From Candidatus Korarchaeota archaeon NZ13-K (lineage in GTDB: Archaea; Korarchaeota; Korarchaeia; Korarchaeales; Korarchaeaceae), in the NCBI GenBank assembly GCA_003344655.1, contig MAIU01000001.1, positions 1 to 64,000 of the forward strand: DNA of 64,000 nt. The letters are read 5' to 3'. A model generated the notes under the pieces. The model made no database searches. It was given only the letters and a program-made list of their open reading frames with translations, and was not told the DNA's origin. Shown here piece after piece: positions 1 through 64,000 of the stretch. The translations under genes were made by a program, and so were the position numbers. Each line of letters begins with the position of its first letter. Positions within the stretch are counted from its first letter, which is position 1.

Positions 1-418
1 CACCCGATTGAACGAGATCTCCCCTCACCACCTCAGGAACCCAGTGCCACCTCCTGTCCCTAGGTAGTGTTGGGGATTTTATGCCCCTGGTTATGAAAGG
101 TCCGCCTGCCCTCTCAGCTATAACCTCGAGAGGTCTCCCGAGCCCGTCCAAAACCTGCCCTAGGAGTCCAGGTCCCAGCTCAGCTGACAGAGGCTCCCCC
201 GTCCTCTCCACGGGCTCACCGGCCTTCAAGCCCCCCGTGGGTTCGTAAACTTGTATGATAGCTCTGTCACCCTCTATCCTCACGATCTCCCCTATTAGCC
301 TTTCCTCCCCGATGTAGACCACTTCCCTTATCTTGGAACCTCTCATTCCCTCAGCAATGACGACGGGACCCTTAATGTGGACTATAACTCCCCTCCCGAC
401 ATAGGCCTGTTCGAGCAT
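1..418 (-). CDS. atpA: A-type ATP synthase catalytic subunit A, N-terminal part (cut by window edge)
   Basis: Partial gene running off the left edge; about 139 residues are visible. Subunit A is the catalytic, nucleotide-binding subunit of the membrane-bound archaeal A1Ao ATP synthase. The visible part is the N-terminal beta-barrel, with the family patterns [47 protein letters not shown] and DGLGRPL, followed by the start of the non-homologous insert region (ITRGIKSP, then GDLVQSG). The P-loop lies beyond the window. The ATG directly follows the TAG of the subunit E gene, so the two are probably translationally coupled. Gene order H-E-A with F nearby is typical of archaeal ATP synthase operons. 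Confidence 0.93.
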
Positions 419-1051
419 CTAAATCCCCCCGAAGATCCTCTCGACCAAGTAAGGCATCTTCCTCTCCAAATAGCTCCTAAGCCTTCCGTCGAAGGTATTG
501 TAGTACCTTCTCTCATCGCTCGAATCCTTAACGACAACCCCGCCTATTATGGGCAATCCCTTAGGGTCGACCCTGGCTTTAATACCCTCCCTCTCCAGCT
601 CTTCGGAGATGCTCACTAAGATCTCTCTATCCCTCTCCCTGCCGGCTAGGTGTACTTCCCTATCACCCAGGGCTCTCACCCCCTCCACGACGTACCTCCT
701 CAGTATCTCGTGGTAATCGAAGTTTGGATCCTCCCCATTTGCTATCCTCTGGAGTCTCTCTCGAACGGACCCAATCAAGTAGTCAAGCACCTCCTTCTTC
801 GCCCTCAGTATCATCTGGTTCGCTTCAACTTCCGCGGCGCTTCTCCTTCTGGCGATCTCATCCTTCATTTCTCTCTCCAATCTCTCCCTCCTGCTCCTGA
901 TTATGCGCTCGGCTTCCTTTCTGGCCGACTCCACTATCTCATCAGCTCTCCTCCGGGCCTCTCTCATTATGGCCTCGGCCCTGTCCTCGGCCACCTTCAG
1001 TATGGCCCTGACTATGGCCTCCGAGTCCCTGGTCTCAACAAGCTCACTCAC
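419..1051 (-). CDS. atpE: A-type ATP synthase subunit E
   Basis: Peripheral-stalk subunit of the A1Ao ATP synthase, 210 residues, close to the usual family length of about 200. The first 100 or so residues form a charged alpha-helical coiled coil rich in Arg, Glu and Ala. The C-terminal half is a mixed alpha/beta domain with the typical stretch IIGGVVVKDSSDERRYYNTF and the closing motif LVERIFGG. It overlaps the upstream subunit H gene by 8 bp and abuts subunit A, so H-E-A are one transcription unit. In the family, the N-terminal helix pairs with subunit H to make the stator stalk. Confidence 0.93.
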   Translation of the reverse strand: MSELVETRDSEAIVRAILKVAEDRAEAIMREARRRADEIVESARKEAERIIRSRRERLEREMKDEIARRRSAAEVEANQMILRAKKEVLDYLIGSVRERLQRIANGEDPNFDYHEILRRYVVEGVRALGDREVHLAGRERDREILVSISEELEREGIKARVDPKGLPIIGGVVVKDSSDERRYYNTFDGRLRSYLERKMPYLVERIFGGI

Positions 1052-1340
1052 CGAAAATCACCTCCCTGAGCACCTCATCAATCATGCGTTCAACTCTCTC
1101 CATGGCTGTTCTTCTCAAATCCTCAGCCTTTCTGGCAGCCTCCTTAAGAATTCTATCCTCCTCAGCGTTTAACTCTTGCATTAGAGCAACCTCTATAGGG
1201 CTTTTCCTAGCCTCCTCAACTATGCGTTTCGCTTCCTCCTCAGCGAGCTCGATCATCCTCTTAGCCTCAGCCTCGGCGTTCTCCACTATCTTGGCAGCCT
1301 CCTTCTCGGCTTCTATTATGGCTTCAACCAACCTCGGCAT
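1044..1340 (-). CDS. ahaH: A-type ATP synthase subunit H (stalk coiled coil)
   Basis: 98-residue protein predicted to be one long helix, built of Ala/Glu/Lys/Arg repeats such as EAEKEAAKIVENAEAEAKRM. Length, composition and position directly before subunit E match the archaeal ATP synthase subunit H, which forms a right-handed coiled coil with the E N-terminus in the peripheral stalk. Low complexity makes the sequence alone weak evidence; the assignment rests on context. It starts 11 bp after the subunit F gene and overlaps subunit E by 8 bp. It could instead be called a generic V-type ATPase G-like subunit. Confidence 0.85.
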   Translation of the reverse strand: MPRLVEAIIEAEKEAAKIVENAEAEAKRMIELAEEEAKRIVEEARKSPIEVALMQELNAEEDRILKEAARKAEDLRRTAMERVERMIDEVLREVIFGE

Positions 1341-1351
1341 GGCATCGCCCC

Positions 1352-1696
1352 CTAAAACCTTAATTCCTCAGTACCCAGGGCCTTAGCCAGTAGGGAAGAT
1401 AACTCCTTCAATCTGATCCCCCTGCATCCCTCCATATCTGGGACTACGGCAAAAACAGGACTGACTTTTCCCCTTCTCAGGAGATCCTCCCTATAATCCC
1501 TTATCTCCTCAGCCACCCTTTCGTTAACGAAAACGACGTGCGGGAGCTCACCCTCATTATCCTTGAAGAACCTTATGAGAGCACTCCTGCCCTTAAGAAC
1601 CTTAGCGGAGATCCCTATCATTTCGAATCCGAGAGCTAGGAGCTCATCATCCGTTACGGCGATCGGTGAGCTTGATATTTTCCCCCTAACGGTCAT
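1352..1696 (-). CDS. atpF: A-type ATP synthase subunit F
   Basis: Small rotor-associated (central stalk) subunit, 114 residues from the chosen start. The Rossmann-like pattern is visible: an opening strand SSPIAVTDDELLALGFEMIGI (usually IAVIGD..T..GFRLAGI), then VVFVNERVAEEIRDYREDL and PVFAVVPDMEGCRGI, where the family has VEIPDKEGP. An in-frame ATG 48 bp further upstream (1744) lies beyond the TATA-like element at 1725-1738. The ATG at 1696 sits about 35 bp from the centre of that element, which suits a nearly leaderless mRNA, so it is preferred. It would be the first gene of the visible ATP synthase operon. Confidence 0.85.
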   Translation of the reverse strand: MTVRGKISSSPIAVTDDELLALGFEMIGISAKVLKGRSALIRFFKDNEGELPHVVFVNERVAEEIRDYREDLLRRGKVSPVFAVVPDMEGCRGIRLKELSSLLAKALGTEELRF

Positions 1697-1724
1697 CGAC
1701 CGCACCGGCTCATCGTGGCGAGGA

Positions 1725-1738
1725 AAAATATAAAAAGC
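1725..1738. promoter_or_regulatory. TATA element shared by atpF (minus) and tRNA-Leu (plus)
   Basis: AT-rich element AAAAATATAAAAAG. On the plus strand its centre is about 30 bp before the mature tRNA-Leu 5' end; on the minus strand it is about 35 bp before the atpF ATG. No other TATA-like sequence lies between the two genes. Archaeal TATA boxes sit about 26 bp upstream of the transcription start, so one element could serve both directions. Bidirectional use is an inference. Confidence 0.6.
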
Positions 1739-1761
1739 CTTCACCGTTGGCCGCTCGGGGG

Positions 1762-1847
1762 GCGGGGGTGGCCGAGCCGGACGAAGGCGGCGGACTTAAG
1801 ATCCGCTGGGCGCGAGGCCCTCGTGGGTTCAAATCCCACCCCCCGCA
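1762..1847 (+). tRNA. tRNA-Leu (TAA anticodon)
   Basis: 86-nt class II tRNA with a long variable arm. Acceptor GCGGGGG pairs with CCCCCGC (1840-1846), with A as discriminator. The anticodon stem GCGGA/TCCGC encloses loop CTTAAGA (anticodon TAA), the variable arm is GGGCGCGAGGCCC, and the T-arm is GTGGG-TTCAAAT-CCCAC. No intron is visible and CCA is not encoded. A TATA element is centred about 30 bp upstream. Confidence 0.97.
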
Positions 1848-1929
1848 TCCCATTGACTTTAAAAAGCTTTTCATAGTACGGGCCTGCTATGACGAGAGAT
1901 TTTTATTGGTGCGGTCCACAGACCGATAG

Positions 1930-2520
1930 GTGCGCCGATTGACCCTCGAGAGGGAGGTCAAGCTGAGAATATCTCATTCCGCTTTCATGAGGGCCCTCAG
2001 ATCTGCCGGGATGACGTACGAGCTCAAGAGCTCCACATCACAGGAGGATCTATACCTAGATTTCGATGACTGCAGGCTCATGCTCAGCGACTCAGTCCTG
2101 AGGATCAGGTCATCCGGTGATGGTGTCTGGATCACCTACAAAGGTCCCAGGCACTTTGAGGGTGGGGAGAAGGTTAGGGAGGAGCTGGAGGCCCTTGTGG
2201 GAAGCGAAGAATGTCAGACGATATTAGGAAAACTTGGGATCTCTGAGAGATGTCCTAAAGATCTGGAGAGACTTCTAGGGGTCCTCAATGAACTCGGAAT
2301 TAAAGAAAGGGTCAGAGTGAGGAAGAGGAGAAGGGAGCTGAGGATCAATGGAATGGAGCTGAGGGTTTACTTGGATGATGTGGAGCATCTCGGGGAATTC
2401 GTCGAGGTGGAGGGGGAGGGCTCAATGAAACTGGTTAGAATGCTGGGGATGAACTGCAGAGTTGTAATTCCAAGCTACGCTGATCTAATACACGCTGTGA
2501 TGGGATCTAGAGACTCCTGA
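1930..2520 (+). CDS. CYTH-domain triphosphatase / class IV adenylate cyclase-like protein
   Basis: 196-residue CYTH protein, a triphosphate tunnel metalloenzyme. The diagnostic ExExK motif is EREVK at residues 7-11. Further tunnel residues are visible in VLRIRSSGDGVWITYKGP, RVRKRRREL and the closing strand LGEFVEVEGE. Family members hydrolyse inorganic triphosphate or thiamine triphosphate, or act as CyaB-type cyclases, on triphosphate substrates with divalent metal in the cytoplasm; the substrate cannot be read from sequence. The GTG start fits a leaderless mRNA, with TTTTTATT at 1900-1907 about 26 bp upstream; a TTG three codons later is possible. The 3' end overlaps the convergent deaminase gene by 36 bp. 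Confidence 0.82.
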   Translation: MRRLTLEREVKLRISHSAFMRALRSAGMTYELKSSTSQEDLYLDFDDCRLMLSDSVLRIRSSGDGVWITYKGPRHFEGGEKVREELEALVGSEECQTILGKLGISERCPKDLERLLGVLNELGIKERVRVRKRRRELRINGMELRVYLDDVEHLGEFVEVEGEGSMKLVRMLGMNCRVVIPSYADLIHAVMGSRDS

Positions 2521-3801
2521 TCTCTCCAGAAGATCCATGGAACTCCTTTCAGCCTCCTCGTATATTCCCTCCTCATCTCTTACCGTGAGTAACCCGTCCC
2601 TGAGGAGCAGATTCCCCTTGACGATCACGTACCTCACATCGGTGGATCTGGCTGAGTAAACTATGTTCGAGATCACGGAGTGAAGGGGATTCCACCACGG
2701 GACCTTGGTGCTGAGGAGCACGATATCGGCCTCATACCCCTCCTGTATTCTCCCCACCTTCCAAGGGAGATGGCTGGCTGGAATCACCGTGGCCATGTCG
2801 AGGACCAGCTGAGCCTGCATCACAGTAGGATCCATCCTTCTGACCTTATGGATCAGAGCTGCGATTTTCATAGTCTCGAACATGTCCAAAGTATTGTTGC
2901 TAGCGGCTCCATCAGTCCCCAGGGCTACCTTGATCCCCCTCTCCAAGAGCTCAGGAACAGGGGAGATTCCGGAGGATAGCTTCAGATTGCTAACCGGATT
3001 GTGAGAGACAAGGGATCCGGAATTCAATATAAGCGGTATCTCGTCTTCCCTAGGCCATACCAAGTGGGCCAGGACAGTTTTCCTCCCGAGAACACCTGTT
3101 TCATGGAGCAACTTGACTGGAGTGCTACCATACTTCTCGCTAACCTCCTTGACTTCACCTTCGGTCTCGGATGCATGTATCTGTATCCAGGATCCCGATT
3201 CGGCTCTACTGGAGATTTCAGAGAGACCCCTTGGCGATACAGTGTACGGTGCATGAGGGCCGTAGCATGGCAGTATGAGGGGGTCCCCAGCCCATCTCCT
3301 AACGAAGGAATCGGCCACCTTGAGGCATTCATCGAAGTCCTTACACTCAGGTGTTCCGAAGTCTAATATGGCGGACGCGAGAACACCCCTAACACCGAAA
3401 CTCTTGAAGACATCGGCTATTGTCTCCTCGAAGAAGTACATGTCGAATATCGTCGTTGTCCCCGTCCTCACGGACTCGAGTAGCCCTAGCTCGGTGCCAG
3501 CCCTCACGTGATGGGGCCTCAGGTTCGCCTCCATTGGCCATATCTTCTCCGTCAACCATTCCCTCAGAGGCATGTCATCGGCCACTCCCCTGAAGAGTGT
3601 CATGGGTATATGTGTGTGAGTGTTTATCAGGCCTGGAATTGCGATCATTCCCCTACCGTCTATGACTTCATCAGCTGCTGTAGAAAAATTCCCAATCCTC
3701 TCAATGACTCCATCCTTGATCAATATGTCCTTGTCTCTTAGGATCCTTCTCTCGCTGTCCTGAGTCACTAGGTAGCTAACATTCCTTATCAGGATCTCCA
3801 T
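2485..3801 (-). CDS. mtaD: MTA/SAH deaminase-type amidohydrolase
   Basis: 438-residue amidohydrolase-superfamily enzyme most like 5-methylthioadenosine/S-adenosylhomocysteine deaminases (TrzA/AtzA group). Metal-binding motifs appear in order: NTHTHIPMTLFRG (HxH), IHASETEGEV (His plus catalytic Glu), LAHLVWP, and LGTDGAASNN (catalytic Asp). A short beta sandwich is formed by both ends (DILIKDGVIERIG; YEADIVLLSTKVP; RYVIVKGNLLLRDG). Deamination of MTA or SAH to the inosyl form would be a methionine/SAM recycling step, but the family also includes other deaminases. The ATG at 3801 follows a GAGGAAGGGG ribosome-binding site; a start 30 bp upstream would lie inside the TATA element, so it is rejected. 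Confidence 0.82.
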   Translation of the reverse strand: MEILIRNVSYLVTQDSERRILRDKDILIKDGVIERIGNFSTAADEVIDGRGMIAIPGLINTHTHIPMTLFRGVADDMPLREWLTEKIWPMEANLRPHHVRAGTELGLLESVRTGTTTIFDMYFFEETIADVFKSFGVRGVLASAILDFGTPECKDFDECLKVADSFVRRWAGDPLILPCYGPHAPYTVSPRGLSEISSRAESGSWIQIHASETEGEVKEVSEKYGSTPVKLLHETGVLGRKTVLAHLVWPREDEIPLILNSGSLVSHNPVSNLKLSSGISPVPELLERGIKVALGTDGAASNNTLDMFETMKIAALIHKVRRMDPTVMQAQLVLDMATVIPASHLPWKVGRIQEGYEADIVLLSTKVPWWNPLHSVISNIVYSARSTDVRYVIVKGNLLLRDGLLTVRDEEGIYEEAERSSMDLLERSGVSRSHHSVY

Positions 3802-3829
3802 GCAGACCCCTTCCTCTCGAGATCGATTC

Positions 3830-3840
3830 ACTTAAATAGG
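3830..3840. promoter_or_regulatory. TATA element shared by mtaD (minus) and the metallopeptidase (plus)
   Basis: ACTTAAATAGG is the only AT-rich element between the divergent genes. Its centre (about 3835) is 34 bp from the mtaD ATG at 3801 and 33 bp from the peptidase ATG at 3868, an almost symmetrical arrangement that fits two divergent transcripts with very short leaders. Confidence 0.6.
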
Positions 3841-3867
3841 CTTTCAGCTGGGATGCCCGACGATAGC

Positions 3868-5430
3868 ATGAGGAAATGCCTCGCGGTCATTGTGCTGATA
3901 ATGCTGCTCCCGGTCCCCAGCTTCGTGGCGGCGCAGGGAGGAGGATTATACACATACACATACATCGTCAGGGAGACGGGCTGGATAGATATAACGACCA
4001 GATTCGAGTCCAATGGATCCGGGGCCAGTTGGGTCCTCGTTCCCAAGTTCCAGAAATACTCGATCAGGGTGCTTTCCGGATCCATTCAGGATTACAGGTT
4101 GATAGAGAACACGAGCTACTACTTCTACTCCAACTACACATTCTCATACTCACCGGGAACCGTTCTGGAGATCAACTGGAGTTACAGGTTTGGGGCCCTC
4201 ATAGTGGAGCCAAATGGAGCGTTCTTCTCAACGCAAATAGCGTTCAGCCGTAAGGATGATGCGCTGATCTTAGTGAGGCTACCCTCTGAGTACTCGGTGC
4301 AGGGGGTGGAGCCTGAGGGCTACGCCCTAGAGAGGGGAGAGGGATACACGGATGTGAAGTACTACCTTGACGGCTCGAAGAACAACACGATGAGGGTCCT
4401 GATCTCCTTCAGGACCAAGGAGGGGACCATGGAGGAGATGAGCGTGGGAAAGCTCACCATAATCTACCCCAAGAGGTACGAGGATTTCGCCTACAATATA
4501 ACCAGGTATTACGAGAGAGCGCTCCCAATGATTCAAAACATAACCTCCATTAGGGATGAAATACCAATAAAGGTGAACTTATTCGTGCCTGAGAAGATGG
4601 AAGACATAACGACTCAGGGCTACACTGGTCTCAGGTACACCTCGGACATAATAACGCAGGGTGAGATCAATCTAAACATGATGCTAGCTAGAATGGCCGA
4701 ATACGAGCTCCCCCTCACCCTGATACATGAGCTCCTTCACCAATACATGCAGGTGGCCGGACTGGGCATAGGGGTGAGGTGGATGCATGAGGGCCTGGCT
4801 CAGTACCTCAGCTCTGTGATAGTGAGGGAGCTCGGGATCAATCCGCCGGAGGAGCCCGACAGCGAGACCATTAACCTGGTTATGACCACCACTGGTGGTG
4901 ACTTCAGCTTCCTGCTTGATTGGAGGGGAGGAGGTCTCCCTGGGGACCCATCCCTCTACTACACGGCCAGCCTGATGATAGTCAAGGACCTGGCAGACAG
5001 GTACGGTGGTTACGGTGTTTACAGGAGGCTCTTCGAGGAGATGGTGAGGGATAGAGCCACGGTGAACTCCCCAGAGGAGTTGCTTAAGTACCTGAACAGG
5101 GCAGTGGGGAAAGACGTCTCCGGATTCTTCAAATCGTATGGGATCATGATCTCCGAAAATCCGCAGCAATCCAGCCTTTTGAAGGCGGCCTGGACATACG
5201 TGAGACAGACCTCGTGGATGAACCCGTTCAGCGGATACGCTGAGAGGCTGCTGGAGGAGGGCTCGGAGAGGTCTGCCGTATCTGCGATATACCTGACTTT
5301 GATGGGGGTCCTGATCGAGGCGCTCGCGCTGGCCGTACTCCTCTGGACCTTATTCAATGTTACTGGTAAAAAATTTAGAAAATTCTCTCAAGTTTCTCAA
5401 GATTTACAAGAAAATTCCATTTCTCCATAA
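3868..5430 (+). CDS. Secreted, membrane-anchored M1-like metallopeptidase
   Basis: 520 residues. An N-terminal signal peptide (MRKCLAVIVLIMLLPVPSFVAA) is followed by a beta-rich extracytoplasmic region with many N-glycosylation sequons (NGS, NTS, NYT, NWS, NIT), a gluzincin catalytic domain, and a C-terminal membrane helix (about IYLTLMGVLIEALALAVLLWTLF) with a basic tail. The zinc site is HELLH near residue 287 plus the Glu of HEGLAQYL 16 residues later, as in M1/M61-like aminopeptidases. It probably trims peptides outside the cell while anchored by the C-terminal helix. An ATG five codons upstream lies before the expected transcription start. The 3' end overlaps porB by 56 bp, tail to tail. 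Confidence 0.82.
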   Translation: MRKCLAVIVLIMLLPVPSFVAAQGGGLYTYTYIVRETGWIDITTRFESNGSGASWVLVPKFQKYSIRVLSGSIQDYRLIENTSYYFYSNYTFSYSPGTVLEINWSYRFGALIVEPNGAFFSTQIAFSRKDDALILVRLPSEYSVQGVEPEGYALERGEGYTDVKYYLDGSKNNTMRVLISFRTKEGTMEEMSVGKLTIIYPKRYEDFAYNITRYYERALPMIQNITSIRDEIPIKVNLFVPEKMEDITTQGYTGLRYTSDIITQGEINLNMMLARMAEYELPLTLIHELLHQYMQVAGLGIGVRWMHEGLAQYLSSVIVRELGINPPEEPDSETINLVMTTTGGDFSFLLDWRGGGLPGDPSLYYTASLMIVKDLADRYGGYGVYRRLFEEMVRDRATVNSPEELLKYLNRAVGKDVSGFFKSYGIMISENPQQSSLLKAAWTYVRQTSWMNPFSGYAERLLEEGSERSAVSAIYLTLMGVLIEALALAVLLWTLFNVTGKKFRKFSQVSQDLQENSISP

Positions 5431-6262
5431 CCAATTTCTCCATCTCCTCGATATCCTCATCGCTCAGGGATTCAAACCTCCTCTGCATCCTTATGAACTC
5501 CCTGAGGGGCTTCTTCCTCGGCTTCACAGTTATCCTCAGCTTACCCTCCTCTATCTCATATAGGGGCCAGAAATAGGTGTCAACAGCAAGCTTCCCTACC
5601 TCAGCTGTCTTGTTGACCGGGAAATCCCAGCCTGGGGGGCAAGGGGAGAATATGTGTATGTACTTGAATCCCCTGATCTTCCTCGCCTTCTCCAATTTAT
5701 TGGCGAGATCGAAGGGATATCCCACGCTGGCTGTCGCAACATAAGGCACTCTATGTGCAGCGACTATCATAGGCATGTCCTTAGGCATCTCCTGCTTACC
5801 CGTCGGGGTCGTCTTAGTTATGGCCTTCATGGGGGTGGCGCCGGACCTCTGTATCCCGGTGTTCATGTAGGCCTCATTATCGTAGCATATATAGATGATG
5901 TTTTCCCCTCTCTCCGCGGCCCCCGAGAGCGCTTGTAGCCCTATGTCAACGGTGCCTCCATCACCAGCCCAAACAACGACATTTACATCCTTCCCCATGA
6001 ACTTATAGGCCCTCTGAACTCCTGAAGCCGCCGCGGCTGCTGCTGCGAAGGCGAAATTGAGTATTGGCGCCGATATGGCGCTTCTAGGATAGGGTGACTG
6101 AATTATGCTGAAGCAGCATGCGGGGATGACGTAGACGGTGTTGGGCCCGAGGATCCTAGAGGCTATCCTGAACGCTATAGTCGCCCCGCATCCCGGACAA
6201 GCAGCAGAACCAGGGAGGTAGGAACTCTCCCTTTTCCTCAGATCATGTATCGTTATGCTCAC
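5375..6262 (-). CDS. porB: Pyruvate:ferredoxin oxidoreductase beta subunit
   Basis: 295-residue TPP-binding subunit of a four-subunit-type pyruvate (2-oxoacid):ferredoxin oxidoreductase, which oxidatively decarboxylates the 2-oxoacid to acyl-CoA and reduces ferredoxin. Cluster-ligand cysteines are in ACPGCGATIAF and VIPACCF. The TPP/metal motif is seen as AGDGGTVDIGLQALSGAAER...CYDNEAYMNTGIQRS. C-terminal patterns PCPPGWDFP are typical of PorB. It overlaps porA by 4 bp (GTGA) with a GGAGGTGATATC ribosome-binding site before its GTG start. The operon order is D-A-B; no gamma subunit is adjacent. Pyruvate specificity is inferred from similarity to PorA/PorB rather than KorA/KorB patterns. Confidence 0.92.
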   Translation of the reverse strand: MSITIHDLRKRESSYLPGSAACPGCGATIAFRIASRILGPNTVYVIPACCFSIIQSPYPRSAISAPILNFAFAAAAAAASGVQRAYKFMGKDVNVVVWAGDGGTVDIGLQALSGAAERGENIIYICYDNEAYMNTGIQRSGATPMKAITKTTPTGKQEMPKDMPMIVAAHRVPYVATASVGYPFDLANKLEKARKIRGFKYIHIFSPCPPGWDFPVNKTAEVGKLAVDTYFWPLYEIEEGKLRITVKPRKKPLREFIRMQRRFESLSDEDIEEMEKLVMEKWNFLVNLEKLERIF

Positions 6263-7488
6263 GATATCACCTCCTCAGCCAGCTCGACCCTCTGATACTC
6301 CGGCTTCAGTTTGTACCAGTAGTAGGGCCTCTTCAGCCTGCCGGTGGATATCCTGCCGATGGCGTCCTTGGTCATCATTATCAAGTCGTTGTAAGTGATA
6401 TCCCTTCCCCCAAGTCCGGCTATATAATTGACCACCGGAGGAGCCCCTGAGATATCGTAAAGCGATGATCTGACCTCATTTCCCATAGGGCCACCTGAGC
6501 TGAAGGATATGCTCCTGTCTATCACGATGACACCCTTCCTTCCTTGAAGACTCTCCCTGAGATCCCGGTGTGGGAAGGGTCTGAATGATCTGAGCTTAAG
6601 GAGACCCACGCGCATTCCCTCGTCCCTCATGATATCGATGGCCACCTCGGCCTCCGAGGCAAGTGTGGCCGATGTTAGGAGCACGTAATCGGCGTCACTC
6701 AATCTATACTTCATCACGGCTCCGCCATGATACCTTCCGAACCTTTCGGAGAACTCCTCAGCGACATCCTCCATAATCTCCAGGGCCCTCCTCATGGAGA
6801 GATCTATGGACCATCTCATCTCCTGATACTCTTCGTCCGGGAGCACCAGGTTTCCGAAGCTTATCGGTTCCGAGGGATCAAGTAGCCAGTGTCTCGGCCT
6901 GTAAGGTGGGAGGAACTCGTCAACCTCCTCCTGCCTGGGGATCTTGACCGGCATGAAGGTGTGGCTCAGGACGAAGGCGTCCAGGCATACCATGAAGGGA
7001 AGCATCACATCTGGGTGCTCGGCAACCTTGTACATCATGATTATGGTATCCAGCACCTCTTGATTTGATGATACATAGATCTGCAGCCAGCCGGTATCCC
7101 TCTGAGACATCGCATCTTGATGATCAACGTGGATGTTCCAAGGGGGACCCAGCGCCCTGTTTATCACGGCCATGCCAACTGGGACCCTAGAACCTGCAGC
7201 CCAGTGGAGGACCTCAGCCATGTAGAGCAGCCCTTGACTTGAGGTCGCCGTGAAGGTCCTGGCTCCGGCCGCAGCGGCGCCTATCACGGCCGCCATCGCG
7301 CTGTGCTCGCTCTCTACCCTTATGTATTCGGCGTTCATGTAACCGGACTCTATGAAGGACGCCAGGTACTCAACCACGGTCGTCTGGGGAGTTATCGGGT
7401 ACGCCGCAACCACGCTGACCCTGGCGAGCTTGGCGGCCAGGGCGGCGGCATGATTTCCGGTTATTATATCCCATTCTCCCTCGACCAT
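6259..7488 (-). CDS. porA: Pyruvate:ferredoxin oxidoreductase alpha subunit
   Basis: 409-residue alpha subunit (pyrimidine-binding and transketolase C-terminal-like domains). Hallmarks are GNHAAALAAKLA, AAYPITPQTTVVE, VESEHSAMAAVIGAAAAGARTFTATSSQGL, NRALGPPWNIHVDHQDAMSQRD, and C-terminal GGPMGNEVRSSLYD. These match PorA of pyruvate oxidoreductases better than KorA. The ATG at 7488 begins 2 nt after the porD TGA; an in-frame extension reaching into porD is unlikely. It overlaps porB by 4 bp, so D-A-B are translationally coupled. Confidence 0.93.
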   Translation of the reverse strand: MVEGEWDIITGNHAAALAAKLARVSVVAAYPITPQTTVVEYLASFIESGYMNAEYIRVESEHSAMAAVIGAAAAGARTFTATSSQGLLYMAEVLHWAAGSRVPVGMAVINRALGPPWNIHVDHQDAMSQRDTGWLQIYVSSNQEVLDTIIMMYKVAEHPDVMLPFMVCLDAFVLSHTFMPVKIPRQEEVDEFLPPYRPRHWLLDPSEPISFGNLVLPDEEYQEMRWSIDLSMRRALEIMEDVAEEFSERFGRYHGGAVMKYRLSDADYVLLTSATLASEAEVAIDIMRDEGMRVGLLKLRSFRPFPHRDLRESLQGRKGVIVIDRSISFSSGGPMGNEVRSSLYDISGAPPVVNYIAGLGGRDITYNDLIMMTKDAIGRISTGRLKRPYYWYKLKPEYQRVELAEEVIS

Positions 7489-7490
7489 GC

Positions 7491-7754
7491 TCACTCCCTC
7501 ACCATCTCTATCGCCTTGGCTGGACACACGTCCGCGCAGACACCGCAGCCCTTGCAGTAGGAGAGGTCTATCGCTGGAAATCCGCTCTGATCCTCATAGA
7601 TAACCTCCTCTGGGCAATAAAGCCAGCAGATCCAACACTTGATGCATTTTCCCTCATCTATCACCGGTTTCTCGATTCTCCACAGACCTGTCTCTCCAGA
7701 AGCCCCTCTCCTTGGTTTGGAGACGGGGATCAGGATGGGTACCTCTAGCTCCAT
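7491..7754 (-). CDS. porD: Pyruvate:ferredoxin oxidoreductase delta subunit (2x[4Fe-4S])
   Basis: 87-residue ferredoxin-like subunit that passes electrons from the catalytic subunits to external ferredoxin. Two cluster motifs are visible: CIKCWICWLYCPEEVI and CKGCGVCADVCPAKAI. The N-terminal GLWRIEKPVIDEGKC segment is typical of PorD. The ATG at 7754 is favoured over one 10 codons upstream, because it lies about 20-40 bp after TATA-like stretches (7768-7776 and about 7790-7797) and gives the usual length. First gene of the porDAB unit. Confidence 0.92.
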   Translation of the reverse strand: MELEVPILIPVSKPRRGASGETGLWRIEKPVIDEGKCIKCWICWLYCPEEVIYEDQSGFPAIDLSYCKGCGVCADVCPAKAIEMVRE

Positions 7755-7857
7755 GAATTGGCACCTTTCGTTTAAGGGAAGCACTCCCAGATAAACCTAA
7801 TCATCCCACCGATACGGTGGGACACCTCGGGGGTCAAAAGAATGAGGGATAGGGGGA

Positions 7858-8121
7858 TCAATAGGCCCCCGCACCGCTTCTCGTGGGTCTCCTCTCCACT
7901 ACCTCCTCCTTCACAACGAGTTTCCTTCCCTCGAACTGCAGCTGAAGGGTCTCGCCGGCCAAGGCGCCGGGTTTCACGCTCACCTCTATGGGTTGCTCAT
8001 CCCTCATCGGGTAATAGACCTTCCAGACATTGGCCCTGAGACCGGGTCTCTTCTCCTCCAAGAACTCGAGGATTCGGTCGGTCATGGGGACACCCACTCT
8101 CCTGGACACCATACTGACCAC
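7858..8121 (-). CDS. Small hypothetical protein
   Basis: 87 residues; I do not recognise a family. It is basic and Val/Glu rich, with no Cys pair and no membrane segment. The middle, YYPMRDEQPIEVSVKPGALAGETLQLQFEGRKLVVKEE, reads like a small beta-barrel, and the tail is Arg/Gly/Ala rich. The ATG is preceded by a good GAGGTGG ribosome-binding site, and a TATA-like element (8170-8179) lies about 50 bp upstream, supporting a real gene. It sits upstream of porDAB on the same strand, separated by about 100 bp, so it may or may not be cotranscribed. Confidence 0.6.
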   Translation of the reverse strand: MVSMVSRRVGVPMTDRILEFLEEKRPGLRANVWKVYYPMRDEQPIEVSVKPGALAGETLQLQFEGRKLVVKEEVVERRPTRSGAGAY

Positions 8122-8358
8122 CTCGCATGCTGTCCGCTATGTATGGGGACTAGTCCCTACGGCCGTCACAATATAAAAACGTGACTGGGATGCCCTCGCG
8201 AGACGTCACGCGGTTCTTATGAGAAAATATATCAAAATTTATCCCGGATCAATGTAAATTTTGTTTCTAATGATTCGCTGGGTGATTCCATCGAGGATTG
8301 ATCGCTCGCGATAGCGGGGATTTATCTGATTCAGGTGCTGGGCGTGAGGGGGATTGGC

Positions 8359-9237
8359 ATGAACTGGCTCACGGTGCCGTTCTCCTTCCTCGCATCTAGG
8401 AGCTCCTATGAGGAATCCAGATACGTCCTGCTTTGTGTTCCATATGATTCGACTGAAAGTTGGGCTACTGGGACGAGATTCGGTCCGGCAGCCATAATAG
8501 AAGCTTCTAGGTATATGGATGATTATGACATCGAGCTAGATTCTCACACCAGCGAGCTAGGAATCTTCACAATATTCGAGCTGTCCGTCTTGGGGAAGCC
8601 TGAGGACTGGATGATGAATGTGGTGGAGACCTCCGTAAGGAGGCTACTATCCGACGGCAAGATACCGGTGATACTGGGCGGGGAGCACACGGTCTCACTC
8701 CCGACCCTGATGGCGTTGAGGGAGGAGGTGGAGCATGTGGTGATATTCGATGCCCACCCAGATCTCTATGATGAGTACGGAGGGAGAAAGATCTCTCATG
8801 CGACTGTTTGCAGGAGGATGAGTGAGTTGGTGGGGGAAATCACCATAATAGGGGTGAGGACTATGAGCATGGAGGAGAAGGAGTTCCTGAATGGGTCGGA
8901 TGGGATAAGCGTGATCTACGCGGATGAAGTCCATGAGGGGAGCCTGGAGAACCTAGACAACCTGAGCGGCAAGAAGCTCTACCTGAGCATGGATCTGGAC
9001 GTGCTGGATCCTCCTCAAGTTCCCTGCATCGGTAACCCGGAGCCGGGAGGCCTTAACTACTTTGAGGTCATCAAGATCGTCAGGAAAGTGATGGAGTTGG
9101 GCGACGTGATGGGTATGGACTTCGTGGAATTCTCCCCTTGCCCTGCCATGAGATCAGATGCTTATCTGGTGGCTAGGCTCGTCCAGAAGGCCATAGGGTA
9201 TCATTCTTCTCACCTTAGGAACAAGGAGCTCCGCTAG
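8359..9237 (+). CDS. speB: Agmatinase / arginase-family ureohydrolase
   Basis: 292-residue binuclear manganese ureohydrolase. Metal ligands are visible in GGEHTVSLP, FDAHPDLYDEY and SMDLDVLDPPQVP, with the late Glu in MDFVEFSP; the early pattern GTRFGPAAIIEASRYMDDYD is also family-typical. The usual reaction is agmatine to putrescine plus urea, in polyamine synthesis; arginase or formiminoglutamase activity cannot be excluded. The ATG at 8359 lies about 37 bp after TTTATC (8321-8326), with a GAGGGGG-like site between. A TATA-poor extension upstream is possible. The 3' end overlaps the convergent membrane-protein gene by 84 bp. Confidence 0.85.
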   Translation: MNWLTVPFSFLASRSSYEESRYVLLCVPYDSTESWATGTRFGPAAIIEASRYMDDYDIELDSHTSELGIFTIFELSVLGKPEDWMMNVVETSVRRLLSDGKIPVILGGEHTVSLPTLMALREEVEHVVIFDAHPDLYDEYGGRKISHATVCRRMSELVGEITIIGVRTMSMEEKEFLNGSDGISVIYADEVHEGSLENLDNLSGKKLYLSMDLDVLDPPQVPCIGNPEPGGLNYFEVIKIVRKVMELGDVMGMDFVEFSPCPAMRSDAYLVARLVQKAIGYHSSHLRNKELR

Positions 9238-9723
9238 CAATCCTATCATCAGTATCTCAATCCAGGCCTTTATGATTATCCCGTAAATTATGACGTCTGT
9301 TATCCAGATGGATAGCTGGGGGGCGAAGACCGGGATCCACAGCTTGAAGGTGGCCCAGGTGAAGGCGCTTTCCGGGATGTACCCTATCGTCATTGCTATG
9401 AAAGGTCTGTGTTTCCTCTTAGCCAAAGTTCCCGCGAAGAGACCGGTCATCGCTTTTCCCGGGAATATAAGGGACCCCGTTAGGGGACCCAAGCTACCTA
9501 GAAGTCCGAACCTGATGAACGGCACCACGGAGACGAGGAAACCTACTGCGGTGGCCCATGTGGGTCCGAGCGAGAAGGCCGCGATGGCGGTAGCCACATG
9601 AGATAGATCAACCGCTATCTGCGGATGTATATTCCCGAGAAACACCGATATTAAAGCCAAAACATTTCCAAGAGCTCCCAATAACGCGGATAATGCCACC
9701 TTACCGCTGACGGTTCTGCCCAT
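9154..9723 (-). CDS. Small integral membrane protein, ECF-transporter S-component-like
   Basis: 189 residues with about five or six hydrophobic segments, Gly/Ala rich, including VALSALLGALGNVLALISVF, HVATAIAAFSLGPTWATAVG and a C-terminal amphipathic stretch. The layout and N-terminal ALSALLGAL pattern resemble substrate-binding S components of energy-coupling-factor vitamin transporters, but no ECF ATPase or T component is nearby. The ATG has a GGAGGG ribosome-binding site 6 nt upstream and a TTTTTATTTTT element about 30 bp upstream. The gene extends 84 bp antisense into the agmatinase 3' end. Substrate unknown. Confidence 0.65.
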   Translation of the reverse strand: MGRTVSGKVALSALLGALGNVLALISVFLGNIHPQIAVDLSHVATAIAAFSLGPTWATAVGFLVSVVPFIRFGLLGSLGPLTGSLIFPGKAMTGLFAGTLAKRKHRPFIAMTIGYIPESAFTWATFKLWIPVFAPQLSIWITDVIIYGIIIKAWIEILMIGLLAELLVPKVRRMIPYGLLDEPSHQISI

Positions 9724-9775
9724 GGGAACCCTCCTAACACTAGTTTCCAAAAATAAAAAGATTTCTATTATGAAA

Positions 9776-10870
9776 CTATCTCATGATCTCGAGCTCCCTG
9801 ACCAAGGCATCCACGAGCTCCCTCAGACCCGTGCCTTTCATGGCCGAAACAGGAATTATAGGTACGCTATCCCCTAATATGTCCCTTATAAAATCAACTC
9901 TTCTTCTCAAATCGGGCTCATCTACGAGATCTGCCTTATTTGCTGCTACGAGGATGCTATCCTCACCCTTGCCGAGATCCCTCAGGATCCTCATGCTCTC
10001 GATCAGCTTTATCTTTAATAACTCTTCCCTATCAGATACATCTAAGACTAAAATTTGCTTACTAGAGTACTTTATATCTAAAAGATTTAGCTTAAAAGAG
10101 GCGATCAATTTAGGATCCAGGTCCATAACGAAGCCTATCGTGTCCACCAGATAGATGTTTTCACCTCTGATCCCGGCGTACTTGCTCGACAGCGTGGTGA
10201 ACGGTCTATCGCTCACGGGCTTCTCGAGCCCGGTCAGCGCATTGAATATGCTGGTCTTGCCGGCGTTGTAGTATCCGGTGAGAACAACTATGCTAGCTCC
10301 ATCCCCAAGTCTCTTGAGTATCTCTAACTCCCTCTGCTGGCTCAATCTCTCTATCTTATCCCTAAGTATCTTGATCCTCTTCTGAAGCGCTCTTATCTGC
10401 TTGTGATAAGCGTACTCACCCCCACCCCTGAAACCGGCTCTCATCTTCTTGTATTTTATCGAGGCCGAGAGTTTAACGTACGGGAAAAGCTTCTCGAGGG
10501 ATGCAAGTTCTATCTGCAACTTCGAGAGTATATCGCTGGCTGCCTCCCTGAATATCATGAGTGTAACGTCATATCTATCGGCCACCTCGACACCGAGGGC
10601 TCTCTCCAAGTTCCACTTCTGCTTACTCGTGATGTTATTGTATATGACAAAGAGATCCGGATTCAGCTTCTTTACCTTCTCCCTTATTTCATCCACCTTC
10701 CCCTTGCCAAAAACGAAATCCACGGATTCCTTCTCCCTGACTTGGACGACCCTCTCGATCACTCTATAACCTAGGGCGTTGAGCAGGGACTCAAGCTCCC
10801 TCATCCTGATCTTGAAGAGGTGATGGTCGTGCACATCCGTCTTCACCATTCCGGTCATTACCCTCAACAT
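9776..10870 (-). CDS. hflX: HflX-type ribosome-associated GTPase
   Basis: 364 residues. The N-terminal HflX domain includes GKGKVDEIREKV and the Gly-rich linker RAGFRGGGE, then a coiled coil (about residues 155-182), then the G domain: G1 GYYNAGKTS at 199-207, G2 region PFTTLSS, G3 DTIGF at 243-247, G4 NKAD at 311-314, G5 SAMKGTG. HflX GTPases bind 50S ribosomes and split stalled or stressed ribosomes in bacteria; archaeal homologues also bind the large subunit. The ATG has GGGAGG just upstream and a TTAAATA element about 32 bp upstream. ATGs at codons 5 and 8 are alternatives. Confidence 0.93.
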   Translation of the reverse strand: MLRVMTGMVKTDVHDHHLFKIRMRELESLLNALGYRVIERVVQVREKESVDFVFGKGKVDEIREKVKKLNPDLFVIYNNITSKQKWNLERALGVEVADRYDVTLMIFREAASDILSKLQIELASLEKLFPYVKLSASIKYKKMRAGFRGGGEYAYHKQIRALQKRIKILRDKIERLSQQRELEILKRLGDGASIVVLTGYYNAGKTSIFNALTGLEKPVSDRPFTTLSSKYAGIRGENIYLVDTIGFVMDLDPKLIASFKLNLLDIKYSSKQILVLDVSDREELLKIKLIESMRILRDLGKGEDSILVAANKADLVDEPDLRRRVDFIRDILGDSVPIIPVSAMKGTGLRELVDALVRELEIMR

Positions 10871-10907
10871 TTCCTCCCTTCCTTGGCTCAGCCATCACCG
10901 AAGATAT

Positions 10908-12242
10908 TTAACGGTTACTCGTGCAGTAGGGGTTCCTGGGGATCTCCACGAGCTCCTTGGGCCCCTTCACAGTGGCATCTATTATCATCTTCCCTTGGGG
11001 TAGTCTCAGGATCCTCCTCTCCCCATCGAAGACGATCTCCCTCAGGTTGCTGTGATCGAGTGAGGATCCCCTTATCCCGCTTATCATCTTATAATCATCA
11101 GGTATATGTGCCCTCTGGACGACGGCTCTCATCACCTCGACGTAGTTCGTCACATCAACGTCCTCATCGACTATGATGACCCTCTTCAGGCTCTTATGCG
11201 CAGAGATCGCCATAAGTCCGGCTAAAGTGGGCTGATCCTCATGAGTCTTCCTTATCGCCACCGCGGCCTCCACCCAACCGGCTCCTGCTGGAGTCATGGC
11301 CACGTCTACGACCTCGGCGACCTCTGACACCCTCTCTTCGATCAAGGGCTCGACCGGAAGTCCCATCAGGATCTGGTGTTCCATGCCGGCCGGCAGGATG
11401 GCTTGGTATATCGGCTCCTCCCTAGTGTAAATGGATTCCACCGTTAGAACTGGTTGCATCCTCACGATATCCTTCCCGAGTATCTCATAAAAGGGCCCCT
11501 CCGGCGCTAGATCACCCGGCTTTATTCTACCGCATATCACTATCTCGGCGTCCGAAGGAGCCCAGGCATCCAGCTCCTCGCATCTCGAGATCTCAACGGG
11601 TTCTCCGAGGATGCCCCCTGCTACGGAAAGCTTATCTCTATCCTCAGCGGGCATCGCAGACGCCACCAGCACCTCAGGTGGATTACCTATGGAGACGGCG
11701 ACCTCAAGATCTCTCCCTAACTTCGAGAACTTCTCAATAGTTCTGCTGAGCTTTCTTCCCTCTACGGCTCTCAAGACAAGTCTGTTCTCTGATATTGGAA
11801 GCATCCTATGGTAGGAGGAGGAGAACTTGCTTCCATCCTTGAATATCACTATCGATGCTGTCATGTAGGGACCCGGCTCCCCCAAATAGTGCCTCAGGAC
11901 GGGCAGGTCCTTGAGAGTTAGGTCGGTCCTCCTCCACTTGGGTTCGGCCTCAATTGGATCTCTTCCATCATTCAATGATCTCCTCATCCTCTCCTTCAGC
12001 TCTCTAATGGAGCTCAATCCCATGGCGGCCACTAGGGTCTCTCTGGAAGTGGCAAACCCCCCGAAGACCCCGAATGAGGAAGCCCTTCCATCCCTAAGCA
12101 AGGTTCTCCTGACGAGCACCGCCTTCCTACCATCTAACTTGATCAGATGGGAGGCTATCTCATACTCCACGGAGAGGGGTCCATCGAAAACCTCCAGGAG
12201 GCCCTTCTCACTCAAAAGCCTTATGGAGTCCCTTAGCTCCAT
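10908..12242 (-). CDS. UbiD-family decarboxylase, candidate anhydromevalonate phosphate decarboxylase
   Basis: 444-residue UbiD-type decarboxylase that would need prenylated FMN. Family patterns are SSFGVFGGFATSRE, PYMTASIVIFKDG, YHRMLP, EDRDKLSVAGGILGEPVEI, GRIKPGDLAPEGPFYE and VDEDVDVTNYVEVMRAV. In archaea lacking the classical phosphomevalonate route, a UbiD homologue decarboxylates trans-anhydromevalonate 5-phosphate to isopentenyl phosphate. The fused AcnX gene at 38879-40315 could provide the preceding dehydration, which supports this role by co-occurrence, not proximity. The substrate is therefore inferred. No UbiX-like prenyl-FMN synthase is seen in the window. The start fits a leaderless mRNA (TTTTAGAT at about 12262-12270). 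Confidence 0.85.
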   Translation of the reverse strand: MELRDSIRLLSEKGLLEVFDGPLSVEYEIASHLIKLDGRKAVLVRRTLLRDGRASSFGVFGGFATSRETLVAAMGLSSIRELKERMRRSLNDGRDPIEAEPKWRRTDLTLKDLPVLRHYLGEPGPYMTASIVIFKDGSKFSSSYHRMLPISENRLVLRAVEGRKLSRTIEKFSKLGRDLEVAVSIGNPPEVLVASAMPAEDRDKLSVAGGILGEPVEISRCEELDAWAPSDAEIVICGRIKPGDLAPEGPFYEILGKDIVRMQPVLTVESIYTREEPIYQAILPAGMEHQILMGLPVEPLIEERVSEVAEVVDVAMTPAGAGWVEAAVAIRKTHEDQPTLAGLMAISAHKSLKRVIIVDEDVDVTNYVEVMRAVVQRAHIPDDYKMISGIRGSSLDHSNLREIVFDGERRILRLPQGKMIIDATVKGPKELVEIPRNPYCTSNR

Positions 12243-12647
12243 GAGAATCCCTTAATCTGAAGATCTAAAAGGACTTAAAGCATATGGGCATGAGAACTTC
12301 GAATGAGTTTCTTAGGAAAAATCCCTCTTGAGTTCCGTCCATCGCCTTCCCAGATCGCGCTGGGAATCATCACCTGAATCATCCAATGCAACTTGATCCA
12401 TTATCGATCGGTAGGCGTCTATCATCTACGTGAGGGGGATCCTCCATGATTAGCGGGAAATGGGGAGTGGTCTCCTAAGAGCGAAGCTCAATAAATCGTG
12501 CCTCCGAGACGCCACGACCCCTAATATCCCTGAGACTTCGTTGGAAAATCAGCGATCCGGAGGGGAATCAGGGCGTCAGCACATCCGTCCGGGTGCCCCA
12601 CCTAACATTTTAATCTCAATGCAGTGCCCTCTCGGTGGTGCGGTGCC
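12243..12647. other. Intergenic region between ubiD and asnS, no assigned gene
   Basis: About 400 bp without a convincing protein gene, unusually long here. Visible structure: a 7-bp hairpin TTCCCAG-ATCGCG-CTGGGAA at 12347-12366, a short hairpin GAGC-GAA-GCTC near 12478-12488, and a GGAG/CTCC pair just before it. ATTTATTG on the minus strand (about 12488-12497) could start a minus-strand transcript. CATTTTAATC at 12606-12615 is the likely asnS promoter. A 76-codon reading frame from 12460 has no ribosome-binding site or family features and is not called. A small RNA is possible but unproven. Confidence 0.4.
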
Positions 12648-13946
12648 ATGTGGAAATTCGGCGTTAGGACCCACTACGTCAACGAGTTAAAGGACTTGGA
12701 AGATGGTAGCAGCGTTAAGATAGCGGGATGGGTTCAGAGGAAGAGTGAGCTTGGAGGAATAGTTTTCGTGAGGCTCAGGGACTCTTCCGGCTCCGTTCAG
12801 GTGGTGGTGAGGGAGGGAGATGTACCAAGGAATGAGCTGGACGCAGCTAGGAATGTGGGCATAGAGGCATCCATCATGGTCGAGGGAACCCTGAGAAGGG
12901 ATCCAAGATCACCCACCGGGGTGGAGGTGATCGCATCGAGGTTCATCATCGTGGGAGAATCAAAGGACTTCCCGGTGAAGCCGGGAGTCAGTGAGGAGTT
13001 TCTACTCGATAACAGACACCTGCAAATAAGGACTACTAAGATGAGAAACGCCCTGCTTATCAGGAAGGAGGTGATGAGGGCTGTTGAGGAGTGGTTCATA
13101 AATAACGGCTTCGTGAGGGTGGAAGCTCCCACGTTCGTTGGGGCTGCCGTAGAGGGGGGTGCCACCCTATTCGAGGTACCTTACTTCAACAGGAAGGCTT
13201 ACCTGACCCAGAGCTCTCAGTTTTATCTTGAGGCAGCCATATTCTCCTTTGAAAACGTCTACACGATACAACCCAGCTTCAGGGCCGAGAAATCCAGGAC
13301 CAGGAGGCACCTGACCGAGTTCTGGCATGCTGAGGCCGAGATGGCTTGGGCCGATCTGAGAGGGATGATGGATGTCGTCGAGTCTCTCGTGAAGTACATC
13401 GTTGAGAAGGTTGTGGAGAGGGCTTCAGAACCCTTGGAGGCGCTGGGGAGGAGGATAGAACCGATAAAGGAGAGGTTTCCTAGGATAACTTACGACGAGG
13501 CGGTGGAATTGGCTAGGAGGAAGGGCGTCGACATAGAGTGGGGGGAAGACTTCGGCACGGATGTTGAGAGGGTCATATCCCTTGAGTTCGACACCCCCGT
13601 TTTCGTCACGCATTATCCGAAGAAGGCCAAAGCCTTCTATCATAAGCAGGATCCTGAGAGACCTGAGGTCGTTCTTTGTGCTGATTTACTGGCCCCTGAG
13701 GGAATAGGTGAGATAGTGGGAGGCGGTCAGAGGATAGAGAGGGAGGAGGAACTGGTGGGAAGGATACTGGAGGAGGGGTTTAACCCGGAGGACTACAAGT
13801 GGTACATCGACCTCAGGAGGTACGGGAGCGTACCTCACTCGGGGTTCGGCTTGGGTATAGAGAGGACTATAAGATGGATAGGAGGCCTTCCTCACATAAG
13901 GGATGCGATACCGTTCCCAAGAACCCCAACGAGACTTTACCCCTGA
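12648..13946 (+). CDS. asnS: Asparaginyl-tRNA synthetase (AspRS/AsnRS class IIb)
   Basis: 432 residues: N-terminal OB-fold anticodon domain (about 1-105, VKIAGWVQRKSELGGIVFVRLRD) and class II catalytic core. Motif 2 is FRAEKSRTRRHLTEFWHAE and motif 3 is GFGLGIERTIRW. EGGATLFEV and the terminus PFPRTPTRLYP are those of archaeal AsnRS; AspRS has EGGTELF and PRDLKRLTP-like endings, so asparagine specificity is favoured. It charges tRNA-Asn with Asn. The ATG at 12648 is about 37 bp after CATTTTAATC. The last 10 bp overlap the convergent XPF gene. Confidence 0.9.
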   Translation: MWKFGVRTHYVNELKDLEDGSSVKIAGWVQRKSELGGIVFVRLRDSSGSVQVVVREGDVPRNELDAARNVGIEASIMVEGTLRRDPRSPTGVEVIASRFIIVGESKDFPVKPGVSEEFLLDNRHLQIRTTKMRNALLIRKEVMRAVEEWFINNGFVRVEAPTFVGAAVEGGATLFEVPYFNRKAYLTQSSQFYLEAAIFSFENVYTIQPSFRAEKSRTRRHLTEFWHAEAEMAWADLRGMMDVVESLVKYIVEKVVERASEPLEALGRRIEPIKERFPRITYDEAVELARRKGVDIEWGEDFGTDVERVISLEFDTPVFVTHYPKKAKAFYHKQDPERPEVVLCADLLAPEGIGEIVGGGQRIEREEELVGRILEEGFNPEDYKWYIDLRRYGSVPHSGFGLGIERTIRWIGGLPHIRDAIPFPRTPTRLYP

Positions 13947-14593
13947 TCCTCAAGCTTTGTCTCCCTCTCATAAACGAACGGGGAGTTCAACACACTCCTG
14001 AGCTTTCTGGCCTTCGCCTCCCCTATTACGCTTCTCAGTCTGGAGAAATCGGCGTTGAAGATCTCTTTTAAGCTCCTGAACTCGCTCATGAGCTTTTCAG
14101 CGGACCTGGGTCCTATGGAGGGGAAACTCAGGAGGACTGAATAGGCCTCCTCGAATGCCTTGGGCCTCCTCTTCCTCCTAACGGGTATCGTTGATGGTCT
14201 TTCTCCCTCAACCTTCCTAGCGAGATATACTAGGAAAGCGGCCGTCTCCTCCTGATCCCTCAGGTGTATAACGGAAACCCCCCTCAGGGAGAGGTAAGCC
14301 AGTGCTCCGAGGTAGTGCGGCCTGGCCCTCTCATCGATCCTGAAGGAGTTCTCTATGAGGACGATTGTTGTGTCACAGCAGGACCTCATCTCCTCAACCT
14401 GATCGAACAATCTGCTATCATATATAGATCTCAAGAAGTCCTCCAATGTCTTCCTCTCGATGCAGACATTCATACCTATCAAGTAATCCGCAACGTCGAT
14501 CCTCTTCCTCTCGACTAGCGCACCTTTCCTCCTCAGGAGTCTCTCGATGACCTCAGGCTCCCTGTCATCCATCACTATCCTCAATCTCCTCAT
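13937..14593 (-). CDS. xpf: XPF/ERCC4-type structure-specific endonuclease (short form)
   Basis: 218-residue XPF of the short, helicase-less type found in TACK archaea. The nuclease domain (about 1-140) contains DDRE (9-12), VADYLIG and the catalytic ERK-x3-D in IERKTLEDF (E46, R47, K48). A C-terminal helix-hairpin-helix pair lies at about 150-205 (LLSFPSIGPRSAEKLMSEF). Such enzymes act as dimers with PCNA and cut 3' flaps and related branched DNA. The gene starts inside the 3' end of the RPA gene (29 bp overlap), placing it in an rtcA-rpa-xpf operon. No PCNA-binding tail is obvious at the C terminus. Confidence 0.92.
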   Translation of the reverse strand: MRRLRIVMDDREPEVIERLLRRKGALVERKRIDVADYLIGMNVCIERKTLEDFLRSIYDSRLFDQVEEMRSCCDTTIVLIENSFRIDERARPHYLGALAYLSLRGVSVIHLRDQEETAAFLVYLARKVEGERPSTIPVRRKRRPKAFEEAYSVLLSFPSIGPRSAEKLMSEFRSLKEIFNADFSRLRSVIGEAKARKLRSVLNSPFVYERETKLEDQG

Positions 14594-16217
14594 CTCCCAG
14601 CCAGAGATTCCTTATCTCTCTGATGAGCAGGCGGGCCTCTCTGCCATAATCCGCGAACTCCATCTCATCCAGAATCAACTTAACTAGCCCCGTTTCCGTA
14701 TAGGTGGCCCTCCCCCTGACTATCACCTCCCTCCCCAGCATCCTGCCTGATAGCTCGTCCGTGGGCACGGAGTGACTCGCTTGACCGAGCTCATCGGCCC
14801 TCAAGAGAACCTCCCTCGTACTCATTCCAAGTATCCTCTCGGCCTTATCTCCGAAAGCGACCACTCTAGCTACCCCGGTGCCATCGTCTAACGTCAGGGT
14901 CAGGTAGAGGAGTGGCTTGGCTTCCTCTATCCTCCCGCAGTTCGGGCAGCTATAGCCTCCGTACTCGTAAGAGACTCTGGACCCGCAGGTAGGGCAGTGC
15001 CAGGAGATCCTAGCCTCATCGGAAACCCCTACTACTGTTCCCCTGAACTCTCTGAATCCATCCGAGGACTCCCCTATAGGAACCCTCTTGTACTTCACGC
15101 TCTTGGCCAGCGCCTCTATCGAGGGTCTTAGCCCCCTGCCCAGCACCTCCAGAACCTCTAAAGTTCCCGATCTACTTAAGGATAGCAAATCATCATATCT
15201 CCTGAAAACGGGGCCCACCCTGACTATGAATGGGGGGTTGAGCCCCTCGATCACGTCCACCAGATCGCTCCAAACCCTCAGCACCTCGAGCTCACCATCC
15301 ACTTCGATCAGGAGATCTGAAAATTTTTTACCTAATATCGATGTTTCTGTTGGAAATTTATACAAAACGGTCGCGGTTATCGTCTCAGCACTCCCGCCCG
15401 CCACCTCGACCCTGCTCCTCGGGGTGGAGTGCAGCTCCACCCCATCCTCCTTGGCGACAACCCTGAAGTTCCTTAAGGTGATGGAGTCACCGGGCTTCAA
15501 GCTCTCCGAGAGGTAGGCCTTATCTCCCCATAGAACAGCTCTCACAGAAATTCCATCCTCTCCCTGAATCAAGAGGGAGCTTCTCCTTCCCCTAACCCCA
15601 TCTCCCCTTATGAATTCGGATACCGGGAATACCCTGACGATGGTGCCCCTGAAGTCAACCTCCTCTCCCTCCCTCCCGTAGACTTCCCCAACGTTGGTGA
15701 TGACGTCCTCGGGCAGCGGAGGTCCCCTCTCCAGAATATCTATCTTCGAGTCGGAGTCCAGGTGGACCACCGGCCTGCCTCCCCTGCTGGAGACCCTGGC
15801 GTTGCTTATCAGAAGTAGATCTCCCTCCCTGATGAGACCTTCCTTGACCATGTCCACCAGTCCCTCTGACCAGATCACCAGATCCACTTGCCCATTATCA
15901 TCGGAGATCCTTAGTTCCGCTCTCTCCGACCTCTCCCCGCTCTTGTTCACGTACTCTATGACTCCGTAAACCTTGACCACCCTCCCCCTAATTGAAGCCC
16001 TTCTCATGCCGGGCACGAGCCTGTCAAGTCTGATCGTTGGTTTCACACCGCTCTCCGGTGGAGAGAACTCGCTCACCCCGAGGTCTGACGCAAGTAGGGA
16101 GAGGGCGCCATCAGGCTTGATAAGACCACCCATCTCCTCTATATACTCCTTAACCCTCTCCAATACATCCTCCAAATCCATTCCGGTTCTCTCAGCGAGG
16201 TAGCGGGCCCTCCTCAT
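14565..16217 (-). CDS. rpa: Replication protein A-like single-stranded DNA-binding protein
   Basis: 550 residues with several OB folds, each marked by a 'nucleotide-binding' pattern: RISDDNGQVDLVIWSEG, SLLIQGEDGISVRAVLWGDKA, LLIEVDGELEVLRVWSD, and the fourth, LTLDDGTGVARVVAFGDKA. A zinc ribbon WHCPTCGSRVSYEYGGYSCPNC lies in the last OB domain, as in euryarchaeal and eukaryotic RPA70. It coats ssDNA in replication and repair. The ATG at 16217 has GATGAGG 5 nt upstream and lies just after the rtcA stop; a longer in-frame version would overlap rtcA. The N-terminal helix bundle (about 1-45) may be a protein-interaction segment. Confidence 0.88.
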   Translation of the reverse strand: MRRARYLAERTGMDLEDVLERVKEYIEEMGGLIKPDGALSLLASDLGVSEFSPPESGVKPTIRLDRLVPGMRRASIRGRVVKVYGVIEYVNKSGERSERAELRISDDNGQVDLVIWSEGLVDMVKEGLIREGDLLLISNARVSSRGGRPVVHLDSDSKIDILERGPPLPEDVITNVGEVYGREGEEVDFRGTIVRVFPVSEFIRGDGVRGRRSSLLIQGEDGISVRAVLWGDKAYLSESLKPGDSITLRNFRVVAKEDGVELHSTPRSRVEVAGGSAETITATVLYKFPTETSILGKKFSDLLIEVDGELEVLRVWSDLVDVIEGLNPPFIVRVGPVFRRYDDLLSLSRSGTLEVLEVLGRGLRPSIEALAKSVKYKRVPIGESSDGFREFRGTVVGVSDEARISWHCPTCGSRVSYEYGGYSCPNCGRIEEAKPLLYLTLTLDDGTGVARVVAFGDKAERILGMSTREVLLRADELGQASHSVPTDELSGRMLGREVIVRGRATYTETGLVKLILDEMEFADYGREARLLIREIRNLWLGDEEIEDSDG

Positions 16218-16224
16218 GAAGTCC

Positions 16225-17274
16225 TCATCGTAGCTCGAGCCCAACGCCCTCGACCTCCACCACGCTGGGTCTGTCAAGCCCCCCTTCAACGTTGTACCTC
16301 ACGGGAAGGAACCTCTCAACGAGCCAAATGTTGCTCTCAGCATGTCTAGTCAGCTTGGATATCCCTATCCTCGATGCGCCCCTGGCTATCGCTAGATAGG
16401 GTATTATCATATCACCCGTGTGATTATCGAAGGCCATCCCGGTCCTCAGTTCACCTAAGAGCTTCAAGGCAGCATTCCTTCCGACGACCTCACTCGGTTT
16501 ACCCCTCTCACCCAACTCGTCTGCCCCTACTCGCGGATTCGAGTCGCTCCAAAGGACGATGCCTGCTCCTGGTCCTAAGTGATCGTCCTCGTGCCATTCC
16601 TCCTCTATTTCAACTGAGAACCCCTCATTCCTCAAGACCTCCGCCGCTGACCTGGATATCCTCTCAACCACGCTTCTAGGGAGCTTCACGGCATGGCATC
16701 TTCCTGAGATCCGGCTGAAGTTCTCCCTCTCCACCTTCCGGATCGGGCTGAGCTCGGATGGCCTCACGCGGAGCTCGACGATCCCTCCTCCCTTGGGATA
16801 GTGACCCCTCCTCAGGATCCTCAGCTCGGCCCTTGCGCCTAGAAGCGAGAGGTTAGGAAGGAATACATTGCTCATGTAATCTATGGGTGGCGCCATGGGG
16901 ACGTCGGTACCTCCCTTTATCCTCAGGACGGTCTCCCCCTCGGAGGTCAGGCAGACGGGTAGCACCGCTTGGATTATCAAGCTAACGCTACCCGCGGTCC
17001 CTATGTCTATCTCAAACGAGCCACTGAGCTTTCTCCTGGGGATGAACCTCACCCTGAGGGATCCCACGCTATCACCTTCCACCAAGGCGTCCGTGAGCCT
17101 AGCAAGGGCCCTCACCGCGTTAAGGTGCTGCGGCCTCAGACCAGGATTTGATCTCTTAACCCTTATGTTGAACACCTCCACGGGTCTCATGGTCATGGAG
17201 GAAAGAGCGATGGCGTACCTCAGTAGTGATCCTCCTCCCTCACCGTAGCTCCCATCTATCCTAACGAACTCCAT
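16225..17274 (-). CDS. rtcA: RNA 3'-terminal phosphate cyclase
   Basis: 349 residues. RtcA converts RNA 3'-phosphate to a 2',3'-cyclic phosphate using ATP through an enzyme-AMP intermediate on His. Family patterns: IDGSYGEGGGSLLRYAIALSS at the N terminus, NPGLRPQHLNAVRAL, IGTAGSVSLIIQAVLP, and the nucleotidylated His in SKLTRHAESN (H311). Full length. The leaderless ATG is 27 bp from the centre of the TATA element shared with ogt. The downstream RPA and XPF genes overlap or abut it, a link between RNA/DNA 3'-end chemistry and DNA repair that is suggestive but unproven. Confidence 0.93.
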   Translation of the reverse strand: MEFVRIDGSYGEGGGSLLRYAIALSSMTMRPVEVFNIRVKRSNPGLRPQHLNAVRALARLTDALVEGDSVGSLRVRFIPRRKLSGSFEIDIGTAGSVSLIIQAVLPVCLTSEGETVLRIKGGTDVPMAPPIDYMSNVFLPNLSLLGARAELRILRRGHYPKGGGIVELRVRPSELSPIRKVERENFSRISGRCHAVKLPRSVVERISRSAAEVLRNEGFSVEIEEEWHEDDHLGPGAGIVLWSDSNPRVGADELGERGKPSEVVGRNAALKLLGELRTGMAFDNHTGDMIIPYLAIARGASRIGISKLTRHAESNIWLVERFLPVRYNVEGGLDRPSVVEVEGVGLELR

Positions 17275-17295
17275 ACACTAGAATATCCCTAGCTC

Positions 17296-17307
17296 CATTT
17301 ATATTAG
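17296..17307. promoter_or_regulatory. TATA element shared by rtcA (minus) and ogt (plus)
   Basis: CATTTATATTAG is almost the same on both strands (TAATATAAAT in reverse). Its centre at about 17301 is 27 bp from the rtcA ATG and 32 bp from the ogt GTG. The two start codons are only 59 bp apart, leaving room for just one promoter core. Confidence 0.65.
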
Positions 17308-17332
17308 TGCACCGCCCGCTCCCATTCCGGGT

Positions 17333-17929
17333 GTGGGCACGGAGGTAGTCTTCTGGATCTTTGAAGTGGGAGGGAAGTTCATAGGGATTGCCAAGAGGGG
17401 GGAGCTCCTTTACTGCAACACGATACCACTCGGGAGCGAAGGGGAGGCCGAGGAGGATCTCGCGAGCAACTGCAGGGGCGCCTGGGGTGCGCTCAGGATG
17501 GTGAGAGGGAGGATCGAGGATGAGGCATTGGCTAGGGAGATATACTCGCTCTACTCAGGCGAGCCCAGGAGTTCACTGAGGGTGAACTTCGCGATCCACC
17601 CGAACAAGAGGTTTCAGGATGCCCTCAAAATGATGTCACTAATCCCGAGGGGGGTGTTCACCACATATGGCGAGCTAGCGAGGGCGCTGAACACCTCCCC
17701 GAGGGTCATCGGGTCCTACGCTGCTAGGAATCCGTACCCTCTACTCATACCCTGCCACAGGATCGTCAGGGGGGACATGGGAGTGGGAGGCTACGGTTAC
17801 GGGACTGAGCTAAAAGCCAGGCTTCTGATGATGGAGGGTGTGGAGGTGGATCTGAAGAGTATGAGGGTGAACCCTGATAAGCTTATCAGAGCTGAGGGGC
17901 TAATCGCGCTTGGGAGGTGTGTGCATTGA
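17333..17929 (+). CDS. ogt: Methylated-DNA--protein-cysteine methyltransferase
   Basis: 198-residue suicide repair protein that transfers alkyl groups from O6-alkylguanine in DNA to its own cysteine. The C-terminal domain has the helix-turn-helix region IPRGVFTTYGELARALNTSPRVIGSYAARNP and the active site LIPCHRIV with Cys141, followed by GGYGYGTELKARLLMMEG. The N-terminal ribonuclease-like domain is divergent. The GTG start is leaderless relative to the shared TATA element. Its TGA overlaps the TTG start of crenactin (TTGA), so the two genes are probably cotranscribed. Confidence 0.93.
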   Translation: MGTEVVFWIFEVGGKFIGIAKRGELLYCNTIPLGSEGEAEEDLASNCRGAWGALRMVRGRIEDEALAREIYSLYSGEPRSSLRVNFAIHPNKRFQDALKMMSLIPRGVFTTYGELARALNTSPRVIGSYAARNPYPLLIPCHRIVRGDMGVGGYGYGTELKARLLMMEGVEVDLKSMRVNPDKLIRAEGLIALGRCVH

Positions 17930-19212
17930 TAGCCCAACCCAAACCGGTCTTCGCCTCCGACTTCGGAACTTCCTACTACAAGTTCGGTCCCTGGTGGCTG
18001 ATGAAGACGGGTCCGAACGTGGTTGAGAACAGGGGATACTTTCCCAAGATATCCAAGGTTTCGGCCGAGGTCAGGGGCATAACGGCCAAGGAGGTGGTGG
18101 TCGGCGAGGAAGTGGCGGAGTACTTGGAGTCTAGGGCTGATCTGGCGAGGCTCTACTATCCCATGAGGAATGGGATCATAGAGAGGAACGATCAAAGGGG
18201 ATGGAGGGTGGTGAAGGAGCTGGTGAGATATGGATTACTCAAGTATCATCCTGGGAGAACGGATACGACTGGGCTCCCATTCTCCGGATTCCTAGTGGTG
18301 GCGGCGCTCGCGGCGCAGGCCCCCACTTACATGTACGAGAGATTTTTCGAGATACACGAGGAGGTGAACTCGGAGGAGGGTGGAAATCTGGTGAGGGCCG
18401 TCACTATAATCCCCCAACCGCTGGCTGTGGCCATAGCCGAGAAGGCGGTGGCCTGCATGGTGGTTGAGGCGGGCCATGGGAACACTCAGATCACGCCGAT
18501 AAGCAGGGACGTGATAAGGGCGGCCCTGATACCGCTCAACAGGGGAGGAAGCGACTCCGATAGGATAACTGCTCAGATACTGAAGGACCTCGGGTATCCG
18601 GATCTGGCCAGGGAGGAGAAGTTCGTCAGGATGTTCAAGGAGATGGTCGGTCTCCTACCGCTGGACTTGGATAAGGCAATCTCCTGGGCGAAGGATCATC
18701 CGGGTGCGCTGCAGTCCACCTTCAGGATTCCCGGAACCACGGTGGAGGTGGAGATGGGTGATAAGGCATGGCAGAGGTTCCTGATAGGGGAGTTCTTCTT
18801 CAACCCGGCGCACGAGCTTTTCGAGAGCTATTACACGAGGGGTTTCGTATCGCCTAGGGACACGCTGGTCGGCGGTGAGGTCATCCCAGGGAATGTGACG
18901 CTGGCCGAGGCGATCAGGCTCTCGATATCGAAGGTACCGGTGGAGCTTCAGACGTCCATCGCTAAGAGGGTGATCCTCTCAGGAGGAGCCTTTAACTGGA
19001 GCGTCCCAAAGGGGCTGGAGGGGATTGCGGCAGATTCCCCGACTAAGTTGAAGCACATGCTGAGATCCGTGGGCCTCGACGTTGAGCCTAAGTTGGTGTC
19101 TGATCCTCAGTTCAGCGTTTGGAGGGGCTCCATAGTGTATGGGATGGCCGTGAGTGAGGAGATAGCGTGGGACTGGTCCAAAATGGAGGGCTGGTATCAC
19201 ATAGGCAGGTGA
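17926..19212 (+). CDS. Crenactin (archaeal actin homologue)
   Basis: 428-residue actin-fold ATPase. The actin signature loops are in order: phosphate-1 SDFGTSYYKFGP (about 11-22), phosphate-2 EAGHGNTQITPI (about 181-192), adenosine-binding ILSGGAFNWSVP (about 350-361), and a C-terminal FSVWRGSIVYG (about 396-406) matching actin's YSVWIGGSILAS. Length and these motifs match crenactin of Thermoproteales and Korarchaeota, which forms actin-like filaments. The TTG start has GGGAGGTG upstream and overlaps the ogt stop; an upstream in-frame GTG (17917) is less likely. No recognisable arcadin gene adjoins it; neighbours are ogt and a convergent DUF72 gene (16 bp overlap). Role in cell shape or division is inferred. 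Confidence 0.9.
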   Translation: MIAQPKPVFASDFGTSYYKFGPWWLMKTGPNVVENRGYFPKISKVSAEVRGITAKEVVVGEEVAEYLESRADLARLYYPMRNGIIERNDQRGWRVVKELVRYGLLKYHPGRTDTTGLPFSGFLVVAALAAQAPTYMYERFFEIHEEVNSEEGGNLVRAVTIIPQPLAVAIAEKAVACMVVEAGHGNTQITPISRDVIRAALIPLNRGGSDSDRITAQILKDLGYPDLAREEKFVRMFKEMVGLLPLDLDKAISWAKDHPGALQSTFRIPGTTVEVEMGDKAWQRFLIGEFFFNPAHELFESYYTRGFVSPRDTLVGGEVIPGNVTLAEAIRLSISKVPVELQTSIAKRVILSGGAFNWSVPKGLEGIAADSPTKLKHMLRSVGLDVEPKLVSDPQFSVWRGSIVYGMAVSEEIAWDWSKMEGWYHIGR

Positions 19213-19952
19213 TGCTCCAACATGTACTTGAAGGCCCTGGCGTTCTCGAGGCTGAAGTAGGAGTTGTTGAAGAGCACGTAATTACTCTCAGCGGCATTCC
19301 GTTTCACGATGTCCATCAGCCTCAGGAGCTCCTCCTCTGAATAATTGTGGCTGTAGATGATCCTTTTCCCCTTCCTTGACCCATGAAGCCTGTAGTACCT
19401 GAATCTCCCATAGACAGGAGATTCGTAGAGCGGATCCACCACGTGAGTGATGCCCAACTCCTCCAGTATCCTCCTGAACTCCTCCCTCCTGAGCCAGCTC
19501 TCATCCCTGATCTCCCACCCCACCATAAGGGCCCCCTCCTTTACGGATCTGAAGAACTCCAGGGAGTTCCTCACGTTCTCATCGCTGGCTTTGAATGAAG
19601 GTGGGCTCTGAAACACCACTAGGCTAGAGTTTAGCTCCCTTAAAATCTCCCTGAACTTTTCCCATGACTCTAGATTCTTTCCAGTGGGTTTAAGTGATCC
19701 ATACTCGCTGTCGGGAGGGACGCCGGACTTCCTCCATATCGCGCTCGATGGGCTATGCGTGAAGACCATCCAAGCCTTCACCGCGAACTCGAAGGAATCC
19801 CTTCCAACATCTCTCCTCCACCTCCTGACGGTCTCCACACTCGGCAGCTTGTAGAATGTATCCTGAACCTCCACCAGATCAAATATCTCAGCATATTTCC
19901 TCTTGGATATCTGGAAACCGCAGCAGCCGACCTTGAAGACGGAGCCTCCCAC
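19197..19952 (-). CDS. DUF72 (YecE-like) TIM-barrel protein
   Basis: 251 residues. Patterns of the DUF72 family: VGCCGFQ at the N terminus, EVQDTFYKLPSVETVRRWR, FEFAVKAWMVFTH, VVFQSPPSFK, VGWEIRDESWLR, YYRLHGS, and YVLFNNSYFSLENA. The biochemical function of the family is not established, although a TIM-barrel fold is known. The GTG at 19952 lies about 35 bp from GTTAATTTTTC (about 19981-19993), fitting a nearly leaderless mRNA; a longer frame upstream is low-complexity and crosses the promoter. It overlaps the crenactin 3' end by 16 bp. Confidence 0.82.
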   Translation of the reverse strand: MGGSVFKVGCCGFQISKRKYAEIFDLVEVQDTFYKLPSVETVRRWRRDVGRDSFEFAVKAWMVFTHSPSSAIWRKSGVPPDSEYGSLKPTGKNLESWEKFREILRELNSSLVVFQSPPSFKASDENVRNSLEFFRSVKEGALMVGWEIRDESWLRREEFRRILEELGITHVVDPLYESPVYGRFRYYRLHGSRKGKRIIYSHNYSEEELLRLMDIVKRNAAESNYVLFNNSYFSLENARAFKYMLEHHLPM

Positions 19953-20094
19953 CCGGGTCCCGGGATCAGCAGCTGGGCATGAAAAATTAACTTTTCCGTC
20001 GGATAGCTTACGCGGATCGGGTGAGCGTGCTGCAGCTCCACCTTGGGGCATTCACCCCCTCACCATTTTATCCTCACGCTGAAACGGGCTGGTG

Positions 20095-21330
20095 ATGGAG
20101 GTGGTTAGGCTAGAGGGTAGAGAGGGCATCTTGGTGAGGACCCCGGTCAGCATAAGGGTTCTCTCAGGGGAAGCAGAGGTTTGGGGTGCGCCCTTCAGCA
20201 AGCTGGATCTCGAGCAGGAGGCGATGGATGTGCTGGTAACCGCTAAGGGAAGCGCTGAGCTTGAGATCAGTAAAAAAGATTACCTCAAAGTGGGAGATCC
20301 CGTCCCGGAGTGGTGGGAAGATCTGATAGACAGGATATCCGGCAAGACGGTCATATTCATAGGGAGAACAGATTCCGGAAAGAGCTCCTCAATACTGTAT
20401 CTCTCCAACAAGCTGATCTCGAGGGGTGAAAGGGTATCGCTGGTGGACTCTGATATAGGTCAGTCGGACCTCGGCCCTCCTGGGGTCATCTCCTCAGTCA
20501 ACTTGGAGAACCAAGTCCATCAGGTGAAGATGCTGGAGCCGGAGTTCATGTACTTCATAGGTGACAAGAGCCCCAGGGGGCATCTACTTCAGATGCTAAT
20601 GGGTGTTCGAGAGGCCGTCAGTAGCGTGAGGGGAAGGACCGTCCTCATAAACACCACGGGCTTCGTTGACGGTGCCGCGGCCAGGGTGCTCAAGAGGTGT
20701 AAGATCGAGGCCACTGACCCGGAGTTGGTGGTCATAATAGAGAGATCCGAGGGGGAGCTGGAGCACTTGGCGCGCACCGTCCCCAGGGGTTCGGAGGTGA
20801 TCAGGGTTAGCTCACCGGTTAGGGATGTTCTCAAGGACAGGAGCTACAGGATCCTCTCTCGGAGAGCATCCTTAAGGAGGTACTTGAAGGATGGATTCGT
20901 CAGGGAGATTGAGATAGATGATGTAGATCTTGAGAACACTTTCCTACTCACCGGCAGGGAAAAGAGTGAGTATTCCTCATTCCTAGGTGATCTGCTGGGA
21001 AGTAATGTGATATGGGTTGAGGAGGCCCCTGACATGTTGTTAATATTGACTGAGGGTCACTTCGACAGGGCTAAGGTGAGGAAGTTGGAGGATCTCCTGA
21101 AGAAGGAGGTTAGGTGCGCGCCAAAGGTGTTCTATGAGGATCTCTACGTCGGTTTGAAGTCCGGAGGGAGATGCGCAGGGGTGGGCATCCTGAAATCCCT
21201 AGATCTAAGGAACAGAAGAGCTACCGTTCTGACTAAATATCGCGGCGAGGTGGACTGCATATCGCTGGGGTTCATGAGGGTGACGGAGGAGGGTGATGAG
21301 TTGGGTGTCAGGGAGGTAGATTCCCCTTGA
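20095..21330 (+). CDS. Polynucleotide 5'-kinase of the Clp1/Grc3 family
   Basis: 411 residues. Archaeal Clp1/Grc3 homologues phosphorylate RNA (and DNA) 5'-hydroxyl ends. The Walker A motif is GRTDSGKSS at about 90-98, followed by SLVDSDIGQSDLGPPGVIS, the lid/base-binding region of this family, and INTTGFVDGAAARVLKR. The N-terminal beta domain (about 1-75) and C-terminal beta-rich domain (about 300-411) complete the Clp1-like layout. The leaderless ATG lies about 27 bp after CATTTTATCC; a GTG one codon earlier is possible. The stop overlaps the region where the glycerate kinase gene begins. A role in RNA repair or tRNA processing is inferred. Confidence 0.87.
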   Translation: MEVVRLEGREGILVRTPVSIRVLSGEAEVWGAPFSKLDLEQEAMDVLVTAKGSAELEISKKDYLKVGDPVPEWWEDLIDRISGKTVIFIGRTDSGKSSSILYLSNKLISRGERVSLVDSDIGQSDLGPPGVISSVNLENQVHQVKMLEPEFMYFIGDKSPRGHLLQMLMGVREAVSSVRGRTVLINTTGFVDGAAARVLKRCKIEATDPELVVIIERSEGELEHLARTVPRGSEVIRVSSPVRDVLKDRSYRILSRRASLRRYLKDGFVREIEIDDVDLENTFLLTGREKSEYSSFLGDLLGSNVIWVEEAPDMLLILTEGHFDRAKVRKLEDLLKKEVRCAPKVFYEDLYVGLKSGGRCAGVGILKSLDLRNRRATVLTKYRGEVDCISLGFMRVTEEGDELGVREVDSP

Positions 21331-21365
21331 GCGTGTCATACATAAAGAATGTAGAGGAGTTGACT

Positions 21366-22712
21366 ATGAATGGAATTTCCCAAAAGGATAGAAATGCAAG
21401 GAGATCTCTACTTCTATCTCTAGATAGAGCAATAGCTTCCGCGGACCCCTACAAGTCCGTCTCCAGCAGGTTCTCGGAGAGATCGATATTCCAGATGACC
21501 ACTTCGATAGAGCTGGATGGCTTCAGGAGGATATTCGTGGTGGGTGCTGGAAAGGCCAGCGGGATGATGGCGAAGGCCGTGGAGGATAGATTAGGGGAGA
21601 GCATATCGGAGGGCTGGGTTAACGTTCCGGCTAAGACCGAGAGGATGATTAGTCTCTCTAAGATAAGGCTGAACCCGGCAGGTCATCCGATTCCGGATGA
21701 GGGGAGCGTCAGGGGGGCCAAGGAGATCCTCAGGATAGCCTCCACGGCAGGCAAGGATGATCTGGTGATAGTGCTGATCTCCGGCGGGGGATCGGCCCTC
21801 ATGGAGTACCCCATGGAGGGGATAAGCCTGGAGGACCTGAGGGAGATGAACAGATTGCTGGTCCTGAGCGGGGCTGACATCAAGGAGATAAACACCGTAA
21901 GGAAGCACGTGTCCATGATCAAGGGAGGGAGACTTGCTGAGGCCGCTTATCCAGCCACAGTGGTCTCCCTGATAATATCTGATGTCATAGGGGATCCATT
22001 GGACACGATAGCCTCGGGCCCGACTGCTCCCGATGAAACTACGTTCCAGGATGCATGGGACGTTCTGAAAAACTACTCTTTAGTTGAAAAAATGCCCAGC
22101 TCTATCGTGAAAGTTATAAGGGATGGCATGGATGGAAGAATCCCCGAGACTCCGAAGCCCGGAGACCCAATATTCGATGATGTGACCAACATAATAGTTG
22201 CCAACAACATGAAGGCAATACAGGCGGCTGAGGGGTTCCTCCGGAGCCTGGGTTACAACACGCTGCTTCTGGGGTCCAGAATTCAAGGGGAGGCCAGGCA
22301 TGTGGGTAAGATGATGGCCGGACTGGCGGCATCGATAAAGAACGAGGGTATCCCGATATCGCCTCCTGCGGCCATCCTCATGGGAGGGGAGACCACGGTG
22401 ACTGTGACAGGAAGCGGAATAGGTGGGAGAAATCAGGAGCTTGTCCTAGGTGCCGTCAGGCATGTCGCTGGACTCGATGGTGTGGCGATAGCCTCCATAG
22501 GGACCGATGGGGTAGACGGTCTTTCTGACGCTGCCGGTGCCATATGCGACGGTCACACGCTTGAGAGAGCCCTGAAGGAAGGACTGAAACCCGAAGAATA
22601 CCTCAGGAACAACGATTCCTACACCTTCTTCTCTTGGTTGGGTGATACCATAATGACGGGGCCCACCCTAACCAACGTCATGGACGTCATGGGCATAGTT
22701 GTGGAGGACTGA
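21366..22712 (+). CDS. gckA: Glycerate 2-kinase (GckA/MOFRL family)
   Basis: 448 residues. Patterns: FVVGAGKASGMMAKAVE, NPAGHPIPDEGSVRGAKEIL, LISGGGSALMEYP, INTVRKHVSMIKGGRLA, SDVIGDPLDTIASGPT, and the MOFRL domain with GGETTVTVTGSGIGGRNQEL and IGTDGVDGLSDAAGA. It phosphorylates D-glycerate to 2-phosphoglycerate with ATP, as in archaeal non-phosphorylating sugar breakdown or serine/glycerate use. The ATG at 21366 has GAGGAG 6 nt upstream and is preferred; TTG at 21327, which overlaps the kinase stop, is the alternative. Cotranscribed with the polynucleotide kinase gene by position, with no clear functional link. Confidence 0.9.
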   Translation: MNGISQKDRNARRSLLLSLDRAIASADPYKSVSSRFSERSIFQMTTSIELDGFRRIFVVGAGKASGMMAKAVEDRLGESISEGWVNVPAKTERMISLSKIRLNPAGHPIPDEGSVRGAKEILRIASTAGKDDLVIVLISGGGSALMEYPMEGISLEDLREMNRLLVLSGADIKEINTVRKHVSMIKGGRLAEAAYPATVVSLIISDVIGDPLDTIASGPTAPDETTFQDAWDVLKNYSLVEKMPSSIVKVIRDGMDGRIPETPKPGDPIFDDVTNIIVANNMKAIQAAEGFLRSLGYNTLLLGSRIQGEARHVGKMMAGLAASIKNEGIPISPPAAILMGGETTVTVTGSGIGGRNQELVLGAVRHVAGLDGVAIASIGTDGVDGLSDAAGAICDGHTLERALKEGLKPEEYLRNNDSYTFFSWLGDTIMTGPTLTNVMDVMGIVVED

Positions 22713-22774
22713 TCGGAGCCATTTTTAAGTGAGACGCGTGATGATAGTCAGAGTTCCTGAAGCTGGGGAAGTTC

Positions 22775-23092
22775 ATGCCTAGGAGGAATCCGAGGGAAGA
22801 GAGGAGTTCTAAGGGATGGAAGGGTGTGAAGGGGAGGAAGGGAAGAGAGGACCTCTACCATCAAGTGGGGATGGATAGGCCGAGCAGGAGCGCTCAATCG
22901 CTGAAGCCAGGGGATACAATAGATGTGTTGGTGAGGTCGATCAACAGGAGGGGTGAGGGCGAGGGACTCTACGAGGGAAGGCAGGTCATAATATCGGGTG
23001 CCCCGGATCCGGGGCTAGTGGTGAGGGCTAGGGTCAGGAAGATCGCCGAGGGTAAAATATTCGCAGAGCTAGTGGAAGATGAGAGGGAATGA
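22775..23092 (+). CDS. TRAM-domain protein
   Basis: 105 residues: a basic, Arg/Lys-rich N-terminal tail (about 1-40) and a TRAM domain (about 44-103) with VRSINRRGEGEGLYEGRQVIISGA, LVVRARVRKIAEGKIFAELVE. TRAM is a small RNA-binding beta-barrel found in tRNA-modifying enzymes; stand-alone archaeal TRAM proteins have been described as RNA chaperones. TTTTTAAG at 22722-22729 lies about 50 bp upstream. The gene overlaps the TrmB-like regulator by 14 bp. Confidence 0.82.
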   Translation: MPRRNPREERSSKGWKGVKGRKGREDLYHQVGMDRPSRSAQSLKPGDTIDVLVRSINRRGEGEGLYEGRQVIISGAPDPGLVVRARVRKIAEGKIFAELVEDERE

Positions 23093-23810
23093 TAGAAAAG
23101 ACCTGTGGGGCTTAGTGAGGACGTTGAAGGAGATAGGGCTCTCGGAGTATGAAGCTAAGATACTTGCGCGCCTCAGCTTGAGCAGGGAGCCCTTGAGGGT
23201 GGCTGATCTGAGCTCGCTAACAGGCGTCCCTCGCACAAAGGTTTACCCGGTGATCTCCTCGCTGGAGAGGGGGGGACTCGTTAGGGTACATGGAGGGAGG
23301 CCTATCAAAATCTCCGCACCTCCGCCCAGCGAGCTGGCTTCCCTGCTAGCTGAGAGGATCCTCTCAGAGACTTCAACCAAGCTATCATTGCTGGACGTCC
23401 TCTTCAGGCTCAACCTGACGGAGGGGCTCTGGGTGGTGGAGAGATCCACGATACCGGTGAGGGGAGAAAGGACAATAAGCAGAATATCTTCAACTATAAT
23501 TATGGGTGCTAGGGAAAAAATAAACATAATTTTAAGTGAGAGGAACATCTATTTACTTCCAAAGAGGCTTCCGAACATAGTGAGCGCCGTCGTGGAGAGT
23601 CCATCCACACACTCAGCCCTAGGGATCCCGAGGGCCCGCTGCAGGATAGTGGGGAAGCACAGCGTGTTCATGGTCCTAAGCGAGAGCGCATGTATATTCA
23701 GCGACGAGGGGCTCAATAGCGGGATCTTCACATCAGAGGAAAGTCTGCTATCAGCCTTCTCCGATCTATTCAAAGGGCTTTACGCTTCAGGGGTCATCCC
23801 ACCGAGGTAA
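23079..23810 (+). CDS. TrmB-family helix-turn-helix regulator
   Basis: 243 residues. The N-terminal winged helix matches TrmB: LKEIGLSEYEAKILARL, VADLSSLTGVPRTKVYPVISSLERGGLV, HGGRPIKISAPPPSELASLL. The C-terminal part has a PLD-like nuclease-fold look (REKINIILSERNIYLL) but no HKD motif, as in other TrmB effector domains. TrmB proteins respond to sugars or other small molecules; the ligand here is unknown. It overlaps the TRAM gene by 14 bp, and two unknown genes follow. Confidence 0.82.
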   Translation: MRGNDRKDLWGLVRTLKEIGLSEYEAKILARLSLSREPLRVADLSSLTGVPRTKVYPVISSLERGGLVRVHGGRPIKISAPPPSELASLLAERILSETSTKLSLLDVLFRLNLTEGLWVVERSTIPVRGERTISRISSTIIMGAREKINIILSERNIYLLPKRLPNIVSAVVESPSTHSALGIPRARCRIVGKHSVFMVLSESACIFSDEGLNSGIFTSEESLLSAFSDLFKGLYASGVIPPR

Positions 23811-23825
23811 GGATTAAATGGCAGG

Positions 23826-24236
23826 TTGGATGGGGACAGGGGGGTTGCTTTGAGCCCGGAGGAAGAGGGCTACGAGTGGGAACTGGAATTGCTCAGGGTT
23901 AGCTCCCTGCTCGACCTACTGAGGCTGGCGGCATCCTCCAACTCCGTCTCTGTGCTGGTGGAGTTCTGGAGCGACACCCTCAAGGGGAGGGTTATAGGGA
24001 CATTCGCCAACAACTACGGGATAACGAAGCCCGATGTTTTCTCATTCACCGTCTACGACGGGAAGGAAGAAGGTAACTTCCTAGTTTACAGGGCGGACGA
24101 GACCGGAGAGCGATATGAGTTCTTGGAGGGGTTGTCCTCAGATAAGATAACCTTTCCCGTGATAAAGCTCTTCAAGGAGCCCTATTGGTTCTCGGAGAGG
24201 TTGAGATCGAGCGGGATGGCGGATGACGCGGAATAA
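23826..24236 (+). CDS. Hypothetical protein in the TRAM/TrmB operon
   Basis: 136 residues; family not recognised. Acidic, no Cys, no membrane helix. The N-terminal half is helical (ELELLRVSSLLDLLRLAASS), the second half looks beta-rich with several Phe/Tyr (IGTFANNYGITKPDVFSFTVYDGKEEG). Start uncertain: TTG at 23826 or TTG at 23850. It follows the TrmB-like gene by 15 bp and overlaps the next small gene by 14 bp, so it belongs to the same operon. Confidence 0.6.
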   Translation: MDGDRGVALSPEEEGYEWELELLRVSSLLDLLRLAASSNSVSVLVEFWSDTLKGRVIGTFANNYGITKPDVFSFTVYDGKEEGNFLVYRADETGERYEFLEGLSSDKITFPVIKLFKEPYWFSERLRSSGMADDAE

Positions 24237-24582
24237 GTGGTTATTAATTTTCTTTATGTCAATGTTAATATTATCTGCTTTAATCCTCAGCTATAAAGGA
24301 GTTAATAAAATTCACTCAAATGTCAGGGCTCGCATGGAGTGTCACGGTGGAATCGCCTACATAACCCTGGAGAATGAGGGGGATGCCTGCAGGATCTACT
24401 ACGTCACGGTCACGGAGGGGGATGACATAGTGGAGATGCTGGAGCTCAACAGGATTTTGGATAGGGGGAAGAGCGTCCTGGAGCTGAATATAACTGATGA
24501 GAGGTACAAGGTCTCGATAGTACTTGACAGAGGTGTCATCGGCGGTCTTTCATGCGGTTCAAGCGGGCGATCCCAACCGTAG
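24223..24582 (+). CDS. Small secreted or membrane-anchored hypothetical protein
   Basis: 119 residues with one N-terminal hydrophobic helix (WLLIFFMSMLILSALILSY) after a short basic start, then an extracytoplasmic beta-rich domain (GGIAYITLENEGDACRIYYVTVTEG) with three Cys and two N-glycosylation sequons. The domain reads like a small beta-sandwich of the kind seen in archaeal surface or pilin-associated proteins, but no class III signal peptide is clear. Last gene of the TRAM/TrmB unit, ending just upstream of tRNA-Pro. AT-rich at its start compared with its neighbours. Confidence 0.55.
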   Translation: MTRNKWLLIFFMSMLILSALILSYKGVNKIHSNVRARMECHGGIAYITLENEGDACRIYYVTVTEGDDIVEMLELNRILDRGKSVLELNITDERYKVSIVLDRGVIGGLSCGSSGRSQP

Positions 24583-24611
24583 AGCTTTTATTTACTCCCA
24601 GTCCAGCTGGC

Positions 24612-24685
24612 GGGGCCGTGGTCTAGCTAGGTAGGATGCCGGCCTCGGGAGCCGGAGGTCCCGGGTTCAAATCCCGGCGGCCCCA
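24612..24685 (+). tRNA. tRNA-Pro (CGG anticodon)
   Basis: 74 nt. Acceptor GGGGCCG pairs with CGGCCCC (24678-24684), discriminator A. The anticodon stem CCGGC/GCCGG holds loop CTCGGGA, anticodon CGG with G37 as in proline tRNAs. T-arm CCGGG-TTCAAAT-CCCGG. A TATA element CTTTTATTTA at about 24585-24594 is centred about 22 bp upstream. The next protein gene starts only 12 bp after the tRNA. Confidence 0.96.
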
Positions 24686-24697
24686 TCGGGTGAAGGA

Positions 24698-24886
24698 ATG
24701 AGGGTAGTTATCTTGAGAGGAGGGAGGGTTCAAGGGAAGATACTTAAGGACGGGATTTACCTGTTAGAAGTAAAGGGGGAGAAGCTGGTGCTATCGCCCC
24801 TGAAGTTCCCCTCCTCCTCTAGGTTAGGGCTCGACATGACGCCCGAGGATGTGAATCAGGCGGTAAGGAGGGGCGCCACCCTTTGA
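24698..24886 (+). CDS. Small protein upstream of a PIN toxin, candidate antitoxin
   Basis: 62 residues. Not a recognised VapB, AbrB or Phd family member. The N-terminal half looks like a short beta-hairpin domain (RVVILRGGRVQGKILKDG), the C-terminal part ends with MTPEDVNQAVRRGATL, which could wrap onto a toxin. Its position, size and 4-bp overlap with a PIN-domain gene are those of VapBC antitoxins. The ATG has GGTGAAGG just upstream. It starts 12 bp after tRNA-Pro and has no separate TATA element that I can see, so it may be transcribed with the tRNA. Confidence 0.6.
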   Translation: MRVVILRGGRVQGKILKDGIYLLEVKGEKLVLSPLKFPSSSRLGLDMTPEDVNQAVRRGATL

Positions 24887-25314
24887 GGATCAGGAGGGCT
24901 GTGATAGACACTAATGTGATAATATACGCTTACTTCGAGGATTCAAAGTATCACAAGGAGGCCAGGAAGATACTTCGCTCCTTGAAGGAATGGATAGTAC
25001 CCTTCATAGTCATAGTGGAGCTTTTCTGGTTTTCCAGAGGAGCTAACTTAAATGAGAAATCAAGGAAGGGCCTTTTAATGTTCCTTCTATCGAATCCGAG
25101 GGTGAAGATATCTCACAATCAGCTGGAGGAATTGATGGAGTCCGTGATGGTGGAGGATCCGCTGGAGTTCGAGGATGAGCTCATCCTCCAGCAGGCTGAG
25201 AGGGAGCGAGTCCCAATAGTTACATTTGACCGCTACCTGGCTGAGAGGGCCAGGAGCAGGGGCTTGGAGGTCATACCAAGCGTGGATCAGGACACTAGGG
25301 AGAGCAGCACATAG
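24883..25314 (+). CDS. vapC: PIN-domain ribonuclease, VapC-type toxin candidate
   Basis: 143 residues. PIN fold with conserved acidic residues: Asp in AVIDTNVIIYAYF, Glu in IVIVELFW, Asp/Glu around FEDELILQQAERE, and Asp in IVTFDRYLAERA. VapC toxins are magnesium-dependent ribonucleases that cut tRNA or rRNA and are held inactive by their antitoxin. The TTG start overlaps the upstream gene's TGA (TTGA). The last 28 bp overlap a convergent permease gene. A non-toxin housekeeping PIN role is possible. Confidence 0.8.
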   Translation: MRIRRAVIDTNVIIYAYFEDSKYHKEARKILRSLKEWIVPFIVIVELFWFSRGANLNEKSRKGLLMFLLSNPRVKISHNQLEELMESVMVEDPLEFEDELILQQAERERVPIVTFDRYLAERARSRGLEVIPSVDQDTRESST

Positions 25315-26627
25315 TAAATGTTTGTGAATGAGGCTAGTACGGCTAGTATGATGAATCCGACCCTCATGAACTCCGAGAACCTGAACCCGTACCTCTCCCT
25401 CAGGACGGAGTACGCGACCAAAGAGGGGACTGAGGCTATGGGTGTGGCTATCCCTCCCAGACCGACCGAGATCACCAAGACCCACCAGAGGATTTCGGAG
25501 CCGGTCAGGCCAACGAGCTCGTCTAGAGCTGGTATCATGATCGCCGTGTATGGTATGTTGTCGACGAAAGCAGATGCGAGCGAGGATATCCAGGTGATCA
25601 GTGTGATCAGAAGGACCTCATTATCATGAGTGAACGAGAAGATCGTTTGAGTCAGTATGTGAAGAACTCCCACCCTCTCCAGAGCTCCAGAGAACACCAA
25701 GATGCTTCCCAAGAATATCAAAAGGTCCCAGTTCACCTCCCTGAGGATCACGGCCATGGAATCTCCCCCTACCATCAGCAGGAACACCGCGCCGTAAAGC
25801 GCTGCAGATGAAGGCTTGATCCCCGTGAGGTCCTCAAGGAAGAAGAGTAGGATCACGGTGATCAACGTGGGAATACCAGCGAGCAGCAACCTACTGTTTT
25901 TGACGATGGGACCAGCATCTACAGAGGCGGCGCTCTCTATTCGCATTCCTAAGTGCTCCCTGAACATGATGGCTATGACGCCCAGGGAGATCAGGTAATT
26001 CAGCAAGGCAGGTGGCAGCGCGTTACGAACGAACTGGCTGAAGTGAGTCCCCAGGTGAGAGGATATCATGATGTTAGGTGGATCCCCCACCGGGGTGGCT
26101 AGACCGCCGATGTTCGATGAGACAGCCAGCGTGATAAGAGCGGGTATGGGATTCAATCTCAGGGTCTCACATATCTCCATGGCTATCGGGACGATGACCA
26201 AGATCAAAGTCGCATTGGGTAAGAGAGCCGAGAGGAAGAACGTGAGGAGGGATAGGACTACGATCAGCTGGTAGAACCTCTTCATCCTCAGTGAGATCAA
26301 GACTCGCGATATTATTGAGAGGAAACCGGCCTCCCTGAGGGACTCAACTATCACCATCATCCCGAAGAGGAGTCCCAGGACGTCGAAGTCCAGGTAGCGC
26401 ACCATGTCCTCGCTGCTCAATATACCTAGGTACCAGATAACGGCCAGGCTCGCTAGGGAGAGCACCGTCCTGTGCCTGTACTCAAATGCCAGCATGAAGA
26501 AGAGAGCTATAAACACGAGGATTGCCTGAATCTGCTTGTTATCAAGTCCCGTGTAAATTTTAATCGGGAAATACATGATCAGGAGGGTGATTAAGAAAAA
26601 TGGGACCGCTAAGTGTCTTTTCATCAT
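25287..26627 (-). CDS. Ion transporter superfamily permease (ArsB/NhaD-like), copy 1
   Basis: 446 residues with about 11-12 hydrophobic segments. The two repeated half-motifs of the ion transporter superfamily are present: SSNIGGLATPVGDPPNIMISS in the first half and ASAFVDNIPYTAIMIP...GLGGIATPIASVPSLVAYS in the second. GDPPN is the signature shared by ArsB, NhaD and related anion or sodium/proton carriers; the substrate cannot be assigned. It overlaps the upstream paralogue by 4 bp and the PIN gene by 28 bp (tail to tail). Confidence 0.8.
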   Translation of the reverse strand: MMKRHLAVPFFLITLLIMYFPIKIYTGLDNKQIQAILVFIALFFMLAFEYRHRTVLSLASLAVIWYLGILSSEDMVRYLDFDVLGLLFGMMVIVESLREAGFLSIISRVLISLRMKRFYQLIVVLSLLTFFLSALLPNATLILVIVPIAMEICETLRLNPIPALITLAVSSNIGGLATPVGDPPNIMISSHLGTHFSQFVRNALPPALLNYLISLGVIAIMFREHLGMRIESAASVDAGPIVKNSRLLLAGIPTLITVILLFFLEDLTGIKPSSAALYGAVFLLMVGGDSMAVILREVNWDLLIFLGSILVFSGALERVGVLHILTQTIFSFTHDNEVLLITLITWISSLASAFVDNIPYTAIMIPALDELVGLTGSEILWWVLVISVGLGGIATPIASVPSLVAYSVLRERYGFRFSEFMRVGFIILAVLASFTNIYYVLLSLVS

Positions 26628-27877
26628 TCATCACCCAGTATCGAGAGGATGCCGTATGCTAGCGGTATCACGGGACTCACAGCTAGGGTGGTGATGTAGA
26701 GGAACTTGGCGGGACTGATCCTGATGTTGTACCTCTCCCTGATCGTCCTTAAAGCGATCAAGTTAGCTATGGATCCCCAGGGGGTGAGCGCGGATCCTAT
26801 CGTTGTCCCGATTATGAGGGCCCACCACGTCCCCCTGCTGGCGTTGAGCTCCCGTAGAGTGGGGTAGAGTATCGCCACGGCCTCCGCATCGTCTATGAGT
26901 GTGGAGAGCCCTATCGACGCAAGGTATACGTTCAGCCTAGTGTCCATGCCGCTAACCCATTCGAGCAGGATCCTGAATCCCCCAAAATCACTTATAATCT
27001 CAGTCACTAGGAGTAGGCTACCCAAGTAAACGATAGAAGCCCAATCGACATCCATGAAGACTTTAGATATCCTCTCCCCGCCTAAGAATAGCAGGAATAT
27101 CGCGGTTACGCCTAAGGCCAAGCTCTCATCCGTTCCCAGTCTCCTGGAGAGGGGTAGCAAGGTTAACATGAGGGTCATAGAGAACAGCCCGAAGATGAGG
27201 TAGGATTTATCGTGCTCCTCCCGTGAGTCCGGCTCCATTCCCACCTCTAGGACGCAGCTGGGGCGTCCCCTCCTCACCAGCCTGAGCAGGAGGATCGATA
27301 GCGAGGTCAGCGTGGATATTATTGAGATGGGCGCTGCGACCGTCATGAAATCCAAGAAGCCTATTCCCGCATTGACGCTGACTATCACGTTGGACACGTC
27401 CCCTATGAGGGTGGCCATGGAGCCCAGGTTCGAGGAGATCACCAAGGAGATCATCAATTCCACCGGATCGAACTCGGGAATGCAGGCAGTCAGGCTCGCA
27501 GCAGTCAGCATCATGTAGGACAGGACTAGGGTATTGTTCAGCAAAGCCGAGAGCAGCGCTGTCAGGATGTTCAGAACTATGAAAATCGTGGTGGGGGACC
27601 TGATCTTCCTGAGGATCTTCCGGGAGGAGAGCTCGAAGAATCTCCCCTTCTTCAGGAGCGCCGAGAGGACCTCCAGGCCGAAGATTGCCACAACAACCTT
27701 AAGGACGTTAAGCTTCTCTGTGAAAAATTCCTCCAGATTAACCGAATATATGCTGGTCACGAACGCTAGGGCCACTATGAATACCAAAGCCTTCTTCTGA
27801 GGTTTGAGCGAAGATATCAGCAGGGCCGCGGCCAGCACGGATAGCCCGAGGAGATTTTGTGAAGCTGCCTGAAGCAT
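26624..27877 (-). CDS. Ion transporter superfamily permease, copy 2 (divergent motif)
   Basis: 417 residues from the chosen start, with about 11 hydrophobic segments. Same fold and repeat layout as the downstream gene: NTLVLSYMM...SSNLGSMATLIGDVSNVIVS and STLIDDAEAVAILYP...GSALTPWGSIANLIALR. The first signature reads GDVSN instead of GDPPN. Tandem paralogues overlapping by 4 bp suggest either a heterodimer or a recent duplication; substrate unknown. Starts: ATG 27877 is chosen; GTG 27895 or GTG 27910 are possible, but TTATATTTAT at about 27913-27922 would place the transcript start near 27892. Confidence 0.75.
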   Translation of the reverse strand: MLQAASQNLLGLSVLAAALLISSLKPQKKALVFIVALAFVTSIYSVNLEEFFTEKLNVLKVVVAIFGLEVLSALLKKGRFFELSSRKILRKIRSPTTIFIVLNILTALLSALLNNTLVLSYMMLTAASLTACIPEFDPVELMISLVISSNLGSMATLIGDVSNVIVSVNAGIGFLDFMTVAAPISIISTLTSLSILLLRLVRRGRPSCVLEVGMEPDSREEHDKSYLIFGLFSMTLMLTLLPLSRRLGTDESLALGVTAIFLLFLGGERISKVFMDVDWASIVYLGSLLLVTEIISDFGGFRILLEWVSGMDTRLNVYLASIGLSTLIDDAEAVAILYPTLRELNASRGTWWALIIGTTIGSALTPWGSIANLIALRTIRERYNIRISPAKFLYITTLAVSPVIPLAYGILSILGDE

Positions 27878-27936
27878 CGTGTTGAACCCAATCACCCACG
27901 CGGGTATCACAATAAATATAATGATTTCATGTCATG

Positions 27937-28038
27937 TGGCGGGGCCGGGATTTGAACCCGGGACCTCCGGATGTCCCAGCGGCGCCGTGGCCCTATGCCT
28001 ATGAGTCCGGCGCTCAAACCAGGCTGAGCTACCCCGCC
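27937..28038 (-). tRNA. tRNA-Met (CAT anticodon) with intron
   Basis: On the minus strand, acceptor GGCGGGG (28038-28032) pairs with CCCCGCC (27944-27938), discriminator A. D-arm GCTCAGCCTGGTTTGAGC, anticodon stem CCGGA/TCCGG, T-arm CCGGG-TTCAAAT-CCCGG. A 27-nt intron (27973-27999) interrupts the loop between positions 37 and 38, the canonical archaeal site; the mature tRNA is 75 nt. The anticodon stem lacks the three G-C pairs of initiators, so an elongator is likely; tRNA-Ile with a modified CAT anticodon is the alternative. A TATA element CATTTATATAATC (28062-28074 region) is centred about 30 bp upstream. Confidence 0.85.
27973..27999 (-). other. tRNA intron at position 37/38
   Basis: 27-nt intron in the CAT tRNA. 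On the minus strand it begins GGCATAGGG just after the anticodon plus one base and ends CTGGGAC before A38. It is GC-rich and can form a short stem, as required for the bulge-helix-bulge recognised by the tRNA splicing endonuclease. Boundaries could shift by one or two bases. Confidence 0.75.
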
Positions 28039-28266
28039 ACCCGCTGGCTTGACCCATCACAGATTATATAAATGTTTCAGGGGGGCTCAGTGTGAGCTGG
28101 GAACTACATCCCGATCTTTCGTTGATGTTCGTCCCTATCATCGCCCCCCACAGTCGGAACCATCATGGAGAATTAAACGTTTTCGCCCACGCCATCGGCA
28201 GGGAGCACCATCAAGAGCCACCTGGAAACTTTTTATTGGACCGAAATCCCTTCCTCAGGGGATCCA
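28039..28266. other. Intergenic region between tRNA-Met and the Yip1-like gene
   Basis: 228 bp without a supported gene. AGATTATATAAATG (28061-28074) serves the tRNA on the minus strand. Because it is nearly symmetrical, it could also start a plus-strand transcript near 28094. ACTTTTTATTGG (28228-28239) is the likely promoter of the downstream gene. I see no conserved RNA fold. Confidence 0.4.
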
Positions 28267-28995
28267 ATGGGATTCGAGATAGAGGAGACCACGCCTGCTG
28301 AGGAACACCCTTATTCGTTCAGGGACTATATCATGCAGCCCCTGAAGCTATCCAACAGGATCTTCCTAGCGATCGTATCTTCCCCCAAGCTGAGATACTG
28401 GTTCCTTGCCACATTGTTGGGCTCAATATTCACCGCGATCGGTAGCTGGTCCGTCATGAACAGGCTGATCATAGATGTGAGGTTCTCAGGAGAGATTCCC
28501 GAGGGAGCCCGAGAGCTGGTGAAAAGCATGATAGAGTTCAGCGTCAGGAATCCCCTTATGATATTCCTCAACTCCCTCGTAGGGGAGTTCCTAACGAGCC
28601 TCATCTCCGGCCTCGCGATATTCTTGATAGCTAGGTCCCTGGCGGGTAAGGGTGGCTTCTCCTCCGGTATCATGGTGGCCGGCTTAAGGGCGCTTCCGTC
28701 AATGACATACGGGGTACTCCTGGCCCTTATAGGACTCTCCATGCCAGAGGTGGAGTGGAAAATAGAGATAGGACCTCAGATGGGTCCATCCGGATTTAAG
28801 ACAAATATCCCATGGGAAGTGTTCCTGCAAGATTCCCTTCTGCAGCTCGTGATCTCCGTCTGGTTCTTAATGGTGCTTCTGGCATGCTACACGAGGGGCT
28901 ATGGGATGACGAGGAGCAGGGCCGCGGCAGCCTCTCTGCTCACCTGGATCGTGACGAACATATTCCTGATAATTGGAATATTCTCTTATATCTGA
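28267..28995 (+). CDS. Yip1-like integral membrane protein
   Basis: 242 residues with about five hydrophobic segments and a soluble acidic N-terminus. The segment FSFRDY...P...RIFLAIVSSPK, the membrane layout and the AGLRALPSMTYG stretch recall Yip1-domain proteins, a broad archaeal and bacterial membrane family with no fixed function. The ATG lies about 34 bp after the centre of ACTTTTTATTGG. It stands alone between the tRNA gene and the convergent prenyl synthase gene. Confidence 0.65.
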   Translation: MGFEIEETTPAEEHPYSFRDYIMQPLKLSNRIFLAIVSSPKLRYWFLATLLGSIFTAIGSWSVMNRLIIDVRFSGEIPEGARELVKSMIEFSVRNPLMIFLNSLVGEFLTSLISGLAIFLIARSLAGKGGFSSGIMVAGLRALPSMTYGVLLALIGLSMPEVEWKIEIGPQMGPSGFKTNIPWEVFLQDSLLQLVISVWFLMVLLACYTRGYGMTRSRAAAASLLTWIVTNIFLIIGIFSYI

Positions 28996-29039
28996 ACCGA
29001 AATCGAAAATTTTTTAATGATAATTTCCCTGAGATCTGC

Positions 29040-29798
29040 TCATTCCTCCCTCTCGACGGAGTACCTGACCAGTCCCTCGAGTATCTCCTTCTGCGGGGAG
29101 TCGGGGATCCGCCCGAGCATGGTTATGGCTCTCTCGGCGAAGCTCATCGCTAGGCCTGAGAGGTGATTCCGAATCTCTTCCCCAGCGAGGAGGCGGGTGA
29201 GCTCGCCTCTCTCACCCCAATCGATTAGATCATCCTTTATCTGATAAGCCAGTCCCAGATAGAGGCCGTAAGATCCCATGCTCTCTATAACCTCCTCCTT
29301 CTCGGCTATCAATGCTCCCAACGATGATGCGGCCCGGAAGAGGGAGGCTGTCTTGTATTCCAGCACCCTCAGGTAGTCATCCAAGCTTATGGGAACCCCC
29401 CTCCTGAGGAGGGCCACCTCCATCATCTCCCCTATTGACATGAGCTTGGTGGTCTCGGATATAATCTTCCCCACCCTCCTGTCTTCGTAGCCATTGGCTA
29501 TCTCCAAGACCAGGGAGAGTATGAAATCGGCCACCAGTATAGCCATCTCAGTCCCATGCTTAACGTGGAACGAGGGAAGTCCCCTCCTTAAGCTGCTGCC
29601 ATCTATCACATCGTCGTGTATCAGCGAGGCCAGATGTATCAGCTCCACCGCAGCCGCAGCCGGCTCGGGATCGCCCCCTCCGCCTGCCGCCTCGTTGACC
29701 ACTAGGAGTAAGGCCGGTCTTATCCGCTTACCTCCCCTTGTGAACTCGATCAACGGTTCCGCGAAGGGATTCCCGGAGTTCTCCTCCAGGATCCTCAA
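29040..29798 (-). CDS. Polyprenyl (geranylgeranyl) diphosphate synthase, start unclear
   Basis: 252 residues from the TTG at 29798. Trans-prenyltransferase patterns: GGKRIRPALLLVVNEA, the first Asp-rich region HLASLIHDDVIDGSSLRRG, KTASLFRAASSLGA, and GLAYQIKDDLIDWG. The first region has DDVID rather than DDxxxxD, a variation to note. It would condense IPP with allylic diphosphates for archaeal lipid side chains. The family usually has about 40-60 more N-terminal residues. The same frame stays open upstream to about 29860 and encodes a plausible helix (DELKASLEPYIRRADSVL), but has no ATG, GTG or TTG. The only ATG with a ribosome-binding site (29851) is in another frame and stops at the TTG. 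Confidence 0.8.
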   Translation of the reverse strand: MRILEENSGNPFAEPLIEFTRGGKRIRPALLLVVNEAAGGGGDPEPAAAAVELIHLASLIHDDVIDGSSLRRGLPSFHVKHGTEMAILVADFILSLVLEIANGYEDRRVGKIISETTKLMSIGEMMEVALLRRGVPISLDDYLRVLEYKTASLFRAASSLGALIAEKEEVIESMGSYGLYLGLAYQIKDDLIDWGERGELTRLLAGEEIRNHLSGLAMSFAERAITMLGRIPDSPQKEILEGLVRYSVEREE

Positions 29799-29851
29799 TA
29801 GGACTGAGTCTGCTCTCCTGATGTATGGTTCGAGTGAGGCCTTAAGCTCAT
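29795..29851 (-). other. Upstream mini-ORF before the prenyl synthase gene
   Basis: ATG at 29851 preceded by AAGGAGGG, 18 codons, ending in a TGA that overlaps the TTG start of the prenyl synthase (TTGA). Three explanations: translational coupling through a short leader peptide; an indel that moved the real N-terminal coding region out of frame; or a sequencing error. The encoded peptide has no family resemblance, whereas the overlapping frame reads like a synthase N-terminus. Confidence 0.45.
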
Positions 29852-29895
29852 CCCTCCTTATTTTTCCTCACCTGGGCGGAGGCCCCTTACCACCC

Positions 29896-29907
29896 TATAA
29901 TTTTTAT
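29896..29907. promoter_or_regulatory. TATA element between prenyl synthase and nucleotide-sugar dehydrogenase
   Basis: TATAATTTTTAT. On the minus strand its centre (about 29902) predicts transcription from about 29876, 25 nt before the mini-ORF ATG. On the plus strand it predicts a start near 29928, 43 nt before the dehydrogenase ATG. A second element, CGTTTAACC (about 29941-29949), would instead give a leaderless plus-strand mRNA, so plus-strand use is less certain. Confidence 0.45.
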
Positions 29908-29970
29908 CTCCCATCCCAAATTCCGATTTTTGAAATAACACGTTTAACCTGGGATTCGGGAGGAGTGACC

Positions 29971-31344
29971 ATGCCAGTAATGGATCTAAGCCCCTCCCAA
30001 CTGAGGAGAGATCTGCGCAATGGCAAGATAACGGTCTCCGTCTACGGCGTAGGGCACGTTGGTGCCTCCATATTGGCTGCCTGGTTGCTGGCCGGCGCCA
30101 GGGGGATAGGTGTTGATCTGGACGAGTCGAAGGTGAGGACCTTGGATGGAGGAGAGTCTCCCGTGAACGAGCCATGCCTCACAGATGTCTTCAGAAGGGC
30201 TAAGAGGGAGGGAAGGCTCTCCGCTACCACGGATGGGAAGCTAGCTTCAGCTGAATCAGACGTTAAGATAATAGCGGTACCTTCCCTCCTAAATGAGGAT
30301 GGGGAGCCGGATCTATCGGCGATAAGGTCAGCTGCTGAATCCATAGCCTCAGGTCTCAAGAGAGGGGATCTAGTGATATTGGAGAGCAGCGTCCCTCCCG
30401 GAACGACGAGGTTCTTCTTGAGACCCATACTCGAGGAGGGAAGCGGTTTATCCGCCGGCAGGGACTTCGGTCTAGCCTACAGTCCTGAGAGGATATCCGA
30501 GGGCAGGGCCCTGAGGGACATAGTAGAGTCCTACCCTAAGGTGATCGGTGGTGTGGATGAGAGGAGCGCTGAGGTGGCATCGGCCCTCTACTCTGCTGTG
30601 GCCAAGAGGGGGGTGATAAGGGTGTCCAGTGACATCGTTGCGGAATTCGAGAAGCTGGCGGAGGGGGTTTACAGGGACGTCAACATAGCCTTGGCGAACG
30701 AACTGGCCATGCTTTGCAGGGAGCTCGGGATAGACTATGAGGAGGTGGCCAGGGCAGCGAACAGCCAGCCCTATTCGAACCTTCATAGGCCGGGGACCGG
30801 AGTAGGGGGATTATGCATCCCCATATACCCTAGATTCCTCCTGTGGAAGGCCAGATCGATGGGAGTGGACCTGAGGCTCCCTTCAATCAGTAGGATGATA
30901 AACGAGCAGATGCCCCGAAGGGTAGCGGAGCTCGTGAGGGAGGGGATCTCTAGGATGGGTCTGAGGGATCCCAAGGTAGCTGTTTTGGGGCTTTCCTTCA
31001 GGGGAGACATAGGGGACCCCAGGCTCTCACCCACCTACGAGCTGGTTAAGGAGCTCCTCTCCATGGGCCTCAGGGACATAAAGGTTCACGATCCCTTCAT
31101 AGAGGAGGATGAGAAGCTCTCCTCCATGGGCGTGACCCTAACCAAGGATCTGGAACAGGCGATCTCAGGGGCTGGAGTGGTCGTGATAGCTACGGATCAT
31201 AGTGTTTACAGGATGAGCTTGAGTGAGCTCCTCTCGATGGGCAAGGATGTCAAGGTGATAGTGGATGGCAGGGACGTGCTGGAGGTGGACGAGGTCCCCA
31301 CCGGAAGAGCTTACGTCGGAATAGGGAGGCCTTGGAGACCCTGA
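29971..31344 (+). CDS. Nucleotide-sugar dehydrogenase (UDP-ManNAc/UDP-glucose type)
   Basis: 457 residues. N-terminal Rossmann domain with GVGHVG at 26-31, substrate region YSPERISEGRALRD, central helix LAEGVYRDVNIALANELAM, catalytic Cys about 282 in GTGVGGLCIP, and C-terminal domain starting VAVLGLSFRGDIGDPRLSPT. These enzymes oxidise the 6-hydroxyl of UDP-sugars with two NAD to a uronate, for surface glycan or S-layer glycosylation. The EGRAL and GGLCIP context leans to the UDP-N-acetylmannosamine dehydrogenase branch. ATG 29971 has GGGAGGAG upstream; the open frame further upstream runs antisense through the prenyl synthase and is not coding. Confidence 0.9.
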   Translation: MPVMDLSPSQLRRDLRNGKITVSVYGVGHVGASILAAWLLAGARGIGVDLDESKVRTLDGGESPVNEPCLTDVFRRAKREGRLSATTDGKLASAESDVKIIAVPSLLNEDGEPDLSAIRSAAESIASGLKRGDLVILESSVPPGTTRFFLRPILEEGSGLSAGRDFGLAYSPERISEGRALRDIVESYPKVIGGVDERSAEVASALYSAVAKRGVIRVSSDIVAEFEKLAEGVYRDVNIALANELAMLCRELGIDYEEVARAANSQPYSNLHRPGTGVGGLCIPIYPRFLLWKARSMGVDLRLPSISRMINEQMPRRVAELVREGISRMGLRDPKVAVLGLSFRGDIGDPRLSPTYELVKELLSMGLRDIKVHDPFIEEDEKLSSMGVTLTKDLEQAISGAGVVVIATDHSVYRMSLSELLSMGKDVKVIVDGRDVLEVDEVPTGRAYVGIGRPWRP

Positions 31345-31349
31345 TCCAC

Positions 31350-31931
31350 TCACTCTAGGATGCCACTTATCAGGGATACCGCTAACGTCTCGATAAGGGA
31401 TTCCATCGCAGCCAGAGCCTTCCAGTGATTCTCAGCCACAACTACAGCACCATGTCTCTCGATCAGCACCGCATTGGACCCTCTTAAGGCATCGCTGACC
31501 AAGGATGCCAGCTCCCATGTTCCGAAGGGCCTCCAGGGAACAACTCTCACTTCCCTGAGCAGTTTGATGGACTCCTCGGTCATGAGATTCCTAAGATTGC
31601 TTAGCGGCGCTCCCTTGATGGAGTAGGCTATGGCCAAGGGATGGTGGCAATGCAGAACAGATCTGACGTCCTCTCTGACCTTGTATATCATGACGTGCAT
31701 CCTCCATTCGGTGCTGGGAGTGCCCTCACCCCTTATCACCTCACCCTCCTCGCTTATCATCAGGATGTCCTCTCCCCTGAGCCTCCCCTTGAACTTACCG
31801 GAGGGCGTTATGAGGAGACCCTGGGCCACCCTGAGGCTTGCGTTCCCTCCTCCACCGGTAGTCAGCCCCTTGATGTAGGCCAGTCTCATGACCTCCGCCA
31901 GCTCCTCAGCCAGAATCTCCAAGTCCTCCAA
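31350..31931 (-). CDS. Class II aldolase/adducin-family protein
   Basis: 193 residues. Zinc-site and family patterns: TTGGGGNASLRVAQGLLITPSG, GEGTPSTEWRMHVMIYK (catalytic Glu region), VLHCHHPLAIAYS (HxH zinc ligands), and IERHGAVVVAE (third His). Members include fuculose-phosphate aldolase, ribulose-phosphate epimerase and methylthioribulose-phosphate dehydratase; which one this is cannot be read. The TTG start has GGAGGG 6 nt upstream and lies inside the rhomboid gene (26 bp overlap), so the two are cotranscribed. Confidence 0.83.
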   Translation of the reverse strand: MEDLEILAEELAEVMRLAYIKGLTTGGGGNASLRVAQGLLITPSGKFKGRLRGEDILMISEEGEVIRGEGTPSTEWRMHVMIYKVREDVRSVLHCHHPLAIAYSIKGAPLSNLRNLMTEESIKLLREVRVVPWRPFGTWELASLVSDALRGSNAVLIERHGAVVVAENHWKALAAMESLIETLAVSLISGILE

Positions 31932-32601
31932 GAAGGTCCCTCCTCAGGTGACCGACCCTGCCCCTGTAAGGGAGGGCTAAAACCATGCCCACTAGGAAAC
32001 CTCCTATGTGCGCCCAGTAAGCCACACCCGTGGCCTCCCCGAGCAGGAGCCCGGGAATTAGCTGGAGCACGAACCAAAATCCTATGAAGTACTTAGCTGA
32101 GATGGGTCTAAGCGTAGCTAGGTACCAGGTGAATATCAGCGTGATCACCCTGGCCCTTGGATAGAGCAGCAGGTAAGCCCCTAGAACTCCGCTTATCGCT
32201 CCGGAAGCCCCTATGGCGGGGACGTCCATGGGCATGCCCGTGAGCTTCGATACCATCGCATGGATCATGTTGGCGAATGCTCCGGAGAGGAGGTAGAAGG
32301 AGATGTAATTTAGATGTCCGAAGGCGGCCTCCACGTTATCCCCGAATATGAATAGGTAGAGCATGTTGCCTAGTAAGTGGATCCACCCTCCATGGAGGAA
32401 CATCGACGTGATCATCCTGTGCGCATTGATCAGGGGCTCCTCGACCAGGAGGGAGGGGATGAATCCGTAGTCATTTATCAGGAATCGCATCACCCTAGGA
32501 TCCGATATCTCAATGAGGAATATCGCAATGTTGGTCGCTATTATGGAGTAATTCACGAGGGGCCTAACGCGACTTGAGTTCTCATCCTTCAGTGGTAGCA
32601 A
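31906..32601 (-). CDS. Rhomboid-family intramembrane serine protease
   Basis: 231 residues with six or seven membrane helices. The catalytic dyad is Ser133 in IGASGAISG and His198 in YWAHIGGF. The L1-loop/helix 2 pattern FLHGGWIHLLGNMLYLFIFGDNVE is typical. It cleaves membrane proteins near or within the bilayer. The TTG start has GGGAGGAT upstream. The last 26 bp overlap the class II aldolase gene. Substrates unknown. Confidence 0.92.
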   Translation of the reverse strand: MLPLKDENSSRVRPLVNYSIIATNIAIFLIEISDPRVMRFLINDYGFIPSLLVEEPLINAHRMITSMFLHGGWIHLLGNMLYLFIFGDNVEAAFGHLNYISFYLLSGAFANMIHAMVSKLTGMPMDVPAIGASGAISGVLGAYLLLYPRARVITLIFTWYLATLRPISAKYFIGFWFVLQLIPGLLLGEATGVAYWAHIGGFLVGMVLALPYRGRVGHLRRDLLGGLGDSG

Positions 32602-32701
32602 ACTATCCTCCCGGGCTCAGCTGACCCTCTTAAGGGCCACTAAAGCCCTCTTGCCGAACACTCATCATAGCCCAAAAAATGATGGCCCCTCGAGAATTAA
32701 A

Positions 32702-33253
32702 CTATTGCCTCATCAAGAGCCTCGCTATCTCGAACCCTCTCTCAACTGCTTTGGAGTTTATTTCGAAGAATTGCGGCCTTACTGTGCTTTTTATTGCCTC
32801 CTTCAGATTTTCTGGTGATACGATCCCGGAGATGGCGGAGAAGATGCCAAGCATCAGCATGTTAGTGACGAGCCTGTCCCCGAGCTTCTCAGCCTCATCC
32901 GTGGCCGGGACTTTGTAAAGTATCTTTACTTTATTTTCTATTGGATCAAAGAATCTTATCATAGTTGAGTCAGCTATCACAACAGTCTTCCCAAACTGAT
33001 ATCTCGGGGCCAGCGTGTTGAGTGAGTGCTGATTCATCACTATCCAGTAATCGGGGTTCAGGACCTTCGGGTAGTCCACCTCCTCGTCGGAGATGACAAC
33101 TTCCGATCTGGTGGACCCCAGCCTAGCTTCGGGCCCGTACGTGTAAGTTGATGAGGCGTAGTAGTTTCCTAGGACCGCCGCCTGCGTGAGCACGGCACCA
33201 GCCACGACAACCCCTTGGCCACCGAAACCCGATATGATGACCTCTATCCTCAT
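32702..33253 (-). CDS. korC: 2-oxoacid:ferredoxin oxidoreductase gamma subunit
   Basis: 183 residues, the gamma subunit/domain of four-subunit 2-oxoacid:ferredoxin oxidoreductases. Patterns: ISGFGGQGVVVAGAVLTQAA, YTYGPEARLGSTRSEVVISDEEVDYPKV, NTLAPRY and LVTNMLMLGIFSAISG. The ATG overlaps the TGA of the delta subunit gene (ATGA). It is the last gene of the A-B-D-C operon. It is the only gamma subunit in the window, so it might also serve the porDAB complex, as a shared gamma subunit is known in Pyrococcus. Confidence 0.9.
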   Translation of the reverse strand: MRIEVIISGFGGQGVVVAGAVLTQAAVLGNYYASSTYTYGPEARLGSTRSEVVISDEEVDYPKVLNPDYWIVMNQHSLNTLAPRYQFGKTVVIADSTMIRFFDPIENKVKILYKVPATDEAEKLGDRLVTNMLMLGIFSAISGIVSPENLKEAIKSTVRPQFFEINSKAVERGFEIARLLMRQ

Positions 33254-33579
33254 AGCCACCACACACCCCTAGCTATTATCTCATCCCTCTTCCTCAGCCT
33301 ATCGAACCATATTCTCTCGTACTTCTCCTCAACCTCGAGGATCCTCCTCTCCTCATCATCGTCCACTATGACCTGTATGGCGAAGTCTGGGCAATATATT
33401 TCGCACAATCTGCAGGCTCTGCACTGCTCTATCTTGGCGGCATAGGGCTTCCTTATCCCCCTCCAGTTCCTCTCCTCCTTTATCTCAAGAACCCCCCAGG
33501 GACAGGCCCATATGCAGAGGTAGCACCCCTTGCAAAGCTTATCGCTCACGGCTATCTGCTTCACCTTGACTGCGGACAT
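33250..33579 (-). CDS. korD: 2-oxoacid:ferredoxin oxidoreductase delta (ferredoxin) subunit
   Basis: 109 residues with two [4Fe-4S] motifs: CKGCYLCIWACPWGVL and CRACRLCEIYCPDFAI. An acidic C-terminal extension (VDDDEERRILEVEEKYERIW) follows the clusters and is unusual for KorD/PorD. It carries electrons from the KorAB core to ferredoxin. The ATG has a strong AGGAGGTGAT site. It overlaps korC by 4 bp and follows korB by 4 bp. Confidence 0.9.
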   Translation of the reverse strand: MSAVKVKQIAVSDKLCKGCYLCIWACPWGVLEIKEERNWRGIRKPYAAKIEQCRACRLCEIYCPDFAIQVIVDDDEERRILEVEEKYERIWFDRLRKRDEIIARGVWWL

Positions 33580-33583
33580 GCGA

Positions 33584-34426
33584 TCACCTCCTGATCTTTT
33601 CCCTCAGGATCTTGAGCCTTTCCGTGTACTCCATGACCTCCGGCCTATGTAAAAACTCCCCCACGATTATCTTTCCCCTGAGCTCCTCGGGGCTCTTCGA
33701 ACTCGCGACTCCGATGGGCACCGAGTTCTCCTTGAACCACTGCATGATCTCCCTAGGATCCGACTTGCCCAGCACGTACCTGCCCATGAACGTGGGACAT
33801 TGGGATATTATCTCGATCAGTGAGAACCCCTTATGCTTGATAGCCTTCTTTATGCTGTTCTTAGCCTGCATCACGTGATATGTGGTCCATCTAGCTAAGT
33901 AAGTTGCTCCGGCAGCTTTCATCAGCTCCATCAGGTTGAAGTTGGGCTCTATGTTTCCGTAGGGGGAAGTCTGGGTGATCGCGCCCTCCGGCGTGGTGGG
34001 GGCCACCTGGCCGCCGGTCAGGGAATAGACCATGTTAGTGATCACTATCACCGTCAGGCCGATGTTCCTCCTCGCGGCATGGATCAGGTGATTTCCCCCT
34101 ATGGCCATGGAATCACCATCTCCCATTATGACTACTACGTTGAGCTCAGGTCTGGCTAACTTTACGGCTGTCGCGAAGGGCAGGGCCCTACCATGTAGGG
34201 TGTGCGCAACATCACTCCTGAAGTAGAGGGGCGTCCATCCGGAGCACCCTATGCCGCTCACGAACACGGTCTTTCTCCACTCCTCCTCTCCAAGTTCCTC
34301 GAAGGCCATGAGGATCATCCTCTCCACTATGCCTATGCCGCAGCCCGAGCAGAAGGCGTGAGGCATTAGCTCAGTTCTCATGTACTTTTTAGCCAATATA
34401 TGCTCGAATCCCTCCTCCTGGATCAT
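33584..34426 (-). CDS. korB: 2-oxoglutarate-type ferredoxin oxidoreductase beta subunit
   Basis: 280-residue TPP-binding subunit. FCSGCGIGI, SGIGCSGW, LHGRALPFATAVKLARPEL and VIMGDGDSMAIGGNHLIHAARRNI (GDG...N TPP motif) are those of KorB/2-oxoglutarate oxidoreductases, as is VYSLTGGQVAPTTP. It oxidises a 2-oxoacid, probably 2-oxoglutarate, to the acyl-CoA. The ATG at 34426 has GAGGTGA 5 nt upstream; a GTG three codons earlier overlaps the korA stop. Specificity is inferred from motif similarity. Confidence 0.9.
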   Translation of the reverse strand: MIQEEGFEHILAKKYMRTELMPHAFCSGCGIGIVERMILMAFEELGEEEWRKTVFVSGIGCSGWTPLYFRSDVAHTLHGRALPFATAVKLARPELNVVVIMGDGDSMAIGGNHLIHAARRNIGLTVIVITNMVYSLTGGQVAPTTPEGAITQTSPYGNIEPNFNLMELMKAAGATYLARWTTYHVMQAKNSIKKAIKHKGFSLIEIISQCPTFMGRYVLGKSDPREIMQWFKENSVPIGVASSKSPEELRGKIIVGEFLHRPEVMEYTERLKILREKIRR

Positions 34427-34431
34427 TGAGA

Positions 34432-35553
34432 TCACCTCGCTGCGAGCTTTATAGCTGATAATATCTCATCCGGGTTGTGGAGGACCCCTCCCACCTTGGG
34501 AACGGATATGACCTCACACCTCCCCTTGGAGGCCCTCTCGACCTCCCTCACGATCTTGCCCATGTTCATCTCGGGAACCACAATCGCCTTCACCCTCTCT
34601 GAGAGATCCTCTATCAGCTTATCATGGAAGGGCCACAGCGTTATCAACCTGAGCATTCCAACCTTGATTCCCAAGCCTCTAGCGTCTTTGATGGCTCTGA
34701 GGGAGGATCTGGCTGCGGATCCATAGGTCACTACCGCGATGTCCGCATCGTCCAGCTCCCTCTCCTCATGCATAGCTATTTTATCGACGTTCCTCTCTAT
34801 CTTGTAATAGATCCTCTTTATCTTCCTCTCAGCTATCGGTTGCCCCATGCCTATCCTGTGACCGAACTCATCATGCATGACGCTCTCAACTATCACGTTA
34901 TATCCGTCCCCTAAAGCTGGCATCGGGCTCACCCACTCACCGGGCTCGGGCAGGTAAGGGATGAAGTCCGTGGGCGGCACTGAGGGCCTCCTCCTCTCCA
35001 CGATCTCTATCTCCTCCGGAGGTGGTATCCTTATGGGCTCCCTTATGTGGGCGATCACCTCATCCGATAGTATGATCACGGGGTTCCTGTAAATCTCGGA
35101 TAGGTTAAAGGCTCTTATGGCGAGATCGAACATCTCCTGGGAGCTCCAAGGGGCCAAAGCTATTATCGCATAATCCCCGTGACTCCCCCATCTGGCCTGC
35201 ATGACGTCCCCTTGCGATGGCAGGGTCACCAGGCCTGTTGATGGACCTCCTCTCATGACGTTCACGACCACTATTGGCGTTTCCGTTATCACAGCGTATC
35301 CCAATCCCTCCTGCATCAAAGAGAACCCGGGTCCGCTCGTGGCGGTCATCGACTTCAGGCCAGCCCATGAGGCCCCTATTATCGCAATTATCGAGGCCAG
35401 CTCATCCTCCATCTGTATGAATATCCCTCCGACCTTGGGCAACCGATTCGACATCCTCTCGGCGATCTCCGTTGAAGGGGTTATTGGATAACCGGCGAAG
35501 AAGCGACATCCGGCCATGATGGAGCCCTCAACTAGGGCATCATAACCCGTCAT
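34432..35553 (-). CDS. korA: 2-oxoglutarate-type ferredoxin oxidoreductase alpha subunit
   Basis: 373 residues. KorA pattern at the N terminus: MTGYDALVEGSIMAGCRFFAGYPITPSTEIAE, then QMEDELASIIAIIGASWAGLKSMTATSGPGFSLMQEGLG and GGPSTGLVTLPSQGD. The C-terminal transketolase-like domain has VVTYGSAARSS and VPEMNMGKIVREVE. It forms the substrate-binding half of the active site with KorB. The ATG at 35553 gives the canonical N terminus; a TTG eight codons upstream is possible. First gene of the korABDC unit. Confidence 0.92.
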   Translation of the reverse strand: MTGYDALVEGSIMAGCRFFAGYPITPSTEIAERMSNRLPKVGGIFIQMEDELASIIAIIGASWAGLKSMTATSGPGFSLMQEGLGYAVITETPIVVVNVMRGGPSTGLVTLPSQGDVMQARWGSHGDYAIIALAPWSSQEMFDLAIRAFNLSEIYRNPVIILSDEVIAHIREPIRIPPPEEIEIVERRRPSVPPTDFIPYLPEPGEWVSPMPALGDGYNVIVESVMHDEFGHRIGMGQPIAERKIKRIYYKIERNVDKIAMHEERELDDADIAVVTYGSAARSSLRAIKDARGLGIKVGMLRLITLWPFHDKLIEDLSERVKAIVVPEMNMGKIVREVERASKGRCEVISVPKVGGVLHNPDEILSAIKLAAR

Positions 35554-35619
35554 CAGGCGCAGCTCTCCTCTTGACAATCAGCAGCACCCCCATGAGAGGC
35601 CATATGCCAATTGAAAAAT

Positions 35620-36114
35620 TTAACGGATTGGAGTGAGAAGCCTCCCCTCAGGATCTATCTCCCCTCTCCTTATCCTGCTCGATGAGATTGGCTTCCCGTC
35701 CTCAGCGAGCAATAGGGGAAGCACCACTATTTTAAGCTCCCTCAATCCCCTCATCCTCCTTCTCTCGTTAACAAGTAGGGCCCCCTCGTAGCTCTCGGTC
35801 GATACCACTATGACGTCCGCTTCCTCCGCGCTCTCCGCTGGGCCTACAGGGTCAAAAATTTTAACAATTTCGTAGGGGACTCCCTCGCGCTCTAGGAACT
35901 CCCTGAGCGCCCTCTCCCTCTCCTCGAAGGGTAACACCTTGTCAGCCAGGGGCTTGCGCTCTATCAAGGGGCCATCCGCCAACCCGATGATGAGGCTCCG
36001 GGCGATGCTGCAGGCCAGGCTGAGAAGCTCCCTATGACCCTTGTGGAGTCTGTCGAAGGTTCCCCCCACTATAGCCTTTCTAAAAGGTTTTCCACAATTT
36101 CTCTCAATCTCCAA
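35620..36114 (-). CDS. coaD: Archaeal phosphopantetheine adenylyltransferase
   Basis: 164 residues. Nucleotidyltransferase motifs GGTFDRLHKGH (HxGH family) near residue 17 and ISSSRIRRGE at the C-terminal side identify the archaeal type of phosphopantetheine adenylyltransferase, which makes dephospho-CoA from 4'-phosphopantetheine and ATP. Other typical parts are FEERERALREFL and VVSTESYEGALLVNERR. The TTG start lies inside the HAD gene (46 bp overlap); the GTG just after the HAD stop would cut into the first strand, so the longer form is preferred. Confidence 0.88.
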   Translation of the reverse strand: MEIERNCGKPFRKAIVGGTFDRLHKGHRELLSLACSIARSLIIGLADGPLIERKPLADKVLPFEERERALREFLEREGVPYEIVKIFDPVGPAESAEEADVIVVSTESYEGALLVNERRRMRGLRELKIVVLPLLLAEDGKPISSSRIRRGEIDPEGRLLTPIR

Positions 36115-36722
36115 GTTTCATCCTCCCTCGTGAGCTCTCCCTCCTCGAGCACCTCTATCTTGTTGTCCATCAACCTGACCAGATACTTGACGCGAGACCT
36201 CCTCGCAGCCTCATAGTTCTCGGCGCTCCAAACGACAAATATCATCTCCTCAGGCCTGTATCCGGCTGAAAAAACATCTTCTAGTGAGATCTCCTTCCCC
36301 ACCCATATGTGATGCACCGCGTGATGGATCCCCAGCCTGAGCACCTTCTCCCACTCCTTGACGGGATTGCCGCGTGATATGACGCCAACTCTGAACCCCC
36401 TGTCCCTCGCGCTGACTATGATCTCCATGACCCCAGGCAGGGGTCTCAGGAAGGCTCTCTTGACATCATGATACGCTATAACCCCAGCTGCTATGACCCT
36501 GTGATCCTTCCTGAGTCCCAGCCTCTCCATCATCTCATCGAAGTGGAACGGATAGTCCTCCCCCTTCTCCCTAACGACCTCCATAAGTGCTCCAAGCGCC
36601 CTCTCATGATCCACGGGTAGACCGGCCTCTCTCATCGCAGTTATCGCCCATTCCCTAGCTATGGCCTTCAGGAGCTTCGAGTTGTAAAGCACGTTATCCA
36701 ACTCCATCAAGAGGAGCCTCAT
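36069..36722 (-). CDS. HAD-superfamily protein with degenerate active site
   Basis: 217 residues with a HAD fold and a helical cap (about 15-95). Motif I reads MELDNVLYNS: the nucleophilic Asp of the usual DxDxT is replaced by Glu. Motif II Ser is present (VGVISRGNP) and motif III Lys (VGKE). Motif IV reads FVVWSAENYEAA where GDSxxND is expected, so the metal-binding Asp is missing. It is probably not a normal phosphatase; it may be a binding or regulatory protein. It starts directly after the SIS gene stop and overlaps coaD, in a SIS-HAD-coaD operon. Confidence 0.75.
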   Translation of the reverse strand: MRLLLMELDNVLYNSKLLKAIAREWAITAMREAGLPVDHERALGALMEVVREKGEDYPFHFDEMMERLGLRKDHRVIAAGVIAYHDVKRAFLRPLPGVMEIIVSARDRGFRVGVISRGNPVKEWEKVLRLGIHHAVHHIWVGKEISLEDVFSAGYRPEEMIFVVWSAENYEAARRSRVKYLVRLMDNKIEVLEEGELTREDETWRLREIVENLLERL

Positions 36723-37742
36723 TCACTTCACCACCTTCGTGAGTTTCTCGGGCTTATCCGGGTCCAGCCCCCTTAAAAGGGATACCTCTAGGGAGAGGAG
36801 CTGCATGGGGACCACAGCCACTATCGGAGAGAGTTCGTAGCTCACCTCAGCGATTGGCACCTCGCCTCCTGGATCCACCCTTATCAACTCTCCTCCTAAG
36901 GCTCTTATCCTCTGGATAACATCCTCCAAGCCGGATCCCCCTATCAGTATGACCGGAGTTCCCTCGGCCACTAGCTGAATGGGACCATGTAGGAACTCCC
37001 TCGCGGAGTAGCCGACGTAGTGAAGGTTGGCGGTCTCCCTCAATTTGAGGGCCGACTCGAGCGCCGTCGGGTAGTTGGGACCCCTCCCCAAGATGAAGCC
37101 AAACTCCCTGTCCTTCAAACGATCAGCCCATGCTTTCACAAAAAACATGACATAAGCTAGCATATCCCTCATTAAATTTGGCACTCTTATCAGTTCGTCC
37201 CTCAATTCCCTAACGTCTCTTCCCCTCGCATCAGCCAGCTCCGTCGCTAGAAGGAAGGAGGCTGCCAACTGGGTTGTGTAAGTCTTCGTGGCAGCTATAG
37301 CCCTCTCCTCCCCTGCTCTCGTCAATATCGATGCGTCAGAGATCTCATGAAGAGTGCTTTTTGGTGTGTTAGTTATCGCTATGACGGGAGATCCCGATGA
37401 GATCCTTCTGAAAGTCTCCACGGCGATTAGGACATCCTTGCTCTCCCCGCTCTGGGAGAGGGCTATGAGGGCGGAGTCGCGGACATCATGAGGGATCCAC
37501 TCGGGAAGCTCCGAGGCCTGTATGGCAGTAGATCTGATGCCCGCTATCCTCATCAGAGCCCTACTGAGCACGAGGGAGGCGTGAAAGCTGGATCCGCTGC
37601 CTGTGACGTAGATGAAGGAGGTGCTAAGGTAATCTAAAGCCCTTCTAACGTCTCCCAGGGATTCCCTTAAGGTTCTCTCGACGACTTCCGGCTGTTCGTA
37701 TATCTCGGCCCTCATGTAGGCCCCTGGTTCCTTCAGTATCAT
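36723..37742 (-). CDS. SIS-domain sugar-phosphate isomerase/deaminase (GlmS C-terminal-like)
   Basis: 339 residues with two SIS domains like the isomerase half of GlmS, lacking the glutaminase half. The N terminus MRAEIYEQPEVVERTL, the first SIS core FIYVTGSGSSFHASLV, IALSQSGESKDVLIAVE and AITNTPKSTLHEISDASI, then FILGRGPNYPTALESALKLRE and GYSAREFLHGPIQLVAEG are typical. Related enzymes convert glucosamine-6-phosphate and fructose-6-phosphate. The ATG at 37742 is leaderless relative to the shared TATA element; an internal ATG at 37715 is the alternative. Confidence 0.85.
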   Translation of the reverse strand: MILKEPGAYMRAEIYEQPEVVERTLRESLGDVRRALDYLSTSFIYVTGSGSSFHASLVLSRALMRIAGIRSTAIQASELPEWIPHDVRDSALIALSQSGESKDVLIAVETFRRISSGSPVIAITNTPKSTLHEISDASILTRAGEERAIAATKTYTTQLAASFLLATELADARGRDVRELRDELIRVPNLMRDMLAYVMFFVKAWADRLKDREFGFILGRGPNYPTALESALKLRETANLHYVGYSAREFLHGPIQLVAEGTPVILIGGSGLEDVIQRIRALGGELIRVDPGGEVPIAEVSYELSPIVAVVPMQLLSLEVSLLRGLDPDKPEKLTKVVK

Positions 37743-37765
37743 CGACAGAACCTCCCAGGGATCGG

Positions 37766-37780
37766 ATTAAATTAATTTAT
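37766..37780. promoter_or_regulatory. TATA element shared by the SIS gene (minus) and M42 peptidase (plus)
   Basis: ATTAAATTAATTTAT is close to a perfect inverted repeat. Its centre at about 37773 is 31 bp from the SIS gene ATG and 27 bp from the M42 ATG. The start codons are 58 bp apart, so both mRNAs would be leaderless from one element. Confidence 0.65.
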
Positions 37781-37799
37781 TCGTGATGTCACTACGCGT

Positions 37800-38882
37800 A
37801 TGGACGACGAGTCGGTGAGTTTCTTCTCACGTCTCTCCGAGAGTTTTGGGCCATCCGGATTCGAGTCAGAGCCCCTTAATCTAATCAAGGGACGTTACTC
37901 GATCTTCTCAGATGATGTGCTGAGGGATGGACTCGGATCGCTTATACTCAAGAAGAGAGGGAGCAGCGATGTCCCGAGGGTTATGGCTGCGGGTCACGTC
38001 GATGAGATAGGTTTCATAGTGGTCTCGATAGAGGACAACGGGTTCCTGAAGTTCGAGGCATTGGGAGGCTGGGCCTCAACCACGCTGCCTGCTCAGAGGG
38101 TCGTTGTGAGGACCAGGAAGGGAGATCACGTCGGCGTCATAGCGAGCAAACCTCCCCATCTTATGACCCCGGAGGAGAGGAACAAGCCCATTGAGCTCAA
38201 GGACCTCTTCATAGATGTCGGGGCTAAGAACAAGGATCAGGTGAAGGAGATGGGGATAAGGATAGGAGACCCCATCGCTCCGCTGGCGCCCTTCGAGGTG
38301 CTGAGGGGGGGTAAGGCGTGGCTGGGGAAGGCCTTCGATGATAGGGTGGGGACCTTCGTGGTCATGGAGGCGCTGAGGGACCTTAAGGAGAGGGGGACTG
38401 ACCATCCGAACACATACTATGCCGTGGCCACCGTGCAGGAGGAGGTCGGTCTGAGGGGCGCTGAGACGGCGGCCGATGTGGTGAATCCGGACGTGTTCAT
38501 AGCCGTTGACGTTGACATAGCTGGCGACTCCCCGGGAATAACGTCAGCCGAGGCGCCGGCGAAGATGGGGGAGGGGGTGTCCATAATAACTTGGGACAGG
38601 AGCATGATACCCAACTTCAAGCTCAGGGAGTTCGTGGTGGAGGTCGCTGAGGAGGAGAACATACCCTATCAGCTCTCGGCCGTTAGGGGAGGGACTGATG
38701 CGGGGAGGGTCCATCTGCACAGCAAGGGAGTACCTTCGGTGGTGCTGGGGGTTCCGACCAGGCACATACACTCCCATAGCTCCATATTATCACCGGATGA
38801 TGTGGAGGCAGCGATGAAATTGCTTGTGGCCCTGATCAAGAAGATGGACTCGAGCACTGTCAGGGGGTTTTACGAACCTTGA
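37800..38882 (+). CDS. M42-family metallo-aminopeptidase
   Basis: 360 residues. Dinuclear-metal M42 peptidase (TET/deblocking aminopeptidase or endoglucanase-annotated group). Ligand regions: AAGHVDEIGF, the bridging Asp in LGKAFDDRVG, catalytic Glu pair in VQEEVGLRGA, VDVDIAGDSPG, and the last His in PTRHIHSHSS; GGTDAGRVH precedes it. These enzymes form large tetrahedral complexes that trim short peptides in the cytoplasm. Leaderless ATG. The stop overlaps the AcnX start by 4 bp (TTGA). Confidence 0.9.
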   Translation: MDDESVSFFSRLSESFGPSGFESEPLNLIKGRYSIFSDDVLRDGLGSLILKKRGSSDVPRVMAAGHVDEIGFIVVSIEDNGFLKFEALGGWASTTLPAQRVVVRTRKGDHVGVIASKPPHLMTPEERNKPIELKDLFIDVGAKNKDQVKEMGIRIGDPIAPLAPFEVLRGGKAWLGKAFDDRVGTFVVMEALRDLKERGTDHPNTYYAVATVQEEVGLRGAETAADVVNPDVFIAVDVDIAGDSPGITSAEAPAKMGEGVSIITWDRSMIPNFKLREFVVEVAEEENIPYQLSAVRGGTDAGRVHLHSKGVPSVVLGVPTRHIHSHSSILSPDDVEAAMKLLVALIKKMDSSTVRGFYEP

Positions 38883-40315
38883 CGGATGAGATGGTCATAA
38901 CATCACCGATCTCCTGGCTCGATGGTGTTGACGTCAGGACCGGGAGGATAGTTCAGGAGGGTCACCCACAGAGGGGGCAGAGCATAGCTGGAAAGATAGT
39001 CAGGATCAAGGGATCCACCGGATCCACGGTGGGGGCATACATATTCTTCGCGCTCAAGAGGAACAACGTGGCACCTCTTAAGATAATCGTCGAGGAGCCC
39101 GACAGCGTGACGATAGCCGCCGAACTGGCCGGGATACCCGTCGAGATAAGGGGAGTGAGGGAGGTTAGGCTTGAGGATGAAAGCGTCGAGGAGGAGCTCA
39201 GGAGGTACCTGGAGAGGGAGGCCTCGATCACCGGAGCCGAGGGCTTCGCCAGGGTCAGGTCCGTTCACGTTTCAGGGGTATCTTACGCCACGATAGGAGA
39301 TTCGGGTAGGGAGTGGCTCTCCGAAATATCGAGGAGGATCAGGTTCAGGGTCACCGCTACCACGAACCCTGCTGGGATGGACCTCGTCGATTGGAATACC
39401 ATGGGAATCCCTGAGGGATTCGCGAAGAAGCAGATGGAGATAGTGGATTCCCTGATCAGCATGGGTGCGGTACCCACGTTCACCTGCATCCCCTACTTGG
39501 TCGGGAACCTCCCGACCTACGGGGAGAGGGTCTGCTGGGGAGAATCAAGCGCCGTGGCCTTCATCAACAGCGTCCTAGGGGCCAGATCCAACAGAGAGGG
39601 GGCAACTAAGACGATTGTTGTGGCGGCCGCTGGCTACACTCCGGTCTATGGGAAGCACCTGGATGAGAACAGGCTCCCGAGCATAAGGGTAGAGGTCGAG
39701 CCCTTGGAGGATGTCCTCCAGCACTATCTGCTAGCCTACTATGTCGGTCTCCATTATCCGGATTCAGTGCCCCTCTACACGGGTCTCAAGAGGGTCTCCT
39801 TAGCGGAGCTCAAGGCGATGTCCGCTGCCGGTGCGGCATCCGGATCAATAGAGATGTTTCACATACCCGGGATAACTCCCAACGATATATCCGATGTCAG
39901 CAGATCCCTCAAGGTCACCAAAAGGGATCTGTCCTTGCTGAGGGAGGAGATGAGTTCCTTCGAGGGCGGATCAGATCTCGTTGTCCTAGGATGTCCTCAC
40001 CTATCGCTCCAAGAGCTCAGGGAGATAGGAAGGCTTGTTGATGGGAGGAGAGCCCTAGTGAGGTTCTGGCTATTCACGGCAAGGGCCTTCATGCCGATGA
40101 TAGAGAGATCGGAGCTGAAAAGGGTTTTCAAGGAGTTCGGAGCTGAGATATGGTATGACACGTGCATGGTAGTCTCCCCCCTCGAGGAGCTTGGGATAAG
40201 GAAGGTGACCACGAACTCCGCTAAGGCGGCAAAGTACCTTAGGAGCCTGAGGAAGCTGGAGGTGGAACTTCTGGATGTGAAAGAGATAATAGGAAGATAT
40301 ACTGCTCAGCGTTGA
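38879..40315 (+). CDS. Fused aconitase X protein (candidate mevalonate 5-phosphate dehydratase)
   Basis: 478 residues. Residues about 1-130 are the AcnX small 'swivelling' domain (SPISWLDGVDVRTGRIVQEG, HPQRGQSIAGKIV); about 131-478 are the large domain (VSGVSYATIGDSG, TATTNPAGMDLVDW, NSVLGARSNREG). Candidate iron-sulfur Cys ligands are in VPTFTCIPYL, VLGCPHLS and YDTCMVV. In archaea, AcnX proteins dehydrate mevalonate 5-phosphate to trans-anhydromevalonate phosphate, with small and large subunits normally encoded separately; here they are one chain, small domain first. The TTG start overlaps the M42 stop. Function fits the UbiD homologue at 10908-12242; an alternative is a hydroxyproline dehydratase role. 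Confidence 0.85.
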   Translation: MTDEMVITSPISWLDGVDVRTGRIVQEGHPQRGQSIAGKIVRIKGSTGSTVGAYIFFALKRNNVAPLKIIVEEPDSVTIAAELAGIPVEIRGVREVRLEDESVEEELRRYLEREASITGAEGFARVRSVHVSGVSYATIGDSGREWLSEISRRIRFRVTATTNPAGMDLVDWNTMGIPEGFAKKQMEIVDSLISMGAVPTFTCIPYLVGNLPTYGERVCWGESSAVAFINSVLGARSNREGATKTIVVAAAGYTPVYGKHLDENRLPSIRVEVEPLEDVLQHYLLAYYVGLHYPDSVPLYTGLKRVSLAELKAMSAAGAASGSIEMFHIPGITPNDISDVSRSLKVTKRDLSLLREEMSSFEGGSDLVVLGCPHLSLQELREIGRLVDGRRALVRFWLFTARAFMPMIERSELKRVFKEFGAEIWYDTCMVVSPLEELGIRKVTTNSAKAAKYLRSLRKLEVELLDVKEIIGRYTAQR

Positions 40316-40316
40316 C

Positions 40317-41024
40317 CTATACTCCTAAGTAGGCTTTCCTCACGTAGTCGTTCCCCAGGAGTTCCTCTCCCCTCCCTTCCATGACGGTGGATCCGTTCTC
40401 AATGACATAAGCTCTATGGCTCACGCTTAGAGCCATGTAAGCATTTTGCTCAGCTATTAAAATGGAGATCCCCCTCTCCCTGTTTATCTGGGATATCGCA
40501 TCGAATATCCTATCAACCATTATGGGCGCCAGGCCCAGCGAGGGCTCGTCCAGCAGGAGGATCCTGGGCGATCCCATCAGGCCCTTGGCTATCGCAAGCA
40601 TCTGCTGCTCCCCTCCGCTCAGTGTACCGGCAAGCTGTTTCTTCCTCTCTTTAAGCACCGGGAAGAGCGAATAGATGAACTCCATATCCTCCTTAATTCT
40701 CTCCTTGTCCCTCCTGAGGTAGGCTCCCATCTCCAAGTTCTCCAGCACCGTCATCTCGGGGAAGAGTCCCCTGCCCTCGGGGACGTGTATCAACCCCAGT
40801 GAGGCTATTTGGAACGGTTCCATTCCAGCGATGCTCCTTCCATCCAGAATCACCTCCCCACCCGTGGGCTTCAAGATACCTGAGATCACCCTGAGCGTGG
40901 TGGTCTTGCCCGCTCCATTCGCGCCTATGAGGGAGACCACCTCTCCCCTGTCAACCCTTAAGCTAACGCTCTTGAGGGCTAGAGCGGTACCATAAGCGGC
41001 GGATACGCCCCTAACTTCCAGCAT
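40317..41024 (-). CDS. livF: Branched-chain amino-acid ABC transporter ATP-binding protein LivF
   Basis: 235 residues. ABC ATPase with Walker A GANGAGKTTT, signature LSGGEQQMLAIAKGL, Walker B ILLLDEPSLGLAP (the GLAP of LivF), and the switch region LIAEQNAYMAL. The ATG at 41024 overlaps livG by 14 bp; a longer in-frame start inside livG is not needed. Last gene of the livH-M-G-F unit. It drives import together with LivG. Confidence 0.93.
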   Translation of the reverse strand: MLEVRGVSAAYGTALALKSVSLRVDRGEVVSLIGANGAGKTTTLRVISGILKPTGGEVILDGRSIAGMEPFQIASLGLIHVPEGRGLFPEMTVLENLEMGAYLRRDKERIKEDMEFIYSLFPVLKERKKQLAGTLSGGEQQMLAIAKGLMGSPRILLLDEPSLGLAPIMVDRIFDAISQINRERGISILIAEQNAYMALSVSHRAYVIENGSTVMEGRGEELLGNDYVRKAYLGV

Positions 41025-41751
41025 GGAACCTCTCCCCCAAGTAAGCCTTAATAACATCCTCATTCCTCGCTATCTCGTTCGGCGTCCCCTCGGCGATCTT
41101 CCTCCCGAAGTTGAGGACCATTATCCTCTCACATACCCCCATGACGACCCTCATGTTGTGCTCTATTATGACCACCGTGATCCCAGACTCCCTCACCCTC
41201 CTGACGACGTTCATGACGTCGTCCATCTCCGTCGGGGTTAGGCCACCGGCAGGCTCATCTAACATCAGCAGCTTGGGTTCTGTCGCCAGGGCCCTGGCTA
41301 TCTCAAGCTTCTTCCTCTCACCCTGAGGGAGGGCTTCAGCTAGGTATTCCCTCCTGTGAGAAAGTCCAACGAAATGCAGTATCTCCTCGGCTCTCTCCAC
41401 GGCATCCGACTCACTGATTCCCCCCAGGATCCCTCTCCTAACGTAGATGGGAACCAGAACATTATCCAAGACCTTCATGCCTAGGAAGGGCCTGACTATC
41501 TGCCAAGTCCTCGTTAAACCTATTTTGGCTATTTCATTCGGCTTCTTACCCGTGATATCCATCCCCTGAAAGATAATCCTTCCCCTCTCAGGCTTATAGA
41601 AGCCTGTTATCACGTTGAAGAGTGTCGTCTTGCCCGCCCCGTTGGGGCCTATTATGCCGAACACCTCCCCCTCCCTCACCCCGAAGGTGACGTCATCAAC
41701 GGCGACCAATCCCCCGAACCTCTTCGTGATGCCCTGCCCCTCCAGTATCAT
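41011..41751 (-). CDS. livG: Branched-chain amino-acid ABC transporter ATP-binding protein LivG
   Basis: 246 residues. Walker A GPNGAGKTTLFNVITGF, the LivG-type pattern GLTRTWQIVRPFLGMKVLDNVLV, signature LPQGERKKLEIARAL, Walker B LLMLDEPAGGLTPTE and switch VIIEHNMRVVMGVCERIMVL. It overlaps livM by 4 bp (ATGA) and livF by 14 bp. Energises transport of branched-chain or other hydrophobic amino acids. Confidence 0.94.
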   Translation of the reverse strand: MILEGQGITKRFGGLVAVDDVTFGVREGEVFGIIGPNGAGKTTLFNVITGFYKPERGRIIFQGMDITGKKPNEIAKIGLTRTWQIVRPFLGMKVLDNVLVPIYVRRGILGGISESDAVERAEEILHFVGLSHRREYLAEALPQGERKKLEIARALATEPKLLMLDEPAGGLTPTEMDDVMNVVRRVRESGITVVIIEHNMRVVMGVCERIMVLNFGRKIAEGTPNEIARNEDVIKAYLGERFHAGS

Positions 41752-42701
41752 CCTCTCATCCTCCTCAGCAGGGACTGGACAAGCCCGTAGATCCCCGAGG
41801 GAAAGAACTTCATCACGATGACTATGAGGGCACCGTATATCAGGTATCTGTACTCTAGGTACGGTCTCAGGATCTCTTGGAGTATCGTGAGCAGCGCAGC
41901 CCCCATCAGCGGACCCACTAGGGTGCCGAAACCGCCTATTATGGTCATGGAGAGGATATTTATGGACTCTGAGAGGGCGGACATCGCGGGGCTTATGTAC
42001 CTTATGTAGTGCGCGTAAAGGCCCCCCGCAAGTCCCGCGAAGAACGTCGATATTATGAACGCTAACACCTTGAAGAGGGGCACGTTCACACCCACCGAGA
42101 GGGCCGCATCCTCGTCCTCCCTTATTGACATGAGTATCTTCCCGATCCTGGACCTTGAGATCATGTGCAGCGCATATACGATGACTAGCGTCAGCAGGAG
42201 AGCTATGTAGTAAAATGAGCTCTTACTCCTGAGATCCAGAGGCCCTCCCGGGAGCGGGGGGATGCCGGGGATTCCTATGGGACCCCTGGTGAGCCAATCC
42301 AGGTTTATGAGCATCAACTGCACTATGACCCCGAAGCCCAGAGTGGAGATCGCCAGATAGGGCCCTCTCAACTTCAGCGATGGGATCCCAAGCACGAGGC
42401 CGAATAAGGAAGCGAGGATGCCGCCCACAAGGATCCCAATCCAGGGATTCACGCCGGCATTCATGCTGAGGAGCGTCGATGTGTAGGCGCCTACCGCGTA
42501 GAAAGCCGCGTGTCCCAGTGATAGCCTCCCGGTGTACCCCACCAGTATATCGAGACTCGCCGCTGTTATTGAGTAGAGCATTATCATTATGGCCAGGTGG
42601 GTTATGTAATCCCCGGCGAGTGGTAGGGGGGAGAGCAGTATGAAAGCGAGCGCATAGTACCTGGCCACCCTCAGGGCCACATCCTTCGTTATCCCCAGCA
42701 T
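41748..42701 (-). CDS. livM: Branched-chain amino-acid ABC transporter permease LivM
   Basis: 317 residues with about 9-10 hydrophobic segments. LivM patterns: LDILVGYTGRLSLGHAAFYAVGAYT, ISTLGFGVIVQL, the EAA-like loop IREDEDAALSVGVNV, and NILSMTIIGGFGTLVGPLMGAA. The ATG follows the livH TGA directly. Forms the membrane channel with LivH. Confidence 0.93.
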   Translation of the reverse strand: MLGITKDVALRVARYYALAFILLSPLPLAGDYITHLAIMIMLYSITAASLDILVGYTGRLSLGHAAFYAVGAYTSTLLSMNAGVNPWIGILVGGILASLFGLVLGIPSLKLRGPYLAISTLGFGVIVQLMLINLDWLTRGPIGIPGIPPLPGGPLDLRSKSSFYYIALLLTLVIVYALHMISRSRIGKILMSIREDEDAALSVGVNVPLFKVLAFIISTFFAGLAGGLYAHYIRYISPAMSALSESINILSMTIIGGFGTLVGPLMGAALLTILQEILRPYLEYRYLIYGALIVIVMKFFPSGIYGLVQSLLRRMRG

Positions 42702-43613
42702 TCAGCTCTTCCTCCCTCCTAGTATCCCCTGAGGCCTGAACCAAAGTACTAAGATCATTATGACGAATGCCACAACTTGTCTGTACTCTGTTCCGAAGAT
42801 CAGTCCTCCCCAGCCTTCAGCCAACCCTATGAGGAATCCCGCCAGCATACTACCCACTACGTTCCCCATTCCCCCCGTTATCACCACGACGAACGCCTTG
42901 GCAACTACATCCAACCCCATCGTGGGGTAGATGTTGTAGATGGGCCCCAGAATGCCCCCGGCGAGGGCAGCGAGAGCTGTGGAAATGAACATCGTGATAT
43001 CGTAAATCTTGTACGTGTTTATCCCCACTAGGGCTGCAGCGGATGGATTTTGAGATGTAGCTCTGATGGCCTTTCCCGTTTTGGTCGTCATCAGGAATGT
43101 GTATAGGACTATCAGCGACACCATAGCGACGACGAAGGCGATTATCCTCGCTAGCGAGAATGATAGCCCTCCAGGAAGCTTTATTATGTGGGCGGTGAAC
43201 ACGCTGGGTATTGAGATGGGGATCGGCCCCCATAGAACCAAGGCCAAGTCCACGAGGAGTATGGAGAGACCTATCGTCAGCATTATGAACCTCAAATCTT
43301 GGAAGAAGAATGCGGCAGCTCCCTTAGCCCCTCTCAACTCCTTGTAGAGTGAGAGGAATATCAGCTTGTTGAGCGCTATACCTATGAGCCCTACTGCCAC
43401 CGCCGAGATAGGTGCTAAGACGTATGGGTCGCCACCCAAAGCGTTAACTAGAGTGTATATGAGGAACGCCCCTAGCATGTAGAACTCTCCATGGGCGAAG
43501 TTGCTCAGCCTCATCACCCCGAATATCATAGTCAGACCCACGCCTACCGAAGCGTATATACCTCCCATCATCAGGCCGAGGATCGTCTGCTCTAGGAACA
43601 ACATGGGCTGCAC
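42702..43613 (-). CDS. livH: Branched-chain amino-acid ABC transporter permease LivH
   Basis: 303 residues with about eight hydrophobic segments. LivH patterns: GLMMGGIYASVGVGLTMIFGVMRLSNFAHGEFYMLGAF, the loop AIRATSQNPSAAALVGIN, and KAFVVVITGGMGNVVGSMLAG. It has its own TATA-like element CTTTTTATTTTTC (about 43641-43653) downstream of livK, so the permease/ATPase genes may be made from a second promoter. GTG at 43613 or ATG at 43604 could be the start. Confidence 0.93.
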   Translation of the reverse strand: MQPMLFLEQTILGLMMGGIYASVGVGLTMIFGVMRLSNFAHGEFYMLGAFLIYTLVNALGGDPYVLAPISAVAVGLIGIALNKLIFLSLYKELRGAKGAAAFFFQDLRFIMLTIGLSILLVDLALVLWGPIPISIPSVFTAHIIKLPGGLSFSLARIIAFVVAMVSLIVLYTFLMTTKTGKAIRATSQNPSAAALVGINTYKIYDITMFISTALAALAGGILGPIYNIYPTMGLDVVAKAFVVVITGGMGNVVGSMLAGFLIGLAEGWGGLIFGTEYRQVVAFVIMILVLWFRPQGILGGRKS

Positions 43614-43670
43614 GATCGACCCCCCGGAGATTCGCGTCGAAAAATAAAAAGCGGGTGAAATGCGAGAGGG

Positions 43671-44876
43671 TCAGCTTCCCCAGATCCTCTCGGGAGGTAT
43701 ATACTCTCCTTCCTTATCGGATTCCGGGTAAAGTATGACCCTCTTGAGCTTTCCATCAACCTTCTGTACCTGCACTAGGAGAACCTTGGTCTGGGCCTGA
43801 CCCTTCTCATCGTAATAGATGGTCCCCTGGGCCCCCTCGAATCTCACCGTCCTTATGGCCTCAGCCACCTTATCGACATCCCAAGTCCCGGCCTTCTCAA
43901 CACCGTACTTCAACGTCATGAAAGCGTCCCAGACACCAGCCGCATACATGGCGGGTGTCCTGTTCCACTTCTGAACGAACTTCTGGACGAACTCCTGGGC
44001 CGCTGGTCTCTTGGATGTGGGTTCGAAGTAACTGACGTGAACTAGTCCTAGGGCATCATTCCCAGCTAGCTGAAGGAACTCCTCACTGGTCACTCCTCCC
44101 AGCATGGTGAACTGCTTGTAAAGCCCTATCTCGTGAGCCTGCTTGAGTATGTTGGCTGCATCCCTTATGTTGGCGACCACGAAGATCACATCGGGATTAG
44201 CGGCCTTTATCTTCGAAAGCTGCGGGGTGAAGTCCGTCGTTCCTGCGTCAAAGTATTCCTCCGCAACTATTCTCACTCCCTTCTCCTTCATGCGATCTCC
44301 CCATATCTTGAGACCCTCCCTCCCATAGTCGTCGTTTATACCCAGCATGGCCGCGGTCCTCGGCTTGAGGTGCTCGTATACGAAGTCAGCGTGCTGGGTG
44401 GTCTGCATCCACTGATTGGCGCAGCTCCTGAATGTGTACTTGTATCCCTGCTCCGTTATCTTCGTGGCCACGGATACTGGGACCAGTAAGAGCTTCTTGT
44501 TCTCCATCAGGGTTGGCTGAACCGCTAAAGTTACCGTTGAGCAGTACTCACCGACGACAGCGTACACATTATCCTGCGTTATCATCTTCTGAACCGCTGC
44601 CGTGGCCAGATCGGCCTTGCAAGCGGTATCCTCTATGACTAGCTCTATCCTCTTCCCTAAGATACCCCCTTTCGAGTTTATCTCCTCGACAGCCAATATG
44701 GCTGCTTGCTTCATATCCAATCCGTGCTCCGCCAAGGATCCTGTTAGCGGTGCTATGAGCCCTATCTTGACGGTCCCTCCGGCGGCTGGTTGTGTCATCA
44801 GAAGGAATGCCGCCACCACGGCTATCACGACAACAACAGCTACTATTCCGATCAAGAGACCCCTACTTGCAGGCAT
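43671..44876 (-). CDS. livK: Branched-chain amino-acid ABC transporter substrate-binding protein
   Basis: 401 residues. An N-terminal hydrophobic helix (GLLIGIVAVVVVIAVVAAFLL) anchors a periplasmic-binding-type Leu/Ile/Val-binding domain: KIGLIAPLTGSLAEHGLDMKQAAILAVEEINSKGGILGKRIELVIEDTACKAD is the classic start, and GEYCSTVTLAVQP and GRVRFEGAQGT-like VRFEGAQGTIYYDEKGQA follow. No lipobox Cys is present, so anchoring is by the helix. The ATG at 44876 is about 40 bp from the centre of CTTATATTAAAAG (about 44911-44924). Confidence 0.92.
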   Translation of the reverse strand: MPASRGLLIGIVAVVVVIAVVAAFLLMTQPAAGGTVKIGLIAPLTGSLAEHGLDMKQAAILAVEEINSKGGILGKRIELVIEDTACKADLATAAVQKMITQDNVYAVVGEYCSTVTLAVQPTLMENKKLLLVPVSVATKITEQGYKYTFRSCANQWMQTTQHADFVYEHLKPRTAAMLGINDDYGREGLKIWGDRMKEKGVRIVAEEYFDAGTTDFTPQLSKIKAANPDVIFVVANIRDAANILKQAHEIGLYKQFTMLGGVTSEEFLQLAGNDALGLVHVSYFEPTSKRPAAQEFVQKFVQKWNRTPAMYAAGVWDAFMTLKYGVEKAGTWDVDKVAEAIRTVRFEGAQGTIYYDEKGQAQTKVLLVQVQKVDGKLKRVILYPESDKEGEYIPPERIWGS

Positions 44877-45146
44877 AGCGCCCACCAAGCCTAACGCGTA
44901 CGACCTTTTAATATAAGCTTTACTAATTGGGACAGACTACTAAAGAAGAAGATCTTGCCTTGAGAATAAGACGAAGGCAACAATGGGGTAGAAATTGCCT
45001 CTCAGTATAAGGCTAGCTAGAGGTAGCGACTAAGTTTTATGCTCACTTGGGATTTGGAAAATTACCAATAGAACGCATCTATAATGGATGTCTATAGCGA
45101 AATTTTTAAGTATAGTCTCTCTAAGATAGGAGGAGAGGGTGGTCGT

Positions 45147-46085
45147 ATGGCTCTGTTCAACCTTAGGGGGAGGGATTACATAACGACGAGGGACTTCACG
45201 AGGGAGGAGCTGGAGTACCTCATTCAGATTTCTATGGACCTGAAGAAGATGTGGTACTCAGGGATCCGCGTGAAGCCCCTTGAGGGGAAGGCCGTAGCTC
45301 TCCTGTTCAAGAAACCATCCACCAGAACTAGGAACTCTTTTCAAGCCGCTATCTTCAGGCTTGGAGGTTTCTCCGTCTACATGAGACCGGATGAGCTCCA
45401 GCTTCAGAGGGGAGAGCCCGTGAAGGACACGGCCAGGGTCCTGGATAGGTATTATGATGCTCTCGTCATCCGGACCTTCGGTCAGGAGGAGATAGTGGAA
45501 TACGCCAATTACATGAGGAACCCTGTCATCAATGCTCTCTCAGATGAGGAACATCCGTGTCAAGCTTTGGCAGATCTGATGACGATAAAGGAGAAGCTGG
45601 GTAAATGGGATGGTCTCAAGATGGTCTACACGGGAGACGTGTGGAACGTGGCCCACTCCCTGATAGCGACGGCCCCCGTCTTCGGTATGGATCTGGTGCT
45701 TGCCGTCCCCAGGGGGTATGAGCCAATAGAGGAGATATGGAGGTTCGGTGAGAGGGAGGCCGCTAGGAGGGGTACTAAGCTTGAGATAGTCCATGATCTG
45801 AGGGAAGCCGTCAAGGGAGCTGATATAGTCTACGCCAATACTTGGTGGAGCATGGGGAAGCCTGAGGAAACTAAGGATAAGAGGAAGGAAGACTTCGCTC
45901 CTTTCACGGTCACTCCTGAGATCATGGGCTTGGCTAAGGAGCATGCGATATTCATGCACTGTCTACCGGCCTACAGGGGGAACGAGATGACGGAGGAGGT
46001 TATAGAGGGCAAGTGGTCCGTCGTGTTCGATCAGGCCGAGAACAGGCTTTGGACGGAGGCCGCTATTTTAGCCGCCCTGATATAA
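45147..46085 (+). CDS. argF: Ornithine carbamoyltransferase
   Basis: 312 residues, the normal family length. Carbamoyl-phosphate site STRTR at 58-62 (KPSTRTRNSF), HPCQALADL at about 136, ornithine-loop region WWSMGKPEE (SMG of OTCs), and HCLPAYRGNEMTEEV at about 271. It transfers carbamoyl between carbamoyl phosphate and ornithine/citrulline. ATG 45147 has GGTGG close upstream and lies about 40 bp after AAATTTTTAAGTAT (45099-45112). Carbamate kinase follows 42 bp later, so the pair may run catabolically to make ATP; argF-type anabolic use is also possible. Confidence 0.92.
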   Translation: MALFNLRGRDYITTRDFTREELEYLIQISMDLKKMWYSGIRVKPLEGKAVALLFKKPSTRTRNSFQAAIFRLGGFSVYMRPDELQLQRGEPVKDTARVLDRYYDALVIRTFGQEEIVEYANYMRNPVINALSDEEHPCQALADLMTIKEKLGKWDGLKMVYTGDVWNVAHSLIATAPVFGMDLVLAVPRGYEPIEEIWRFGEREAARRGTKLEIVHDLREAVKGADIVYANTWWSMGKPEETKDKRKEDFAPFTVTPEIMGLAKEHAIFMHCLPAYRGNEMTEEVIEGKWSVVFDQAENRLWTEAAILAALI

Positions 46086-46127
46086 CAACGTACAAAATAT
46101 TTTTATTCTCACCTGAGGGATAGGCCT

Positions 46128-47075
46128 ATGAGCAGCGTAATCACCGTAGCCCTAGGGGGTAATGCCCTCCTCCAGTATGGACAGGAGGGAACATTCGAGC
46201 AGCAGCTAGCTAACGCGAGGGTGACAGCCAAACAGATAGTTGAGCTGATAAGGAGAGGGTACAGAGTCGTTATAACGCACGGTAACGGCCCGCAGGTGGG
46301 TGCGATACTCCTCCAGCAGGAAGCGGGTGCATCTCAGGTCCCGCCGATGCCCTTACATGCCTGCGGGGCCATGAGTCAGGGACTGATCGGTTACATGATC
46401 CAACAATCCCTCATAAATGAGCTCAGGAGGGCGGGAATTGACATCCCCGTGGCCACCGTGATAACACAGGTCCTGGTGGACAGGAGGGATCAAGCATTCA
46501 GGAACCCCACGAAGTTCATAGGGCCTTGGTACAGCGAGGAGGAGGCCAAGGAGAAGGACAAGCTTGGATGGATCATGAAGTACGACGTGGGTAAGGGGTG
46601 GAGGAGGGTGGTCCCCTCACCCGATCCCATAAAGCAGGTCGAGATAGAGGCCATAAGGAGGATGGTGGAGGCCGGAATAATCGTGATAGCATCCGGAGGC
46701 GGGGGGATACCTGTGGTCGACGAGGAGGAGCTGGAGGGGGTGGACGCCGTCATAGACAAGGATTTGGCTGGGGAGAGGCTGGCCTCCTCCCTGGGATCCG
46801 AGCTCTTCATGATATTGACAGATGTGGAGAAGGTCGCCATAAACTTCAGGAAGGAGAATCAGACGTTTCTCGATACTATAAGCGTTGACGAGGCCAAGAG
46901 GTACTACGATGAGGGACACTTCCCCCCAGGGAACATGGGACCCAAGGTGCTGGCGGCCATCAGGTTCGTCGAGCGGACCGGTAAAGTCGCCATAATAACG
47001 AGCTTGGACAAGGCGGTGGATGCTCTGGATGGGAGGACAGGCACAAGGATAGTACCCAAAAAGTATGAAAAGTGA
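46128..47075 (+). CDS. arcC: Carbamate kinase
   Basis: 315 residues. Amino-acid-kinase fold with [73 protein letters not shown] and [11 protein letters not shown], all typical of ArcC. It interconverts carbamoyl phosphate plus ADP with ATP plus carbamate/ammonia. AAAATATTTTTATTC (46093-46107) is 26 bp upstream of the ATG, giving a leaderless mRNA of its own. In some archaea carbamate-kinase-like enzymes also make carbamoyl phosphate. The 3' end is 2 bp from the convergent trpB stop. Confidence 0.93.
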
Positions 47076-47077
47076 TT

Positions 47078-48361
47078 TTAAATTTTGAGAACGTCCTCAT
47101 ATCCCTTGAGATCCAGCAGCCCATGCCCTGAAAAGTTAAATGCAATTACCTTTTTCTCCCCACTCTTCTTACATTTCAGCGCCTCCTCCACGGCCGCCTT
47201 TACAGCATGATTAGTCTCAGGCGCTGGTATTATGCCCTCCGTCATCGCGAAAAGTCTACCGGCCTCAAACACCTCCTCCTGAGTGTACTTCACCGACCTT
47301 ATCGTGCCCCTGTGCTTCAGCAGGCTCACGGTGGGGGCGGCGCCGTGATACCTCAAACCACCCGCGTGGATCGGCGGGGGCACGAAATCATGACCCAGTG
47401 TGTACATCATCAGTAGAGGGGTTATCCCGGCCGTGTCGCCGAAGTCATACCTGTAATCGCCATCAGTCAGGGAGGGAACGGCTGCAGGCTCAACGGCTAT
47501 CACATCGTAGTTCTCCTTACCTCTCAGCATCTCCTCTATGAACGGGAAGGTGAAGCCGGCGAAGTTGCTCCCACCTCCCACGCACCCTATGAGCACATCC
47601 GGCTTCTCCCCCAGCAGCTCGAACTGTTTCTTCGCTTCCAGCCCTATTATCGTTTGATGAAGCAACACATGATTCAGAACACTCCCCAGTGAGTACTTTG
47701 CTCTCTCATCCTTCATTGCTGCTTCTATGGCCTCGCTTATAGCTATTCCAAGCGATCCAGGGTGCTCTGGATCCCTCTCGAGGTACTTCCTTCCAACATC
47801 GGTCCTATCGCTCGGCGAGGGGACCACCTCAGCACCGTACAGCTTCATGACCAACTTCCTGTAAGGCTTCTGGAGGTAGGAGATCCTCACCATGAAGACC
47901 AGAGCTCTTATCCCCATCATCATGGTGGCGTAGGAAAGGGCGCTCCCCCATTGTCCCGCTCCCGTTTCGGTTGTCAGGTAATCCAATCCCTCCTTAGCCG
48001 CATAGAAGGCTTGGGCAAGTGCGGTGTTCAACTTATGGCTTCCGGTCGGCGACACGTCCTCCCTCTTGTAGTATATTCTGGCTGGAGTCCCCAGGCGCTC
48101 CTCAAGCCTTCTAGCTCTGTAAAGCGGGGTTGGTCTCCCTATCCTCAGGTAGAACTCTCTGAGCTCCTCCGGTATTGCTATGTACTTCTCTCTAGAGAAC
48201 TCCTGGTTGACGCACTCCTCCGGGAAAAGTGGGTAGAAGTCCTTCGGGCCAAGCGGTTCCTTGGTGGCGGGGTGCACCGGTGGTGGGAGATCGGGAAGAT
48301 CTGAGACTATGTTGTACCAGTACTTGGGAACGTCCTCTCCTCGGAGATCCACTCTCAGCAT
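47078..48361 (-). CDS. trpB: Tryptophan synthase beta chain, TrpB2 type
   Basis: 427 residues, longer than TrpB1 and with TrpB2 features: long N-terminal segment ([31 protein letters not shown]), PLP Lys110 in [29 protein letters not shown], phosphate site [10 protein letters not shown], and [17 protein letters not shown]. It condenses indole with serine. No trpA or other trp gene is nearby, so it may scavenge indole; TrpB2s can work without TrpA. The ATG has a very strong AAGGAGGTGAG site. Unlike most genes here it has a 5' leader of about 135 nt. Confidence 0.93.
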
Positions 48362-48497
48362 GAGAACTCACCTCCTTGATCTGATGGTTGCGCTCCGGCC
48401 GGCAACCCAGTGCATGCAAGTGCCGGGAGTGAAATCAGGGAAGGGCGGAAGGCCTCACAGCCAAACTAGATCCCCCATGCTCGCACCTCCGTGTGGG
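48362..48497 (-). promoter_or_regulatory. Long structured 5' leader of trpB
   Basis: CTTTTTAAG at 48519-48527 on the minus strand places the transcript start near 48497. The leader holds a mini-ORF (48455-48478) and two hairpins that cannot form together: CCGGCA pairs with TGCCGG (48421-48426 with 48399-48404), and GGTTGC pairs with GCAACC (48402-48407 with 48386-48391); they share 48402-48404. The trpB ribosome-binding site lies just downstream. This looks like an attenuation or translation-control leader; function unproven. Confidence 0.45.
48455..48478 (-). CDS. Candidate leader peptide MGDLVWL upstream of trpB
   Basis: Seven codons plus TGA. ATG is preceded by GGAGGTG (48484-48490) with 5-nt spacing, a near-ideal ribosome-binding site. 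The peptide MGDLVWL has one Trp codon, followed by Leu and stop. Lying between the predicted transcript start and trpB, it could act like a trp leader peptide, but a single Trp codon is weak evidence and chance is possible. Confidence 0.35.
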   Translation of the reverse strand: MGDLVWL

Positions 48498-48680
48498 TGA
48501 CGCATCCCGAATACGGAGCTTAAAAAGATTCCCGGCAATGGGATCCGCAGCCATTAACGCTTTGATGAGAGCCCAGATAGAGTCGCTGAAATTAAACTTT
48601 CTCTCACGCTCATCTGATTCCAAGATCGAATGGGCGCTTTACTCTAATAATTTTTTATTTTCCCTTTCGTGAAGTGGTCG

Positions 48681-49367
48681 ATGATGCAGAGACTGATGAG
48701 TATAGCCGAGAGGCAGCTTCACCTCATAATAGCGGGGAATTGGGAAGCTGTGGATCCCGAACTGGTCGAGTATCTGGAGGATGAGCTAGAGAACGATCCG
48801 CGGGAGGACTTGGTGGGAGTAGCCTTTTGCCTCCTGAAGATGGGCATCTCCCCGGAGAAAGCGGTTTCTCTCCTAAGCTGGAAGGAGTTCGAGAGCTTCT
48901 GCATGAGGGGGCTGCAGATACAGGGAATGGAGGCTTTTGGAGGGGTGAGGTTCAAACAGGGTGGGAGGAGGTATGAGATAGATGTGCTAGGGATAGGGGA
49001 GGATAAGATCCTCCTGATAGACTGCAAGATGTGGTCCATGAGGGGAAGGTCGAATAAGATGAGGCTGGCGGCAGAGGAGCACCTAAGAAGAGCAATTGCC
49101 TTCGATGAGGCGATGAGATCAGAGAAAATACGAGGATTTAGTAAGGAGGAAGGAAGATCTAACATAATTCCGATCGTGGTATCGTGGCTCGAGGTGACCC
49201 TCACCAGGTCGAGGGAAGGCTTGGCCGTGGTGAGCCTGAGGGACTTCCCTAGGTTTTTAGATTCATTAGATGAGTTAGAGGATGATTTCTTTAGGATAGA
49301 GACCAATTATAGGATTAAAGCGATGAAAGGATTTCCTTCACGTGGGAAACTACCTCTGAGATCTTGA
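48681..49367 (+). CDS. PD-(D/E)xK nuclease-like (restriction-endonuclease-fold) protein
   Basis: 228 residues from the leaderless ATG at 48681 (TATA-like TTTTTTATTTT at 48645-48657); GTG 48669 is an alternative. The N-terminal half is helical; from about residue 83 the nuclease-like core reads SWKEFESFCMRGLQIQG...YEIDVLGIGEDKILLIDCKMW: Glu in the first helix, the Asp of EIDVLG and the DCK that fit the E...D...(D/E)xK pattern. No methyltransferase or specificity gene adjoins it, so a repair or housekeeping role is as likely as restriction. The 3' end overlaps hisS by 53 bp. Confidence 0.7.
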   Translation: MMQRLMSIAERQLHLIIAGNWEAVDPELVEYLEDELENDPREDLVGVAFCLLKMGISPEKAVSLLSWKEFESFCMRGLQIQGMEAFGGVRFKQGGRRYEIDVLGIGEDKILLIDCKMWSMRGRSNKMRLAAEEHLRRAIAFDEAMRSEKIRGFSKEEGRSNIIPIVVSWLEVTLTRSREGLAVVSLRDFPRFLDSLDELEDDFFRIETNYRIKAMKGFPSRGKLPLRS

Positions 49368-50601
49368 CGGTTCTTCTGACATTCTTAGAGTAGAGGGTGA
49401 CGGTTCCAGTCTCCTCCTCAGAGGGACCAACGAATGCGATTATCTTCGCTCCCATCTTGTTCGCATACTCCCTCTGGCTGCCCTGACTCCTTCTCATCAG
49501 ATCCAAGGATGTGTTCACACCCCCCCTCCTCAGCAAGCTCGCTACCTGCCACGCGTACCTCCAGCTCTCCCTCCTCACGCTGACGACGAACACCTCATTA
49601 TAGCTCCTCTCGTTCAGGTCGAAGATCCCAAGCTCCAAGCCGGCATCTATTAATCTTTCGACGCCTATGCTTACACCGGTGGCCGGGACATCCCTTCCGG
49701 AGTAAAGTGCTATGAGCTTATCATACCTGCCACCGCCAGCGAGGGAGCCTATCCTAGGCTCGCTGACGCTTGTCTCGAACACGGGACCGGTGTAGTACTC
49801 CAGACCCCTCACCAGGGAGAGATCGAGGATCAGCCTATCATCGGAGACTATTGAGAACACTTCCTCTAGGTGGCTCAGGGCCGCTTCGATCTTATCGTTC
49901 CTGAACTCCCTGTATGAACTAGACACCTCACTGAACTCTCCTTTGAATGAAATGAGCCTCATTATCCTTTCCGCAACGGGTTCATGGAGTCCCAGTCTGA
50001 TAAGCTCCCTCCTGACGCCCTCCTCCCCTATCTTATCCAACTTATCTATCGCCCTGTATATCGGGGTGGGGTTTGATATCCCGAGTTCCTCCTCAAATAT
50101 ACCCGTCAGGAGCCTCCTGTCATTGACCCTCACGACGAAGTTCTCGAAGCTGAAAGCCCTCATCACGTCGATGTTAACGGAGATAACTTCAGCATCCGCC
50201 TCAGGATAGGGGCTCCCCACGACATCAGCATCGCACTGCCAGAACTCCCTGTACCTCCCCCTCTGGGGCTCCTCGTGTCTCCAGACCCTGCCGATGTGGT
50301 ACCTCTTGAAGGGTAGTGGGGTGTCCGGGTGCATCGCGATGTACCTGGCTAAGGGGAAGGTCAGCTCGTACCTGAGAGTGTACCATTCCTTGCTGAAGAA
50401 GTCCGGGAACACGAACATGAGCTTACTCTCCGCTTCCTCACCCAACTTTCCCTTGACGGTCTCCCAATACTCAAGCGCCGGCGTCTCGAACGGGTCGAAG
50501 CCATATCGCTTGAAGACTTCCTCTATCCTCCCCAGCACCTTCTTTCGGAGTATCATGATCGGCGGGGGAAAGTCCCTGAATCCCCTGGGTATTGATAGCA
50601 C
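49315..50601 (-). CDS. hisS: Histidyl-tRNA synthetase
   Basis: 428 residues. Class II core with motif 2 FKRYHIGRVWRHEEPQRGRYREFWQCDADVVG, the His-specific peptides LVRGLEYYTGPVFE and GGGRYDKLI, motif 3 GVSIGVERL, and a C-terminal anticodon domain. It charges tRNA-His. The GTG start has GAGGTGG upstream and a 40-nt leader from the TATA element shared with the next divergent gene. Its end overlaps the nuclease gene by 53 bp. Confidence 0.94.
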   Translation of the reverse strand: MLSIPRGFRDFPPPIMILRKKVLGRIEEVFKRYGFDPFETPALEYWETVKGKLGEEAESKLMFVFPDFFSKEWYTLRYELTFPLARYIAMHPDTPLPFKRYHIGRVWRHEEPQRGRYREFWQCDADVVGSPYPEADAEVISVNIDVMRAFSFENFVVRVNDRRLLTGIFEEELGISNPTPIYRAIDKLDKIGEEGVRRELIRLGLHEPVAERIMRLISFKGEFSEVSSSYREFRNDKIEAALSHLEEVFSIVSDDRLILDLSLVRGLEYYTGPVFETSVSEPRIGSLAGGGRYDKLIALYSGRDVPATGVSIGVERLIDAGLELGIFDLNERSYNEVFVVSVRRESWRYAWQVASLLRRGGVNTSLDLMRRSQGSQREYANKMGAKIIAFVGPSEEETGTVTLYSKNVRRTVKISEVVSHVKEILSSL

Positions 50602-50659
50602 AAACCCACCTCCTTCTTCCTGATGACGACCTCGGGTCAGTCCGATGCCGGGCTCAACT

Positions 50660-50669
50660 CTTATAAATC
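50660..50669. promoter_or_regulatory. TATA element shared by hisS (minus) and the 50689 gene (plus)
   Basis: CTTATAAATC. Its centre (about 50664) is 25 bp from the plus-strand ATG at 50689 (leaderless) and 63 bp from the hisS GTG (about 40-nt leader). No second AT-rich element lies between the genes. Confidence 0.55.
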
Positions 50670-50688
50670 CTCCACCCTAGGGTGATCG

Positions 50689-51075
50689 ATGAGCACGGTC
50701 CTGCTGGCCCTTTCTGAGGCTCTGAGGACGCTCTCAATGGCGGGGGATTACCTGCCTGAGGAGAAGCTCTCATCGATAATCAGTGATATGGCCGAGTGCT
50801 ACTCCTCCGAGCTTGACCTAGCTGGGAGCAGAGCTTTCCTAGAGAGCTTCGAGATAGTTAGGAATGCGATAACATCGAGGCCAATGAGCGATGAGGATGA
50901 GCTTGTCGTGAGGATCTTCGCCTACAACCTCAGGGCCATGGAGGAAAGGTACGGGCTCGACAGGGAAGCCATCGAGGAGAGGTTCATCAGGAGGATAAAC
51001 GACACCCTCGGGGACGATTTCACAAAGCTCGTGATCATGTTCGTTAGATCGATAAAAGGATATGCAGATACATAA
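50689..51075 (+). CDS. Hypothetical helical protein
   Basis: 128 residues, family not recognised. It is predicted almost all alpha-helical and acidic, with no Cys pairs or membrane segment; segments such as AGSRAFLESFEIVRNAITSRP and FAYNLRAMEERYGLDREAIEERFIRR suggest a helical bundle. Leaderless ATG 25 bp from a clear TATA element supports a real gene. It stands alone; the downstream ABC operon has its own promoter. Confidence 0.65.
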   Translation: MSTVLLALSEALRTLSMAGDYLPEEKLSSIISDMAECYSSELDLAGSRAFLESFEIVRNAITSRPMSDEDELVVRIFAYNLRAMEERYGLDREAIEERFIRRINDTLGDDFTKLVIMFVRSIKGYADT

Positions 51076-51190
51076 TACTTTTATATTTTTATCCAAAAAA
51101 TCCACACCGATGGAAAAATTATAGAAAACTATTCCCCCGCAGTAACTTAGCAAAGTTTATTAAGAAACTCACCTAAATTGCGCGATCCCC

Positions 51191-51889
51191 ATGGACTCGG
51201 AGTTCGTCTACGAGATAAGTAACTTGAGGAAGGTATACGGGAACAAGGGAAACTACGTGGAGGCTCTCAGAGGGATAAACCTATACGTAAGGAGGGGGGA
51301 GTTCCTAGCCATAATGGGACCATCGGGTAGCGGGAAAACCACCCTCCTGAGCATAATGGGCCTCCTGACGAGACCCACCTCGGGCAGCTTGAGGATCCTA
51401 GGCATGGATCTGGAATCGTTGAACGATAAGCAGATGACCATGTTGAGGAGAAAGACAATAGGATTCATCTTTCAGACGTTCAATCTGGTTCCCTGGCTCA
51501 CAGCTGCTGAGAACGTTGAACTAGCTCTGGCCGTAGGTGAGTACAAGGGCGACAGGAAGAGGAGGATCATGGAGCTGCTTGAGAGCGTGGGTCTCAAGGG
51601 TAGGGAGAATCACAAGCCATCCGAACTATCGGGAGGGGAGCAGCAGAGGGTGGCCATAGCTAGGGCGCTCGCGAATAACCCATCCATAATATTAGCAGAT
51701 GAGCCGACTGGGAACTTAGACTCCGCATCGGGTATGCAGGTCATGGAGATACTCAGGAGGCTGGCGAACGAGGGGAGAACGATAGTTATGGTGACCCATA
51801 ATCAAGCTATAGCTGAGATGTGCGATAGGATCGTGAGGATAAGGGATGGTGTTATAGTGGGGGAGGTGATACCAGGTGTCAGGGCATAG
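51191..51889 (+). CDS. ABC exporter ATP-binding protein (MacB/LolD type)
   Basis: 232 residues. Walker A GPSGSGKTTLLSIMGLL, Q-loop FIFQTFNLVPWLTAAENVELAL, signature LSGGEQQRVAIARAL, Walker B IILADEPTGNLDSASG and H-loop VMVTHN. These features (PTGNLD, FNLVPWLTA) belong to MacB/LolD-like ATPases that work with FtsX-like permeases. Leaderless ATG 31 bp after AGTTTATTAAG. It overlaps the next gene by 14 bp. Confidence 0.93.
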   Translation: MDSEFVYEISNLRKVYGNKGNYVEALRGINLYVRRGEFLAIMGPSGSGKTTLLSIMGLLTRPTSGSLRILGMDLESLNDKQMTMLRRKTIGFIFQTFNLVPWLTAAENVELALAVGEYKGDRKRRIMELLESVGLKGRENHKPSELSGGEQQRVAIARALANNPSIILADEPTGNLDSASGMQVMEILRRLANEGRTIVMVTHNQAIAEMCDRIVRIRDGVIVGEVIPGVRA

Positions 51890-53510
51890 GGCTCTCGTCC
51901 TCTTTCTCCCGATGCTCCTGATCCCCTTGGTCCACGGGGATGCCAAGCTCTGGGGCTTGGTGCTCGTGGACTACAGGTGGGGGACCAAGGAGCAGCCGGC
52001 TGTTGTATACGCGGGAGACGGTCTAGTCTACCTCACTGTCACGCTGAGGGTCTTCGTGACCGAGAACAAGACATGGACGCAGTACACCTTGAGCCCATTC
52101 GAGGCGACTCTGGAAATTCCAAATCACTTGAGGGGACCAAATGGTGGAAATGTTGAGAAGATTTCCCCATCCCTTCAACTCGCCAAAACGAGGTTCTCCG
52201 ATGGGGAATCCTTCCAGCTTTCCTTCTCCGTGGAGGTCCCGTCCACGGCTCCAGCTGGAAGCTACGAGTTCAAGCTGAACGTGAGCTACAGGATATATGA
52301 CGCAGAAAACTATGTAGTGGCCAAGGATCATGAGGTATTCACCTTCAGCTTGTATGTCAGGGAATCCTCCCCCGTCTACGTCTACCTAACGGGGAGCGCG
52401 GTGGAGGGAGACACATCCGTGCTAACGCTTAAATTGGTGAATGGAGGCTCGGAGGATGTTCAAATATCTTCCGTGGTTCTCACGTCCACATACATAAGGC
52501 TTCTGAATCCCAACATCGCGAGTCAGGTAATCCTAGCACCGAACACATCCACAGCCTTCCAGGTGGGGGCGTTCGTCGAGAGGGGAACCGGAAGGAAGTA
52601 TGATAGAATAGCGGTCACCGTCCAGTACAGGAGCGGGGATAAGTATTACTCGATATCCCAGGTATTCAGCATTCCTATATTCAAGACGGAGGCGACTGAG
52701 AACAAACCGGTTATAGTGGTCTCCTCGGACGCTAGCTCCCTCTACGGTGGGGTTCGATCGAGCGTCACGCTAAAGGTGGAAAACAGGGGTGATGAGACCG
52801 CTAGGAAGATGAAGCTTCAGGTGTCATCTCAGACGGTCTCAATACTGGGGCCAAGCCTCTTTTACTTGGGAGATCTGATGCCGGGGGAGGAGAGGAACGT
52901 CACGTTGGAGATACTTCCCTCGGAGGATCAGCCGTCCTACTCCATCAACATCCAGTTCACATACAGGGAGTTCGACAATGGAGTTGATGTCGAGAAGCAG
53001 GAGACAGCTCAGGTGAGTCTAGGGAGGATTCAGGAGGCCAGGGTTGTCATATCGAGCGCCAGCGCCTCTTACAGCTCAGGGAGGCTGAGGGTCTTCGGGA
53101 ACATAGCGAACATAGGGGACAGGGATGCGAAGTTCGTTAACGTGACAATATACTCAGGCGCCTGCGTCGGAACGTCCACTTACATAGGGGATCTCAAGAG
53201 CGGAGAGAGCACGGGATTCACGCTCTCATGTGAGGCGGTGAGGGCGCCTAGGACCGTGGGAGTGGTCGTCGGCTATCTGGCCTCCCCAGGAAACTGGAAG
53301 GAGAGCAGAAGGGAACTTACGGTCTCGGGGGCGCAGGCAAATTTGACTGGTGGCTTCACACCTAGGAACATCAGCTCCGCGAGAACCGCCAGTCCCACGT
53401 CAAATGTGATCTACTGGGTCGTATGGCTCGCGGCAGGCTTAGCGATCGGGCTAGTGGCGGGCAGGCTGATCTTCAGGAGGAAGGGGGCGCTCGGAGTTGA
53501 GGCTGATTGA
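51876..53510 (+). CDS. Secreted COG1361-type (CARDB-like) adaptor protein with C-terminal anchor
   Basis: 544 residues. A signal peptide (RALVLFLPMLLIPLVHG) is followed by several beta-sandwich repeats of the NEW3/CARDB type: e.g. LTLKLVNGGSEDVQISSVVL, VTLKVENRGDETARKMKLQV, LRVFGNIANIGDRDAKFVNV. A membrane helix (VIYWVVWLAAGLAIGLVAGRLIF) and basic tail end it. In archaea such proteins sit between MacB-type ATPase and permease genes and may be the extracytoplasmic partner of the exporter. GTG start overlaps the ATPase gene by 14 bp; the stop overlaps the permease gene. Confidence 0.83.
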   Translation: MSGHRALVLFLPMLLIPLVHGDAKLWGLVLVDYRWGTKEQPAVVYAGDGLVYLTVTLRVFVTENKTWTQYTLSPFEATLEIPNHLRGPNGGNVEKISPSLQLAKTRFSDGESFQLSFSVEVPSTAPAGSYEFKLNVSYRIYDAENYVVAKDHEVFTFSLYVRESSPVYVYLTGSAVEGDTSVLTLKLVNGGSEDVQISSVVLTSTYIRLLNPNIASQVILAPNTSTAFQVGAFVERGTGRKYDRIAVTVQYRSGDKYYSISQVFSIPIFKTEATENKPVIVVSSDASSLYGGVRSSVTLKVENRGDETARKMKLQVSSQTVSILGPSLFYLGDLMPGEERNVTLEILPSEDQPSYSINIQFTYREFDNGVDVEKQETAQVSLGRIQEARVVISSASASYSSGRLRVFGNIANIGDRDAKFVNVTIYSGACVGTSTYIGDLKSGESTGFTLSCEAVRAPRTVGVVVGYLASPGNWKESRRELTVSGAQANLTGGFTPRNISSARTASPTSNVIYWVVWLAAGLAIGLVAGRLIFRRKGALGVEAD

Positions 53511-54759
53511 TATAATCAAGTTCTCACTCAAGGCTCTGAGGAGCAGGAGGAGGAGAACCTATCTCACCCTGCTGGGCATTTTTCTGGGCGTCCTGACGCT
53601 TACAGCGGTTACATCTTACGCTGCTGGCTACGGGGCGGCTATACAGAAGATAATAAAGGGAGGGAGCCTGAGGGTGATTTACCTGATCCCTCGCGAGACC
53701 TCATTCACGGAGTTCGATCTAGCCAAGATAAGCACGATGGACGGCGTCGAGACCGTGATGCCCATGATAAGGATGTTCGGTGAGCTGAGCGTGATGGGCC
53801 AAAACTTAAGGGCCAGCATAGTGGGCTTCGATGTGAACTACGTAGAGGAACTCTTCCCGGATCTGAGGCTTCAGTTTGGCGATTGGCCGGTGGATCAGGC
53901 GGAACAGGCGATGATCTTGGGGAGCAAGATCCTCGATCAGATCTCCATCGATGATGCCGCGGATCTCATAGGGTTGAACGTCAGAATGACATTCGGTAGG
54001 GGACTTTTCAGTCAGGGATTGAGTGTGAGGGGGACGATATATGGCATAATAGCTCCCTACGGCACTTCCATAATGACCGATGTTGACAGCTCAATACTCG
54101 TTCCGTTGGATTACGCGATGAGGATGTACCAAAGTTTCTACGGCAGGAGGGACTATCCCACGCTCGTCATAATAGTCGATGACGTTGGCAACATAGATCT
54201 CGTGTTGAATGAGCTGAGGAATGAATACGGGGATGCAGCTTATCCCATAGCTATGAGAGACCTTCAGAGAGTCCTAGACACAATAGTGAACATGTCGATA
54301 CTCGCTCTGGGATCCATAGCCGCGATGACCATAGTTGTCGCCTCAGTGGGAATAATGAACGCGATGTACACGGCTGTGACCGAGAGGACGAGGATAATAG
54401 GGGTTATGAGGGCCATGGGGGCATCCCAAACGGAGGTGATGATGTCATTCCTCTTCGAGGGGATAATCATGAGCACCGCAGCGATACTCTCGGGAATGGC
54501 GGCTGGTTACCTAGGCGCTATGCTATTAGCTGGGCTGATATCGATGTACCTGAGCGGGGGAAGCTTCAGCATAGGACCGGGTGGTAGGGGAGGAGCCGCG
54601 CAGGGGCAGGGCATCGGCCTGTCCGTGACGCCCGTCCTACCCCTGGAGTACGCTCTCATAATAGCCGGCGTGACCCTGCTGATAACGTTACTCGGGGCAT
54701 TACCACCAGCGCGTCAAGCTGCGAAGCTGGAGCCAGCCAAAGCTCTGAGATTCGAGTGA
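53497..54759 (+). CDS. ABC exporter permease (MacB/FtsX type)
   Basis: 420 residues. One N-terminal helix (RTYLTLLGIFLGVLTLTAVT), a large extracytoplasmic MacB_PCD-like domain (about 45-255), then three helices with the FtsX core (SIAAMTIVVASVGIMNAMYTAVTERTRIIGVMRAMGASQTEVM). A Gly/Gln-rich loop lies near residue 355-375. C-terminal ALPPARQAAKLEPAKALRFE is the family ending. The TTG start overlaps the COG1361 gene by 14 bp. With the two genes upstream it forms a three-gene exporter; cargo unknown. Confidence 0.92.
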   Translation: MRLIDIIKFSLKALRSRRRRTYLTLLGIFLGVLTLTAVTSYAAGYGAAIQKIIKGGSLRVIYLIPRETSFTEFDLAKISTMDGVETVMPMIRMFGELSVMGQNLRASIVGFDVNYVEELFPDLRLQFGDWPVDQAEQAMILGSKILDQISIDDAADLIGLNVRMTFGRGLFSQGLSVRGTIYGIIAPYGTSIMTDVDSSILVPLDYAMRMYQSFYGRRDYPTLVIIVDDVGNIDLVLNELRNEYGDAAYPIAMRDLQRVLDTIVNMSILALGSIAAMTIVVASVGIMNAMYTAVTERTRIIGVMRAMGASQTEVMMSFLFEGIIMSTAAILSGMAAGYLGAMLLAGLISMYLSGGSFSIGPGGRGGAAQGQGIGLSVTPVLPLEYALIIAGVTLLITLLGALPPARQAAKLEPAKALRFE

Positions 54760-54761
54760 GC

Positions 54762-55133
54762 TTACTTCCTAGGCTTCATTCTCATCATTGAGCTCGCCCA
54801 ATGAAATGCCCTCTCCGCGATGTCGAGGCTGGCTTCCATGAATTCCGAATTCAAGGGTTGATCCGAGTAGAGGGCGAGCCTATACTCCTGCTCGAAATGC
54901 TCCAGCTCCCTTTCCCCTATGGGAGGACGCATACCGATGGGGATGAGGTGATAAAGTGAGAGAATGCTATCGTACGGCGCATCTATTCCAATACTGGAGA
55001 GGACCGAGCTGAAGGAGACCCATATAATCCTTCTGACTAAATTAAGGGAACCCTTGATATCTCCCTTAGCTTTTAGGACTCTTGCCTCCTCGAGGAGACC
55101 CTCGATCTCTCTGAGCGTGGACTCCTCCTGCAT
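54762..55133 (-). CDS. Hypothetical helical protein (HEPN-like?)
   Basis: 123 residues, helical throughout. The layout (helix with EEARVLKAKGDIKGSLNLVRRIIWVS, a Tyr/Pro loop, helix with FEQEYRLALYSDQPLNSEFMEASLDIAERAFHWA) resembles small archaeal HEPN proteins, but the RxxxxH motif is not evident, so this is a weak suggestion. It ends 2 bp from the convergent permease gene and sits just downstream of the tRNA-Lys gene on the same strand. Start of 55133 (ATG) has no clear promoter besides the tRNA's. Confidence 0.5.
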   Translation of the reverse strand: MQEESTLREIEGLLEEARVLKAKGDIKGSLNLVRRIIWVSFSSVLSSIGIDAPYDSILSLYHLIPIGMRPPIGERELEHFEQEYRLALYSDQPLNSEFMEASLDIAERAFHWASSMMRMKPRK

Positions 55134-55180
55134 CTCTCAAATCCCCCGCGGTTGATCCCTCACTGAGATCCGTATGGTAG

Positions 55181-55254
55181 CGGGCCCGGCGGGATTTGAA
55201 CCCGCGACCCCCCGGTTAAAAGCCGGGCGCTCTTCCATTCTGAGCTACGGGCCC
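55181..55254 (-). tRNA. tRNA-Lys (TTT anticodon)
   Basis: 74 nt on the minus strand. Acceptor GGGCCCG (55254-55248) pairs with CGGGCCC (55188-55182), discriminator G. D-arm GCTCAGAATGGAAGAGC, anticodon loop CTTTTAA (TTT) in stem CCGGC/GCCGG-like helix, T-arm GCGGG-TTCAAAT-CCCGC. No intron. A TATA element AGTTTTTATTCC (about 55298-55309) is about 50 bp upstream. Confidence 0.96.
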
Positions 55255-55404
55255 TTTCACTAGGCCAGCTTCGCCGTCCATCTCATCACCTAGGGGAATA
55301 AAAACTTAAAATTGGAGCATGACCACGGCGCTCGCGCCCACGCCCCAATAATTATACTCTTTCGGACATAGATCCAAAATAATTAAATAATTTAATAAAT
55401 CAAA

Positions 55405-57072
55405 TCAAAATAGGAAGAACAATATGAGGAGTACGAGGAGTTGTGGGAGGAATGAGATGAGTAGGAGTCTCCTCGCAATCGAGCTGAACCTCATGAGGGA
55501 GGCCAGGGATGCTAGGTTCTCCTCCCCCAACAGAGGCAGTTCCAGGGATCCTCTGCAGTGCCTCACTTCGGCGCTCCTCATATTCCTCATGGATTCCCTC
55601 ACTAGATCCTTGATCTGCTCGGCCATCCTAGCTAAGCAGTCGGGATCCCCTCCGCACTCGGAGCCGAGCGCATTGTAAGTTAACTTTGTCGATAAAGTCT
55701 CATGGGTGTCCGTGGTGCACACTATGAGCCGCGTTCCCTCGACCGAGTTGAGATGCAGCAGGTCCCTGAGCTCGGGGACCATGTTGTTAGAGTCTATCGA
55801 GAGATAGGTAACGATTTCCCCTCCTAAGGAGATGCTTAAAGCTCTCATTCCCCCTCTCCCAACAGATCTCCATCCCGGATTTGATCTGGAGAATCCGACT
55901 AAAACTTCCCTATAACACTCGGAGGTGATAGCAATCCTTCCGGCTTTCAGAAGAACATCTGTGAGCTCCTCTCCTAGATCGGTCCCAGGTAGGGCCCTGA
56001 CGTACCACTCTTCCAGCAGTGAGTCATGCCTATCAACTATCGGGGTGCTCATTCCCAGCAATCTTGATAAAATAATCTCAAAGTTTTTCGGAATATCCTC
56101 AAAACTTCTTATAGGATTTCCAGAAACAGTAAACATAATAAAATCACAGATCCTCTGAGCGGTCACCTCGAAGTGATCCGATCGCTCGTAGACAAGCTTC
56201 CCAATACAGCAACCATGAGCCTGGTGACAGGAGGAGATCTCCATCAGGAGCCTCTCTACGGACTCCCTTGAGGGCAGATCCCTCTCGTGGGAGCAAGCCC
56301 TCCTCAGGAAAATGGAGCCATACCCTAGTGAATCCAGCTCTTCGAGTATCCTGAAGGGGAGATCATAGCTGCCGAACCTGAAGGGACCTGGATGGACATC
56401 TGTGATCAAGATGGATATCCCATCCAATGATAATAGATCGAAGCTGACCCTCCCCTTCTCACACCTCCCCTCCAGCACTTCCTCCAGCTCCCTGCTCTCT
56501 CCCAGCAGCAGGTCGGCCAGCACCCTCACGACGCCGAAACCCCTCAGCCCTAGGAACTGGTGGCCTATTTCACCTATTATGCTCCTTAAAAGATAGAATG
56601 AGATGAAGGATGCCAATACAGAGAGGAATACGTTCACAGAAGGCTCCGATGCTAGAATAAGGATAGATATGATGAAGGGGAGTGATCTGGCTCTAAGGCT
56701 GCTGGTCATGGCCCCGGAGATGAGAGATGCCAGGAAGACCACTGTGTAACTCATTGAATATGGGGGGGCTCCCAAGGTCCTTAGAAAGGCATCAATTACC
56801 AGGGGAAATGAGATGAAATTGGAGGCCCAAAGGGCCCTCCTGAGATCCAAGTACCTCTCCCCTCCGTAGAGAGAGAGCGTCGATGCCACCGGAATAATGA
56901 TGTAGACAATCAGGTGTTCTCGTGGCATTAATGTCCCTTTGATTGCGTAAATGAGTAATATAGGGGACAGGATCCCGGCTGAGATAAATAGTATGGCCCA
57001 TTTCAGTCCGGGAAGCGAGAAAAGATCTTTACTCCTCATTTTGGAGACGTCCAAGGCGGAATTACTACTCAC
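55405..57072 (-). CDS. DUF2070-family membrane protein
   Basis: 555 residues. N-terminal part (about 1-180) has six or seven membrane helices, one more helix closes the C terminus, and between them is a soluble domain with the strongly conserved DVHPGPFRFGSYDLP, HERDLPSR and later CTTDTHETLS. These match the archaeal DUF2070 family, whose function is unknown; the HPGPF and TDTHE residues look like a metal or active site. The GTG start is leaderless relative to the TATA element at 57105-57114. It is AT-rich at both ends. Confidence 0.83.
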   Translation of the reverse strand: MSSNSALDVSKMRSKDLFSLPGLKWAILFISAGILSPILLIYAIKGTLMPREHLIVYIIIPVASTLSLYGGERYLDLRRALWASNFISFPLVIDAFLRTLGAPPYSMSYTVVFLASLISGAMTSSLRARSLPFIISILILASEPSVNVFLSVLASFISFYLLRSIIGEIGHQFLGLRGFGVVRVLADLLLGESRELEEVLEGRCEKGRVSFDLLSLDGISILITDVHPGPFRFGSYDLPFRILEELDSLGYGSIFLRRACSHERDLPSRESVERLLMEISSCHQAHGCCIGKLVYERSDHFEVTAQRICDFIMFTVSGNPIRSFEDIPKNFEIILSRLLGMSTPIVDRHDSLLEEWYVRALPGTDLGEELTDVLLKAGRIAITSECYREVLVGFSRSNPGWRSVGRGGMRALSISLGGEIVTYLSIDSNNMVPELRDLLHLNSVEGTRLIVCTTDTHETLSTKLTYNALGSECGGDPDCLARMAEQIKDLVRESMRNMRSAEVRHCRGSLELPLLGEENLASLASLMRFSSIARRLLLISFLPQLLVLLILFFLF

Positions 57073-57104
57073 TTCTGTGACACCTCATCACTCTAAACAA
57101 AAAA

Positions 57105-57114
57105 CTTTTTATTA
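57105..57114. promoter_or_regulatory. TATA element shared by the DUF2070 gene (minus) and Lrp (plus)
   Basis: CTTTTTATTA. Its centre (about 57109) is 37 bp from the minus-strand GTG at 57072 and 70 bp from the Lrp ATG at 57179, which leaves a 40-45 nt leader with GTGGGGGTG for the regulator. No other TATA-like stretch is visible between the genes. Confidence 0.55.
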
Positions 57115-57178
57115 GGATGACGTACGGTTGTAGTGGAGGTGAGTTGACTCCGCACAGGACATCGTGGGGGTGTAGTTT

Positions 57179-57676
57179 ATGCCTAGAGTGAAGGGGATCA
57201 CGGCTAAGGAGATAGAGATCCTGAGGAAGTTGGTCGAGAACGGGAGAGTAACCTTCACTCAGGTATCCAGGGATCTCGGGATGAGCCCGGCTGGTGTGAT
57301 GAAGAAGGTCAGGAAGCTCGAAGATCTCGGTATAATCAAGGGGTACACCGCTATAGTGGATCACGCGAAGCTCGGCAAGGGCAGCAAATATATAATTTTG
57401 CTCGAGGTCGAGCCAGGGAAGCACAGCGAGGTGGCGAAGAAGATAGCCTCAATGTTGGAGGATAACATACTGGAGGTCCACGAGATAACGGGACAATACG
57501 ACGTAATAGTTAAAGCAATTGCAGGAAGCCAGCAGGAATTGAACGAGATATTGAGGAAGATACAGACGATACCCGGGGTGAGGGACACGAACACCTCGCT
57601 GGTCTTGGACACGACGAAGGAGAGGCCCTCCATAGTTCCCTCAGAGATACCCGGTATAACCAAGAAGGGATCATAG
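57179..57676 (+). CDS. Lrp/AsnC-family transcription regulator
   Basis: 165 residues. N-terminal helix-turn-helix (ITAKEIEILRKLVENGRVTFTQVSRDLGMSPAGVMKKVRKLEDLGIIKGYTA) and a C-terminal RAM domain with YIILLEVEPGKHSEVAKKI, EVHEITGQYDVIVKAIAG and IQTIPGVRDTNTSLVL. Such proteins sense amino acids or other small molecules and bind near TATA boxes. A longer leader than most genes here. The 3' end overlaps the beta-CASP gene by 6 bp. Confidence 0.93.
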   Translation: MPRVKGITAKEIEILRKLVENGRVTFTQVSRDLGMSPAGVMKKVRKLEDLGIIKGYTAIVDHAKLGKGSKYIILLEVEPGKHSEVAKKIASMLEDNILEVHEITGQYDVIVKAIAGSQQELNEILRKIQTIPGVRDTNTSLVLDTTKERPSIVPSEIPGITKKGS

Positions 57677-58594
57677 CTCGACCCAGGCACTGCCTAGGCA
57701 TTCGGCATCAAAACCCATTTTTTTGAGAATTTTAGCGAATTCCCTCGCAAATCCATAGACCGTAAGCACCCTTCTCGGATTTGAGTGGTCCACTATGCTC
57801 AGCAGATCGTAGAAGTCAGCATGAGCGCTCAGAGGGAAGTCGCTCTCCTTATTTGAGAAGAGGACCCATCCAGTTACCCTGGCAGCGTTCGCCCCCTCAG
57901 CTCTGTTAGTCACGTGAACCATCGAGCTACTTTTATCGGTCACATACCTGAGGCCGAACCTCTCGTAAGCCGCGTTCACCTTAGCTACTCCCTTCGAAAC
58001 GGATACCTCCAGATTGGTGTATCTGTTCAACGAGGCAACGACCTCCTGTGACTTCCCCACAAGGTAAGCGCTTATTACCGGGAACCTTCCCTCCATCACC
58101 TCTTTAACGGCCCATTTGGCCAACCTAGCCCTCGTGATCTCCGGATCTGGGAACCTGAACCTGGGAAGCCCGTAAGTAGCCTCTATGACTAGGACATCCG
58201 CTCTAGGGATCCTGGCCGGGGACTCCACGGTGAGCCCGCCATGAGGGTTCACGTCCCCCGTGTAGAAGAGGCTGATCCCCCCACAGTTTATCAGGAAACC
58301 AGCTGATCCCAGTATGTGACCAGCGGGAAACGTGTAAACCTCCACCCCATTGATCTCAATCCCCTCATTGAAGTTCAGTATCTTATAATCACCACCGTAG
58401 AGTCTCCTGAGTATCGAGGATGTTCCCTCAGTCACGAAGATGTCGCTCCTAACACTCCTCAGGTTCTTGGGAACATGATCTGAGTGGGCATGAGATATTA
58501 GAATGGGAACTCCCTCTAGGGCGATCCTTGGGTCTATCAGTATTCTCCTACCTCCGCAGTCGATCTCAAGACCGTTTTCGTACCTCAGCCTCAT
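57671..58594 (-). CDS. Metallo-beta-lactamase/beta-CASP nuclease-like protein
   Basis: 307 residues. MBL zinc motif HAHSDH at 35-40, then TFPAGHILGSAGF, FYTGDVN and, in the C-terminal part, FPLSAHADFYDL with a beta-CASP-type insertion between. This arrangement is that of short archaeal RNA-processing exonucleases related to CPSF73 and RNase J, or of DNA-ligase-associated MBL exonucleases (LigD-linked SNM1-like). RNA or DNA substrate is undecided. Leaderless ATG. Confidence 0.87.
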   Translation of the reverse strand: MRLRYENGLEIDCGGRRILIDPRIALEGVPILISHAHSDHVPKNLRSVRSDIFVTEGTSSILRRLYGGDYKILNFNEGIEINGVEVYTFPAGHILGSAGFLINCGGISLFYTGDVNPHGGLTVESPARIPRADVLVIEATYGLPRFRFPDPEITRARLAKWAVKEVMEGRFPVISAYLVGKSQEVVASLNRYTNLEVSVSKGVAKVNAAYERFGLRYVTDKSSSMVHVTNRAEGANAARVTGWVLFSNKESDFPLSAHADFYDLLSIVDHSNPRRVLTVYGFAREFAKILKKMGFDAECLGSAWVEL

Positions 58595-58617
58595 CCGGGC
58601 AGCATGGTAGCGAAAGG

Positions 58618-58628
58618 GTTTATTACTA
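58618..58628. promoter_or_regulatory. TATA element shared by the beta-CASP gene (minus) and secG (plus)
   Basis: GTTTATTACTA. Its centre (about 58623) is 29 bp from the minus-strand ATG at 58594 and 34 bp from the secG ATG at 58657. The start codons are 63 bp apart, with no other AT-rich stretch between. Confidence 0.6.
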
Positions 58629-58656
58629 TTTGGTCCCAGCTCACGAAGGGATCACC

Positions 58657-58821
58657 ATGCCCAAGGCGGGGAAGAAGGAGAGGGGATTCATGCCCATGTC
58701 GGTCGCGGGTATATTGACCTTCAGCACGGAGGAGGCAGGTGGCCTCAAGGTGCCTAAATGGTTCCCTATCCTCCTATCCATAGCTACCGGAATCGCCGTG
58801 ATCGCGTTGAACCTCATGTGA
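58657..58821 (+). CDS. secG: Protein translocase subunit Sec61-beta (SecG)
   Basis: 54 residues. Short cytoplasmic N terminus with the family pattern GFMPMSVAGILTFSTEEAGGLKVPKW and a single C-terminal membrane helix (FPILLSIATGIAVIALNLM). It is the beta subunit of the SecYE-beta channel. The ATG lies 34 bp from the shared TATA element, and the MazG-like gene begins 18 bp after the stop. Confidence 0.93.
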   Translation: MPKAGKKERGFMPMSVAGILTFSTEEAGGLKVPKWFPILLSIATGIAVIALNLM

Positions 58822-58839
58822 GCAGAAGGTAGTTCAAAA

Positions 58840-59130
58840 ATGAGGATAAGTGAGGCCCAGAAGCTCATCAGGGAGATATACGGGGAGAGGGATTCGAAGA
58901 GGGGGGTTCCGGGAACGTCACTCCATCTGGTAGAGGAAATTGGGGAATTATTCAGGGCGATAAGGAGCAATGACAGTGAAAGTATTGAGAATGAGCTAGC
59001 AGATTCTTTGGCATGGCTCATAAGCGTTTCAGATCTTCTCGGGGTGGATCTAGAGAGGGCCTTCCTGCGGAAGTACGAGAGGGGTTGCCCTAAGTGCTCC
59101 TCCATCCCCTGCAAGTGCCCGGAGGTGTGA
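58840..59130 (+). CDS. MazG-like nucleotide pyrophosphohydrolase
   Basis: 96 residues. Metal-binding helix pairs of the MazG/all-alpha NTPase fold: LVEEIGELFRAI (EExxE) and ENELADSLAWLISV (ExxxD). It would hydrolyse non-canonical or excess NTPs to NMP and PPi. The C-terminal tail GCPKCSSIPCKC holds four cysteines (C-x2-C-x4-C-x-C), a probable zinc site found in some archaeal members. Between secG and the phosphoribosyltransferase in a compact operon. Confidence 0.83.
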   Translation: MRISEAQKLIREIYGERDSKRGVPGTSLHLVEEIGELFRAIRSNDSESIENELADSLAWLISVSDLLGVDLERAFLRKYERGCPKCSSIPCKCPEV

Positions 59131-59132
59131 TC

Positions 59133-59708
59133 ATGGAATTCCTGAATGTGAGCCCCGAGGATGCCCTCGTTCACGCCCAAAGAATAGCTAAAAAGGTTGT
59201 GGAATCGGGATACAAGCCGGACGTGATAGTGGCCATACTGAGAGGAGGCGTTGTGCTGGCCAGACTGCTCAGTGACTTACTTAATGTTAGGGAGATAAAA
59301 ATGATGAGAGTTATTCATTATGATGCTTTGGAATCAAAGAAAGTTGCGGAAATAGTTGACCCTGTGAATTGTAGGCTCGACGGTCTGCGAGTGCTCCTAG
59401 TGGATGACGTCGCTGACACGGGGGAGAGCCTGATCCTAGCTAGGAATCACGTGCTCGAGAGGGGGGCGGCCGAGGTCAGGGTGGCAACCATGCACTACAA
59501 GCCCTGGAGCAAGCTCAAGCCGGACTACTACTCCGAGGAAACAGAAGCCTGGGTTGTTTATTTCTGGGAGTATGCCGAGACAGTGAACTACTTCATGAAG
59601 AAGTTCTCCGACAGAGGCAAGGATTACGTCTTAGATCTCATCAGGAGGGCCGGGATACCGGATGAGATAGTCAGGTGGGTGCTCGGGAATGAGGGGCATT
59701 TACGATAA
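59133..59708 (+). CDS. Purine phosphoribosyltransferase (xanthine-guanine/hypoxanthine type)
   Basis: 191 residues. Type I PRT fold: DVIVAILRGGVVLARLLSDLL and the PRPP-binding loop VLLVDDVADTGESL. C-terminal features (YYSEETEAWVVYFWEYAET) resemble archaeal xanthine-guanine or hypoxanthine PRTs of the Sulfolobus type. It joins a purine base to PRPP in salvage. ATG 59133 has GGAGGTG 6 nt upstream, 2 bp after the MazG stop. It overlaps glyS by 20 bp. Confidence 0.85.
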   Translation: MEFLNVSPEDALVHAQRIAKKVVESGYKPDVIVAILRGGVVLARLLSDLLNVREIKMMRVIHYDALESKKVAEIVDPVNCRLDGLRVLLVDDVADTGESLILARNHVLERGAAEVRVATMHYKPWSKLKPDYYSEETEAWVVYFWEYAETVNYFMKKFSDRGKDYVLDLIRRAGIPDEIVRWVLGNEGHLR

Positions 59709-61215
59709 GGTGGTGGACCTCGCGAGCAGAAGAGGCTTCTTCTGGCCTTCCGCCAAGGAGGTTTATTCAGATTCCCCCGCGGGTTTCTACGTCTACGGCC
59801 CCCTCGGGGTCAGGATGAAGGAGAAGCTGATATCCCTATGGAGGAGGGAGATAGTACTGAGAGAAGGAGTCAATGAAATAGAAACTCCCAACATTCTACC
59901 GATAAAAGTTTTCGAAGCATCCGGTCACCTAGAGCACTTTTTCGATAAATTAATAGAGTGCAAGAGGTGCCACTCCAAGTTCAGGATAGACAAATTGTTA
60001 GAGGAATCCTTAGCTATCGAGGAGAACCTAGAGGGACTTCCGGATGATGAGCTCCTGAGGATGATCCTCGATAACGGCGTGAGATGCCCCAACTGCGGTT
60101 CCACTGAATGGGGGGATCTGAAGGACTTCAACCTGATGTTCACGCTGGCCGTTGGGGCCGAGGCCGAGGAGCCCAACGCCGCTCTCAGGCCCGAAACGAC
60201 TCAGGGTAGCGTGGTAGAGTTCAGGAGGACCTTCATGGTCATGAGGGGGAAACTCCCGTTCGCATTGGGTCAGGTTGGAAGGGTCTTCAGGAACGAGATC
60301 TCCCCAAGGAGGGCACTCATAAGGATGAGGGAGTTCCAGCAGCTTGAGGTGCAGATATTCTTCGATCCAGAGAATCCCGATGATGTGTACATGGAGAAGC
60401 TGAAGCCCCATCTGGGTTACAAGCTGAGGTTCCTCAGGAGGGAGGATAGGGCCTCCGGTAGGATATCCGAGATCTCGGCGGAGGAGGCCCTGAGCAGCGG
60501 ATACACCGTCAATGGCCTTATAACCTACTGGCTCGTCCTCTACCAGAGGTTCTTCAACGAAACCTTGGGCTTCCCACTGGAGAGGTTGAGGTACAGGGAG
60601 CTGATTGAAGGGGAGAAGGCCCATTACTCGCTGGTTCACTGGGATTTAGAGGTATACACCGAGGACCTGGGATGGGTTGAGCTTGTGAACAATGCCTACA
60701 GGACGGACTACGACCTCTCGGGTCACATGAGGGTCTCTGGAGTAGATCTGAGGATAACTGATCCGGAGACCGGCAGGAAGTTCCTGCCGCACATGTATGA
60801 ACCATCCATAGGCGTGGATAGGGTGATCTTCCATGAGCTCATGCTGGCTTACAGGGAGGATGAGGAGAGGGTCTGGCTTCAGCTCCCGAGGAACCTGGCG
60901 CCCATAGAGGTCGGCGTCTTCCCCCTCATGAAGAGGGATGAGCTCCCCGAGAGGGCCAAGGAGATATATCTGGATCTGATAAATGAGGGTATAATCGCCT
61001 TCTACGACGACTCCGGGACAATAGGTAGGAGGTACAGGAGGATGGATGAGATAGGAACACCTCTATGCGTCACAGTCGATTACCAGACGCTTGAAGATAA
61101 CACGGTGACCCTCAGGGACAGGGACACGATGAAGCAGGTGAGGGTTGGGGTAGGGGAGTTGGTCGGGAAGGTCAGGAGGTTCCTCAACACCAACCTCAGC
61201 ATAGAGGAGCTTTGA
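59689..61215 (+). CDS. glyS: Glycyl-tRNA synthetase (archaeal/eukaryotic alpha2 type)
   Basis: 508 residues. Class II core: motif 1 region GFYVYGPLGVRMKEKLISLWR, motif 2 FRNEISPRRALIRMREFQQLEVQIFF, motif 3 EPSIGVDRVIF. A zinc-binding insert IECKRCHSKFRID and GVRCPNCGSTEWGDLKDFNLMF follows. C-terminal anticodon domain APIEVGVFPL...DDSGTIGRRYRRMDEIGTP. It charges tRNA-Gly. The ATG lies inside the upstream PRT gene (20 bp overlap). The convergent E1-like gene follows directly. Confidence 0.95.
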   Translation: MRGIYDKVVDLASRRGFFWPSAKEVYSDSPAGFYVYGPLGVRMKEKLISLWRREIVLREGVNEIETPNILPIKVFEASGHLEHFFDKLIECKRCHSKFRIDKLLEESLAIEENLEGLPDDELLRMILDNGVRCPNCGSTEWGDLKDFNLMFTLAVGAEAEEPNAALRPETTQGSVVEFRRTFMVMRGKLPFALGQVGRVFRNEISPRRALIRMREFQQLEVQIFFDPENPDDVYMEKLKPHLGYKLRFLRREDRASGRISEISAEEALSSGYTVNGLITYWLVLYQRFFNETLGFPLERLRYRELIEGEKAHYSLVHWDLEVYTEDLGWVELVNNAYRTDYDLSGHMRVSGVDLRITDPETGRKFLPHMYEPSIGVDRVIFHELMLAYREDEERVWLQLPRNLAPIEVGVFPLMKRDELPERAKEIYLDLINEGIIAFYDDSGTIGRRYRRMDEIGTPLCVTVDYQTLEDNTVTLRDRDTMKQVRVGVGELVGKVRRFLNTNLSIEEL

Positions 61216-61917
61216 TCACTCGCCACACACAGGGCAGTTTTTATTCTTACTTACCCTTATTGTGGTGAATTCCATACTTTTCAGGTCACCAATGAGTAAT
61301 TTTCCTGCAAGTGTAACCTCCAATCCTGCTAAATACTTTATCGCTTCAGCAGCGGCTATCGAGGCCACAGCAGCGGGCGTCATCCCGATCACGGGCACAG
61401 GGCCTGAGTCCTCCACGTGGGGGAATAGGCACCTCAGGCATGCTGTCTTCTTAGGTATTATGAACGATGTGGCAAAGTAGAACCCGTTTATCGCAGAATA
61501 AACAAATGGTATGCTTTTTCTCACGCAATAATCGTTTATTATGTACCTGGTCTTGAAATTATCTGATGCATCCATCACCAAGTCCACGCCCTTCAGTAAG
61601 CTATCCACGTTGTCCTCGCTCAGCCTCTCAGGCACACCCTCAACCTCGACGTCGGAGTTCCTCCTTCTGATCTCCCTCTCCGCGACTAGGGCCTTTGGAA
61701 GCCCTATGTCTTCCTCCCCATAAATTATTTGCCTATGGAGATTGTTGAGGCTGACGACATCTCCGTCTATTATCCTCAGATTGACACCAGCTGAGACTAG
61801 GTAGAGGGAGAGGGGAGAGCCTATTCCCCCAGCTCCGACGACAGCCACTCGCGACCCTCTGAGCCTCCTCTGGCCCTCCTCACCTATCAGCATCAGCTGC
61901 CTTTCGTAGCGTGACAT
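61216..61917 (-). CDS. E1-like adenylating enzyme (MoeB/ThiF/UbaA family)
   Basis: 233 residues. ATP-binding GAGGIGSPLS at 28-37, NLHRQIIYGEEDIGLPKA, MDASDNFKTRYIINDYC, and zinc Cys pairs CLRCLFP and NCPVC. These enzymes adenylate the C-terminal glycine of small ubiquitin-like sulfur carriers (MoaD, ThiS, SAMP). In archaea one E1-like enzyme can serve molybdopterin, tRNA thiolation and protein tagging. It overlaps cutA by 38 bp and abuts the glyS stop. No rhodanese domain. Confidence 0.88.
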   Translation of the reverse strand: MSRYERQLMLIGEEGQRRLRGSRVAVVGAGGIGSPLSLYLVSAGVNLRIIDGDVVSLNNLHRQIIYGEEDIGLPKALVAEREIRRRNSDVEVEGVPERLSEDNVDSLLKGVDLVMDASDNFKTRYIINDYCVRKSIPFVYSAINGFYFATSFIIPKKTACLRCLFPHVEDSGPVPVIGMTPAAVASIAAAEAIKYLAGLEVTLAGKLLIGDLKSMEFTTIRVSKNKNCPVCGE

Positions 61918-62212
61918 CCTCCATCCACCTCAGGTAATCCTCGCCAGCGACATCTACAGGTAGCACTAAGATCTCCGGAACCTCATAAGGATGCCTCTCC
62001 TCTATGAAGTCGATGAGATCCCTTATAAGGGCCTGATGGGTCTTTATCAGGAGCATGATCTCATTAGATCTCTCAATCTTCCCTTCCCACCAGTACTTAC
62101 TGATCACGGGAAACATGGAAACGCAACCAGCTAATTTACGCTCCAATATCTCATTAGACAGTCTCTCAGCCTGTTCTAGATTCTCAACAGTCGTTATTAG
62201 GATCCTCAGCAA
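61880..62212 (-). CDS. cutA: CutA1-family protein
   Basis: 110 residues. Family patterns: ITTVENLEQAERLSNEILERKLAGCVSMFPVISKYWWEGKIE, MLLIKTHQALIRDLIDFIEERHPYEVPEILVLPV and YLRWMEDVT. CutA1 forms a very stable trimer; its proposed link to copper tolerance is not settled. The TTG start has GAGAGGTGA upstream. It lies between the phosphoesterase and E1-like genes in a three-gene unit. Confidence 0.93.
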   Translation of the reverse strand: MLRILITTVENLEQAERLSNEILERKLAGCVSMFPVISKYWWEGKIERSNEIMLLIKTHQALIRDLIDFIEERHPYEVPEILVLPVDVAGEDYLRWMEDVTLRKAADADR

Positions 62213-62216
62213 ATTA

Positions 62217-62927
62217 TCACCTCTCGAAGTACTCTTCCATGGTCAACCTCCACTTGGGTGAGATTTCCACAACCTTCCTCCAGAGAGGGAAGGCCACGTT
62301 ATAAACGGTGGCCCTTCCAACGACGGCGGATCTGGTTCCGTTATGGGAGTGGCCGTGTACCGCTATATCCACTAAACCATCCTGCAGGTATTTCTCAAAT
62401 CCCCTGTGGCCCAAATACCTCCACGCCCTGGGATTCTCCCCCCTAAGGGTCCTCGTAGTCGTGGCGTAATGAGTGAGTAGTATTGTGATATCAACTTTAC
62501 CTCTTAATTCCTTAAGCATTTCTCCTAATATAATCACTCTCTCTTCATAAATCTTATCTATGTTTGGTATTTTCCTCCTCTGCCAGACTGTGGGGAGCTC
62601 GAGACTACCCCTGGAGCCAACTACCCCCACCATTATATCATCTATCCTCAGGATGGCTCTCTCATCGTCTAGAAAGGACACCCTCGTTAAGTTTCTTCTT
62701 AACTCATCCTTCAGATCATCGAACTCGTCATTCCCGAACACGGCGATCATCTTGGCACCTGTGCTAGACAGTATGTCCACCACCTCGCCGTAGTACTCTA
62801 TCCTTCCCCTGTCCACTATGTCTCCCGCTAGCAGAAGGAGATCCGCTGTTCCACAGTCGCTGAAAGCTTCCCTCAGCTCCTTTAGGAAGACCGGAGCATG
62901 CACGTCGGACAAAGCCAGTATCCTCAT
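62217..62927 (-). CDS. Calcineurin-like metallophosphoesterase
   Basis: 236 residues. Motifs in order: ALSDVHAP (DxH), LLAGDIVDRG (GDxxDR), VFGNDEFDD (GNxE-type), LLTHY and VHGHSHNGT (GHxH). These ligate two metals; substrates of archaeal members (phosphodiesters, nucleotides) are unknown. The ATG lies about 38 bp from the TATA element shared with UPF0248. First gene of the phosphoesterase-cutA-E1 operon. Confidence 0.88.
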   Translation of the reverse strand: MRILALSDVHAPVFLKELREAFSDCGTADLLLLAGDIVDRGRIEYYGEVVDILSSTGAKMIAVFGNDEFDDLKDELRRNLTRVSFLDDERAILRIDDIMVGVVGSRGSLELPTVWQRRKIPNIDKIYEERVIILGEMLKELRGKVDITILLTHYATTTRTLRGENPRAWRYLGHRGFEKYLQDGLVDIAVHGHSHNGTRSAVVGRATVYNVAFPLWRKVVEISPKWRLTMEEYFER

Positions 62928-62960
62928 TTAATAACCCCCATCGGCATGCACCAGCTCCCC

Positions 62961-62969
62961 TTTTTATAC
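62961..62969. promoter_or_regulatory. TATA element shared by the phosphoesterase (minus) and UPF0248 (plus)
   Basis: TTTTTATAC. Its centre (about 62965) is 24 bp from the plus-strand GTG at 62989 and 38 bp from the minus-strand ATG at 62927. Start codons are 62 bp apart. Confidence 0.55.
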
Positions 62970-62988
62970 GCACTTCCATTGAGCTCCT

Positions 62989-63243
62989 GTGAGAAAAGGC
63001 GAGATCCGCCTGATCCTTGAGTCGATGATATGGGATGCCAGGAACAGGAGGGAAGATTACAGGATACTCTTCAGAGATAGGGGCATGCCCAACGACATCA
63101 GCGAAGTCCGAGGGGATGAGATAGAAGTTAAATCGGACAGAATAGTGCTGAGAGATGGAAGGGAGATACCCCAACATAGGATAGTGGCGATATGGAGGGG
63201 TGATGAACTGCTCTACTCGAGGGGGGGTTCATCGAACTTTTAG
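62989..63243 (+). CDS. UPF0248 (DUF504) family protein
   Basis: 84 residues. UPF0248 pattern: IWDARNRREDYRILFRDRGMPNDISEVRGDEIEV, then VLRDGREIPQHRIVAIWRGDELLYSR. Small conserved archaeal (and eukaryotic) domain, suggested to act with RNA ligase-type or RNA-related proteins in some genomes, but its function is not established. Leaderless GTG start, 24 bp from the TATA element. Confidence 0.85.
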   Translation: MRKGEIRLILESMIWDARNRREDYRILFRDRGMPNDISEVRGDEIEVKSDRIVLRDGREIPQHRIVAIWRGDELLYSRGGSSNF

Positions 63244-63280
63244 GAAATTTTTTTAAGCTGTTTAGACGCGTGATCCGGCG

Positions 63281-63682
63281 ATGAACTCCCATAAGAGCAT
63301 CATGCTCCTGGGAATATCGCTCGCGATCGTCGGAGAAATCATAAGTTTTTATACGGAGTACGTTTTGTTGGTTAGTCCATGCTTCGCATGCTACGTTTTG
63401 AGGTATAGCTACCTCTCCTTGATTGGCTTACAGCTGATATCGATGAGATGGAGGAAGCTGACCATGTTGACCGTGATGCTGTCCGCATTCATAGTTTTGG
63501 TGTCCCTTAACGGGGTATTAGGTTACATGAACTACACTTCTAGCCCCTGCATCGAGGCATGCCCTTACGAAGGGGATCTCAGTATAGGCTTCAGGCTATT
63601 CTCCCTCTCGCTGGTCGGCGGGGTGGTGGAGCTCCTCTTGATGCTGCAGGCCCTGAGGCTGGCTCGCAGGGGAGTGGGGTAG
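63281..63682 (+). CDS. dsbB: DsbB-like disulfide-oxidising membrane protein
   Basis: 133 residues with four hydrophobic segments. A CxxC motif, PCFACYVLRYSYLSLIG, lies after the first helix like PCPLC-YQR of DsbB, and a second Cys pair, SPCIEACPYEG, lies in the loop between helices 3 and 4. This is the DsbB/BdbC layout, which passes electrons from an exported thiol oxidase to quinone. No DsbA-like gene adjoins it. Leaderless ATG about 30 bp after ATTTTTTTAAG (63246-63256). Confidence 0.82.
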   Translation: MNSHKSIMLLGISLAIVGEIISFYTEYVLLVSPCFACYVLRYSYLSLIGLQLISMRWRKLTMLTVMLSAFIVLVSLNGVLGYMNYTSSPCIEACPYEGDLSIGFRLFSLSLVGGVVELLLMLQALRLARRGVG

Positions 63683-63758
63683 ATCACCGACGATCGCCTC
63701 TCTCATGCGGAAACGGCAGCGAAATGTATATATAGGTCCCTCGAGCTCCTGGGGATCG

Positions 63759-64000
63759 GTGGAGACTTTGCCGGAGATAGTCTGCCCCGTATGTGGCTAT
63801 GAATTTTACCTGGACGAGGATGACTACGAGGGAGAGATACAGTGCCCCAGTTGCGGGACTCTGCTGGAAGTCACTATAGAGAGGGGGGACGTGAAGGACA
63901 TCGTGCCCCTGGAGGAGGGCTTGGAGGAGGAAGAGTGGCTCGACGATGAGGACTTCTGGGAGGAGGGTGAGGAGGAGAGCTTCTGGGAGGAGGAAGAAGA
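63759..64000 (+). CDS. LysW-like zinc-ribbon protein with long acidic tail (cut by window edge)
   Basis: At least 80 residues; the gene runs off the right edge. Residues about 6-45 form a LysW/Lys biosynthesis carrier-like zinc ribbon: IVCPVCGYEFYLDEDDYEGEIQCPSCGTLLEVTIERG (two CPxCG pairs). It continues as a very acidic tail with EEEWLDDEDFWEEGEEESFWEEEEE-like Trp repeats. LysW normally ends at about 55 residues in EDWGE, whose last Glu carries the substrate. Start GTG 63759 is leaderless (TGTATATATAGG at 63724-63735); TTG 63768 is possible. Function inferred only from the ribbon. Confidence 0.75.
   Translation, partial: METLPEIVCPVCGYEFYLDEDDYEGEIQCPSCGTLLEVTIERGDVKDIVPLEEGLEEEEWLDDEDFWEEGEEESFWEEEE

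Follow-up and report, generated by a model that had tools for sequence, protein, structure and literature searches.

Crenactin genes of Thermoproteales lie in the arcade, beside the genes of the arcadins. The locus described here raises the question of what has become of those partners where crenactin stands apart from them: whether they were lost, were replaced by other neighbours or were moved elsewhere in the genome. The window, meaning the whole stretch of DNA that was analysed, comprises 64,000 nucleotides of a Korarchaeum-like MAG that totals 1.37 Mb on 148 contigs. Its relevant features are as follows.

16225-17274, minus strand: RNA 3'-phosphate cyclase (RTC/RtcA)
17275-17332, no strand: divergent intergenic gap of 58 bases between the RtcA gene and ogt
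17333-17929, plus strand: ogt, O6-methylguanine-DNA methyltransferase, with a PCHR active-site motif
17913-17919, plus strand: ribosome-binding site of crenactin, GGAGGTG, within the final part of ogt
17926-19212, plus strand: crenactin (archaeal actin), 428 aa, TTG start
19197-20051, minus strand: DUF72 protein (PF01904), convergent with crenactin, the 3' ends overlapping by 16 bases
23826-24236, plus strand: small protein of an unnamed family without a Pfam match, with relatives at a distance of 1-3 genes from crenactin in arcade loci of the Thermofilum type

A phmmer search of the PDB with the 17926-19212 product returned Pyrobaculum calidifontis crenactin (PDB 4cj7/5ly3/5mw1) at 351 bits (E 5e-104), with window residues 6-424 aligned to residues 11-428 of the reference, and true actin/Arp chains scored merely 22-27 bits. 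The actin signature loops DFGTS, EAGHGNTQ and SGGAFNW are all present, in agreement with a preliminary description that had called the protein a crenactin on the basis of such loops. That description had also proposed a phylogeny, with a position beside MreB or ParM or outside crenactin speaking against the assignment. In our tree the protein stays within crenactin, grouping with other Korarchaeota inside the TACK crenactins and apart from yeast actin and Escherichia coli MreB, two outgroup sequences that form long branches. Crenactin was found in all phylum genomes tested but one, a 63% complete assembly, indicating that the gene is ancestral in Korarchaeota. Its presence in Korarchaeum has already been published (PMC4571572, PMC7613921). 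Judged from its sequence, the ORF product is a genuine crenactin whose gene has been inherited vertically in Korarchaeota, and by homology it would be expected to form F-actin-like double-helical ATP filaments. Since crenactin correlates with elongated cells (PMC7613921), these filaments may have a role in thin-rod cell shape.

The immediate surroundings of the gene agree with the preliminary description, which had crenactin following ogt with an overlapping start, facing a DUF72 gene and having no arcadin on either flank. Crenactin starts with a TTG at 17926 that overlaps the stop codon of ogt (TGA, 17927-17929), and a G-rich box comparable to the ribosome-binding site in the end of ogt lies 5' of the crenactin start in most Korarchaeum relatives. 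The promoter probably lies in the 58-base gap between RtcA and ogt, which would give one ogt-crenactin transcript. No member of the arcadin-1, -2 or -4 families was detected within 8 genes on either side of window crenactin, so that none of these three is directly adjacent, and no arcadin-3 lies next to crenactin.

Such surroundings might mean that the arcadins have been replaced and that crenactin works with its adjoining partners (ogt, DUF72 and RtcA), linking actin to DNA or RNA repair. We regard this as very unlikely. In 22 Korarchaeota loci ogt does lie directly upstream of crenactin and shares its strand, and RtcA, which has accompanied korarchaeal crenactin for longer than any other neighbour, is at most two genes away in three deep-branching loci. 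However, the deepest korarchaeal branches have no ogt beside crenactin, and the constant gene closer to it there is RtcA. The order of the surrounding block (aminoacyl-tRNA synthetase, ERCC4, OB-fold, RtcA, ogt, DUF72, CLP1) is largely kept within the family, and therefore the crenactin neighbourhood alone says little. The replacement of partners is further contradicted by arcadin-1 and arcadin-2, which are kept elsewhere in the genomes, as described below.

The small protein at 23826-24236 belongs to a family that occurs close to crenactin in Korarchaeum as well as in loci of the Thermofilum type. Its identification as arcadin-1 was rejected, because PF18653 marks a different gene and this family has no Pfam match. 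The idea that it is a constant new crenactin partner was weakened by its absence in Pyrobaculum and its presence in several crenactin-less genomes. In a Calditenuis genome, two adjoining copies of the family occur in one frame.

As a reference, the arcade gene order was recovered from the P. calidifontis and P. aerophilum genomes: arcadin-1 (PF18653), crenactin, arcadin-2 and the SMC-like arcadin-4. P. calidifontis arcadin-2 is a protein of 203 aa with the C-terminal end ENEWVKILRSKR. A member of this family adjoins crenactin in 40 non-korarchaeal TACK loci, typically ending in (D/E)NPWxxIL, and none was found beside crenactin in the korarchaeal loci compared. The groove motif also ends a 393-aa protein adjoining crenactin in Methanomethylicus (L049:11327-12508), with a similar tail in L051; an arCOG survey had recorded no arcadins in Methanomethylicia (PMC9723716).

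Arcadin-1 is present in the window's own genome, where a member (G000:C5:24893-25180) scored 31-32.6 bits with PF18653, over the curated cut-off of 25 bits. It is located on contig C5, and crenactin is on C1 of the same assembly. The Korarchaeum match is modest at 31 bits. Of the 29 phylum genomes, 16 have an arcadin-1 over the cut-off. In the deep-branching genome G028 (L276:2305-3026), RtcA, which accompanies crenactin in the other Korarchaeota, comes immediately after arcadin-1.

The arcadin-2 profile revealed full-length matches in two deep branches (E 2.5e-18 and 3.7e-14) and proteins with the C-terminal motif in most other korarchaeal genomes, and a Korarchaeum-type profile matched 22 of the 29 phylum genomes. 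The korarchaeal protein is diverged and about 255-370 aa long. From sequence and models, it appears in the relatives of the window's species to keep the features that mark arcadin-2, namely a nuclease-like N-domain, a coiled coil and the C-terminal crenactin-groove motif NPWxxIL. In the class Korarchaeia, nearly every locus that covers the two flanking genes places it immediately 3' of uS11 and immediately 5' of RpoD, on the same strand, giving the ribosomal/RNA-polymerase operon order uS13-uS4-uS11-arcadin-2-RpoD. In G028 it lies between uS19 and eS25, followed by uS13, and in G026 about 4 kb from RpoD. Near the G028 gene is a cyclophilin-like gene (L275:15775-16179) of a Pfam family that adjoins crenactin in Thermofilum-type loci.

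Arcadin-2 was not seen in the window's MAG because the segment that would carry it is absent from the assembly: secY, cbf5, S13, S4, S11 and RpoD are all missing, though found in the controls, and L13-S9-aIF5A are present. A loss of arcadin-2 from this genome was therefore rejected in favour of an assembly gap. Two congeners without a full arcadin-2 match show the same kind of gap. By comparison with congeners, the window's own species presumably has the gene.

Because the bodies of these proteins are very diverged, some of their likeness to arcadin-2 might stem from convergence on the groove motif. In the extreme case, the korarchaeal tail proteins would be unrelated adaptors that have converged on the crenactin-groove tail, true arcadin-2 having been lost. 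This has some appeal, as the sequences as a whole are very dissimilar, many of the profile matches are driven by the tail alone, and its occurrence on RHH and HTH proteins demonstrates that it can be attached to other domains. We nevertheless consider it unlikely. The N-domains of the korarchaeal protein and arcadin-2 were linked by hhalign (95.1%, E 3e-8, over only 57 columns), and both types share a predicted order of elements in this domain, followed by a coiled coil, a loose linker and a C-terminal helix. The modelled N-domain of P. calidifontis arcadin-2 resembles PD-(D/E)XK-like folds (2okf, 2inb, 2ph7), and the Korarchaeum model, of low confidence, gave weak fold matches, some of them likewise PD-(D/E)XK-like. 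Moreover, the full-length arcadin-2 of deep Korarchaeota is encoded within this ribosomal gene region or close to it. As for the tail, the motif occurred in none of 1,193 background ORFs. Among 14,140 frames in the loci analysed, many of which had been chosen for crenactin or arcadin-2, so that the scan is a specificity check and not a census, 99 distinct tails carried it; by inspection these look like arcadin-2-type or related RHH/HTH proteins.

Arcadin-4 has had another fate. In three deep-branching Korarchaeota, crenactin is faced by a convergent SMC-like gene that falls with arcadin-4 in the tree (100 SH-aLRT), whereas the SMC-like proteins of the window's class fall outside the arcadin-4 clade. 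Arcadin-4 was not found in this class, and the best match in the window genome belongs to another SMC-like clade. The class to which the window belongs has apparently lost it, and deeper branches have kept it beside crenactin.

The arcadin cluster is thus scattered rather than wholly replaced. We think it quite probable that a vertically inherited crenactin remains from an arcade that was dismantled, with arcadin-2 now in a ribosomal operon, arcadin-1 elsewhere and arcadin-4 apparently lost. Crenactin would be translated from the end of ogt as one half of a bicistronic pair, and arcadin-2, a putative monomer-sequestering regulator, would have been relocated to the ribosomal/RNA-polymerase operon. 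Crenactin filaments are disassembled when the arcadin-2 tail fills the groove used by the D-loop of the next subunit (PMC5173319). In Korarchaeota, the C-terminal helix with NPWxxIL may likewise push into the hydrophobic groove of crenactin and compete with the D-loop. Arcadin-2 dosage would then be set by the ribosomal operon, possibly tying actin depolymerisation to growth rate. The preliminary description had suggested different regulation or partners for actin in this lineage. Regulation probably does differ, given the ogt-crenactin bicistron and the place of arcadin-2 in a ribosomal operon. Different partners find no support, with arcadin-1 in the same genome, arcadin-2 in most other genomes of the family and only arcadin-4 appearing to be lost. 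The genome-wide search recommended there, made for arcadin-1, -2 and -4, located arcadin-1 on C5, met the missing segment in the case of arcadin-2 and found no member of the arcadin-4 clade.

The groove tail is also carried by small RHH-type proteins, three in G017 and one in G016, each with an RHH-type N-terminus and the groove motif.

L295:7600-8028: RHH-type tail protein
L296:2297-2737: RHH-type tail protein
L297:1175-1612: RHH-type tail protein
L298:7785-8237: RHH-type tail protein (G016)

Of these four proteins, three score over the cut-off for RHH_1. In G016 the RHH gene overlaps a gene for a phage-type integrase, and there, as in one G017 case, a radical-SAM gene is found a short distance upstream of it. 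An HTH-like protein with the same tail was observed in the deep korarchaeal genome G028 (L300:25-633). Three of the five RHH/HTH tails match best to arcadin-2 of the same genome or of a congener. Viral contigs gave no true match for the RHH protein, crenactin or the groove-tail DNA pattern. A tentative extension of these observations, which we hold to be possible but doubtful, is that in Korarchaeota several ligands with unlinked genes dock in the same crenactin groove (a chromosomal arcadin-2 produced along with the ribosomal proteins, and RHH proteins of ParR-like design, encoded on integrating elements and borrowing the actin of the host to move the DNA of these elements), with NPWxxIL as a general signature of TACK crenactin ligands.

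Where arcadins seem to be missing, one may conclude that archaeal lineages have different actin systems; in the present case two of the partners still exist and have changed position. The short tail motif suffices to find candidates, so that lineages in which no such ligands had been recorded, such as Methanomethylicia, can be given a set of possible crenactin ligands open to testing. With an actin sequesterer encoded in the uS11-RpoD operon, growth and actin turnover may be directly coupled. Should the RHH tail proteins bind crenactin, mobile DNA would be exploiting a chromosomal actin of its host, which to our knowledge would be new. No report of arcade dispersal in Korarchaeota was found in the open-access papers searched.

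Compared with known systems, window crenactin is 47% identical to that of P. calidifontis (PDB 4CJ7, 5LY3) across the whole length. The invariant active-site glutamine is Q164 in both, with identical numbering, V339/E340 occupy the same positions, and the long hydrophobic-plug region is likewise shared, residues 292-326 being free of gaps in the phmmer alignment. In the P. calidifontis protein, Q164 is catalytic and V339/E340 form a filament contact (PMC5173319). Unlike its P. calidifontis counterpart, the window gene lies outside an arcade cluster, is translated from the end of ogt and starts with TTG. The crenactin of the same-genus genome G010 (1,590,757 bp), which we take to be Candidatus Korarchaeum cryptofilum OPF8, is 86% identical and has the same gene neighbourhood, a difference of ordinary species divergence only. 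Against the Thermoproteales arcade, in which crenactin lies with arcadins 1-4, the korarchaeal lineage has homologues of arcadin-1 and arcadin-2 but unlinked to crenactin, with arcadin-2 in the uS11-RpoD operon and arcadin-4 linked only in deep-branching Korarchaeota. In plasmid segregation by ParM-ParR, ParR binds in the groove of ParM (PMC5173319), and the RHH-type tail proteins similarly combine an RHH DNA-binding domain with a C-terminal peptide that would be expected to fit into the groove of an actin, a ParR-like design that could let mobile DNA use host actin. In contrast to ParM-ParR, the korarchaeal RHH adaptor has no actin gene beside it, and its actin would be the chromosomal crenactin of the host.

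Follow-up and report, generated by a model that had tools for sequence, protein, structure and literature searches.

The archaeal phosphomevalonate dehydratase has so far been described as a two-subunit enzyme, and bacteria and fungi are known to have aconitase X (AcnX) proteins of Type I, which carry the swivel domain first in a single chain. The cluster- and substrate-binding residues have been reported for TkAcnX, which acts on mevalonate 5-phosphate, and for AtAcnX, which acts on cis-3-hydroxyproline (PMC8184944), and in the Aeropyrum enzyme three cysteines hold a [4Fe-4S] cluster (PMC10040528). AcnB and the fungal isopropylmalate isomerase likewise place the swivel N-terminal to domains 1-3, but they have other substrates and their sequence similarity to AcnX is insignificant (PMC8184944).

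The window analysed here, a stretch of 64,000 nucleotides from the draft genome of Candidatus Korarchaeota archaeon NZ13-K (148 contigs, 1.37 Mb, 96% complete), carries both AcnX domains within one unbroken frame (Table 1). Matches to the Pfam profiles for the swivel (PF01989; E=6e-21, 74.5 bits versus a cut-off of 27) and the large domain (PF04412; E=7e-112, 374.4 bits versus 31.5) lie far over threshold and place the protein in AcnX, confirming the 478-residue chain with an N-terminal small domain that the initial annotation had described. Its impression of a shortened large-domain start was also right, since the PF04412 match begins only at profile position 28 of 400; it had missed that the small domain is trimmed too, at both ends. 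The position of the TTG start is occupied by TTG or ATG in relatives. Separate AcnX subunits elsewhere in the genome had been named as evidence that would overturn the annotation, and none was found by profile search: PF01989 and PF04412 each have one match genome-wide, both in this ORF. We put at about 0.87 the probability that the gene is an independent fusion of an AcnX of Type IIb that has lost terminal segments, and that its product is a single-chain phosphomevalonate dehydratase serving the modified mevalonate route of archaea.

Table 1. Features of the fused AcnX gene and associated genes in the window
Feature	Position	Strand	Description	Basis
Fused AcnX gene	38879..40315	+	TTG start; 478-residue product, a predicted phosphomevalonate dehydratase in one chain	ORF, Pfam, NCBIfam
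Swivel domain PF01989	38909..39139	+	aa 11-87; holds active-site L14 and S49-T50-V51	Pfam
Junction	39140..39214	+	aa 88-112	Alignment against split-gene and Type I sequences
Large domain PF04412	39215..40291	+	aa 113-471, profile 28-399	Pfam
Codon Cys203	39485..39487	+	Cluster ligand corresponding to Cys110(L) of TkAcnX	PMC8184944
Codon Cys372	39992..39994	+	Corresponds to Cys283(L) of TkAcnX; bacterial Type I AtAcnX has Ser449 here	PMC8184944
Codon Cys429	40163..40165	+	Equivalent to TkAcnX Cys342(L)	PMC8184944
UbiD-family decarboxylase gene	10908..12242	-	Candidate trans-anhydromevalonate 5-phosphate decarboxylase (next step); only one found in genome	
M42-family aminopeptidase gene	37800..38882	+	Overlaps AcnX start by 4 nt	

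The cluster cysteines, C203, C372 and C429 in the source protein, are present in all 23 complete fused chains that we recovered, and the equivalents of TkAcnX C110, C283, C342, E129, S130, S131, K361, Y365, N79, G48 and S50 are identical in the same 23. Residues S62, T63, V64 and L27 of the TkAcnX small subunit are kept in the aligned fused chains as well. In the source protein, the mevalonate 5-phosphate site is matched by S49, T50, V51, L14, G133, V134, S135, N163, E222, S223, S224, K449 and Y453. The exception among the ligands is N53 of TkAcnX, which binds the phosphate and is replaced by T138; of 27 rows of split archaeal chains, 3 have threonine here as well, and the change counts against our preferred reading. 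Elsewhere in the site, A47 of TkAcnX is serine in the fused chains, as it is in some split archaeal chains, and V49 is isoleucine in five fused chains.

An alternative is that the fused chain dehydrates another hydroxy acid, for instance cis-3-hydroxyproline, as bacterial single-chain AcnX does. The two share their domain order, and the best NCBIfam match of the large domain is to a hydroxyproline dehydratase model, but at 256 bits it falls far short of the cut-off of 700. The bacterial enzymes also differ in their substrate residues and cysteine set. The Type I discriminators Trp35, Thr72, Asp203, Ile206 and Ser449 (residue list of PMC8184944) are absent from the fused chains and mostly replaced by Type II residues; at the first four AtAcnX positions the source protein has L14, V51, S132 and S135. 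Nor does it carry the Type I set of Cys273, Cys508 and Cys510 with Ser449. Instead, the Ser449 position is occupied by C372 and the Cys508-X-Cys510 positions by C429-M430-V431. The third cysteine is that of Type II; the sole Type I row with cysteine at the Ser449 position is an engineered mutant, 7D2R. Among solved structures, the best relatives are the large and small subunits of TkAcnX (217 and 59 bits), with Type I at no more than 176 bits. The initial annotation had stated that a hydroxyproline or other acid substrate would refute it, and the discriminating residues are instead those of a mevalonate 5-phosphate dehydratase rather than a cis-3-hydroxyproline dehydratase (PMC8184944).

We next compared these results with the rest of the pathway. 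Three GHMP kinases were found in the source genome: mevalonate kinase and two others that are homoserine and shikimate kinases, so that no phosphomevalonate kinase (PMK) or decarboxylase (MDD) was detected in the GHMP kinase search. That neither was found to fill the missing step argues further against another hydroxy acid as substrate, and we regard that alternative as very improbable. The genome does encode mevalonate kinase, a UbiD-type decarboxylase and an IPK-like kinase, the combination expected of the archaea-type mevalonate pathway in which PMK and MDD are lacking. The IPK-like kinase scores slightly below its cut-off (111.9 versus 120 bits), which counts against our reading; in two genomes of its genus, the counterpart genes score above that threshold. 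A further point against is that HMG-CoA reductase had no match in the source MAG and is present in all seven relatives searched; the gene probably lies in the missing part of the source genome. Together, residues and pathway genes support the initial assignment of the protein as a putative AcnX of the mevalonate route.

The main difficulty for a dehydratase of this route concerns the enzyme that would act next. UbiX makes the prenylated flavin (prFMN) used by UbiD enzymes. The UbiD-type decarboxylase is present in the source's family, as tested in six of its genomes. UbiX (TIGR00421) was not found in any of the five family genomes searched, nor a PF02441 flavoprotein in eight of nine, the source being included in both sets; the one exception, G026, is 6% contaminated. 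The genomes in which neither was found are G000, G006-G009, G012, G014 and G022, one of which is a single contig. UbiX is present in the outgroup genomes G001 and G002. That no UbiX was found in these family genomes counts against our reading, as the next enzyme should need one for its prFMN. We tentatively raise, as a possible but rather unlikely arrangement, a remodelled mevalonate route in which a dehydratase of one chain, its swivel barrel pared down, feeds the UbiD-type decarboxylase, and the prenylated flavin of the latter comes not from a recognisable UbiX but from scavenging or from another enzyme.

If the protein is a phosphomevalonate dehydratase, its likely mode of action can be read from the residues it shares with TkAcnX, from which we infer the cluster type, the substrate and the reaction. 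The N-terminal swivel domain would provide the catalytic serine (S49) and the carboxylate-binding T50, while the large domain would provide the three cysteines holding a [4Fe-4S] cluster, along with E222, K449 and the phosphate site formed by GVS and N163. With the cluster as a Lewis acid for the C3 hydroxyl, the dehydration product would be trans-anhydromevalonate 5-phosphate, which would then pass to the UbiD-type decarboxylase. The archaeal Type IIb enzymes (TkAcnX, PDB 7CNR/7CNS, and ApPMDh of Aeropyrum pernix) have the same cluster cysteines, catalytic serine, carboxylate and hydroxyl ligands, most of the same phosphate ligands and the same pathway context. However, they consist of two polypeptides, and because the source protein is one chain, we file it as a variant of Type IIb; its length is about 50 aa below the combined length of either of two split pairs that we read.

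We aligned the fused chains with split homologues, as the initial annotation had proposed, and also with Type I chains, and found segments lost from both ends of the swivel and from the beginning of the large domain. Relative to a stand-alone small subunit, the fused chains lack about 15 residues at the N terminus and 25 at the C terminus; from the large subunit, roughly the first 27 residues (MYLTKEEEKML...) are missing. In split small subunits the opening segment has the form GR.I..G.A.GEALV and the closing one GD.V.VDAD.G.V. Neither occurs in the fused chains, and the junction takes the place of the small subunit's C-terminal tail and the large subunit's N-terminal segment. The source protein has 478 aa, whereas two split pairs total 527 and 531 aa. 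The bacterial Type I fusions, in contrast, keep the corresponding terminal regions and are longer (579 aa for the chain in the PDB). A structure model made from five sequences had a mean pLDDT of 51 and was not used. Where gene order was readable in split pairs, the large-subunit gene comes first, whereas the fused chain is swivel-first, so that simple loss of a stop codon between the two genes would not be expected to yield it, judging from the pairs sampled.

Phylogenetic analysis of the large domain placed the fused chains in one clade, with support of 88/78 across all rows and 100/99 once long-branch rows were left out. The clade lies next to the split archaeal chains and is separated by a long branch from Type I. 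Since Type I is itself derived from the split Type IIa (PMC8184944), an independent fusion of Type IIb within the source's phylum is the most likely history, in which the two subunits would have joined separately from bacterial Type I and both would have lost terminal segments. The opposite direction, in which fission of an ancestral single chain gave rise to the split archaeal subunits, seems to us very improbable. Other placements of the fused clade, including a tree that groups the split archaeal chains apart from the fused and Type I chains, were not significantly rejected (p-AU 0.23 and 0.14), which leaves fission some room. Yet the split form is the only state seen in two other archaeal phyla sampled, the published derivation of Type I likewise runs from split to fused, and the terminal segments that split subunits and Type I retain are missing from the fused archaeal chains, which makes the fused archaeal form look derived.

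The initial annotation had proposed a natural fusion in the archaeal mevalonate route. The active-site residues and pathway genes bear this out, but the fusion is not peculiar to the source genome and recurs across its phylum. Among 29 genomes of the phylum searched, 25 contain the swivel domain. In the source's family it occurs once in each of 22 genomes (the source and 21 others), in frames of 476-636 aa, and the fused chain is also present in two genomes of another class, G001 and G002. Reading was complete for 23 of the 24 fused chains, at 469-484 aa, with the remaining one interrupted by N; one complete chain comes from G009, a genome in a single contig of 1,590,757 bases. An assembly or frameshift artefact joining neighbouring genes, conceivable in a draft of 148 contigs, is thus refuted for practical purposes by relatives in which the same fusion has the same trimmed ends, and by split pairs that run in the reverse order.

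Split AcnX genes do occur in the phylum. In G004, which lacks the fused form, a stop or frameshift divides the large-subunit gene of a split pair between two frames (L070/L073), and the small subunit is intact. G001 and G002 each carry a second, split pair (L005/L064 and L006/L065) beside the fused copy. These pairs have the three cysteines; they lack the GVS phosphate loop and have Asp for Asn79. Because of the missing loop we rejected them as the true dehydratase, and the fused copy is the better candidate in these genomes too.

Beyond the phylum, two DPANN loci that appeared fused by tblastn proved to be separate overlapping genes, large then small. No fused frame was found in the 15 genomes with matches from the phylum of the Diapherotrites locus or the 19 from that of the Aenigmatarchaeota locus, and no related loci were found in viral contigs. 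Among the papers available to us, none was found to describe an archaeal AcnX fusion.

We regard the fused AcnX as a genuine though modest departure from a known enzyme rather than a new kind. The AcnX subunits would thereby have been fused a second time, with the bacterial domain order and another substrate, and the chain shows what each subunit can do without. The TkAcnX subunits rotate by about 26 degrees upon substrate binding (PMC8184944), and a natural single chain offers a fixed one-to-one pair for studying closure of the swivel over the cluster. In addition, the mevalonate pathway of this phylum may be misassigned where annotation looks for two separate genes.

Finally, we observed that the upstream M42-family aminopeptidase gene adjoins the fused AcnX gene in the readable members of the genus, with 75-92% identity.
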